A stretch of DNA of 36,461 nucleotides from Bacteroidota bacterium (lineage in GTDB: Bacteria > Bacteroidota > Bacteroidia > Bacteroidales > Tenuifilaceae): positions 1-36,461 of the forward strand of contig JAKQEF010000190.1 in NCBI GenBank assembly GCA_029558675.1. Direction: 5' to 3'. A model generated the notes under the pieces. The model saw nothing but the letters and a program-made list of their open reading frames with translations. It was not told the DNA's origin and made no database searches. Positions 1-36,461 of this stretch are shown here, one piece after another; the stretch's first letter is position 1; each line of letters begins with the position of its first letter. The position numbers were made by a program, and so were the translations under genes.

Positions 1-1
1 G

Positions 2-103
2 CAAAACAACTATCAGGGCCTACCGGCAAAGCTGATGTCGGAAGGGATTAACCCCAAAATGCCCTGGCTCTATGATTACAAGTTAGATTTTAGGTTCAAA
101 TAA
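2..103 (+). CDS. 3' end of an unidentified gene (partial, cut by window start)
   Basis: An open frame enters from the left edge and stops with TAA at 101-103, leaving 33 residues that end PWLYDYKLDFRFK. I do not recognise the family. The alternating polar/hydrophobic ending with aromatic residues would fit the last strand of an outer-membrane beta-barrel, but this is a weak guess. The frame converges on the truncated hipA from the other strand and the two tails overlap by 8 bp, so the hipA truncation breakpoint must lie very near the end of this gene. It could also be a chance open frame. Confidence 0.4.
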   Translation, partial: QNNYQGLPAKLMSEGINPKMPWLYDYKLDFRFK

Positions 104-641
104 GATTTACTAAAATGAATACCCCGTAAAAAATCGCTGACTTGTTGGGTTCCTCTAGTTCTATTTGCCAACTGGCATGTTCCAATTCCCTCAATGATGT
201 CCAGGGAGGAGTAGCCATATGGGGGTTGTTATCCATAAAATCGCCATCCTTTGAAAACTTGAAGCGCAATGCGCCCATACGGTTGCCATCGTATATCCCC
301 ATCAAATAATCGGTTTCCCATAAGTGTCGGGGAGTTCTCCCCTCATTACGAGCCACAATGGCCTCCTTGCGTTGGAGTAAAGTTCGCCCCCATCTGTCGG
401 GTGATGAGTCGAGGAAAATACCAAAGTTTTGTTTGCTCGGGGGGAGGAACTGCTTGCCGGTGAAGGCCGTTAAATCGGGATCGATGTTGCGGAATTGAGA
501 GTATTTAAGCCATTGAGTGTCATTCTCGAAGTAGAAAACCTCTTTGCCCCTCACCATCTCGCTTTGAAGTGTACCCATGAAAATTGGCTGAACGAATTCA
601 TGCCAATCCATGTAAACATATATATTTCTTTTGGCTAACAT
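96..641 (-). pseudogene. hipA: Truncated HipA-type toxin (N-terminal region only)
   Basis: The 181-residue product matches the N-terminal part of HipA serine/threonine kinase toxins: the small beta-rich N-subdomain (MGTLQSEMVRGKEVFYF), then SPDRWGRTLLQRKE and the LRELEHAS stretch that in full HipA comes just before the glycine-rich nucleotide-binding loop. Homology fades near residue 165, and the last 15 or so residues (AIFYGVFILVNLI) look unrelated. Full HipA has about 400-440 residues, so the whole kinase domain with its catalytic Asp is missing and the product cannot phosphorylate its target. It starts 2 bp after the hipB stop, as expected for a hipBA operon. It is probably a remnant left by a rearrangement. 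A stand-alone N-subdomain antitoxin like HipS of HipBST systems is a less likely alternative, because no HipT follows. Confidence 0.8.
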
Positions 642-643
642 TT

Positions 644-946
644 TTACCTTTTCGAAACCCTTTCCTTCACAGTCAATTTGGCATCCTGTAAAATTCTACC
701 CAGCTCATCGTCCTTTGCCACTTTTATCAAATCCTTGTCCAGCCCAAGTATGGCAAGCACCCTGAAGTAGTTGCCCAGAGAAACACCCTCGTTGCCCCGT
801 TCAATTTTTATGAGGGTATTGCGAGAAATATCTGCCCTCTCGGCAATCTGCTCCGCTGTGAGATTCCTGCGTAACCGGGCAAGCCTGATATTGTCGCCAA
901 AGGCTGACAGGGTTCTCTTTTGCGATGGAAGAAGGGGGCGTTTCAT
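644..946 (-). CDS. hipB: HipB-like antitoxin, XRE-family helix-turn-helix regulator
   Basis: This 100-residue protein has a helix-turn-helix of the Cro/CI (XRE) type at about residues 17-70 (GDNIRLARLRRNLTAEQIAE, then ISRNTLIKIERGNEGVSLGN). In hipBA systems such a protein binds the operon promoter and neutralises HipA. It sits directly upstream of the truncated hipA with a 2-bp gap, the usual order. The start is the ATG at 946-944. A perfect Bacteroidetes -7 element lies about 25 bp upstream, and three TAATG repeats overlap that region and may be its operator. Because the toxin has lost its kinase domain, HipB is now either an orphan regulator or decaying. Confidence 0.85.
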   Translation of the reverse strand: MKRPLLPSQKRTLSAFGDNIRLARLRRNLTAEQIAERADISRNTLIKIERGNEGVSLGNYFRVLAILGLDKDLIKVAKDDELGRILQDAKLTVKERVSKR

Positions 947-971
947 TTTTTGTAATGTTAATTATAATGCA

Positions 972-979
972 CAAATATA
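972..979 (-). promoter_or_regulatory. Putative hipB promoter (-7 element TATATTTG)
   Basis: Read on the minus strand this is TATATTTG, a perfect match to the Bacteroidetes -7 consensus TAnnTTTG, placed to give a leader of about 20 nt before the hipB ATG. No clear TTTG -33 box is seen. TAATG occurs on the plus strand at 953-957, 965-969 and 978-982, spaced 12-13 bp, overlapping the promoter; autoregulation by HipB through these repeats is possible but is inference. Confidence 0.5.
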
Positions 980-1061
980 ATGTATTTTGCTCAGTATAGT
1001 GAACTTTATCTTAAAAATAATCGAGAATATTTTTGAAACAGTGATACTTTTATAAGCGATT

Positions 1062-1133
1062 ATTTGGTTATTCAGTTATTCGCAAATTCGATTATTCGTT
1101 GATTTGCAGATTAGCGTCTCTGCGTCTTAGCGG
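1062..1133. repeat. Degenerate 8-bp array upstream of hipB
   Basis: Nine consecutive 8-bp words lie in one register: ATTTGGTT, ATTCAGTT, ATTCGCAA, ATTCGATT, ATTCGTTG, ATTTGCAG, ATTAGCGT, CTCTGCGT, CTTAGCGG. The last three recur almost exactly at 15503-15526, about 14 kb away. No open frame of interest is present. The whole 947-1564 gap between hipB and the four-helix-bundle gene consists of such repeats plus an inverted copy of the longer repeat unit described at 1228-1435. Confidence 0.75.
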
Positions 1134-1227
1134 TTAAACGGGGTACGGGGTAGGAGTTCATTGTTCCTAGTTCGTGGTTCGTGAAGCTCAGCGTCTATGA
1201 GCCTCTGCGGTTAAATACAATGAGCAA

Positions 1228-1435
1228 TTGACTGGTGGTATGGGCTTTAGTACCGCAGAGTTTTTTCTTTGCGGTATAACTTTAGTACCGCAGAGTTACG
1301 CAGAGATACCGCTAAGTTTCGCTGAGTTTTTGTTCTTAGCGGTACTTTGCTTCTTGGCGGTTCTTTGCGGCACTTCTTTTTTAGTACCGCAGAGTTACGC
1401 CAAGTACCGCTAAGATGCGCAAAGATGTGCAGAAC
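1228..1435. repeat. Decamer-based repeat, copy of the ~120-bp unit
   Basis: This stretch is built from the words AGTACCGCAGAG, ACGCAGAG, ACCGCTAAG, TTAGCGGTACT and CTTTGCGG, the same vocabulary as the tandem units at 13.1-14.3 kb. AGTACCGCAGAGTTACGC occurs twice, at about 1290 and 1382. A plus-strand open frame of 61 codons here (1228-1413) is only a by-product of the repeat words and is not called as a gene. Confidence 0.7.
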
Positions 1436-1462
1436 TTTTGTTCTTTGTGATTCAAATAGTAG

Positions 1463-1558
1463 ATTCGGTTATTCGGTTATTCGGTTATTTACATATTAAC
1501 AAATTAGCAAATTTACGAATTCACGCATTCACGCATCAGCGTATTAACGCATTAACGC
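1463..1558. repeat. 8-bp tandem array A (12 units, ATTnnnnn)
   Basis: Twelve octamers in perfect register: three ATTCGGTT, then ATTTACAT, ATTAACAA, ATTAGCAA, ATTTACGA, two ATTCACGC, ATCAGCGT, two ATTAACGC. The array ends 6 bp before the stop codon of the four-helix-bundle gene, which reads toward it. The same succession of words (ATTAGCAA, ATTTACGA, ATTCACGC) appears in array B on the other side of that gene, in the same orientation. Confidence 0.9.
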
Positions 1559-1564
1559 AAATTA

Positions 1565-1924
1565 CTATTCACTCAATTTATTATAAAGACTATTTAATTG
1601 ATTTGTTATTTTTTCATTCTTTTCTCGTAACTCTGAATATTGTTTTGCATCAATCCAATTAAAATCATTGGCTAAAATGATAAAGTTTAAAACTTCAATT
1701 GCTGAACCAAAGGCTTGGTTAATAAATCTTGCTTTGTCCTTTTGGGTATTACGCGCCATCCCCTCTGCAACGTTAGCTGCAATGCTTATGGCTGCTCTTC
1801 TTATTTGCATCACCATTCCATATCGTTCATCCAGAGGAAATTCTTTGGTAGCCTCATAAATATCTTTAACAAAAGAACGTGCCTCCTGCCAAACCTCTAA
1901 TCGCTCAAAGTAAAACTCGTGCAT
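1565..1924 (-). CDS. Four-helix-bundle protein (TIGR02436 / S23 family)
   Basis: The 119 residues match the four-helix-bundle family once called 'S23 ribosomal protein', found in 23S rRNA intervening sequences and as free-standing genes, and structurally related to the Avd accessory protein of diversity-generating retroelements. Typical pieces are FERLEVWQEARSFVKDIY near the start, IRRAAISIAANVAEG in the middle and a charged helical C-terminus. The molecular role is unknown; nucleic-acid binding has been proposed for relatives. The gene is isolated and tightly bracketed by two directly oriented 8-bp arrays, 6 bp from its stop and 4 bp from its start. No reverse transcriptase or rRNA gene is nearby, so it is neither a visible retroelement accessory nor an rRNA insert here. 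Confidence 0.88.
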   Translation of the reverse strand: MHEFYFERLEVWQEARSFVKDIYEATKEFPLDERYGMVMQIRRAAISIAANVAEGMARNTQKDKARFINQAFGSAIEVLNFIILANDFNWIDAKQYSELREKNEKITNQLNSLYNKLSE

Positions 1925-1928
1925 TATT

Positions 1929-2056
1929 ATTCGTTGATTCGTTGATTCGGTGATTCGGTTAATTACAAATTAGCAAATTTACGAATTCACGCATTAACGC
2001 ATTCACAAATTTACGAATTTACGAATTCACAAATTCACGCATTTACTCATTTACAA
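1929..2056. repeat. 8-bp tandem array B (16 units, ATTnnnnn)
   Basis: Sixteen octamers in unbroken register: two ATTCGTTG, ATTCGGTG, ATTCGGTT, AATTACAA, ATTAGCAA, ATTTACGA, ATTCACGC, ATTAACGC, ATTCACAA, two ATTTACGA, ATTCACAA, ATTCACGC, ATTTACTC, ATTTACAA. It starts 4 bp upstream of the ATG of the four-helix-bundle gene and runs into the stop codon of the doubtful membrane ORF at 2051-2263. On the minus strand it contains TAAATTTG (1981-1974), a TAnnTTTG match that could act as a promoter for the small gene. Confidence 0.9.
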
Positions 2057-2263
2057 AACTCCCAAAAATTTAAATATTCCTTTTTCATCGTTCATAGCTA
2101 AAAAAAAGCCATTGACCAAAATAAATGATACGTTGGTAAACAAAGCAGTGATTAAAACCGTAATGGGAGCAGCCAAATGCCCGAAAATGATAAAAATATA
2201 CATAACTTGCGGGGCTATTTGTCCGATAATGGGCACACAGTACCTCATGTATGGAATGACCAC
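2051..2263 (-). CDS. Doubtful small membrane protein or gene remnant
   Basis: A minus-strand frame with a GTG start encodes about 70 residues, mostly two hydrophobic segments (IAPQVMYIFIIFGHLAAPITVLI and LFTNVSFILVNGFFLA) followed by NDEKGIFKFLGVL. The frame stays open about 20 further codons upstream (into FYWYSAKCRV) without an ATG. I do not recognise a family. Its stop codon lies in the last word of array B, so it may be a gene fragment cut by the array. It could equally be non-coding. Confidence 0.3.
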   Translation of the reverse strand: MVIPYMRYCVPIIGQIAPQVMYIFIIFGHLAAPITVLITALFTNVSFILVNGFFLAMNDEKGIFKFLGVL

Positions 2264-2302
2264 TCTGCATTTTGCTGAATACCAGTAAAATATATCGAGT
2301 GG

Positions 2303-2315
2303 TGCAAATTTTGCA
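2303..2315. promoter_or_regulatory. Palindrome upstream of the giant gene
   Basis: TGCAAATTTTGCA is a perfect 6-bp inverted repeat around a central T, 53 bp before the ATG at 2368. It could be a regulator site. No clear TAnnTTTG promoter was found between 2264 and 2367. Confidence 0.25.
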
Positions 2316-2367
2316 TATATATAAGGTTACAAAAAAAATATATTACTACGATAAAAAGCCATACACT

Positions 2368-5300
2368 ATGATACGGAGAAATCTACTCAAGCCACAAGCC
2401 CCTTTTATACCACAAAACCTTTATGATAGAGTAAAAGCAATTGGCTTAACTCTTGTTGTTTTTGTTCTTGTTTTTGCAGGTAACGGAGCATGGGGGCAAA
2501 CCCGCACAGCATCCGTTTCGGGCAACTGGAATAACACAACAACTTGGGGTGGGCAATCTGTACCAACGGCGGTTAACGATGTGGTGATTAACGATGGTAT
2601 TAATGTAACCATAAATATTGCCAATGCTGAATGTCAGAGCCTAACCATTAACGGAGGGGGGAGCAACACCTATGTTACCGTAGGGGCCAATAGCCTTACC
2701 GTTGGGGGAGCAATAACGATTAATGCGGCAACTTCTAAAAATGTAAATAAGTATATTACTGTTAGTTCTGGTACGCTGAACTGTGCCTCCATTACCATGG
2801 CTGCAACGAGTACCAATACTCGGGATTGTTATATTTCAATCACTGGCACTGGCTCTGTGAACGTGTCCGGTGACATCACGATGAATGCGACACAAGGACA
2901 ACGAAATTATATTCTGTTTACCGGAAATGGGACATTAAATGTGGGAGGAACTATTACCGGGGGAACTATAACAAGCACAGCCGGTGGAGGCGGTACACCC
3001 GCAAGAGGCACCGTAAACTACAACGGTGCGGGCAACCAAGCGATGGGCAACTATACATACTATAACCTTACCGTATCCAACGGGGGCACCAAGTCGTTGC
3101 AGGGCAATACTACCGTTACCAATAGTCTTACCCTTAACTCGGGAGTACTAGATATTGGCAACTATAACCTAACCCTTAATGCTGCAAGCATTGTGGATGG
3201 GATACCCTTTAGCAACACCAATATGATAGTCACCAGTGGAACGGGCTTTGTGATACGGAATGCTAATTTAGGACTACCCGTTATCTACCCCATTGGATCG
3301 GATGGGTACTACGACCCCGTAACGGTAGATGCACGTAATCCCATTACAGGCACCATTAGTATGCGAACTGCCCAATCGGGTGCCCTTGGGCCCAAGTATG
3401 TGCAGCGCGTGTGGGATATACAAACGAGTGTTAACAGAGCCACTTTAACCCTTACCTTTAACTACGAATCGACCGAGGCCAGCGAGGCTCCCACATTTAT
3501 CAAGTACCGTCAGGGAGCAGGTGCCTGGGGCGATCCCACGGGTACCTCATCATTTGGGAGCAATAGTTTTACCACAACGGGCAACACAAGCATAACTACA
3601 GCAGGCACACACTCTTTCACTGCGGGCACTGTGGGCACCTACTACAGCTACCAAACGGGTAATTGGAATGTGGCCGATACGTGGACCCGCGACCCAGGGG
3701 GTACCCATTTAGTTGATCCCGCCGTACCGGGCAACGACGATGTGGTGGTGATACTCGATGGCCGAACGGTAACGCTCACCGCCGATGTGGCCACCACGGG
3801 GCTCGATATCACCCTAAACCCCATGGGTATTATTGATATGGGAGGGTATCAATTTACCCAGCCTATTCAATCGTTAAGGGGGCAGGGTACCCTCAGGTTG
3901 TCATCCACCAATTTCCCTACGGTAACCAGCAATTTGTTTGTAGATGCAGGAGGGGGAACAACAGAGTACTACAATGGTGCCAATTTCAACCTGCCTAACG
4001 CTCAGATCACATACAATAATCTTAGTATCAATGTACCCGGTGGTGTTATAGCCACTCAGATGAATAACCTTACCCTTAATGGCGATTTAACGGTAAAAAC
4101 GGGTACATACCGTATCAACGATAATACCAGCGCCCGCAGGCAGCTAACCGTGTATGGCGATGTAACCGTTAATAGTGGCGCCTCGCTCACGGTGGGCACG
4201 GGGGTTACAAATGGTACTACCAATCCATATGGTATAGCAGGAGGCATATCGCCTTTTCTAAACTACTACGACCAGTATTCGCACAGGGTGGTGCTCCATG
4301 GCGACCTTACCAATAATGGTACCGTGCGATTTACCAATCTGGCTTACCCCGTATACAATGCATTTCCTCCCACTACGCTTGGAGCAACAACCGGTTTTGC
4401 CACGGTCTATTTCAGGGGTGCCACGCACAATACCGTAGCCTGCAACGGCACCACCGATTTTTACAACCTGGTGGTGGACAAGGGGATTGACCAGTCGTAC
4501 CACCTTACCGTGTATTCATCCAATTACCATTACTTCCGCCTTTTTGGAGCCAATACGGCTGGTGGTTTCGATGCAGGAGCTAACCCCAACCTGCGCAAAG
4601 CGCTCTGGATCCGAAACGGTTCCCTAGTGCTACAGGGGTTAACCATAATTCCTTCATTATCGGAAGGTACCTGTGGAGATGGTGCTTCTCCCAACTCCGA
4701 CTATTTTGTACCTGCCAATGGTGCATTAGTATTGGATGGCCCCGAGGTTGTGGTACTCTCCACCGCCGACAATCACCAGGAGGTAAACCTAGCCTACGGC
4801 GTAGCGGCGCCCAACGATGGCGCCATGGGGATAACGCAGGGGGGGTGCAGCTCATTCTCTATTCTGGGTAGGCTGCAGGTGAACGATGGTTACTTCTCCA
4901 CCCGCGAGTCGGGTGGGTTTATCACCTGGGACTGGGCTTCGGGTCAGTTTATAATCAATGGCGGTACGGTGGATGCCAAGCAGTACAGAGCAGCTGCAGC
5001 AGGAGTGGGTGGAGGATTGGCTTCTTTTACTCAAACTGGTGGGCATCTTCTGCTACGTGGCCGCTTCCAGCGAATTCCAACGGCATACGGTTCTATTGAC
5101 GACTTGAAAGATTTCTCTACATCTACACTTAATACTACCCGTGCAACAGAGGGATCGCTTGCTAGTGCTGTGGGTACTTTCAACCTTAACGATGCCTCCA
5201 ATGTCTTTACCATGTCGGGTGGCACTATTACCATTTATGATGTGACTGGCACGGACGCTGGACAGCAGAAAGCATTTGAGGTTAAAGCATCGGCGGGCAA

Positions 5301-8300
5301 TATCAATGTTTCGGGGGGCACCGTTGAGATAGTGCCCACTACAGGTACTGTCCTTGCAGATCCGGCATACTATTATATTGAGTCCACAGCCCCAGTGGGC
5401 AACCTTACTGTGAACAGGGTGAGTGGTGCTGCTGAAGTACGGCTTCGAACCAACCCTTTGACCGTGCTTTCGAATTTTAGTATTGATGTGGGTGATTTCC
5501 AAGCCAATAACTTTAATGTTACCATAGGTGGCAACTTTACAGTTGGGGCCAGTGGTACATACACCAGCGGTACAAACCGAACAGTTTTCAACGGGGCGGG
5601 TACGCAAACCATTACAAACAGTACTGGTGCCGTGCTTAATTTCAACCGTTTTATTGTGAGTAAACCCGATGGGAGGGAGTTGCGCTACAATTCTACTCCA
5701 CAGGTTAACATCGCCGACTCGCTTAGAATACTTTCAGGAACTTTCCGTACCTATAGTAGAATAATTAATGTGTATGGGCATGTGGAGAATAATGGCATAA
5801 GTTTAACAACTTCGGGCTATTTAGTGATGAACGGCGATGCCGCTCAAACCATTAGCGGAAATGGAGTGTTTACCAACCTTCGTCTCAATAAACCCGCAGC
5901 GGGCACAGCCGATGTGACCCTGAAAAATGATATTACTGTAGAAGGGATACTCAACTTTGCGGGCCATGCCACAGGATACAAGCGGTTAAACCTGGATGAG
6001 TACAATATACTTTTTGGACCCAATGCGTCGGTTACAGGATACAGCGATACTCGCTTTATCTATACCCTTGGTCAGGTGGGTAATGGAGGTGTTTCGAAGG
6101 TGTACTCAGCAACATCAAATTCATTCACATTCCCCGTAGGGGCTCCCTCCACACGTCATGCGGCTCCCCATTATACCCCTGCAACCATAAGCCTATCGGC
6201 CGACCCAAGCACCTATGGAACGGTAACCGTAGTGCCCGTGGGGGCGGTTCACTTTGCCACCGATCCCCAGAATAGGTCGTTGACCTACTACTGGAGGGTG
6301 AAAACTGAGGGTTTCGATGGTATAGTACCTGGCTCGGTAAGCCACTCCTACACCTACTCGCAGGACGATGTGGTTGAGGGTGGCGATGTGTCTGAAGCAG
6401 GATATGTACCCGCCCGCTTCGATAATTCTACATTGACCTGGAGCCGTGGCACCACTGCGAGTATTAACACCACAACCAATGTGATGGACGGCCCCTGGCT
6501 ATCGGGTGTTGACTATATTGACGGCGATTTCACCGCAGGTGATGATACTCCAACCAATCCGTTTGGGACGCCACAAACCTTTTATAGCAGGCAATCGGGT
6601 AGGTGGGGACTTACTTCAAGTTGGTCAACTACAGGTCATGGCGGAGCTCCAGCACCAAGGGTTCCTGGCCTTGCAGATATTGTAATTATTGGAAATGGTG
6701 ATGCAATAACTTTAAATACATTACCGGAAACTCCTAATAACGATGCTCGAAGTTGCGCAAATTTACGGATAGAGGCGGGTGCTTCTCTTGATATTGGCTA
6801 TAATCCGGGGTGTAACTTTGCCGTGGTATCGTCGCATCCCAATGGCAATGGGCTTTTTAGGGTGGCATGCGATAGAGGACCACTTCTTGCCAGTACCGTA
6901 AGAACCTTTCAATTCCCCTCGGGCGATTTCACCGATTTTAATAAAAATCTGGGGACTACCGATTTATATACTACTAATCCCTTAGCAGGAACTACTTTCT
7001 ATCTTCCCAATGGCACAACATCCTATGGAAATTTAATTATTAGTCCTTTTGGTGGATCGAATATTATTTTTGCAAACCACGATGTGCTGATCTATGGAAC
7101 GCTAACGATTAAGGGACAGAATGCCGACTCGTGGTTCCTTCCCACCTGGAATATAAATTATCCAACCGCACCGGCCGTAAGGGTTTCGAAAACCATTACC
7201 ATTATGGGCAATATGGATATACAGGGGGGGTCCTTTGGCTGGTATGGCGGCAACGGAGGAGGAGCCCAGAATGTGGTGGTACATGGTGATATTATTGTTG
7301 GAGAATGGGCAGGTATTAATGTTTGGAGCAGAAATCAAGGCCAGAGTCTCTCCATTGGAGGCAGTTTATACAACAATACAAGAAATGCTATTGAGGGTGG
7401 CGTTAGCTGTAGGAGTTATGTGTGTTTAAATGCCGTGGATGTTACTTTTTTCGGCGATAACGATGCTGTGGTGCATACCGCCAGTGGCACCGATTATGCA
7501 GGAGGGTCGGGATCAGGTTACGGATACACCGATCCGGCCAGTCCATTACATCGCAGTGCAACCATATTTAGCAATGTAACCGTAAATAAGGGCAATAGCC
7601 AAGCCACTACTCTTCCCTTTACGGGGGGCACAGTTTCTACCCCAGTTGATAATTGGCTTACTCTGCAGAATGGTACTCTAAGTTACCAACTTACCAACCC
7701 ACGCCGCGATTTTACGGTTAGCACCACTACGGCCCTTACCATACCCGGCACGGCCGGGTTAGAGGTTAATCTGCAAGGAAACTCACACGGTGTAAGTACA
7801 CTAATTGCCAACGCCAATAGCAATACCAATGATCTTTTCCTTAACGGTAAATTAACGGTAGCCAATTCCACAGTGTATGTGGGTCCAACAACCAGTCCTA
7901 ATAACAATAACGACATTGAATACGGTGGGGGTGGCCTTTCAGAAATAGACGTGCAGGATGGTGGTACGCTGGTGGTTAACGGCCAGATCCGTATGAGCCC
8001 TTCATCCACAGCGGGTGTGTTGAAGTATCGTCAGAGCGGCAACAGCCGGGTGGTAATCAACGGTCAAGAGGCAAACTTAACAAAAGCCAAACTAGAGGTA
8101 TATAATCCCGGTAGTGTATTTGAAATGACGGGTACCAGCACCCTAACCATAGTGCGTGGCGGAGGAACCACCTATGGCGACCTGTATCTACGCCCCGAAA
8201 CCAGCAATGTAAGCGGGTCGAGTACCATACAATTTACCCAAACTCCACCGGTTGGTCCTGTGGTTGACCTAATTCAAAGCTATTTGCTCGATGCAACAGT

Positions 8301-11300
8301 GCCTTTGAACAATCTAACCATTTCAGGGAAAACTACTGGTACCAATAGGAATGCTACCGTTTCTTTGTTTATTAGTCCGTTGCAATTGAATGGTGATTTG
8401 ACTATCGATAATAATAGAAGTGTTTTCGATGCCAATAGTGTGTATAGCGTCAACGTATCGTTGAAGGGTAATTTCGTTAATAACGGAACGTACAATTACT
8501 ATAATAACCTTACAACATTCAATGGTAATATTCAGCGTTTGGAGGGTTCGGCTGTTACCAATTTCTACAACCTAACGGTAAATCCCATTACCTCGCTTAC
8601 TCTCATTAGGGATATTACCGTGGACAACGACCTGACGTTAAGCTCGGGACAGCTGCTCAATGGTACATATACCATAAATCTGAAACGCCACCTTATAAAC
8701 AATGCCAACTACAATGGGGATGCTGCAACCGGTGGTGTTGTACTCAATGGAACCGTACAGCAGGAGATATCGGGAACCGGCACATTTGGCCGCTTGGAGC
8801 TGAACAACGCCCTTGGGGCAAGGATAAACAACAGCATCACTTTGCAAAGGAATATAAGGCTGACCAATGGTGTTTTTAGCCTTAACAAGTTTCTGATGAC
8901 CATGGGGGTAAATAGTAATATTGAGGGGAGTGGCTTTGGGGTAACCAAAATGATTACCACCGATGGGGTATTCAGCAATGTGGGGATTCGTAAATATTTC
9001 CCTGTTTATAGCGGTGCTGCACAAACATTTACCTATCCCATGGGCACCTCAGGCAAGTACACCCCTGCGGTGTTGACATTCACCAACAATGACAATGTGG
9101 GATATATCCGCGTCAACAATATCAATAGTAATCATCCGTCGGCCTACGATCCCAACAATGTATTAGACTATTACTGGGAGTTGGAAAGCTATGGAGTATC
9201 AAATTTTGACGGGAATGTGGTATTCAACTACAAGGATGACGATGTTAGGGTTACGGGGGCCAATACAGAGGCCGATTATATTGCAGCGGCAATGATGATT
9301 CCGGGTAACAGTTGGGCAAAATATGGTACCGACGATGTGGATGAGGATAATAATACCATAATATTCCGTTATGTTGGGGCAAACAACCTGAGTGGCGAGT
9401 ACACGGCTGGTATTGATAATGCTTTACCCGACAATGTTCCTCAGTTTACCAATATCGATACTGATAATTGGAATGTTGTATCCAATTGGGAGCAAACGGG
9501 AGGCGATCCATATACCCTTACAGGACCGCCCAATGGTTTTATTGTCACCATTCGCAGCGGAACCACGGTAACCGTTAGCGAGAACTATGCACGAACCTAT
9601 CGTACACGTATCGATGGTACCCTTCATTTCGATCCCGACTACTATGGCCACAGCCTTGGAACCGTAACGGGAAGTGGAACCCTACATCTGGAGTCGGGTA
9701 CTTTCCCTGCAGGGCGTTACACACAGTTTTTCGACTGTTCAAACAACAGTATTCTTGAGTATGGGGGTACTACAGACTATACAATTATTGCCGACCTGTA
9801 TAGTACTTTGCCAAACCTTTATTTTGTGGGCACGGGTACGCGGAATATCCCCAATAAGGACCTTACCATTTGTAGACGTTTGTTGATTAATGGACCTACG
9901 CTTAATAATTTGAGTAATAGACGATTAACTATTCAGGGTACTTTCGAGCGCCTTGCGGGTTCATTTAGTAGTGGAGCAGGTGCAAATGCGGTGGTCAGCT
10001 TTGCTGGCTCGGCTCCACAAACCATTGGCGGGGCGCTTGGTAACTTCACGGGTGATAATGCATTTAACAATTTGGAGATAGATAATCCGGATGGCTTAAC
10101 CATTAATGATGCGGGGGCCATTGAGGTGAAACGTAACCTATTGCTCACCTCGGGTATTATCACCACATCATCAAATGCTACGTTGACCATTATCAATACA
10201 TCTACTAATTGTGTAACTCCTGCCGAAGGACAGGCAACGTCGTTTGTGAATGGACCCCTTACCAAATTGATAAATCCTGGCGATAGATTTGTTTTCCCAA
10301 TTGGAAAAGGAACAACCCTCGGTCATAAATTTGAGATCTCAGCAACTCAATCCTCTGGTGCTGCATTGTGGACAGCCGAGTATTTTACACCCAACCCCAC
10401 ATTTGCCGATTTCACCGATCCGATCACCTATGTCAATTCGCAGGAGTACTGGACGGTTTCTGGCCCTATAGGAGGTCAGGCCTATGTGCACTTAACATGG
10501 GATCCTAGTAGCGATCTAACCCCCCTAATGACTGAAAACGGAGTGTCTGATATGAGGGTTGCAGGATGGAATACGGGTACATCGAGTTGGGAGGAAATTT
10601 CGTCATCGGCATTAGGGGATGGAAGTAACGGCACCGTACGTACATTTGGCAGGGTTGCCATCCCCGGTACGGGCTTTGGCAATTTCACCACGGCCTGTAT
10701 CAATATTACCAAACCGCGGGCACGTTTTAGCCCCTCAGGACCCATTTGCGGCAATGCGGGAATACCGTTAACCTTCTCGGGAGTTGATGGCACAAACCTC
10801 AATTTTGTTCTAACCTATCGTAAGGGAGGTGTTCTACAGCCTGCGGTAACGGTTAACAGCCTTCCTTACACTCTGCCCACTGATGCTACAGGCAATACCT
10901 ATCAGCTGGTCAGCTTTACCTACAACAATCTGCCCCATGCTGCACCTGTGCTTACGGGTGTTGTAGATGCTACCATAGTTACTGCATACACAGTGCCCAC
11001 GCCTGCCAATGCCGGCTCTGACCAATCGTTATGCGGAGCCACATCGGCCACCCTTGACGGAAATAACCCAATTGTAGGAACCGGTTTATGGAGCATTTTC
11101 AGCGGAGACGGGGGTACGGTAATTCAACCCACGGTTAACAATAGCGAATTCAACGGGGTGAATGGCAATACCTACATACTTACATGGACCATTTCCAATG
11201 GCGGCTGTACATCGTCCGATAATGTTACCATATCGTTCCCGCTAATGCCCGTTCAGCCCGATCATTTTGTATTATATACCGATGAGGTATGTCAGGGCGA

Positions 11301-11862
11301 TACGGAGGTTCGCTACTCCGTGGTAAACGATCCTTCGTTAACCTACACTTGGGGCTATGATGGTGAGCATGTTAATATTACGGGTACTGGCAATGTTGTG
11401 GAGGTTGACTTTTTGGGCAATGCCACATCGGGCTATATAAGCGTTTTCACCACTAATGACTGCGGCGATAGCGACCCGCTTGAACTATATGTAACGGTTT
11501 TTGAACGGCCTACTGCTACGCTTTCGGTTATTTCACCCCATGATGCAATTTGCGATGGTGATAATACAGAGATAACCGTTACTCTAACAGGAGGAACTTC
11601 GCCATACAGTTTTGATATATTTAACGGTACGGACACGGAGACCGTTACCGGAGCGACCTCGCCATATACTTTTATTCCCGATGCCGCTTATGTTCCTACA
11701 TGGTTGGGACCGGGGACAAGCAATACCTACACCTATTCGATTCCTGTCGTAACTTCCGCAAACGGATGTAGCAACTCGGGAGACAATACGGTGGATGTTG
11801 TGGTGTATAAAATACCCGAAACGGGGCCTCAGTATCACATTCCCAATACGCATGATATGTGA
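2368..11862 (+). CDS. Giant secreted modular beta-helix / PKD protein (3,164 aa)
   Basis: The frame is open from a TTG at 2272, but the ATG at 2368 gives a proper signal peptide: MIRR, hydrophobic core at residues 24-38, likely cleavage after AWG (43). Four modules follow. Each opens with a W-x5-W type motif (SGNWNNTTTW near 50, TGNWNVADTW near 430, SGRWGLTSSW near 1408, TDNWNVVSNW near 2365), continues as many short beta repeats of the NNLTV/LNGDLTV/LTLNSGxLD kind that should form a beta-helix, and closes with a beta-sandwich marked YPIG/FPVG/YPMG/FPIG (about 306, 1254, 2223, 2642). From residue 2779 onward there are Ig/PKD-like domains with paired cysteines. It ends in TGPQYHIPN without a recognisable type IX sorting domain. 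The likely role is cell-surface adhesion or matrix. The gene stands alone, followed by a terminator. Confidence 0.85.
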   Translation: MIRRNLLKPQAPFIPQNLYDRVKAIGLTLVVFVLVFAGNGAWGQTRTASVSGNWNNTTTWGGQSVPTAVNDVVINDGINVTINIANAECQSLTINGGGSNTYVTVGANSLTVGGAITINAATSKNVNKYITVSSGTLNCASITMAATSTNTRDCYISITGTGSVNVSGDITMNATQGQRNYILFTGNGTLNVGGTITGGTITSTAGGGGTPARGTVNYNGAGNQAMGNYTYYNLTVSNGGTKSLQGNTTVTNSLTLNSGVLDIGNYNLTLNAASIVDGIPFSNTNMIVTSGTGFVIRNANLGLPVIYPIGSDGYYDPVTVDARNPITGTISMRTAQSGALGPKYVQRVWDIQTSVNRATLTLTFNYESTEASEAPTFIKYRQGAGAWGDPTGTSSFGSNSFTTTGNTSITTAGTHSFTAGTVGTYYSYQTGNWNVADTWTRDPGGTHLVDPAVPGNDDVVVILDGRTVTLTADVATTGLDITLNPMGIIDMGGYQFTQPIQSLRGQGTLRLSSTNFPTVTSNLFVDAGGGTTEYYNGANFNLPNAQITYNNLSINVPGGVIATQMNNLTLNGDLTVKTGTYRINDNTSARRQLTVYGDVTVNSGASLTVGTGVTNGTTNPYGIAGGISPFLNYYDQYSHRVVLHGDLTNNGTVRFTNLAYPVYNAFPPTTLGATTGFATVYFRGATHNTVACNGTTDFYNLVVDKGIDQSYHLTVYSSNYHYFRLFGANTAGGFDAGANPNLRKALWIRNGSLVLQGLTIIPSLSEGTCGDGASPNSDYFVPANGALVLDGPEVVVLSTADNHQEVNLAYGVAAPNDGAMGITQGGCSSFSILGRLQVNDGYFSTRESGGFITWDWASGQFIINGGTVDAKQYRAAAAGVGGGLASFTQTGGHLLLRGRFQRIPTAYGSIDDLKDFSTSTLNTTRATEGSLASAVGTFNLNDASNVFTMSGGTITIYDVTGTDAGQQKAFEVKASAGNINVSGGTVEIVPTTGTVLADPAYYYIESTAPVGNLTVNRVSGAAEVRLRTNPLTVLSNFSIDVGDFQANNFNVTIGGNFTVGASGTYTSGTNRTVFNGAGTQTITNSTGAVLNFNRFIVSKPDGRELRYNSTPQVNIADSLRILSGTFRTYSRIINVYGHVENNGISLTTSGYLVMNGDAAQTISGNGVFTNLRLNKPAAGTADVTLKNDITVEGILNFAGHATGYKRLNLDEYNILFGPNASVTGYSDTRFIYTLGQVGNGGVSKVYSATSNSFTFPVGAPSTRHAAPHYTPATISLSADPSTYGTVTVVPVGAVHFATDPQNRSLTYYWRVKTEGFDGIVPGSVSHSYTYSQDDVVEGGDVSEAGYVPARFDNSTLTWSRGTTASINTTTNVMDGPWLSGVDYIDGDFTAGDDTPTNPFGTPQTFYSRQSGRWGLTSSWSTTGHGGAPAPRVPGLADIVIIGNGDAITLNTLPETPNNDARSCANLRIEAGASLDIGYNPGCNFAVVSSHPNGNGLFRVACDRGPLLASTVRTFQFPSGDFTDFNKNLGTTDLYTTNPLAGTTFYLPNGTTSYGNLIISPFGGSNIIFANHDVLIYGTLTIKGQNADSWFLPTWNINYPTAPAVRVSKTITIMGNMDIQGGSFGWYGGNGGGAQNVVVHGDIIVGEWAGINVWSRNQGQSLSIGGSLYNNTRNAIEGGVSCRSYVCLNAVDVTFFGDNDAVVHTASGTDYAGGSGSGYGYTDPASPLHRSATIFSNVTVNKGNSQATTLPFTGGTVSTPVDNWLTLQNGTLSYQLTNPRRDFTVSTTTALTIPGTAGLEVNLQGNSHGVSTLIANANSNTNDLFLNGKLTVANSTVYVGPTTSPNNNNDIEYGGGGLSEIDVQDGGTLVVNGQIRMSPSSTAGVLKYRQSGNSRVVINGQEANLTKAKLEVYNPGSVFEMTGTSTLTIVRGGGTTYGDLYLRPETSNVSGSSTIQFTQTPPVGPVVDLIQSYLLDATVPLNNLTISGKTTGTNRNATVSLFISPLQLNGDLTIDNNRSVFDANSVYSVNVSLKGNFVNNGTYNYYNNLTTFNGNIQRLEGSAVTNFYNLTVNPITSLTLIRDITVDNDLTLSSGQLLNGTYTINLKRHLINNANYNGDAATGGVVLNGTVQQEISGTGTFGRLELNNALGARINNSITLQRNIRLTNGVFSLNKFLMTMGVNSNIEGSGFGVTKMITTDGVFSNVGIRKYFPVYSGAAQTFTYPMGTSGKYTPAVLTFTNNDNVGYIRVNNINSNHPSAYDPNNVLDYYWELESYGVSNFDGNVVFNYKDDDVRVTGANTEADYIAAAMMIPGNSWAKYGTDDVDEDNNTIIFRYVGANNLSGEYTAGIDNALPDNVPQFTNIDTDNWNVVSNWEQTGGDPYTLTGPPNGFIVTIRSGTTVTVSENYARTYRTRIDGTLHFDPDYYGHSLGTVTGSGTLHLESGTFPAGRYTQFFDCSNNSILEYGGTTDYTIIADLYSTLPNLYFVGTGTRNIPNKDLTICRRLLINGPTLNNLSNRRLTIQGTFERLAGSFSSGAGANAVVSFAGSAPQTIGGALGNFTGDNAFNNLEIDNPDGLTINDAGAIEVKRNLLLTSGIITTSSNATLTIINTSTNCVTPAEGQATSFVNGPLTKLINPGDRFVFPIGKGTTLGHKFEISATQSSGAALWTAEYFTPNPTFADFTDPITYVNSQEYWTVSGPIGGQAYVHLTWDPSSDLTPLMTENGVSDMRVAGWNTGTSSWEEISSSALGDGSNGTVRTFGRVAIPGTGFGNFTTACINITKPRARFSPSGPICGNAGIPLTFSGVDGTNLNFVLTYRKGGVLQPAVTVNSLPYTLPTDATGNTYQLVSFTYNNLPHAAPVLTGVVDATIVTAYTVPTPANAGSDQSLCGATSATLDGNNPIVGTGLWSIFSGDGGTVIQPTVNNSEFNGVNGNTYILTWTISNGGCTSSDNVTISFPLMPVQPDHFVLYTDEVCQGDTEVRYSVVNDPSLTYTWGYDGEHVNITGTGNVVEVDFLGNATSGYISVFTTNDCGDSDPLELYVTVFERPTATLSVISPHDAICDGDNTEITVTLTGGTSPYSFDIFNGTDTETVTGATSPYTFIPDAAYVPTWLGPGTSNTYTYSIPVVTSANGCSNSGDNTVDVVVYKIPETGPQYHIPNTHDM

Positions 11863-11887
11863 TAGTGGGAAAAAATAGAGTAGGGTT

Positions 11888-11923
11888 AACTTGTGTTCCG
11901 GAAAGTTGGGACACAAGTTTTTT
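11888..11923 (+). terminator. Rho-independent terminator after the giant gene
   Basis: A 12-bp stem (AACTTGTGTTCC with GGGACACAAGTT, one G-T pair) and an 8-nt loop are followed by a run of six T. It starts 25 bp after the stop codon of the giant gene and separates that transcript from the polysaccharide locus downstream. Confidence 0.88.
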
Positions 11924-12031
11924 CGCATATGGAAAAATGGTATATGGGCCGTCACGCAGGAAAGGGCGCTGCCTTAAACTTGTTTTGTGGATAGCTGTTA
12001 ATGAAGAGTAATATAAGTAAGGTTTTATAGT

Positions 12032-12039
12032 TACTTTTG
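12032..12039 (+). promoter_or_regulatory. Promoter of the polysaccharide locus (-7 element TACTTTTG)
   Basis: TACTTTTG fits the Bacteroidetes -7 consensus TAnnTTTG exactly. Transcription would begin around 12043-12048, just where the structured leader begins. No good TTTG -33 box is seen at the normal spacing. The 5' leader before the wza-like ATG at 12293 would be about 250 nt long. Confidence 0.6.
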
Positions 12040-12042
12040 TAC

Positions 12043-12120
12043 GCCCTTAACGTTCTCCCGCAGAATTTGGCTGTGGGTTACCGGGCGAAGCTGTGAAGAC
12101 ACCTGAAGTTTTCTTTTTTT
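12043..12120 (+). ncRNA. Putative structured RNA leader upstream of wza
   Basis: Right after the promoter, GCCC (12043-12046) can pair with GGGC (12083-12086) around a 7-bp hairpin CCCGCAG/CTGTGGG (12057-12063 with 12071-12077, loop AATTTGG). Next come a purine-rich, unpaired-looking stretch (GAAGCTGTGAAGACACCTG) and a T-rich run at 12109-12120. The arrangement resembles an attenuator or antitermination leader such as those controlling capsule operons through NusG-like factors. That function is inference; no RfaH/UpxY-type gene lies in the window and I cannot name an Rfam family. Confidence 0.45.
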
Positions 12121-12173
12121 GATTGGTTATAAAGGTTGCGGCGCTCTGCGCTTTATGCTTGGTCTATAAGTCC

Positions 12174-12204
12174 AAACCTGACAGGTTTCCAAAACCTGTC
12201 AGGT
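12174..12204. repeat. Inverted repeat (CCTGACAGG-type) in the wza leader
   Basis: ACCTGACAGGTTT and AAAACCTGTCAGGT face each other across CC, and each arm is itself nearly palindromic (CCTGACAGG, CCTGTCAGG). Such elements are dispersed in many Bacteroidota genomes. It lies within the presumed 5' leader of the polysaccharide operon, 89 bp before the wza start, and could form a strong RNA hairpin. No T-run follows, so it is not called a terminator. The rest of 11924-12292 shows no gene. Confidence 0.75.
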
Positions 12205-12292
12205 CTTTCAAGCTGCAGCGCAACATTGTACAAGAAAATATTAGAAGTTATTGTTGAAAAAAATAATAAACAAACAGGATAAAAATAACCCA

Positions 12293-13063
12293 ATGAGAGT
12301 CAAGTTTATCGTTACCATAGGCATAGTATTGTTGTTGTTAACAGGATGCAACCGCAGAAGCCAATTGCTCTATATGAAAAACCTGAATCCGGCCGGAGAG
12401 GAGTTGGTAGCCAAGCCACCTCAGTATAAACTGCAACCCGGTGATTTGCTGTTTATACAGCTTATCACCTCCAGCCCCGAGATAAGTCAGGCATTCAACA
12501 ACCCCACCGGATCGCAATATTTATCCCGTGCCAATGATGAGACTTCCCTTTATTTTAGTGGATATACACTTGATGAAGAGGGATTTGTGTCGTTACCATT
12601 TTTGGGTAGTGCCAATTTATTGGGACTTACTTTAGATGAGGCACGTAATGAGATACGCACATTAACCGAAAAGATGTACAAGGATGCCTCTGTAATCGTT
12701 AAGTTGGCCAATTTTCGGATAACAGTGGTGGGCGAAGTCAGGCGACCGGGAACTTTCAGAAACTTCAACGATTACCTAAGTATCTTTGAGGCTTTGGCAC
12801 AGGTGGGCGATATCAGCGAGAACGGGAATAGAAAAAATGTACTAGTAGTTCGGCAAACAGACACCGGGAGCAAAACCTTCAGGGTTAATTTAAACGACAA
12901 ATCGGTTTTTACATCGGAAGCATTCTATCTGCTCCCCAACGATGTGATTATTGTGGAGCCCATAGGGAATAAAATATTCCAAATGAATGTGCCGTATATA
13001 ACGTTAACTTTTTCTACCATTAGCACACTAATCCTGCTCTACAATTTTATCACGAGATTGTAA
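12293..13063 (+). CDS. wza: Polysaccharide export lipoprotein, Wza family
   Basis: The frame is open from a TTG at 12251, but the ATG at 12293 gives a clean lipoprotein signal with lipobox LLTGC (Cys19); 256 residues. It has the poly-export domain (YKLQPGDLLFIQLITSS at about 42-58, then DEEGFVSLPFLG) and one SLBB-type domain (FRITVVGEVRRPGTF), and ends in a hydrophobic segment that may cross the outer membrane (ITLTFSTISTLILLYNF). Wza-type proteins form the outer-membrane exit for capsule or exopolysaccharide and work with a Wzc-type co-polymerase; here that partner lies 2.6 kb downstream, separated by repeats, a broken gene and galE. It is the first gene after the locus promoter. Confidence 0.9.
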   Translation: MRVKFIVTIGIVLLLLTGCNRRSQLLYMKNLNPAGEELVAKPPQYKLQPGDLLFIQLITSSPEISQAFNNPTGSQYLSRANDETSLYFSGYTLDEEGFVSLPFLGSANLLGLTLDEARNEIRTLTEKMYKDASVIVKLANFRITVVGEVRRPGTFRNFNDYLSIFEALAQVGDISENGNRKNVLVVRQTDTGSKTFRVNLNDKSVFTSEAFYLLPNDVIIVEPIGNKIFQMNVPYITLTFSTISTLILLYNFITRL

Positions 13064-13104
13064 TTCCATGGTATGATACTCTGCGTACCTATGCGGCATA
13101 AAAA

Positions 13105-13270
13105 AAGAAGTAACGCAAAGAGCCGCAAAGGTGCAAAGCTCCGAAGGCTCGGAGCGCAAAGGAAAGAACATAGCTACACTTAGCGCAACTTAGCGGAATC
13201 TCTGCGTACCTCTGCGGTATTAAAATAGAAGTAACGCAAAGAAACGCAAAGGAGCGAAGTTGCGCAAAGG
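13105..13270. repeat. Repeat units left of the GxxExxY pseudogene
   Basis: One full unit (from GAAGTAACGCAAAG at about 13105 to CTCTGCGGTATTAA) and the first third of a second (from about 13228) belong to the roughly 120-bp family described for 13700-14265. The unit contains the hairpin GCTCCGA-AGGC-TCGGAGC. The second copy is interrupted about 18 bp before the start codon of the broken GxxExxY gene. Confidence 0.85.
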
Positions 13271-13287
13271 ATACACAATGGAAAGAA

Positions 13288-13665
13288 ATGACTGAAAACG
13301 AAATTTCAAATATCGTCATTGGCAGTGCAATTGAAGTTCACAAACAACTTGGGCCCGGGCTTTTGGAGTCAGCATATCAGGAATGCCTTGCTTATGAGTT
13401 AAAACAGCAGGGATTACAGGTTTTAAAAGAAGTCCCCATGCCGATTGTTTAAAAAGAAGTAAAATTAGACCATGGATACAGGTTGGATTTACTGGTAAAT
13501 AGTAAGGTTGTGATTGAAATTAAATCGGTAGAATTTATTTCTGATATTCACGAGGCACAGTTATTAACCTATTTAAAATTAGGAAATTTCAAGTTGGGGT
13601 TACTTTTAAATTTTCACACAACCGTACTGAAAAACGGGATTAAAAGAATGGTAAATAACCTATAA
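13288..13665 (+). pseudogene. GxxExxY protein gene with an in-frame stop
   Basis: Reading from the ATG at 13288 gives MTENEISNIVIGSAIEVHKQ, LGPGLLESAYQECLAYEL and so on, which is the GxxExxY family (TIGR04256; the G..E..Y motif is GLLESAY). TAA at 13450-13452 interrupts the frame after VPMPIV, exactly where relatives usually have Tyr before KEVKLD. The rest (DHGYRLDLLVNSKVVIEIKS to the end) continues in the same frame to 13665. A single base change (TAT/TAC to TAA) explains it. The family's function is unknown; its Asp and E-x-K spacing (RLDLLV, IEIKS) resembles PD-(D/E)xK nucleases. It is flanked on both sides by the 120-bp repeat units. The second half could be translated alone from the ATG-equivalent at 13483, but this seems unlikely to work. 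Confidence 0.88.
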
Positions 13666-13699
13666 AAACTATCGCATACTTTGTGCAGTTCAGTTGTAC

Positions 13700-14265
13700 T
13701 AAGAGGTTGTACCGCAAAGAACCGCGAAGAAGCAAAGTTACGCAAAGGAAAGAACTCTTCCATACTCTGCGCAACTTAGCGGAATCTCAGCGCACCTCTG
13801 CGGTACTATGAAGTAGTAACGCAAAGAAACGCAAAGGAGCAAAGCTCCGAAGGCTCGGAGCGCAAAGGAAAGAACTCTTCCACACTTAGCGAAACTTAGC
13901 GGTACTTGGCGCATCTCTGCGGTACTAAGAAGTAGTAACACAAAGAGCCGCAAAGAAGCAAAGAAACGCAAAGAAACAAAGCCACGCAAAGGAAAGAACA
14001 TAGCTACACTTAGCGCAACTTAGCGGTACTTGGCGTACCTCTGCGGTACTAAGAAGTAGTAACGCAAAGAAACGCAAAGGAGCAAAGCTCCGAAGGCTCG
14101 GAGCGCAAAGGAAAGAACTCTTCCACACTTAGCGAAACTTAGCTGTACTTGGCGCATCTCTGCGGTACTAAAAAAGAAGTACCGCAAAGAACCGCAAAGA
14201 AGCAAAGTCACGCAAAGAAAAGAACTCTGCCATACTCTGCGAACCTCTGCGGTACTAAAAACTTG
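13700..14265. repeat. Tandem ~120-bp near-palindromic repeat units (about 4.5 copies)
   Basis: Unit starts (GAAGTAGTAACGCAAAG or variant) lie at about 13810, 13929, 14053 and 14177, a period of 119-124 bp. The left half is built of 10-bp words (AACGCAAAGA, AACGCAAAGG) and the right half of others (ACTTAGCGCA, ACTTAGCGGT, ACTTGGCGTA, CCTCTGCGGT). The two halves are roughly reverse complements (AGTAACGCAAAG against CTCTGCGGTACT), so one unit could fold into a long imperfect hairpin. Some units add the inner hairpin GCTCCGA-AGGC-TCGGAGC. The long minus-strand frames here come from the repeat words and are not genes. This fills the 671-bp gap between the pseudogene and galE. Confidence 0.88.
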
Positions 14266-14336
14266 TATTACAAAGAAAAATCCCTGAGCGGCACCTTGAG
14301 CCGGAGTTCAAGGCAGTTACACAACAAGGCTTAAAA

Positions 14337-15398
14337 ATGTCAAAAATACTGATTACCGGAGGAACAGGATACATCGGTTCGCATACCGTGGTGGAACTTA
14401 TGGAGAGTGGATACGATGTGGTGATTGTGGACAATCTTTCCAACTCCACCACTGCTCCCCTGGAGGGAATAAAGCGTATCACCGGCAGAAAGCCTGAGTT
14501 TGTGGAGGCCGATTGCTCCGACCTCGGTCAGATGAGGGCTCTCTTCGAAAGATACCCTCAAATCCGTTCCGTTATACATTTTGCTGCCCTGAAGGCAGTG
14601 GGCGAATCTGTGGAAAAACCTTTGGATTATTACAGGAACAACATTCTCTCGGTGATCAACCTTTTGGAACTACTTGGCAAGCGGGGCGGGAATTTTGTTT
14701 TTTCCAGCTCGTGCACGGTGTACGGTCAGCCTGACATTCTACCCGTAACCGAGGAGTCGCCCATAAAAAAGGCACTTTCACCCTATGGCAATACCAAGAG
14801 GATTGCTGAAAATATCATTGAGGATACCGTGGCCGCCATGGGCAATATCAATGCCATTGCGTTGCGCTACTTTAATCCCATTGGAGCCCATCCCAGTGCT
14901 GAGATTGGGGAGTATCCCGTGGGCAAACCCGATAACCTGATCCCGTTTATAACCCAAACCGTGAGAGGGATATGGGAAAAACTGCAGATTTTTGGTTCTG
15001 ATTATAACACTCCTGATGGAACGGCCATTCGTGATTATTTCCATGTGGTGGATTTGGCCAAGGCCCATGTTGTGGCCCTTGAACGATTACTGGAAGATAA
15101 AAATCGAAAACCCTACGAGGTTTTTAACGTGGGGGCAGGCAGAGGTATTACCGTATTGGAAATAGTGAATACTTTTGAGAGGGTAACCGGGCAGAAAGTA
15201 AATTACGAGTTTACAAGACGCAGGGCAGGCGATATAGAAAAGGTGTGGGCCGATACCACCCTTGCTGAAAAGGAGTTGGGCTGGAGGGCAGAAAAGACAT
15301 TAGAAGAGGCGTTGCTCTCGGCGTGGAAGTGGGAAGAGAGATTATTAAGGAGAAAGGGAAAGGGAAAGGGGAAAGGGAAAAGAGACAATGAGCATTGA
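14337..15398 (+). CDS. galE: UDP-glucose 4-epimerase
   Basis: This 353-residue extended short-chain dehydrogenase interconverts UDP-glucose and UDP-galactose (or the N-acetyl forms) and supplies galactose-type precursors in the cytoplasm. The NAD-binding GGTGYIG is at residues 8-14, the SSSCTVYG serine motif follows, and the catalytic Tyr150/Lys154 pair sits in SPYGNTK. LRYFNPIGAHPSAEIGE and the C-terminal RRAGDIEKVWADTTLAEKEL are typical GalE. The last 16 or so residues (RRKGKGKGKGKRDNEH) are not; they are encoded by a GGGAAA-rich tract, and the stop codon TGA is the first three bases of a 38-bp dispersed repeat. The native C-terminus has therefore probably been replaced by repeat-derived sequence, without touching the active site. 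Confidence 0.93.
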   Translation: MSKILITGGTGYIGSHTVVELMESGYDVVIVDNLSNSTTAPLEGIKRITGRKPEFVEADCSDLGQMRALFERYPQIRSVIHFAALKAVGESVEKPLDYYRNNILSVINLLELLGKRGGNFVFSSSCTVYGQPDILPVTEESPIKKALSPYGNTKRIAENIIEDTVAAMGNINAIALRYFNPIGAHPSAEIGEYPVGKPDNLIPFITQTVRGIWEKLQIFGSDYNTPDGTAIRDYFHVVDLAKAHVVALERLLEDKNRKPYEVFNVGAGRGITVLEIVNTFERVTGQKVNYEFTRRRAGDIEKVWADTTLAEKELGWRAEKTLEEALLSAWKWEERLLRRKGKGKGKGKRDNEH

Positions 15399-15433
15399 GC
15401 AATGCGCTGCCCTGAGCTTGTCGAAGGGAGCAA
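15396..15433. repeat. 38-bp dispersed repeat, copy 1 (CCCTGAGCTTGTCGAAGGG type)
   Basis: It is identical over 38 bp to 15537-15574. It contains CCCTGAGCTTGTCGAAGGG, a sequence found dispersed in many bacterial genomes. Its first three bases are the galE stop codon. The 232-bp gap between galE and wzc (15399-15630) holds only such repeats: this copy, four octamers in register at 15440-15471, a hairpin, and copy 2. Confidence 0.85.
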
Positions 15434-15439
15434 TGAACA

Positions 15440-15477
15440 ATTTGCTAATTCGTTGATTCGGCTATTCGGTTATTCGT
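15440..15477. repeat. Short 8-bp array between galE and wzc
   Basis: ATTTGCTA, ATTCGTTG, ATTCGGCT and ATTCGGTT lie in register, followed by ATTCGT. These are the same words as in arrays A and B around the four-helix-bundle gene. ATTAGCGT, CTCAGCGT and CTTAGCGG follow after the hairpin (15503-15526), repeating the end of the array at 1110-1133. Confidence 0.8.
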
Positions 15478-15484
15478 ATTCTCT

Positions 15485-15502
15485 CCCGACAGAATTGTCG
15501 GG
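15485..15502. repeat. Hairpin CCCGACA-GAAT-TGTCGGG
   Basis: A perfect 7-bp stem with a 4-base loop is inserted within the octamer array, between ATTCT and ATTAGCGT. No T-run follows, so it is not a classical terminator. Confidence 0.75.
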
Positions 15503-15536
15503 ATTAGCGTCTCAGCGTCTTAGCGGTAAAATGCAA

Positions 15537-15574
15537 TGAGCAATGCGCTGCCCTGAGCTTGTCGAAGGGAGCAA
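15537..15574. repeat. 38-bp dispersed repeat, copy 2
   Basis: Identical to 15396-15433 and in direct orientation, 104 bp apart. It ends 57 bp before the wzc start codon. Confidence 0.85.
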
Positions 15575-15630
15575 GGAACAATGATGGCATAAGGATGGAA
15601 TTGAATAAATAGAAAAAATTAGAGATAGCA

Positions 15631-18069
15631 ATGGACTCAACCAACAACACCGGTCAAGCGTTTCCTGAGGAGACCATTGACCTTAAGCGATACTTTTTCC
15701 TATTCTTAGGTAAATGGTATTTTATAGCCATTAGCCTGTTTGCGGCATTATTTGTGGCATATTTGGTTAACCGATATTCCGAGCAGGTTTACTCGGTGAA
15801 TGCCTCTATTGTTATTGGGAATGTTACAGCACCCAATAAGCAGGGGGTTCAGAATTTAATGCGGGAGATGAACCTTGTGTCGGACCGGAAGATGATAGAT
15901 AATGAAATAGGAATTTTAAAATCTTATACCTTAGCCAGAACAGCTATTGCCGAGTTGCCCGATTTTAAAATAACCTATGCCAGCGTGGGAAGAAGAGGAA
16001 TTGCCGAGAGCAAACTTTATAAGAATGCACCTTTCGTTATGGTTTTGGACACGGGAGCCATCAATCCAACGGGCTACCCCATTTACATAACAATCCTTAA
16101 CAGGGAGGAGTACAAAATTGATTTAACGGATGAAAAGGAGCCGATAATATGGAAATTTGGCGATAAGTTTTCCGATGGAAGGTTTTCATTTACCATTAAT
16201 TTGGTCAATCCCGATCGGGATATAAATAGTCTTTCACAGAGAAAGTTTTACGCTATAATTAACAGCGAGCATGGTATGGCCATAAAATATATGTCCAAAG
16301 TAGGCGTTTCATTGGCCGATAAAGAGAATAGCACCCTTCTCAACCTTTCCTCCCAGGGATTCGTGGCGCAGCAGGAAGCCGATTACCTTAATAAATTGAT
16401 AGAGGTGTATATGCGCAACGACTTGAACGAAAAGATGCAAACCTCCATAAATACCATTTTATTTGTTGATAACCAGTTAAGCGGTATTTACGATTCGCTA
16501 CGAAGGGCCGAATTTTTACTACAAAATTTCAGAACCCAAAAAGGAATCATAAACATAAGTTCAGAGGGAAAAAGTCTTCTGGAGAGGTTGGAAAAATTGT
16601 ACGGCGAAAAAAATATGCTCACATTTCAGTTGGAATACTTTAACTATTTAGAGGGTTATTTAAAGGAGAAAAAGGATTTAAAGGGTATAGTTTCTCCCGG
16701 TACAATGGGGCTTGAAGATACGGATGTATCAAGGATAATTTCTCAACTCAATCAGTTTGCCCTGGAACGCGATGCTTTGTTGCTAACAGTTAAGCCCGAC
16801 AATTTACAAATAGCCAAAATTGATCAGAGTATATCCGGTTTGATATCGCTTCTTTTCGAAAAGTTGGACGGAATGCGGCAGATTAATAGGATACGGTTAA
16901 AAGAGATAAACCGCAGGATTGCGGAGCAGGAGGAGCATTTGAGCCTGCTTCCGGTAACCGAAAGGGAGCTGGTAAATATTGAGCGCAAGTACAATATCCA
17001 CGAGAAATTTTACACCTACCTGATGGAGAAACGCATTGAAGCGGGTATTGCCAAGGCCTCCAATGTATCGGATTGTAAAATAATAGATAAGGCGCGCTCT
17101 GAAATGGCCCGGGTGGTAAAGCCAAACCGAAAGAATAACTATATAATGAGTTTGTTAATAGGTTTACTTGTTCCCATGGGATTGATACTGCTTTTTGATA
17201 TGTTGGATAATGCCATAAAGGATCCCACAGAAATAGGCAAAAAAACCAGAATCCCCCTTTTGGGAACCATTGGTAACAATCCCTATGATAGTTCACTGCC
17301 CGTATATGACAAGCCCAAATCATCATTCACCGAGTCGTTCAGGGCATTACGAACCAATTTGGATTTATTGTTAGGCGGAGAGGAAAAAAAGGCGGTACTT
17401 ATCTCCTCAACCATAAGCAGCGAGGGCAAATCGTTTGTGGCCTCCAACTTGGCCATTAGCTTGGCCCAGCTGGGAAAGAGGGTTGTATTGATGGGGCTGG
17501 ACCTTCGCAAACCCAAGATTCACAACCTGTTGGGCATTGATAACTCGATGGGAATAAGCACATTTTTGGTGGGACGTAATACTCTGGAGGAGATAACAAA
17601 TACAACTAATATTGAAAACCTTTGGGTGCTGCCTGCGGGTCCCATACCGCCCAATCCGGCCGAAATGCTGGCAGGAGCAAAGCTAAAGCAGTTGATTGAA
17701 AAATTAAAAGAGGCGTATGATTATGTTATCATTGACTCGCCCCCGGTGGCGGTGGTTACCGATGCCATTCTTGTGAGTGCGCACTGTGATACAACATTGT
17801 TTGTGATACGTCATCGTTATACATCTAGGAATGTGCTGAGTTTGGTAGATAGTCTTTCAAGGAATAGTACCATTAAACACATGTCACTTCTACTCAATGA
17901 TTATAAAAAGCCCAAGGGGTATGGCTACGGTTATGGCTATGGGTATGGATATGCCTATGGGTTTGGATACGGTTACGGCTATGGAGACTCCAAGTCATAT
18001 AGGGGCTACTATACCGATGATGATAATGGAAAGAGGGTAAAAAGAATTTTGAAACGATTCTTTAACTAA
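15631..18069 (+). CDS. wzc: Wzc-like polysaccharide co-polymerase with BY-type tyrosine kinase domain
   Basis: This 812-residue inner-membrane protein controls chain length and export together with Wza. An N-terminal Wzz domain with a first membrane segment (WYFIAISLFAALFVAYLV, about 30-47) is followed by a coiled-coil periplasmic region, a second membrane segment (NYIMSLLIGLLVPMGLILLF, about 505-524) and the cytoplasmic kinase. Walker A is SSEGKS (Lys600), Walker A' is VVLMGLDLRKPK, and Walker B is YVIIDSPP (Asp702). The tail has a tyrosine cluster of GY dipeptides (ten Tyr at about 764-788, plus three in SYRGYY), the usual autophosphorylation site. The cluster is encoded by a GGN-TAY hexamer repeat that could change length by slippage. 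It lies upstream of the sugar genes, as in Wzx/Wzy-dependent loci. Confidence 0.93.
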   Translation: MDSTNNTGQAFPEETIDLKRYFFLFLGKWYFIAISLFAALFVAYLVNRYSEQVYSVNASIVIGNVTAPNKQGVQNLMREMNLVSDRKMIDNEIGILKSYTLARTAIAELPDFKITYASVGRRGIAESKLYKNAPFVMVLDTGAINPTGYPIYITILNREEYKIDLTDEKEPIIWKFGDKFSDGRFSFTINLVNPDRDINSLSQRKFYAIINSEHGMAIKYMSKVGVSLADKENSTLLNLSSQGFVAQQEADYLNKLIEVYMRNDLNEKMQTSINTILFVDNQLSGIYDSLRRAEFLLQNFRTQKGIINISSEGKSLLERLEKLYGEKNMLTFQLEYFNYLEGYLKEKKDLKGIVSPGTMGLEDTDVSRIISQLNQFALERDALLLTVKPDNLQIAKIDQSISGLISLLFEKLDGMRQINRIRLKEINRRIAEQEEHLSLLPVTERELVNIERKYNIHEKFYTYLMEKRIEAGIAKASNVSDCKIIDKARSEMARVVKPNRKNNYIMSLLIGLLVPMGLILLFDMLDNAIKDPTEIGKKTRIPLLGTIGNNPYDSSLPVYDKPKSSFTESFRALRTNLDLLLGGEEKKAVLISSTISSEGKSFVASNLAISLAQLGKRVVLMGLDLRKPKIHNLLGIDNSMGISTFLVGRNTLEEITNTTNIENLWVLPAGPIPPNPAEMLAGAKLKQLIEKLKEAYDYVIIDSPPVAVVTDAILVSAHCDTTLFVIRHRYTSRNVLSLVDSLSRNSTIKHMSLLLNDYKKPKGYGYGYGYGYGYAYGFGYGYGYGDSKSYRGYYTDDDNGKRVKRILKRFFN

Positions 18070-18173
18070 AAGAATTTTTTATATGGCTCATTCTTATGTT
18101 GTTAGGTAACAATCCAGGTTCGGAAATTATATCACATTTTGAGAGTACTTTTAATATTCAATAATTATGTAAA

Positions 18174-18701
18174 ATGAAAAAACTTAAAATCATCTCCGTT
18201 GTGGGTACTCGCCCCGAGATTATCAGGCTTTCAAGGGTATTTGCAAAACTTGATGAGAGCGATGCGCTTGAACATATTTCAGTTCATACGGGTCAGAACT
18301 ATGACTATGAGCTTAATCAAATTTTTTACAAAGATCTTGGTATCCGCAAGCCGGATTACTATTTGGATGCTGCCGGAGAAAGTACAGCCGAAACCATCGG
18401 CCGAATAATTATAAAGTTTGACGAATTATTAAACAGGATTAAACCCGATGCGTTGTTGGTACTTGGCGATACCAACAGTTGCCTTTGTGTCATACCTGCT
18501 AAAAAACGTCATATACCCATTTTCCATATGGAGGCAGGAAACAGGTGTTTCGATCAACGTGTACCCGAGGAGACCAATCGGAGGATTGTTGACCACATTG
18601 CAGACATTAATCTCACCTACAGCGATATTGCCCGAGAATATCTGATTAGCGAAGGGCTGCCGGCCGACAGGCAGGTGTACAAAAAAACTATTTACTTTTG
18701 A
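18174..18701 (+). pseudogene. Truncated UDP-sugar 2-epimerase (FnlC/WbpI/CapG-like)
   Basis: The first 165 or so residues match non-hydrolysing UDP-GlcNAc 2-epimerases, closest by eye to the FnlC/WbpI/Cap5G group that makes UDP-L-FucNAc: VVGTRPEIIRLSRVF, HTGQNYDYELNQIFY, VLGDTNSCL and MEAGNRCFDQRVPEETNRRI. After EGLPADRQV, where the family continues with KTGSPM, the frame runs into KKTIYF and stops. About 200 residues, the whole C-terminal half that closes on the UDP-sugar, are missing, so it should be inactive. FnlA and FnlB partners are absent. It looks like the remnant of an older sugar pathway cut where the present cassette joins. No continuation is seen in other frames. Confidence 0.85.
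18693..18700 (+). promoter_or_regulatory. Possible promoter at the fnlC truncation (TACTTTTG)
   Basis: TACTTTTG is identical to the -7 element before the wza leader and lies 32 bp upstream of the nucleotidyltransferase ATG, overlapping the stop codon of the truncated epimerase. A -33 TTTG is not evident. It could give the downstream sugar cassette its own start. Confidence 0.4.
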
Positions 18702-18731
18702 ATTTATTTTTACTTATAACACCATAAATCC

Positions 18732-19421
18732 ATGAAAGCAGTAATACTAGCCGGAGGGTTGGGCTCCAGATTAAAGCCATTTACAGAGGTCATTCCTAAA
18801 CCTCTACTTCCTGTGGGGGAGAAATCTGTTTTAGAAATTCAAATTGAGCGTTTAAGACAATATGGATTCAATGAAATATTTCTGGCAACCAATTACAAAT
18901 CAGAATATATAGAGAATTATTTCGGTGATGGGTCTCGCTATGGGGTTAAGCTTACCGTGAGCAAAGAGGAGAAACCGCTTGGAACCGCTGGACCATTATT
19001 GCTTCTTAAAGAGCGGCTACAAGAACCATTTGTAGTAATGAACGGGGATATCCTCACCTTAGTGGATTTTGGGAAACTTTACCAATTTGCCTGTGAGCAA
19101 GAATCCCTTTTAACTATTTCCATAAAAAAGGAGATTACACCGTTTGCTTTTGGGAATATATTTTTTGAAGGGGATCGGGTAACCGGGATTCAAGAGAAAC
19201 CTGATATTATCATGTATATCTTAGCAGGTATTTACGTAATGAAACCAGAAATATTTTCCCTTTTCCCCAAGGATGAGTATTTTGGAATGGATAAACTTAT
19301 AACCAAAATGATAGATGGTAATATGCTCGTTACTAAGTATGACCTTAAGGAGTATTGGTTGGACATTGGAAGATTATCCGATTATGAACAAGCACAAAAA
19401 GATTTTAGCAACCTATTTTAA
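18732..19421 (+). CDS. Sugar-1-phosphate nucleotidyltransferase
   Basis: The 229 residues have the NTP-transferase signature MKAVILAGGLGSRLKPFTEVIPKPLLPVG (residues 1-29; GGxGxRL and the PKP Lys), the metal-binding MNGDILT and a C-terminal DIGRLSDYEQA. It activates a sugar-1-phosphate with NTP in the cytoplasm. The next gene is a LegB-like dehydratase, and in the Campylobacter legionaminate pathway a similar guanylyltransferase (PtmE) feeds LegB with GDP-GlcNAc, so a GDP-linked amino sugar is a reasonable guess. CDP or dTDP cannot be excluded from sequence. It starts the cassette that follows the truncated epimerase and lies 9 bp before the dehydratase. Confidence 0.88.
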   Translation: MKAVILAGGLGSRLKPFTEVIPKPLLPVGEKSVLEIQIERLRQYGFNEIFLATNYKSEYIENYFGDGSRYGVKLTVSKEEKPLGTAGPLLLLKERLQEPFVVMNGDILTLVDFGKLYQFACEQESLLTISIKKEITPFAFGNIFFEGDRVTGIQEKPDIIMYILAGIYVMKPEIFSLFPKDEYFGMDKLITKMIDGNMLVTKYDLKEYWLDIGRLSDYEQAQKDFSNLF

Positions 19422-19430
19422 ATATTTGGC

Positions 19431-20414
19431 ATGGGCAAACGTGTATTAGTTACAGGAGCTGATGGTTTTATAGGTTCACATCTTACAGAACTGTTACTTG
19501 AAAAAGGCTATAAGGTAAGGGCATTAGCCTATTACAATTCATTCAACTATTGGGGGTGGTTGGAAGAGTTTTCATCTCACCCAAACTTGGAGGTGGTAAC
19601 CGGTGATATTCGAGATCCATTTTTTGTGAAAACCATTATGAAAGACATTGAAGTGGTTTTTCATTTGGCTGCTCTAATAGCCATTCCCTATTCCTATCAC
19701 GCACCCGATAGCTATGTGGACACAAATATTAAGGGGACATTAAATATCTGTCAAGCGGCCAAGGAGATGGGAAGAATCAGGGTTTTACACACCTCCACCT
19801 CCGAAGTATATGGAACTGCGCAATATGTTCCCATTGACGAATCTCACCCCAAACAGCCCCAATCACCCTATTCGGCTTCAAAAATTGCGGCCGATGCCAT
19901 GGCCATGAGTTTTTACAACTCTTTTGAACTACCCGTTACCGTTGTACGCCCCTTTAACACCTATGGTCCGCGCCAATCGGCACGAGCTATTATTCCAACG
20001 GTGATAACACAAATAGCCTCCGGGAAAAAGATCATTGAGTTGGGAGATTTGCGTCCTACTCGCGACCTCAATTTTGTAAGGGATACCTGTATGGGGTTTT
20101 GGGCCATAGAACAAGAACCTGCAACCATTGGAAAAGAGATTAATATTGCTTCCAATACGGAGATATCCATGAATGACCTTGTTCTGCTAATATCCAAGTT
20201 AATGGGAACAAGTATAGAGACAAAAACAGACCGGGAAAGGCTTAGGCCTGAAAATTCTGAGGTGTTTCGTCTTTTTGGAGACAATAGTTTGCTGAAACAG
20301 CTAACAGGATGGAGTTCCCGAACCAATTTGGAGGAGGGACTGAAGGAGACCATAGCATGGTTTACCAACCCTCACAATTTGGAAAAATACAAATCCCATT
20401 TATACAACCTTTAA
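19431..20414 (+). CDS. legB: NAD-dependent 4,6-dehydratase, LegB-like
   Basis: This is a 327-residue extended short-chain dehydrogenase. It starts KRVLVTGADGFIGSHLTELL, with ALAYYNSFNYWGWLEEF soon after, a combination typical of LegB, the GDP-N-acetylglucosamine 4,6-dehydratase of legionaminic acid synthesis. The catalytic Tyr147 and Lys151 are in SPYSASK, with TSTSEVYG before them. It would convert an NDP-sugar to the 4-keto-6-deoxy form, the substrate of the next gene's aminotransferase. The usual end products of LegB pathways need LegG, LegI and LegF, none of which is present, so the product is more likely used directly as a 4-amino-4,6-dideoxyhexose. Confidence 0.85.
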   Translation: MGKRVLVTGADGFIGSHLTELLLEKGYKVRALAYYNSFNYWGWLEEFSSHPNLEVVTGDIRDPFFVKTIMKDIEVVFHLAALIAIPYSYHAPDSYVDTNIKGTLNICQAAKEMGRIRVLHTSTSEVYGTAQYVPIDESHPKQPQSPYSASKIAADAMAMSFYNSFELPVTVVRPFNTYGPRQSARAIIPTVITQIASGKKIIELGDLRPTRDLNFVRDTCMGFWAIEQEPATIGKEINIASNTEISMNDLVLLISKLMGTSIETKTDRERLRPENSEVFRLFGDNSLLKQLTGWSSRTNLEEGLKETIAWFTNPHNLEKYKSHLYNL

Positions 20415-20425
20415 TATTTGCTGCC

Positions 20426-21556
20426 ATGGGCTATACCATTCCACTATTTGATTTGAATTTTGACCATCAAGAAGAGCAGGCGGTAATGGAGGTGCTGAGG
20501 TCGAAATGGATATCTACCGGACCCAAAACCATTGAGTTTGAAAACCTTTTTGCCCAGATGCTTGGAGCAAATCATGCACTGGCTATGGCCAACTGTACGG
20601 TGGCATTGCATTTGGCCATGTTACTGGCTAATGTAAAAGAGGGCGATGAGGTTATCTGCCCATCATTGACCTTTGTGGCCACCGCCAATGCAATTCGTTA
20701 TGTGGGGGGTATTCCCGTTTTTGCTGATATTGTGGGAAATGATAATCTGAATTTGGACCCCAAGGATATTGAGCAGAAGATAACCCCCAAAACCAAGGCC
20801 ATTGTGGTAATGCACTACGGAGGTTTTGCTTGCGATATGGACAGGATAATGGGTATTGCAAAAAAGCATAATTTAAAAGTTATTGAGGATGCCTGCCATG
20901 GGCCACTGTCGGAATATAAGGGGCGAAAGTTAGGCACCATAGGGGATGTGGGTTGCTTCAGCTTTTTCTCCAATAAGAATATTAGTACCGGAGAAGGGGG
21001 TATGCTGGTTACCAATTGTAGCGATACTTATGAAAAAGCAAAACTTTTACGCTCCCATGGTATGACCACCCTTTCCTACGAAAGGGCCAAGGGTCACAGC
21101 ACCTCCTACGATGTGGTAGAGCTGGGTTACAACTATCGAATGGATGATATAAGGGCAGCCATTGGGATTGCCCAGCTACAAAAGCTGGAGAATGATTTGA
21201 AAAAGAGGGTAGGGGTTAGGAAAAACTATGAGGATTCGCTGGGTTCCATTGAGGGGATAACCATTCCATTTACGGCTTACCCCCACTTCTCGTCCAACTA
21301 TATTTTTCCTGTAGTTCTCAATAACAGTACAAGGGAGAAAAGGGATTATGTAAGGGAAGAGTTGGCCAAAGCCGGAATACAAACCAGTGTCCACTACCCG
21401 GCGGTACACCGTTTCTCTATCTATAAAGATTTTTACACTCCGTTGCCCCGAACGGATTATGTGGCAGATAACCTGATAACATTGCCCATGTATGCAGGTT
21501 TGAAACAGCAAGATATATATTACATCTACGAAAGTTTAAACAAAACACTCAAATAG
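20426..21556 (+). CDS. DegT/DnrJ/EryC1-family sugar aminotransferase
   Basis: The frame is open further upstream inside the dehydratase gene; the ATG at 20426, 11 bp after that stop, gives the family's normal start (MGYTIPLFDLNFDHQEEQAV) and 376 residues. The PLP-binding lysine is Lys184 in FFSNKN, preceded by EDACHGPLSEYKGRKLGTIGD. EGGMLVTN and the LGYNYRMDDIRAAIGIAQL motif are classic. It transfers an amino group to the 4-keto sugar made by the LegB-like enzyme, giving a 4-amino-4,6-dideoxyhexose. It is followed without gap by an N-acyltransferase gene, completing a three-step module. Confidence 0.92.
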   Translation: MGYTIPLFDLNFDHQEEQAVMEVLRSKWISTGPKTIEFENLFAQMLGANHALAMANCTVALHLAMLLANVKEGDEVICPSLTFVATANAIRYVGGIPVFADIVGNDNLNLDPKDIEQKITPKTKAIVVMHYGGFACDMDRIMGIAKKHNLKVIEDACHGPLSEYKGRKLGTIGDVGCFSFFSNKNISTGEGGMLVTNCSDTYEKAKLLRSHGMTTLSYERAKGHSTSYDVVELGYNYRMDDIRAAIGIAQLQKLENDLKKRVGVRKNYEDSLGSIEGITIPFTAYPHFSSNYIFPVVLNNSTREKRDYVREELAKAGIQTSVHYPAVHRFSIYKDFYTPLPRTDYVADNLITLPMYAGLKQQDIYYIYESLNKTLK

Positions 21557-22543
21557 ATGAACGTTCAGATATTAAATGAGGATACCCTGAGCAAATTGAA
21601 TCATATAATTCGACGTGATCAGTTAATCTATTCGGAATACTCTTTCCTCTCCGACGAGCAGCTTTGGAAATATTTTGAAAATAATCAACGGAATCTTTTC
21701 CCCAACGAGGGTGCATTTCAATTTGTAGCCTTAAACCGCGATAAAATTACAGGTTTTTTGAGCTGTAGTAAAGACCATTTTGATAGTGATATTTTTGGTT
21801 TTGGGTGTTTCAGAATTACCAGTTTACAGGTTTTCTCTTTTGATCCAAAGGAAATACAATTAATCATAAGTTCGTTACTTCAAAGACTGGAAAACACCCT
21901 CATACAAAAGGAGGGGAAGTGCCATATTTCAATAGGACTAAATAATAATACACAGGGTTTTGATAAAATATTTAACTCATTAACCTCAAATGGGTTTTAC
22001 TATTATCATACCCTATTGACATTCAGTTCCATTAAGTTAAGATTTGATGAAAGCTTGGGACTTAATAAAGGTATTACAATACGTACCGCTACTAAAAAAG
22101 ATTCTGAAGAGTTATCTAGAATTGCTGCTGAATCATTTAAGTTGAGTCGTTTTAAGCTTGATCCATTTCTAGATGATACAAAAGGGAATTATCTTTTAGG
22201 GTTATCAGCAAGAAATGCTGTAGAAAAAAAATTTGTGGACGTAGTATTTGTGGCTGAGATAGATGGAAGGATTGCAGGTTATTATACTGGTAAAAAGAAT
22301 TATATTGAAGAGTTTGACAGAACATTGGGAGAAGGAATAATTTCCGCAATTGACAGTAAATATAGGGGACGAGGCGTGTTTACGGCTCTAGACAATACTA
22401 TTTTAAATTGGCTTGCAGATAACTCCGATTTTACAGAGATGGGAACGTACTTAGGGAATTTTCCAGTTCATAAGTCATTCATAAAAAAGGGGATGCCATT
22501 AATAAGATCAACCCACCAATTATCAAAATTGATAGGATTATAG
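21557..22543 (+). CDS. GNAT-family acyltransferase, WecD-like
   Basis: The 328 residues contain two GNAT-like halves; the second carries the acetyl-CoA loop SAIDSKYRGRGVF (about 269-281) and ends with GTYLGNFPVHKSFIKKGM, similar to the dTDP-fucosamine acetyltransferase WecD/RffC. The start codon follows directly on the stop of the aminotransferase gene. The likely role is N-acylation of the new 4-amino sugar in the cytoplasm. The gene is visibly more AT-rich than the dehydratase and aminotransferase before it and the glycosyltransferase after it. The acyl donor is unknown. Confidence 0.75.
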   Translation: MNVQILNEDTLSKLNHIIRRDQLIYSEYSFLSDEQLWKYFENNQRNLFPNEGAFQFVALNRDKITGFLSCSKDHFDSDIFGFGCFRITSLQVFSFDPKEIQLIISSLLQRLENTLIQKEGKCHISIGLNNNTQGFDKIFNSLTSNGFYYYHTLLTFSSIKLRFDESLGLNKGITIRTATKKDSEELSRIAAESFKLSRFKLDPFLDDTKGNYLLGLSARNAVEKKFVDVVFVAEIDGRIAGYYTGKKNYIEEFDRTLGEGIISAIDSKYRGRGVFTALDNTILNWLADNSDFTEMGTYLGNFPVHKSFIKKGMPLIRSTHQLSKLIGL

Positions 22544-22544
22544 A

Positions 22545-23249
22545 ATGAAAATCTTAACGGTTATCTCTAATTATAATGAAAGCGAATCCATTGCAAAGAC
22601 AGTTTTGGATGTTATTGAAAATGGCTCCATTGAAGCAGATTTACTTGTCATTGACAACTGCTCCACCGATAGTAGCATTGAGCAGCTAAAAAGGCTAAAG
22701 GTAGATTATCTTAAACACCCGGTAAATACGGGGGGCAGTGCAGGGGTTATTAAAACAGCCTTTGCCTATGCCCATTACCACGGTTACGACATATACTGTC
22801 ATATGGATGGCGATAACCAGCATATGGCCTCAGAGCTGGATAAGATAGTACAACCCATTTTAGACAATGAGGTGGATGTGGTTACCGGTTCTCGGTTTAT
22901 TACCAAGGAGGGATTTCAGTCCAGCTTTACCCGACGCATGGGAATAAGGTCCTTCTCCAAGATGATGAGTTGGGTAACCAAAAGACCCTATACCGATATT
23001 ACCTCGGGGTTTAGAGCCTATAACCGGAAGGCCATTGAGTTCTTTGCCCTTCGGTTTAAGCAGGAGATAGACACCATTGTACAGCTGGAACTGGTGATGC
23101 ACTATGCAGGGCTCAAAGGGAAAGATGTACCGGTACTAATGAGGCCCCGAGAAACGGGCAAATCGGAGATTAACTTTACCAATGCCCTTAAATTTCCGTT
23201 TTACAATATCATAAGTTTGATAGGAACAGTAATCCAAAATATCAGGTAG
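22545..23249 (+). CDS. Family 2 glycosyltransferase, polyprenyl-phosphate sugar synthase type
   Basis: The 234 residues have a GT-A fold start MKILTVISNYNESESI, the acidic CHMDGDNQH (about 85-93) for metal and nucleotide binding, and TDITSGFRAYNRKA with RPRETGKSEINF, as in dolichol-phosphate mannose synthase-like enzymes. There are no membrane segments apart from a weakly hydrophobic end (FPFYNIISLIGTVI). Such enzymes load a sugar onto undecaprenyl phosphate. Its partner is the next gene, a DUF2304 membrane protein, a pairing often seen. It may supply lipid-linked sugar to the GT-C enzyme at 25320-26657. Confidence 0.88.
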   Translation: MKILTVISNYNESESIAKTVLDVIENGSIEADLLVIDNCSTDSSIEQLKRLKVDYLKHPVNTGGSAGVIKTAFAYAHYHGYDIYCHMDGDNQHMASELDKIVQPILDNEVDVVTGSRFITKEGFQSSFTRRMGIRSFSKMMSWVTKRPYTDITSGFRAYNRKAIEFFALRFKQEIDTIVQLELVMHYAGLKGKDVPVLMRPRETGKSEINFTNALKFPFYNIISLIGTVIQNIR

Positions 23250-23252
23250 AAG

Positions 23253-23630
23253 ATGGGACTTGCAGTAAAAATTTTGGCAACGCTTTATGGGCTGTTACTT
23301 TTTGCCATGTTTATTGTTATGGCAAGAAAACGAGGGATTAAGCCATTTTACACGACACTATGGCTCATTGTTTCCCTTTTCATGTTTAGTTTCATCTTGT
23401 TCGAGAGTTTTTATCAGTGGTTATCGCAACTGTTGAGAATTGAGAGTGCAACCTTATTTGTTATTGTAGGATTGATATCGTTTTTGTTTGTTTATGTTCT
23501 ATACCTTTCCATCAAAATATCAGAATTAAGCAACAAGGTTCAGGAGTTGATATCTTACACCGCCATTTTGGAAAAGGAGATAAGGAATAAAGAAAAAACA
23601 CAATTGGTTAACCATGAAGACCCCTGTTAA
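23253..23630 (+). CDS. DUF2304 small membrane protein
   Basis: This 125-residue protein has three hydrophobic segments (about 5-23, 33-50 and 65-86) and a coiled-coil-like charged C-terminus (SELSNKVQELISYTAILEKEIRNKE). It matches the DUF2304 pattern, in which RGIKPFYTTLWLIVSLF and the following tryptophan region are typical. DUF2304 genes commonly follow a polyprenyl-phosphate glycosyltransferase, as here (3-bp gap), and are thought to anchor or help it; the biochemical role is unproven. Its end overlaps the next gene by 17 bp. Confidence 0.8.
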   Translation: MGLAVKILATLYGLLLFAMFIVMARKRGIKPFYTTLWLIVSLFMFSFILFESFYQWLSQLLRIESATLFVIVGLISFLFVYVLYLSIKISELSNKVQELISYTAILEKEIRNKEKTQLVNHEDPC

Positions 23631-24456
23631 ACATTTTCTGTTTAGTATAGATTTAGAGGATGTCAGGCTTGGAGCAACAAATGGATTAAGTTATGAGCCC
23701 AGAGTTATCCAAAATGTTGAGAAATATTTGAAATGGTTGAACCACAACAGATTTACATGTACTTTTTTTATTGTTGGGGAAACAGCTGCCATTTACCCGT
23801 CAATAATAAGTGAAATAATATCTGAAGGCCATGAGATTGCATGTCATACAATGCATCACAAACTGATTTCTTGTTACACCCCGGCAGAGTTTGAAAAAGA
23901 TTTGGAAGATAATCTGGCTATTCTTCAAGATTTGGGAGCAAAAGACATAATTGGATTTAGGGCTCCTTCTTACTCTTTAACTTTGCAAACACAGTGGGCA
24001 TATGATATTCTTAAAAGGTTGGGATTTTTATACTCCAGTTCTGTTTTACCAACCAAAAACCCGCTTTTTACAGGATGGCCACAATTTGGTAAATCTCCAA
24101 AAATCACAGATCAGGGTATTATTGAGCTACCCCTAACCATAAGGAGTCTTGGGCTCATTTCAGTTCCTTTTTCAGGAGGAATTTATTTTCGCTTATTGCC
24201 TAAAAAACTAATCGGCTATTTTGCTCGAAAACAACGACATAATGAACCATTAATTGGTTATTTTCATCCATACGATATAGATACCGAGCAAGAAAAATTC
24301 ATGCAAGGGGGGATAAATAACAGCAGATTTTACAATTGGTTAATGTATTATAATAGGGGTTCTGTTTTCGATAAATTGGACGCAATCCTCGATTATGGAT
24401 ATAAGGTAATAACCTATAAGGAGTACCTAAGTATAGAATATAATGGGAGAGTATAG
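23614..24456 (+). CDS. Polysaccharide deacetylase family protein
   Basis: The 280 residues form a NodB-type carbohydrate esterase 4 domain: FSIDLED (Asp13 and Asp16 as base and metal ligand), GHEIACHTMHH with metal ligands His78 and His82, GFRAPSYSL, and PLIGYFHPYDID late in the chain. It would remove N-acetyl groups from a lipid-linked or polymerised sugar. No signal peptide is evident, so it probably acts in the cytoplasm, as do the similar proteins of exopolysaccharide loci. It overlaps both its neighbours (17 bp and 14 bp), which implies translational coupling. A second family member lies at 34133-34942. Confidence 0.87.
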   Translation: MKTPVKHFLFSIDLEDVRLGATNGLSYEPRVIQNVEKYLKWLNHNRFTCTFFIVGETAAIYPSIISEIISEGHEIACHTMHHKLISCYTPAEFEKDLEDNLAILQDLGAKDIIGFRAPSYSLTLQTQWAYDILKRLGFLYSSSVLPTKNPLFTGWPQFGKSPKITDQGIIELPLTIRSLGLISVPFSGGIYFRLLPKKLIGYFARKQRHNEPLIGYFHPYDIDTEQEKFMQGGINNSRFYNWLMYYNRGSVFDKLDAILDYGYKVITYKEYLSIEYNGRV

Positions 24457-25300
24457 TATACAACGGCTGTCTAATTCGGAGGAACATTTAAAACAGTGTG
24501 CTTTATTTCTAAATTCGGAATTCTCGGAATCCAGTGGGTTTACCAAACAGAATAAAGCTACTTCTGACTACTTAAATTGGCTTTACTTTGAGAATCCTCG
24601 AGGTTCAGCAATTGCTTTTAGTGCTTATTATCAAAGGGAGATGGTTTCTCATTTTGCCACTATCCCGGTAGATTATGAGGTAGAGGGTACTCTCCGAAAA
24701 GGTTTGTTAGCCTTAAATCTTGTGACACATCCCAATCATAGAGGCAAGGGTCTTTTCATTAGGGTTGCAAGTGAAACATTGGACTGTGCAAAAAAGGAAG
24801 GGTATGACTTTGTGATAGGTGTTTCCAATCAAAACAGTTCATATGGTTTAATAAATAAGCTTGGATTTACATTGGTAGGTCAGTTAAAGGTGCTTGTGGG
24901 TATTGGTAGCATTATTCCCGATTATAACTCTTCTTATAAATTAAAACCTGTATGGAACAAGGAATCTCTTCAATGGCGATTGAGAAATCCTTCTTTTGAA
25001 TACTTTTTAGCGCGCAAATCTATTGCTATTGTTCCAACCGGTGTATTTGGAATATATGCCCAACTAACAGGAAGAAAAGAATGTGAAAAATTATTGTTTG
25101 AAAAAGGAAAAAAAACTGCAACTCTAAGAGTTTGGATTGGATTAACGGGTAATATAAAGAAAAAAGGGATTTTTATGTATCTGCCTCCAATACTTAAACC
25201 GGTTCCTTTAAACTTCATATATAGAGATTTAAAAGATGAGAATAAGGGGTTTAAAGTTGAAGATGTATTATTTGAACTTATTGATTTTGATGCCTACTAA
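24443..25300 (+). CDS. GNAT-family N-acetyltransferase
   Basis: The 285-residue protein has a GNAT core in its first 155 residues: NLVTHPNHRGKGLFIRVASETL is the acyl-CoA-binding motif A, followed by GVSNQNSSYGLINKLGFTLVG. The C-terminal half is not assigned. The substrate is unknown; in this setting it may re-acylate the amine freed by the preceding deacetylase, whose gene it overlaps by 14 bp. It is AT-rich like the deacetylase, and the pair may have moved together. Confidence 0.8.
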   Translation: MGEYSIQRLSNSEEHLKQCALFLNSEFSESSGFTKQNKATSDYLNWLYFENPRGSAIAFSAYYQREMVSHFATIPVDYEVEGTLRKGLLALNLVTHPNHRGKGLFIRVASETLDCAKKEGYDFVIGVSNQNSSYGLINKLGFTLVGQLKVLVGIGSIIPDYNSSYKLKPVWNKESLQWRLRNPSFEYFLARKSIAIVPTGVFGIYAQLTGRKECEKLLFEKGKKTATLRVWIGLTGNIKKKGIFMYLPPILKPVPLNFIYRDLKDENKGFKVEDVLFELIDFDAY

Positions 25301-25319
25301 TTTTTAATAACTGTTTGCT

Positions 25320-26657
25320 ATGACTTTTTCTTTGGGAAATTTCGAATTATTCAAGAGGATAAAGCATTCTATCGTGAGTGTTTCTGATAATCAGATGGCA
25401 TCATACCTTTTTTTCATAACCCTTTTCTCAAGAATTGTTTATGCCTTAATTTTCTATTTCACGCATCCAATACCAAGCACCAATGCGTACTATGAGATTG
25501 CCAATATAATTTTAGAGCAGAAAAAATTTTTCTATTACACGGGTAGTCCTTATTACGAATCTGCAGGTCCTTTCCTTCCAATGTTGAACGCATTAACCAT
25601 GCTGATTTTTGGTAAAAATTATCTGGGGCTCTATTTGGTGACGGCATTGGCTTCGGCATTGGTAACATTTTTCACCTACAAAACCGCACGGTTCTTTTTG
25701 GATAAACCCCTATCGGTGGTTATTGGGCTCTGGTCGGCTTTTTACTTCTTTTACTTTTACTTTACCCCCTCGCCTGGCAAGGATACGTGGATGGCTTTTT
25801 TTATGATTTTCTTGGTTCATGAACTGATAGTCCTTTTTATAAACAGGGATTTTAAGTGGTGGCGATACCTGCTCTTTATCTTTATGTTCACCTGTTCGTT
25901 TCATCTGGATGAGCGCTTCTTTATATTTAGTCCCTTTCTGTTTTTTCTTATCCTATATTATGAAAACAAGGGCTTTAAGAAGTTTCAATGGAGAAAGTCG
26001 GTTACTTTGGTTCTTTTTACCATGCTCCTTATGGTTCCGTGGACTATCCGTAATTACCATAAGCATGGCAAGGTGGTTATTCTCTCCACCCGTACAGAGA
26101 AATTTACCGACCCCATTTTTGGGTATGAATCCAGAGGGCATATGCTGGATAAGTATAATGATGTTTTCGGTTTTTACTATTTGAAGGAAAATCAGATAGA
26201 TTCGGTGGCGGCAGGTCTTAAAACCCATACGGACATGGGATATAAAATTCCGCCTACTATGGTTGAAGCCATACGCAAAGGGAACCGCCCTCGACTATTG
26301 ACAGGAATTAGAGCGGCGGGAATAAGGTTGTTGGCCATGTTTGAACCTTTTCAAATCAAGGGACGATTTGAAAAGAATGGCTACTATTACTATAAAAAAT
26401 CATTGAGAAACAATCTGGCCACATTCCTCTTTTATGGCGTGCTATTCTTTTTCTCAATTCATGGGTTTTACTACCTACACAAAATTAACCGAAAAGTTTT
26501 CTACTTAATGTTCGCAATAATCATAATTTATGCATTGATTCACGCTATTACCATTCCATATACCAACTGGCGGTATCGATTGCCCCTAGACGCATTTTTT
26601 ATAATAGTGGGATGGGTGGGTGCGATGGAGTTATTTAATAGAGTATTTAAAAAATGA
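25320..26657 (+). CDS. GT-C membrane glycosyltransferase (family 39/ArnT-like)
   Basis: The 445-residue protein has about ten membrane helices. Its first periplasmic loop is charged and follows FSRIVYALIFYFTHPIPSTNAYYEIANIIL, where GT-C enzymes carry their catalytic acidic residues. TPSPGKDTWMAFFMIFLVHE and MVPWTIRNYHKHGKVVILSTR are typical of this superfamily in Bacteroidota. It should transfer a sugar from polyprenyl phosphate to an acceptor on the outer face of the inner membrane. The polyprenyl-phosphate sugar could come from the synthase at 22545-23249. Confidence 0.82.
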   Translation: MTFSLGNFELFKRIKHSIVSVSDNQMASYLFFITLFSRIVYALIFYFTHPIPSTNAYYEIANIILEQKKFFYYTGSPYYESAGPFLPMLNALTMLIFGKNYLGLYLVTALASALVTFFTYKTARFFLDKPLSVVIGLWSAFYFFYFYFTPSPGKDTWMAFFMIFLVHELIVLFINRDFKWWRYLLFIFMFTCSFHLDERFFIFSPFLFFLILYYENKGFKKFQWRKSVTLVLFTMLLMVPWTIRNYHKHGKVVILSTRTEKFTDPIFGYESRGHMLDKYNDVFGFYYLKENQIDSVAAGLKTHTDMGYKIPPTMVEAIRKGNRPRLLTGIRAAGIRLLAMFEPFQIKGRFEKNGYYYYKKSLRNNLATFLFYGVLFFFSIHGFYYLHKINRKVFYLMFAIIIIYALIHAITIPYTNWRYRLPLDAFFIIVGWVGAMELFNRVFKK

Positions 26658-26687
26658 TATAAAGATCAAGGGTAAATTTCCTCTTAA

Positions 26688-27335
26688 ATGGCATATTTCA
26701 GAGTACTATTTCTTCTTTCCTTCCCACTTGTTTTCTTTGCATGTGGTTCCAACTTGCCTACTGTATTAGTGATTGGCGATTCCATTTCATTGGGCTATAC
26801 ACCCTATTTGAAAGAAGAACTCAAAGGCAATGCAGTGGTTAAACATATTGGCGAAAATGCAAGAAACAGCACATATGGTTACAAGAATATTGGTAGATGG
26901 ATAAAAAACGACTCCATAAATATTATCCTTTTCAACTGGGGTCTGTGGGATTTGGTATATCGCCTACCCGCAGAGGGTAACTATGGGGAAAAGAATAAAA
27001 GCAGAGGTATTCAGCAAACAGATTCTGTAACCTACAAAAATAATCTGGAAAAAATAATAGCCTCTTTGCAGTCAACCAATGCCGAATTATACTTCGTAAC
27101 TACTACTTATGTACCCAACTCCGAACTGGGTATGTTTATGGAAGATGTAGAAAAATACAACTCAATTGCAAAAAGGGTAATGGACGAAAACGGGATTGAG
27201 ATAATTGATATTTACGACATTTCAAAAGAGATCCATTTAAAATATGGCAAAGGGGACAACAACGTACATTACACCAAAAAGGGGTATAAAGAATTGGGTA
27301 TTTATATATCAAAGCTTTTAAAAAATAAAATCTAG
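26688..27335 (+). CDS. SGNH/GDSL hydrolase-like lipoprotein
   Basis: The 215 residues start with a lipoprotein signal (lipobox FFAC, Cys19). Block I is VIGDSISLGY with nucleophile Ser32. NWGLWDL sits where SGNH enzymes have their Asn block. The C-terminal DNNVHYTKKGY holds His194. Most SGNH enzymes have D-x-V-H here, whereas this protein has Asn191-x-Val-His with an Asp one place earlier, so activity is uncertain. Lying directly before an MBOAT gene and a second SGNH gene, it probably takes part in acylating or de-acylating the polysaccharide in the periplasm. Confidence 0.85.
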   Translation: MAYFRVLFLLSFPLVFFACGSNLPTVLVIGDSISLGYTPYLKEELKGNAVVKHIGENARNSTYGYKNIGRWIKNDSINIILFNWGLWDLVYRLPAEGNYGEKNKSRGIQQTDSVTYKNNLEKIIASLQSTNAELYFVTTTYVPNSELGMFMEDVEKYNSIAKRVMDENGIEIIDIYDISKEIHLKYGKGDNNVHYTKKGYKELGIYISKLLKNKI

Positions 27336-27342
27336 TAATAAC

Positions 27343-28794
27343 ATGCTTTTCAACTCCATTGACTTTGCTATTTTTTTACCCATCGTTTTTGTTTTATACT
27401 GGTTTGTTTTTAACAGAAACATAAAAATTCAAAATCTTTTTTTGGTTGTTGCAAGTTATGTTTTCTACGGTTGGTGGGATTGGCGTTTCCTTTTCTTAAT
27501 TGCTCTTAGTTCTTTTATCGACTTTTTTGTAGGTATTTTACTTTCTAAAACAGATATAGAACGTAATAGACGAAGGTTGCTTTTAGTTAGCATAGTTGCC
27601 AATATCGGCATACTTGGTTTTTTTAAATACTACAATTTCTTTTATGAGAATTTTGTTACGGCATTTACGTTTTTGGGGTTCAGCATCAAGGCCAATACCC
27701 TAAAAATAATACTACCTGTGGGGATTAGCTTCTACACTTTTCAAACGATGAGCTATACCATCGATGTTTATAGGAATAAGTTAACCCCAACAAAAGATAT
27801 CATAGCATTTTCGGCATATGTTAGTTTTTTCCCACAGCTTGTGGCAGGACCCATTGAAAGGGCTACCAACCTGCTACCTCAGTTTTACAGGACAAGGAGT
27901 TTTGATTTCGACAATTCGAAAGAAGGGTTAAGACAAATACTCTGGGGGTTTTTTAAAAAGGTTGTAATAGCTGATAATTGTGCAGAGATTGCAAACCTTG
28001 TCTTTAATAATTCCGCCGATTATTCCGGCAGTACATTGCTTTTGGGTGTTATTTGTTTTGCTTTTCAAATTTATGGTGACTTTTCTGGCTATTCTGATAT
28101 TGCCATAGGAACAGCAAAATTATTTGGCTTTAACTTAATGAGGAATTTTGCTTATCCGTATTTTTCAAGGGATATTGCAGAATTTTGGAGGCGCTGGCAT
28201 ATTTCATTATCAACTTGGTTTAGAGATTACATTTATATTCCTATGGGAGGAAGCAGGGGAACTACATGGAGGAAAATCAAAAATACTATTATCATTTTTA
28301 CTATAAGCGGGTTTTGGCATGGAGCAAATTGGACCTTTATTGTTTGGGGTTTCCTAAATGCAGTTTACTTTCTCCCTTTAATACTTACAGATAAAAATAG
28401 GATCAATCTTGAAATTGTTGCAAAGCAATCACTTTTCCCCACTTTGAAGGAGTTTTTTCAAATACTTCTCACATTTTTACTAACGCTAGTGGCCTGGATC
28501 TTTTTCCGTTCCGAGTCGTTAATGCACGCATTTGTTTTTCTTAAGGGGATGTTTTCGGTTTCCCTATTTTCTTTACCCCACTTTTCCGGAATTGGCAGGA
28601 CAGTACCCATTGCCTTTTTGTTAACATTTATGATTGCTTTAGAATGGTTTAACCGGGAGAAAGAGTTTGCTCTATCGAATTTTGGAGCAAATCGAACGAC
28701 TTTATATCGATGGTCGTTTTATTCCCTGATTGTTTTTATGATAGGCATGCATATGCAAACTAACGAGACGCCTTTCATTTACTTTCAATTTTGA
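27343..28794 (+). CDS. MBOAT-family O-acyltransferase (AlgI/DltB-like)
   Basis: This 483-residue polytopic protein carries the MBOAT signature: YPYFSRDIAEFWRRWHISLS with His286 and the invariant catalytic His326 in SGFWHGANW. The start MLFNSIDFAIFLPIVFVLYW and NLFLVVASYVFYGWWDW are typical of AlgI/PatA-type members. It moves an acyl group, usually acetyl, across the inner membrane to the periplasmic side, where an SGNH partner transfers it to the polymer. It is 7 bp after the SGNH lipoprotein gene and 3 bp before the SGNH gene that follows. Confidence 0.94.
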   Translation: MLFNSIDFAIFLPIVFVLYWFVFNRNIKIQNLFLVVASYVFYGWWDWRFLFLIALSSFIDFFVGILLSKTDIERNRRRLLLVSIVANIGILGFFKYYNFFYENFVTAFTFLGFSIKANTLKIILPVGISFYTFQTMSYTIDVYRNKLTPTKDIIAFSAYVSFFPQLVAGPIERATNLLPQFYRTRSFDFDNSKEGLRQILWGFFKKVVIADNCAEIANLVFNNSADYSGSTLLLGVICFAFQIYGDFSGYSDIAIGTAKLFGFNLMRNFAYPYFSRDIAEFWRRWHISLSTWFRDYIYIPMGGSRGTTWRKIKNTIIIFTISGFWHGANWTFIVWGFLNAVYFLPLILTDKNRINLEIVAKQSLFPTLKEFFQILLTFLLTLVAWIFFRSESLMHAFVFLKGMFSVSLFSLPHFSGIGRTVPIAFLLTFMIALEWFNREKEFALSNFGANRTTLYRWSFYSLIVFMIGMHMQTNETPFIYFQF

Positions 28795-28797
28795 TGT

Positions 28798-29724
28798 ATG
28801 AAGCAATTTTTCAAAAAAATCTTACTTTTTGTTCCATTCTGTTTCGCCCTGTATTTAATAGGAATAGTTGTATGGGGAGAATTTATTCCTTCCAGGTATA
28901 TAAATAATCTTCGCTACAAGATTGGCTCTATAGGACAGATGCAGTTAAGGTTACAGGAAGCTAAACGGATTAAAAACGTTGACATTTTATTTATTGGTTC
29001 TTCTACTGCATATCGGGGGTTTGATACCAGAATATTTAAAAAGTATGGCATCAATTCTTTCAATCTGGGATCAAGTGCGCAAACACCCATTCAAACACTT
29101 TACTTGTTGAAAAGATATTTAATGGAAATAAACCCCAAGTTATTGGTTATTGATGCCAATCCATTGATGCTTTCCATTGATGGAACGGAATCGGCACTGG
29201 ATATTATTTCTAACGATAGTTTTAACAAGGGAATGGTTGACATGGCGCTTTCCATAAATAGTTTAAAAGTTTATCACACATTGCTATATGCTTGGTATGC
29301 AAGTGCTTTCGGCAAAGATAAGCTCCCAATAGATACAGTACGCAATGGCGATAAATATATTAACGGTGGATTTGTTGAGCACGAACTGGCTTTTTTTAAG
29401 CATATTAATTATGAGAAACAGGAGTGGGAATGTAGAAAGATACAGTTGAGGGCATTTGATAAAATGATTGAATATTTAAATACCATTGGAGTTAAATATA
29501 TAATTGTTCAAACTCCAATAACGCCAAAACTATATGCTTCATTTGCCAATAACTCTTTCATAAACAGTTTTTTGGAAAAAAGGGGGAGTTACTACAACTT
29601 CAACCAACTGCTCACCCTAAACGATTCGCTACATTTTCTAGATGCAAACCACTTGAACCAACAGGGGGTTGAAATATATAACAACATGCTGGCCGAAATC
29701 CTTTTAAAGGACAACCTGTTCTAA
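28798..29724 (+). CDS. SGNH-type acetyltransferase partner of MBOAT (AlgJ/AlgX/DltD-like)
   Basis: The 308 residues have one N-terminal membrane anchor (residues 9-26). The SGNH block I is FIGSSTAYRGFD with nucleophile Ser68, and the C-terminal DANHLNQQG gives Asp282 and His285. This layout matches periplasmic O-acetyltransferases such as AlgJ/AlgX or DltD that take the acyl group from an MBOAT protein and place it on a polysaccharide. Its position directly after the MBOAT gene supports this. Acceptor sugar and acyl group are unknown. Confidence 0.86.
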   Translation: MKQFFKKILLFVPFCFALYLIGIVVWGEFIPSRYINNLRYKIGSIGQMQLRLQEAKRIKNVDILFIGSSTAYRGFDTRIFKKYGINSFNLGSSAQTPIQTLYLLKRYLMEINPKLLVIDANPLMLSIDGTESALDIISNDSFNKGMVDMALSINSLKVYHTLLYAWYASAFGKDKLPIDTVRNGDKYINGGFVEHELAFFKHINYEKQEWECRKIQLRAFDKMIEYLNTIGVKYIIVQTPITPKLYASFANNSFINSFLEKRGSYYNFNQLLTLNDSLHFLDANHLNQQGVEIYNNMLAEILLKDNLF

Positions 29725-29737
29725 AAGACCAATTAAC

Positions 29738-31198
29738 TTGAGTTTAAAAGAAAAAACGATTTCCGGATTTACCTGGAGTTTCATAGATGTTATTTCGGGT
29801 CAGGTATTGGTGTTTATTATTGGAATAATACTGGCCAGGCTTTTAACCCCCAGCGAGTTTGGTCTTATTGGTATGACAACTATTTTCATGACCCTATCGG
29901 AATCGATTATTGATAGCGGCTTTGGTCAGGCTCTCGTACGTAAACAAAACTGTACACAGAAGGATTTTTCCACCGTATTTTACTTCAACCTTGTGGTTGG
30001 TATTGCTTTGGCAACACTTCTTTTCGTTTCGGCTGGTTCAATAGCACATTTTTTTAATGAAAATCATCTCAAGCCAGTATTGCAGGTTGTCAGCCTGGGT
30101 TTAATAATTAAATCATTCTCCATAATACAGTCCGTTATACTTATTAAAAAGATTGATTTTAAAATTCAAACCAAAATTTCGGTTATTGCATCATTGGGTT
30201 CGGGTATGGTAGGTATTTTTTTAGCCTATCGTGGTTTTGGTGTGTGGAGTCTAGTGGCGAAGTATTTGCTCAACCTTACATTGATCTCCACACTCCTATG
30301 GTTTTTTACCAGTTGGAGGCCCATAAAGCAGTTTAGCCGTGATTCATTCAAGGAGTTGTTCTCCTTTGGGTCAAAATTGCTGGTAAGCAACCTGATCAAC
30401 AGGCTGTATGATAACATTTACCTGTTGGTTATAGGAAAGTTTTTTTCAAGCACTGAGCTGGGATACTACACACGAGCGGTGCAGTTTAAAGATTTATTTG
30501 CCAAAAAGCTCACCTCAGTTATTCAAAGGGTAAGCTATCCCACATTGGCGTCAATACAGGATGATGAGACGAGATTAAAAGAATACTATCGCATATTGAT
30601 TAAGTCCAATATGCTTATCGTTTTCATTCTGTCCCTAGGATTAATTTCCACAGCCGAACCTTTAATCGTTTTTCTGATTGGCGAAAAATGGCTGCCCGCA
30701 GTTCCGTTTGTTCGGCTTTTAAGTATTGCCGGAATTTTTTTCCCAATCCAGGAGATCAATAAAAACATGCTGAAAGTAAAAGGGTTATCGTCCACCATTC
30801 TCCGATTAGAGATTGTTTTGAAAATAATTTCGGTTCCAATAATTATTTTGGGAGTTTTTTTGGGAATAAATTATCTGGTAACAGGGTTAATCCTGATATC
30901 CTTTATTTCGTATATGGCCATTGGCTTTTACTCAGGCAGAACAATAGAATATCACTTATCAAAACAGATTGGTGACATTGCCACCTCTTTCATCGTATGT
31001 GCCTTTTCGGCCTTAATCGCTTTCCTACTACTTATTCCGTTTAAATATTCGCCGGGGGTAACGCTTCTGTTGCAGCTAACTATTTATGCAATTTTGGCCA
31101 TTGCGTTGTTTGAGATTATTAGGCTGCATGAGTACAAAGTGTTGAAAAACATTCTATTGGATAGGGTTAGGGTACTTTTCAAACGAAAAAAACGATAG
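29738..31198 (+). CDS. wzx: Wzx-type lipopolysaccharide/repeat-unit flippase (WzxC-like)
   Basis: This 486-residue MOP-superfamily transporter has about twelve membrane helices. It starts MSLKEKTISGFTWSFIDVIS, with ARLLTPSEFGLIGM and SGFGQALVRKQNCTQKDFST, the hallmarks of the WzxC/TuaB family. The start is a TTG at 29738; no ATG fits the conserved N-terminus, so TTG is kept. It flips the undecaprenyl-linked repeat unit to the periplasm for polymerisation by the next gene product. Confidence 0.92.
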   Translation: MSLKEKTISGFTWSFIDVISGQVLVFIIGIILARLLTPSEFGLIGMTTIFMTLSESIIDSGFGQALVRKQNCTQKDFSTVFYFNLVVGIALATLLFVSAGSIAHFFNENHLKPVLQVVSLGLIIKSFSIIQSVILIKKIDFKIQTKISVIASLGSGMVGIFLAYRGFGVWSLVAKYLLNLTLISTLLWFFTSWRPIKQFSRDSFKELFSFGSKLLVSNLINRLYDNIYLLVIGKFFSSTELGYYTRAVQFKDLFAKKLTSVIQRVSYPTLASIQDDETRLKEYYRILIKSNMLIVFILSLGLISTAEPLIVFLIGEKWLPAVPFVRLLSIAGIFFPIQEINKNMLKVKGLSSTILRLEIVLKIISVPIIILGVFLGINYLVTGLILISFISYMAIGFYSGRTIEYHLSKQIGDIATSFIVCAFSALIAFLLLIPFKYSPGVTLLLQLTIYAILAIALFEIIRLHEYKVLKNILLDRVRVLFKRKKR

Positions 31199-31203
31199 GT
31201 AGT

Positions 31204-32418
31204 ATGCCACGGTTCTTTCCCACAATCCTTTATCTTCTCATTTTATATCCGTTGTTTGGTTTTATCACGATTACCTATGTCGGACTACCTGCATTTTATC
31301 TTTATACGCCGTTGCTATTATCTGTTTTTATAGTATTTTTAATCACGATTAAAAAATTTACCATACCGAAATACATAAGATATCAGATAGTGTACTTACT
31401 GTTGGTTTTTATATCAATTTATGTTATCAATGGTAAGGGATTTAAAATTAACACCGATTTGGCTCAACTCGTGTGGATTGCCAACGCCGTTATGCTTTTT
31501 ATAATAATTGAGAACACACGGTTTTCGGGAAGATTTATTGAAACCAGTAAGATTTTAATGATGTTAGTGGTAATCGCTGCTATCCTTGTTAGCGTTGTGC
31601 AGTATTATTACCCAGTCTTTTTTTTAAATATTGAAAAATATTCAGGAGCAGGCAATATTGCCCTTGAAGGTTTTGAGCGAAGAATTGTCTCCATTTTCTC
31701 GTGGGGCGATTTAATGAATACCCAATACATGGCCATAGGATTTGCCATTTTTTATGGTATCCTGATTAAGGAAAATGAAAGGAGGAGGATTTTATCAGTT
31801 GCCATGCCCATAATGGTTGGCCTAGTCATGCTTTTATCAGGTTACAGGGTAGGTATGCTAACATTTTTAATAACAACAATTTTGCTATACTATAAAAGAT
31901 TATCCATAAAATCTGCCCTAGCAATAGCAATGACATTAATACTCATCAATGTTTCGCTATCGTTTTTAAATTTTGACAAAAATTACTTTGTCGAAAGCAG
32001 GCTAAAATCAGAAACAGCCTTTACCAGAATAGATGCGTTTAAAGCCTTTGCCTATGCATTTCCCAAGAAGCCCTACTTTGGAACTGGAGGAGAAAGGGAG
32101 AAAGAACTTTTCGAAGGCTTCGGAGGGGTAGCCCGCATGCATAACGTGCATTTGAACATTGCTTACTACTTTGGAATTTTTGCTTTTTTGGCACATAGTA
32201 TTTTTCTGCTATACCTGTTTAGGAGAACCTATACAACAGGCAAACTTGCCGGGTATTGGCCTCCATTTGTTGGCTTGATATGCTATTTGGCCGCATCATT
32301 TACCACACCACGTGCAGAATTTTTTGAACCGGGATTAGTGATGATGATGGTTTTTAACAAATACTACATGGATAGATACCAAACCGGCATTACTAATGCT
32401 ATTAAAACACTGACTTAA
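31204..32418 (+). CDS. wzy: O-antigen ligase/polymerase family protein (Wzy-like)
   Basis: This 404-residue polytopic protein has about eleven hydrophobic segments and a large periplasmic loop between SFLNFDKNYFVESRLKSETA and MHNVHLNIAYYFGI; HN.HL.. after a glycine-rich PYFGTGG is the Wzy_C pattern. Its place right after the flippase supports the role of repeat-unit polymerase. A ligase role is possible because the families overlap. The stop codon overlaps the next ATG by 1 bp. Confidence 0.83.
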   Translation: MPRFFPTILYLLILYPLFGFITITYVGLPAFYLYTPLLLSVFIVFLITIKKFTIPKYIRYQIVYLLLVFISIYVINGKGFKINTDLAQLVWIANAVMLFIIIENTRFSGRFIETSKILMMLVVIAAILVSVVQYYYPVFFLNIEKYSGAGNIALEGFERRIVSIFSWGDLMNTQYMAIGFAIFYGILIKENERRRILSVAMPIMVGLVMLLSGYRVGMLTFLITTILLYYKRLSIKSALAIAMTLILINVSLSFLNFDKNYFVESRLKSETAFTRIDAFKAFAYAFPKKPYFGTGGEREKELFEGFGGVARMHNVHLNIAYYFGIFAFLAHSIFLLYLFRRTYTTGKLAGYWPPFVGLICYLAASFTTPRAEFFEPGLVMMMVFNKYYMDRYQTGITNAIKTLT

Positions 32419-33071
32419 TGAAAGGTATAAAGAGAATTACACGAATATTTATCCCTGCTTCAATTCGTAAGTTTATATATAGATCCATACCGAAATTTCA
32501 CAAAGTGAATACTTACGTGCTCACAAGAGAAAAGCAGATTAAAACACTGGTTCCTATAAATGAAAAATTTTTCATACGGGAAGTGAATAAGGAGGATATT
32601 GAGGAGTTGAGAAAACATGAATCGTATCGCAATCCAAAGGCGTTTGAAAAGAAAATAATTCCCAGGTTAAACTCCCCTGCTTGGCACGGGCTGGCTGTAA
32701 TAGACAGGGAAACACAAGATATTGCCTATTTGGCCTGGGTAATTGACAAAACCATTCCCTACCTTGAAGAGTTTGGAATCTTCTTAAAACCCAATGAATT
32801 CCTGTTAAAGGACGGTTTTTGCGTTCCCCACTATCGTCACCTAGGGCTCCATTCCCGTATGGAGCAGGAACGCATTAACTACTGTGTTAATCGCGGAGCC
32901 ACGGCAATGTACATCCAAATTCATAACCCCAACAAAAAGGGCATTAAATCGGTGTTAGACAACGGCTATAGGCTCGTGCAACAGAACATAGTTATACATT
33001 GGCCAATATTCAATACCTATCGTGCTTTAAAAGGGTTTTTAAAAAAACCATTTAAACATATCGTAAAATAG
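32418..33071 (+). CDS. GNAT-like acyltransferase
   Basis: The 217 residues have a GNAT-like core from about residue 51: FFIREVNKEDIEEL, LAVIDRETQDIAYLAWVI, and DGFCVPHYRHLGLHSRMEQERINYC in the acyl-CoA loop position, then RGATAMYIQIHNPNKKGIKSVLDNGY. The loop reads YRHLGLH where the classical motif is R-x-x-G-x-G/A. The first 30 residues are basic. Substrate unknown. It sits in an overlapping run wzy - GNAT - FemAB-like - deacetylase - GT2, a combination also met in exopolysaccharide clusters of other bacteria. Confidence 0.75.
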   Translation: MKGIKRITRIFIPASIRKFIYRSIPKFHKVNTYVLTREKQIKTLVPINEKFFIREVNKEDIEELRKHESYRNPKAFEKKIIPRLNSPAWHGLAVIDRETQDIAYLAWVIDKTIPYLEEFGIFLKPNEFLLKDGFCVPHYRHLGLHSRMEQERINYCVNRGATAMYIQIHNPNKKGIKSVLDNGYRLVQQNIVIHWPIFNTYRALKGFLKKPFKHIVK

Positions 33072-33080
33072 TTGGTTAAT

Positions 33081-34136
33081 ATGGGCTATTCGATTGAACC
33101 ATTTGATATAAATGATAAAGAGCGCTGGAACCGATTGCTCTCCGCATCGCTTTACCCCTCCTATCGGCAAACCATAGATGTTGAGTATTTAACTATGGAA
33201 AAAGGACGTGAAATAGCTACTTTCATTGTTAAACAGGATAGTGCTGATATTGCAGGATTTCACTACTCAATAAAACGCTCCAAATTTAATCTCCTTTCAA
33301 CTGCCGATATACTTTCAGGAATACTTCTTACAGTGGAACCTGCGGAGGAATTGTTGACCATGCTGATAAATCATTTTATTAGCTATGCAAAATCAAAAGG
33401 GGTGGCTTATATGCGTATTTCGCCATGGTTGCCAATGATTATTGACGGCGTTACAACTCCTTACGAGTTAGTTTTTAATAGGGTATTATTTAATAAGGGG
33501 TTTAATAAAATAAATGAGGGGAGGCATACTTATTGGATTGATCTGACTTTATCGCAAGAGGAGTTGTTAAAAAGGATGAACACCCAGACCCGTCGGAATA
33601 TTCATAAAGCATTAAAAGCCAACTTGAAGGTTGAGGTGATAGAGAGTTTTTCAGTAGAAGAAGTCAAATTGTTTTATAGGCTATATCATCAATTGGGGGA
33701 AATAAAAGCTTTTGATACTTTAACGGAGGATTACTTTTTGAAAAGTATTGAAGTTTTGATGAATAATGGAGCTACACTTTTTATTATTAAATGCAAAAAT
33801 GTGGTAATTAACGTTGGCTTAACCACGACCTTTGGTATTGCCTCATACTACCATGGTGCTTTAAACCATGATTATAAAAGTATTGAAAACTGCCCAGCAC
33901 CGGGGCAGTATATGCAGTGGCTTATGATTAACCACTTAAAAGAGAGAGGGCATAGTTTATTTGATATGGCGTTTTGCCCCGGCCCAATACCGATACTTAA
34001 TCATCGTAACTACAATATGTGGCGTTTTAAGCATGGATTTGGGGGTATGCACGTTCAGTTTCTGCCCACCTATGGCAAGGCAATCAAACCCCTTATGGGG
34101 CAGGTTTTCAAATTTATACGGTATAAAACGTTATGA
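33081..34136 (+). CDS. FemAB-like acyltransferase (GNAT superfamily)
   Basis: The frame opens with TTG at 33072, but ATG at 33081 (MGYSIEPF) is preferred; 351 residues. The second half has the FemAB/GNAT_6 signature: TYWIDLTLSQEELLKRMNTQTRRNIHKALK, then YHGALN and a C-terminal FDMAFCPG and MWRFKHGFGG. FemAB proteins add amino acids from aminoacyl-tRNA to peptidoglycan precursors. Relatives in polysaccharide loci are less well known and may add amino acids to amino sugars. It overlaps the following deacetylase gene by 4 bp (ATGA). Confidence 0.83.
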   Translation: MGYSIEPFDINDKERWNRLLSASLYPSYRQTIDVEYLTMEKGREIATFIVKQDSADIAGFHYSIKRSKFNLLSTADILSGILLTVEPAEELLTMLINHFISYAKSKGVAYMRISPWLPMIIDGVTTPYELVFNRVLFNKGFNKINEGRHTYWIDLTLSQEELLKRMNTQTRRNIHKALKANLKVEVIESFSVEEVKLFYRLYHQLGEIKAFDTLTEDYFLKSIEVLMNNGATLFIIKCKNVVINVGLTTTFGIASYYHGALNHDYKSIENCPAPGQYMQWLMINHLKERGHSLFDMAFCPGPIPILNHRNYNMWRFKHGFGGMHVQFLPTYGKAIKPLMGQVFKFIRYKTL

Positions 34137-34942
34137 GCATAGTTAAAAGGATAATCCATAGGCTTTATTACCGCTATGCAAACCTGGCAGTAAAAAAAAC
34201 GAAAGCCCAATTACCCCCTTCAATGGCTGAGAAAAAAAATGTGTTTATATATTTCGATTACGAAAGGGAGTTTGGGGGACACGCCACAACCATAGATGAT
34301 GGATTTATACTTGAGATTCTTAACAAATTAAAGGAATTTAAGATTAAGGCAACTTGGTTTACCGTGGGTCAGGTCTTCGAAAAATATCCCGATTCAATCC
34401 GGTCTATCGTAGGCAGCGGGCACGAGGTGGCCTCTCACTCATACGGGCACATTGCTCCTAGGAAGATGAATAATAACGAGTTGGATAGGGACTTCCAATT
34501 GTTTTGTCAATCTTCCAATCACCTGGACGACATTAAAGGCTTCCATTCTCCTCAGGGTAGATGGAGCCTAAGCCTGATCCGTTTTTTATGTAATAACGGC
34601 TATACCTATGATATGGCCAATACCAATAGATATTTAGGAACTCCAATTTTTGTTGAATATGGGGGGTGCTCAATTGTTAGGTTAAACTCCCTGACAGATG
34701 ATTGGCGCATATATACCCAGAAACTATCTGAAAACGAAACATTCAGTTTTTTACTACAGAAATACGAACAGATAGAGAAAGGGCAACTTTTTGGGATAGG
34801 ATTTCATCCCTGGATATTATTTGAAGAACGGCATATTTACAATGGTTTTTTACGTTTTATACAATTTATAACGACCAGCGAAGGAGTACAGATTAGAAGA
34901 GCGGACGGGTATATTGAGGAAATATTGAGTTTAAAGAAATAA
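34133..34942 (+). CDS. Polysaccharide deacetylase family protein (second copy)
   Basis: This 269-residue NodB-type domain follows a basic N-terminal stretch: VFIYFDYEREFGGH (Asp42), ATWFTVGQVFEKYP, SGHEVASHSYGH with metal ligands His102 and His106, FHSPQGRWSLS in place of the usual R-x-P block, and LFGIGFHPWIL near the end. It should de-N-acetylate a sugar residue, possibly to expose the amine used by the FemAB-like protein encoded just before it (4-bp overlap). It is clearly different in sequence from the deacetylase at 23614-24456. Confidence 0.83.
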   Translation: MSIVKRIIHRLYYRYANLAVKKTKAQLPPSMAEKKNVFIYFDYEREFGGHATTIDDGFILEILNKLKEFKIKATWFTVGQVFEKYPDSIRSIVGSGHEVASHSYGHIAPRKMNNNELDRDFQLFCQSSNHLDDIKGFHSPQGRWSLSLIRFLCNNGYTYDMANTNRYLGTPIFVEYGGCSIVRLNSLTDDWRIYTQKLSENETFSFLLQKYEQIEKGQLFGIGFHPWILFEERHIYNGFLRFIQFITTSEGVQIRRADGYIEEILSLKK

Positions 34943-34949
34943 TCAACGA

Positions 34950-35924
34950 ATGATTTCATTTATTGTTATTGGGAAAAACGAAGGGTGGAAGTTAACCACA
35001 TGCTTTGAGGGAGTATTTAGGGCCATTGAGCATAACAACATAAAGGATTATGAGGTAATCTATGTCGATTCTCAATCAACGGATGACAGCATCCAACGCG
35101 CGAAATCCTTTAGTCAGGTAAAAATCTTTCAACTTGGTAATGTGTGCAATGCAGCCATAGCAAGGAATGTGGGTGTAGAAGAGTCGTCGGGAGAGGTGCT
35201 CTTTTTTATTGATGGGGATATGGAAATAACATCCGACTTTTTACCATTGGTTTACGATGAAAAGAGTGGACTAAAATACCCCTTTGTTTCGGGTCAACTC
35301 AAAAACTATAATTACGACAGCCAAAATCAATTTCTAAGCAATACATGGCAATATCGGGAAGTGCTTAATGGCGATAAACGCTACGCAACAACCGGTGGTA
35401 TTTTTCTCATCCAACGAGAGCTATGGGTGGGGGTTGGAGGCATGGACAACAGGTTTAAACGGGGTCAGGATTTAGAACTGGGATTGCGTTTGGCCAAAAA
35501 AGGCTTTAAAATCTTGCGTAAGCAGGAAATCATTGCCAATCACTATACTTTTTTACAACAGGATGGCGATAAAACTATAAAAATGATAATGAGAGGCCGG
35601 CTTTTCTATGCAAGATCTTTTTTATACCGAAAGCATTTTTTTAATAAATACCTTTTTCCAAAACTAATAAAATCAGATTATTGCTTGATGAGCCTTGTTA
35701 TAGTTTCCATACTTGCATTCTCATTTAAATGCTTTTTGCTATATATTATTTATTTCGTTATCATCATGTTAAAATCTGCTAAATCGAGCGATGGAAGGAT
35801 AAAACCATTTTTACATAATCTGATTTACTACCCTTTGAGAGATTTGATGCTGCTTATGGGCTTTTTCTTTTTCTACCCCAAGCAGATAAAAGGGATTGAT
35901 TATAAAAAATTGAATTGCAATTAA
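34950..35924 (+). CDS. Family 2 glycosyltransferase with membrane segments
   Basis: The 324 residues show a GT-A start MISFIVIGKNEGWKLTTCFEGVF, VIYVDSQSTDDSIQRAKSF, the acidic FFIDGDMEI, and GVGGMDNRFKRGQDLELGLRLAKKG, the ED-like acceptor motif region. Two hydrophobic C-terminal segments (about 243-275 and 290-310) suggest attachment to the inner membrane. It probably adds one sugar of the repeat unit on the cytoplasmic side. Donor and acceptor cannot be told from sequence. Confidence 0.87.
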   Translation: MISFIVIGKNEGWKLTTCFEGVFRAIEHNNIKDYEVIYVDSQSTDDSIQRAKSFSQVKIFQLGNVCNAAIARNVGVEESSGEVLFFIDGDMEITSDFLPLVYDEKSGLKYPFVSGQLKNYNYDSQNQFLSNTWQYREVLNGDKRYATTGGIFLIQRELWVGVGGMDNRFKRGQDLELGLRLAKKGFKILRKQEIIANHYTFLQQDGDKTIKMIMRGRLFYARSFLYRKHFFNKYLFPKLIKSDYCLMSLVIVSILAFSFKCFLLYIIYFVIIMLKSAKSSDGRIKPFLHNLIYYPLRDLMLLMGFFFFYPKQIKGIDYKKLNCN

Positions 35925-35968
35925 TTTTGAGGTTTTTTGGATTGACTAATGTCCCAATTTTATACACT

Positions 35969-36461
35969 ATGAGCCCGACCAAAAAAAAAATTTATAAAAT
36001 AGAAAAAAAAACAAGAGGGCAGTTGGCTATACCTGTAATTCTCGGAGGTGGCATAAACGGATACGGCTTGGTACGTAGTTTTAGTCGGGAGAAAATAGTT
36101 CCTTTGGTAATAAGCGAGAAAAAAGACTTTGTTTACTATTCTAAGCATACCGTTGAATTGGTTTTGAACGATGAACATCAATCGTATTTGCTGGAAGTAT
36201 TACACAATATTCAAAAGATGCTTAGCCCCCAAAAGATTATTATTATACCAACAACAGACAGATATGTAGAGTTTATTGGCGATAATTATAACGTTCTGAA
36301 TGATTTATTTCTCGTACCTCAGCCCAATTGGAATATTTCCCAAACATTGCTTAAAAAGAGTTTGTTGTACGAAGTGGCCGAAAGAATAAAAGTGAAATTT
36401 CCAAAAACAGTAGTTGTGCATAGCATAGAAGAGGCTGCGACCATCGATGAGAAATTGGATT
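35969..36461 (+). CDS. ATP-grasp (carbamoyl-phosphate-synthase-like) protein, cut by window end
   Basis: Only the first 164 codons are present, from ATG at 35969, 44 bp after the preceding stop. The start MSPTKKKIYKIEKK is basic and is followed by the N-terminal Rossmann-like piece PVILGGGINGYGLVRSFSREKIVPLVIS and PTTDRYVEFIGDNYNVL, typical of ATP-grasp proteins found in exopolysaccharide loci beside deacetylase and FemAB-like genes. The ATP-binding lobes start near the cut (LKKSLLYEVAERIKVKFPKT). Such enzymes join a carboxylate to an amine or alcohol using ATP. The upstream ATG at 35949 stops after seven codons and is not used. Confidence 0.8.
   Translation, partial: MSPTKKKIYKIEKKTRGQLAIPVILGGGINGYGLVRSFSREKIVPLVISEKKDFVYYSKHTVELVLNDEHQSYLLEVLHNIQKMLSPQKIIIIPTTDRYVEFIGDNYNVLNDLFLVPQPNWNISQTLLKKSLLYEVAERIKVKFPKTVVVHSIEEAATIDEKLD

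Follow-up and report, generated by a model that had tools for sequence, protein, structure and literature searches.

Locus-specific short-word arrays around TIGR02436 genes of Bacteroidota and a possible gene-plus-array module at operon junctions

Introduction

In REP/RAYT systems, a single small gene has repeat words on either side, and further copies of these words lie scattered through the genome without the gene; the gene encodes a HUH (Y1) transposase, and the repeat is one palindromic REP. Arrays of short tandem words have their own history, the STRR heptamers of cyanobacteria having reportedly been the subject of a paper of 1990.

The intervening sequence (IVS) of 23S rRNA is described in excerpts of PMC4990558 as an S23 ORF located between inverted ends, with a 28-bp stem and excision by RNase III, and has been proposed to be selfish or mobile; IVP ORFs have likewise been described for CPR bacteria, in insertions within 16S and 23S rRNA. 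As for short words, excerpts report GGGAATC heptamers of Xanthomonas and Nostoc in inverted pairs, with 70 cases in Xcc (PMC4692102), TAACTGA heptamers for which horizontal spread is suspected with no evident mechanism (PMC4679880), STRR hairpins of unknown function (PMC2670836) and, in a reference cited in PMC4748335, STRRs located within the gene for RNase P RNA.

Several bacterial lineages are reported to carry short-word arrays, with no agent named that would generate or mobilise them, and no role is known for TIGR02436 and GxxExxY, two widespread protein families. A literature search that covered few subscription journals returned no link between word arrays and genes of the TIGR02436 or GxxExxY families, and none appears in the available portions of PMC4990558, PMC4692102, PMC4679880, PMC2670836, PMC4748335, PMC8934634, PMC10910872, PMC8700078, PMC11270868 and PMC11637426. 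Here, we describe a TIGR02436 gene enclosed by two octamer arrays, and compare it with its counterparts in related genomes.

Results

The window locus

The window, i.e. the whole stretch of 36,461 nucleotides that was analysed, belongs to a Tenuifilaceae assembly (G000; 2.06 Mb, 64% complete) and carries the following features:

1062 to 1117, no strand: third octamer array, solo, 7 units
1245 to 1440, no strand: mosaic of words in a second style (ACCGCAGAGTTACGC / CTTTGCGG), as around the GxxExxY gene; limits by eye
1463 to 1558, no strand: array of 12 ATTnnnnn octamers (ATT present in 11), 6 bp past the gene stop
1565 to 1924, minus strand: TIGR02436 / PF05635 four helix bundle gene (23S rRNA intervening sequence protein family), 119 aa, open
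1929 to 2056, no strand: array of 16 ATTnnnnn octamers (ATT present in 15), 4 bp upstream of the gene start
13075 to 13270, no strand: word arrays upstream of the GxxExxY gene, in alternating orientation (CTCTGCGTACC / ACGCAAAGA); limits by eye
13288 to 13665, plus strand: GxxExxY (TIGR04256) gene, interrupted by a single internal TAA; matched by the HMM at 13303-13653, start and stop by eye
13712 to 14255, no strand: word arrays downstream of the GxxExxY gene, in alternating orientation, with a higher-order period of ~119-243 bp
15440 to 15479, no strand: short octamer array, solo, 5 units

The initial annotation had described 12 and 16 octamers in the same orientation, separated from the gene by 6 and 4 bp, and our analysis confirmed this arrangement. 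The longest unbroken ATT runs of period 8 counted 9 (array 1463-1558) and 11 (array 1929-2056), while 20,000 base shuffles of each bracketing array never generated a run above 4. The two arrays, which have the same orientation, share an exact stretch of 31 bp (at 1499 and 1965), and both switch word type along the plus strand, with ATTCGnnn words coming first, followed by ATTTACGA- and ATTCACGC-like words, which correspond to the ATTCG family read on the opposite strand. The flanks of the gene are direct rather than inverted (alignment score of 47 direct versus 12.5 inverted), a layout that we attribute to each array holding words of both orientations. Both arrays fold weakly, with z values of -1.1 to -2.9. 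Additional word families (GTACGGGGTACGTGG, GTTCCTGGTTCCTAG) are seen within the same intergenic mosaics (window 1140-1190; L066 640-720), and an ORF of 3196 aa at 2272-11862, repetitive and probably of a secreted or surface type, adjoins the element. A search of window positions 900-15600 against Rfam gave no rRNA family match; its sole hit, mir-5366 at 23.7 bits, was discarded as chance-level (gathering score of 73).

The window protein matched TIGR02436 with 113.7 bits (cut-off 24) and PF05635 with 120.3 bits (cut-off 33.8), and has a relative in the PDB (2gsc, E 1.7e-17). The proposed kinship to IVS proteins is thus well founded, while that to Avd is weak, the matches to bAvd (26.1 bits, cut-off 40) and DivGenRetAVD (27.3 bits, cut-off 80) remaining below their cut-offs; 23S_rRNA_IVP and bAvd were the only Pfam matches. 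No TIGR02436 match was obtained in phage records. A longer TIGR02436 protein (~145-157 aa; L219, G018 at ~263.7 kb) seems to recur in many genomes of the family; the L219 gene, at 263.7 kb of G018, has no visible arrays, and this longer lineage is possibly domesticated. On cyanobacterial plasmids, two TIGR02436 genes lie within CRISPR operons (L315 and L308; cas10-cmr3, cas6-cas4), which may be why a figure legend of PMC10910872 counts 23S rRNA IVP among the domains linked to CRISPR.

Octamer arrays in the genus

Counting arrays of at least six exact units, with adjoining rows merged, we found nine octamer arrays in G000, of which two abut the TIGR02436 gene, the only one found in this assembly (2.06 Mb, 64% complete), and seven lie elsewhere; two array pairs bracket other ORFs, of 1059 and 224 aa. 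The same-genus genome G001 carries a near-identical copy of the window locus and eight octamer arrays, two of them at this counterpart; its remaining three TIGR02436 genes have other words, and GTTCCTGG words were also observed beside one TIGR02436 gene of this genome (L063). None of 29 TIGR02436 loci of relatives has an ATT-octamer array of at least five units. The proposal that octamer arrays are specifically associated with TIGR02436 was therefore rejected, both on these 29 loci and within the source genome, where seven of nine arrays are away from the gene and two pairs enclose other ORFs.

Matched flanks at TIGR02436 genes of relatives

Regions around the best-scoring TIGR02436 matches in the family yielded 74 genes, the window included, of which 72 were kept after leaving out the window-identical copy of G001 and a 95-aa fragment. 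As controls, we kept 302 of 304 genes from the same regions; two GxxExxY genes were left out, the two best-scoring controls of a first flank run being GxxExxY genes. Upstream and downstream flanks were compared by local alignment, and the 99th percentile of controls was employed as threshold. Inverted flank matches exceeded this level for 53 of 72 TIGR02436 genes versus 2 of 302 controls (P=2e-31) and direct matches for 9 of 72 (P=0.12); these and the following flank-test P-values are optimistic (too small), since orthologous loci are not independent. Altogether, 57 genes were matched in either orientation and 15 in neither. Bracketing by repeats, as a general idea, therefore extends to the relatives in the form of inverted short words, whereas same-orientation octamers are not the typical layout.

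The match is specific to each locus. It was lost when an upstream flank was paired with the downstream flank of another locus (P=2e-27), and the own arm pair scored better than any other pair in the same genome at 51 of 69 loci. Replacing local alignment with a k-mer statistic gave weaker results (36/74 in the family and 5/30 in the phylum). The arms consist of short degenerate tandem words of 7-10 nt, typical family examples being GTTGATG, GGTTGAG, GTCTGAAA and GGTGAGC. Among 61 aligned loci, the upstream arm had G>C in 58 and C>G in 2; because the arms are inverted, the G-rich strand runs inward on both sides. GAGTCGCTAAG is present in both arms of L278 and in neither of the arms shown for the orthologous sites L274 and L275, as expected if the arms are rewritten together. 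Where the flanking genes are co-directional with each other, the TIGR02436 gene of the family runs along in 55 of 55 cases, versus 35 of 45 for controls (Fisher P=2e-4).

A phylum-wide draw of Bacteroidota contained TIGR02436 in 153 of 198 genomes. Sampling one locus per genome, 12 of 30 loci were above the 99% level of controls (P=9e-11). Eight further named loci were considered, of which one was too short and six were analysed, five exceeding 13.0, although L266 and L092 seem to be one contig. Plasmids gave 19 matching records, and the 13 regions examined comprised 12 from cyanobacteria and one from Gemmatimonadota. The cyanobacterial TIGR02436 loci carry heptamers, with words of the GGGAGTA and GGGAACA types facing each other across the gene; 7 of 12 loci exceeded the 95% level (P=0.0013) of controls, which were 77 plasmid genes, and 5 of 12 scored higher than every control. 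Exceptions to the co-directional arrangement occur on these plasmids, L307 and L310 being antisense to both neighbours.

States of operon junctions

Of 23 genomes compared at the sufB-sufC junction, nine are empty (28-48 bp), six have a gene with arrays (545-576 bp, all co-directional), two have a decayed or undetected gene between arrays, four have gene-less inverted words and two show other arrangements. At sufD-sufS, where 21 of 24 loci were compared and 20 could be read, G009 is empty and its congener G010 carries a gene-less inverted word pair; G022-G024 have words only, similar to those of the complete element in their congener G026 (L104). The sister genomes G012 and G013, with 96-98% identity at other shared elements, have different gene lineages and different words at this site. 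At a third site (L069), the element is present in G024 and G026, G023 carries inverted words of a different kind without a gene (102 bp), and G025 a stretch of 194 bp with a remnant. The range of states at sufB-sufC and sufD-sufS (empty, gene with arrays, decayed, arrays alone) indicates that the unit is gained and lost. Indeed, the view of array and gene as one unit, put forward from the window alone, is borne out in relatives both by the matching of flanks and by these junctions.

Plain vertical descent does not fit the sequence identities at sufB-sufC: SufC of G018 is 97% identical to that of G013, yet the cargo is only 59% identical and the words differ, and for G010 (SufC 92%) the cargo is 70% identical. 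Inspection by eye of sufB-sufC, sufD-sufS and the L069 site revealed no target-site duplications or clean insertion boundaries.

GxxExxY genes and gene-less arrays

The second bracketed gene of the window matched TIGR04256 with 146.3 bits (cut-off 35); it has one internal stop and is intact in G001. The words around it are ACGCAAAGA / CTCTGCGG, alternating and of decamer type, and the minus strand of 13720-13850 folds well (z -4.7). Window positions 14124-14251 match L061 5348-5478, which is the G001 counterpart of window ~1299-1429. TIGR04256 was detected in 20 of 27 genomes of the family. Of 30 GxxExxY loci, 27 entered the flank test, one of which was too short, and 15 of the 26 analysed exceeded the 99% level in inverted and 10 of 26 in direct orientation.

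Arrays are frequent away from these genes. In 1.2 Mb of G018, we counted 67 noncoding arrays of period 6-12, in clustered mosaics, most of them far from cargo genes, and a query with one element gave 44 matches in G015, mostly to its downstream arm. An unbiased scan of the same 1.2 Mb of G018 for inverted pairs returned 10 pairs, the best of which encloses a TIGR02436 gene and another a GxxExxY gene. The gene is thus not needed for arrays, given that arrays are dispersed without it, while TIGR02436 and GxxExxY genes are mostly located at arrays. Across different sites, the similarity of words did not clearly follow that of proteins (Mantel rho 0.069, a value reached in 46 of 500 permutations), and recognition of the words by the protein found no support in this comparison.

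Discussion

TIGR02436 genes of the family are mostly bracketed tightly, by arms with a locus-specific inverted match, and are present or absent at fixed operon junctions. As the best account of these observations, to which we give about an even chance, we propose that most TIGR02436 genes of Bacteroidota belong to a compact intercistronic and probably selfish module of gene plus word arrays, gained and lost together. Such an element would consist of arms of 7-10 nt degenerate tandem words, with the G-rich strand inward and usually inverted, around one small gene, and would usually sit between co-directional operon genes; arms and gene would spread and be lost together. Its four-helix protein, as a relative of IVS proteins and Avd, could bind nucleic acid and, by acting on the arms of its own element, help insertion or maintenance. 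The two arms of one element have words in common that are missing from other loci of that genome, and in other species the site may be occupied by an element with different words, which suggests joint rewriting of arms ~0.4-0.5 kb apart; we speculate that G-rich words added to both 3' ends at a break would fit the arm polarity. The window locus would be a member whose arms are part of an octamer family dispersed across the genus and lie in direct order. Several observations weigh against this account: the direct layout of the window itself, the many arrays dispersed without a gene, the lack of target-site duplications or clean insertion boundaries at the three sites inspected, word similarity not clearly following protein similarity, the weaker outcome of the k-mer statistic and the 15 of 72 genes matched in neither orientation.

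Other explanations were weighed against this module. The bracketing in the window could be mostly due to chance, with one of the intergenic octamer arrays dispersed throughout the genus falling on each side of the gene. The abundance of such arrays (nine in the 2.06 Mb of G000 and eight in G001), the two G000 pairs around other ORFs and the different words at the other three TIGR02436 genes of G001 all go in this direction. Nevertheless, the arrays lie 4 and 6 bp from the gene, as tight as arms in relatives, they share 31 bp of exact identity, they flank the sole TIGR02436 gene detected in the assembly, and 57 of 72 family genes have matched flanks of either orientation, which together make such a coincidence improbable. 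Another reading takes the arms for by-products, namely words generated by slippage and template switching in tolerant intercistronic gaps, where TIGR02436 and GxxExxY genes merely live. It would explain the many gene-less arrays and, going by excerpts of PMC4692102 and PMC4679880, the heptamer arrays common in unrelated bacteria, but it does not anticipate that own arms match each other and not other loci of the genome in 51 of 69 cases, or that only 2 of 302 control genes have matched inverted flanks, and we consider it unlikely.

Alternatively, the arms could act in RNA, forming a stem around the gene in the operon transcript that is cut by RNase III as in the 23S IVS; the insertion would be harmless and the arms kept complementary by selection. 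The IVS layout itself, as given in part of PMC4990558 (an S23 ORF enclosed by terminal inverted repeats, with a stem of 28 bp and excision by RNase III), and the co-directional placement of elements within operons are in line with this reading. Arm mismatches, however, are not enriched for G.U (91) relative to A.C (100), and the sense-strand duplex is more stable at only 45 of 102 loci, so that there is no sign of selection at the RNA level; in addition, the window arrays fold weakly, and in cyanobacteria L307 and L310 run antisense to the genes on either side. We thus assign a low probability to an RNA-level role. That the window gene serves a diversity-generating retroelement (DGR) as an Avd-like accessory is extremely improbable: weak matches to bAvd and DivGenRetAVD speak for it, but both scores are under cut-off, and RVT_1, absent from G000 (in an assembly that is 64% complete), occurs in 10 of 27 genomes of the family although all 27 have TIGR02436. 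The DGR reading was rejected on the lack of a reverse transcriptase in this 64% complete assembly.

The gene-plus-array module may have a wider form, which we put forward tentatively and regard as somewhat unlikely: a minimal mobile module found across phyla, in which one non-transposase gene (four-helix TIGR02436 or GxxExxY) is held in inverted word arrays that are rewritten together on both arms, and whose gene-less derivatives are the source of short-word arrays such as the cyanobacterial STRRs. If true, this would provide an agent for the spread of STRR-like arrays, which has had none known. A tie between short-word arrays and the TIGR02436 and GxxExxY families also gives each side a testable partner.

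Comparison with described systems places the locus as follows. The likeness to Avd of DGRs is a distant protein similarity; the window protein differs in scoring under cut-off, with no reverse transcriptase found. Like the STRR, GGGAATC and TAACTGA heptamers, the words of the elements are short, tandem and intergenic, and sometimes form inverted pairs; the words at cyanobacterial plasmid TIGR02436 genes resemble STRR heptamers, whereas those of the window are octamers and thus differ. The 23S rRNA IVS (e.g. of Coxiella) has a protein of the same family and a gene enclosed by inverted ends, as seen for 53 of 72 family genes. In contrast, the elements described here are intercistronic, their arms are tandem word arrays that vary by locus, and the window locus has no rRNA family match around it (900-15600) and direct rather than inverted flanks. 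As in REP/RAYT, the repeat words are dispersed elsewhere in the genome (nine arrays in G000, eight in G001); the differences are that the window protein has no HUH/Y1 transposase domain among its Pfam matches and that the repeats are arrays of 7-10 nt words instead of one palindromic REP. In layout, the module resembles both the 23S rRNA IVS and REP/RAYT, and is a member of neither.
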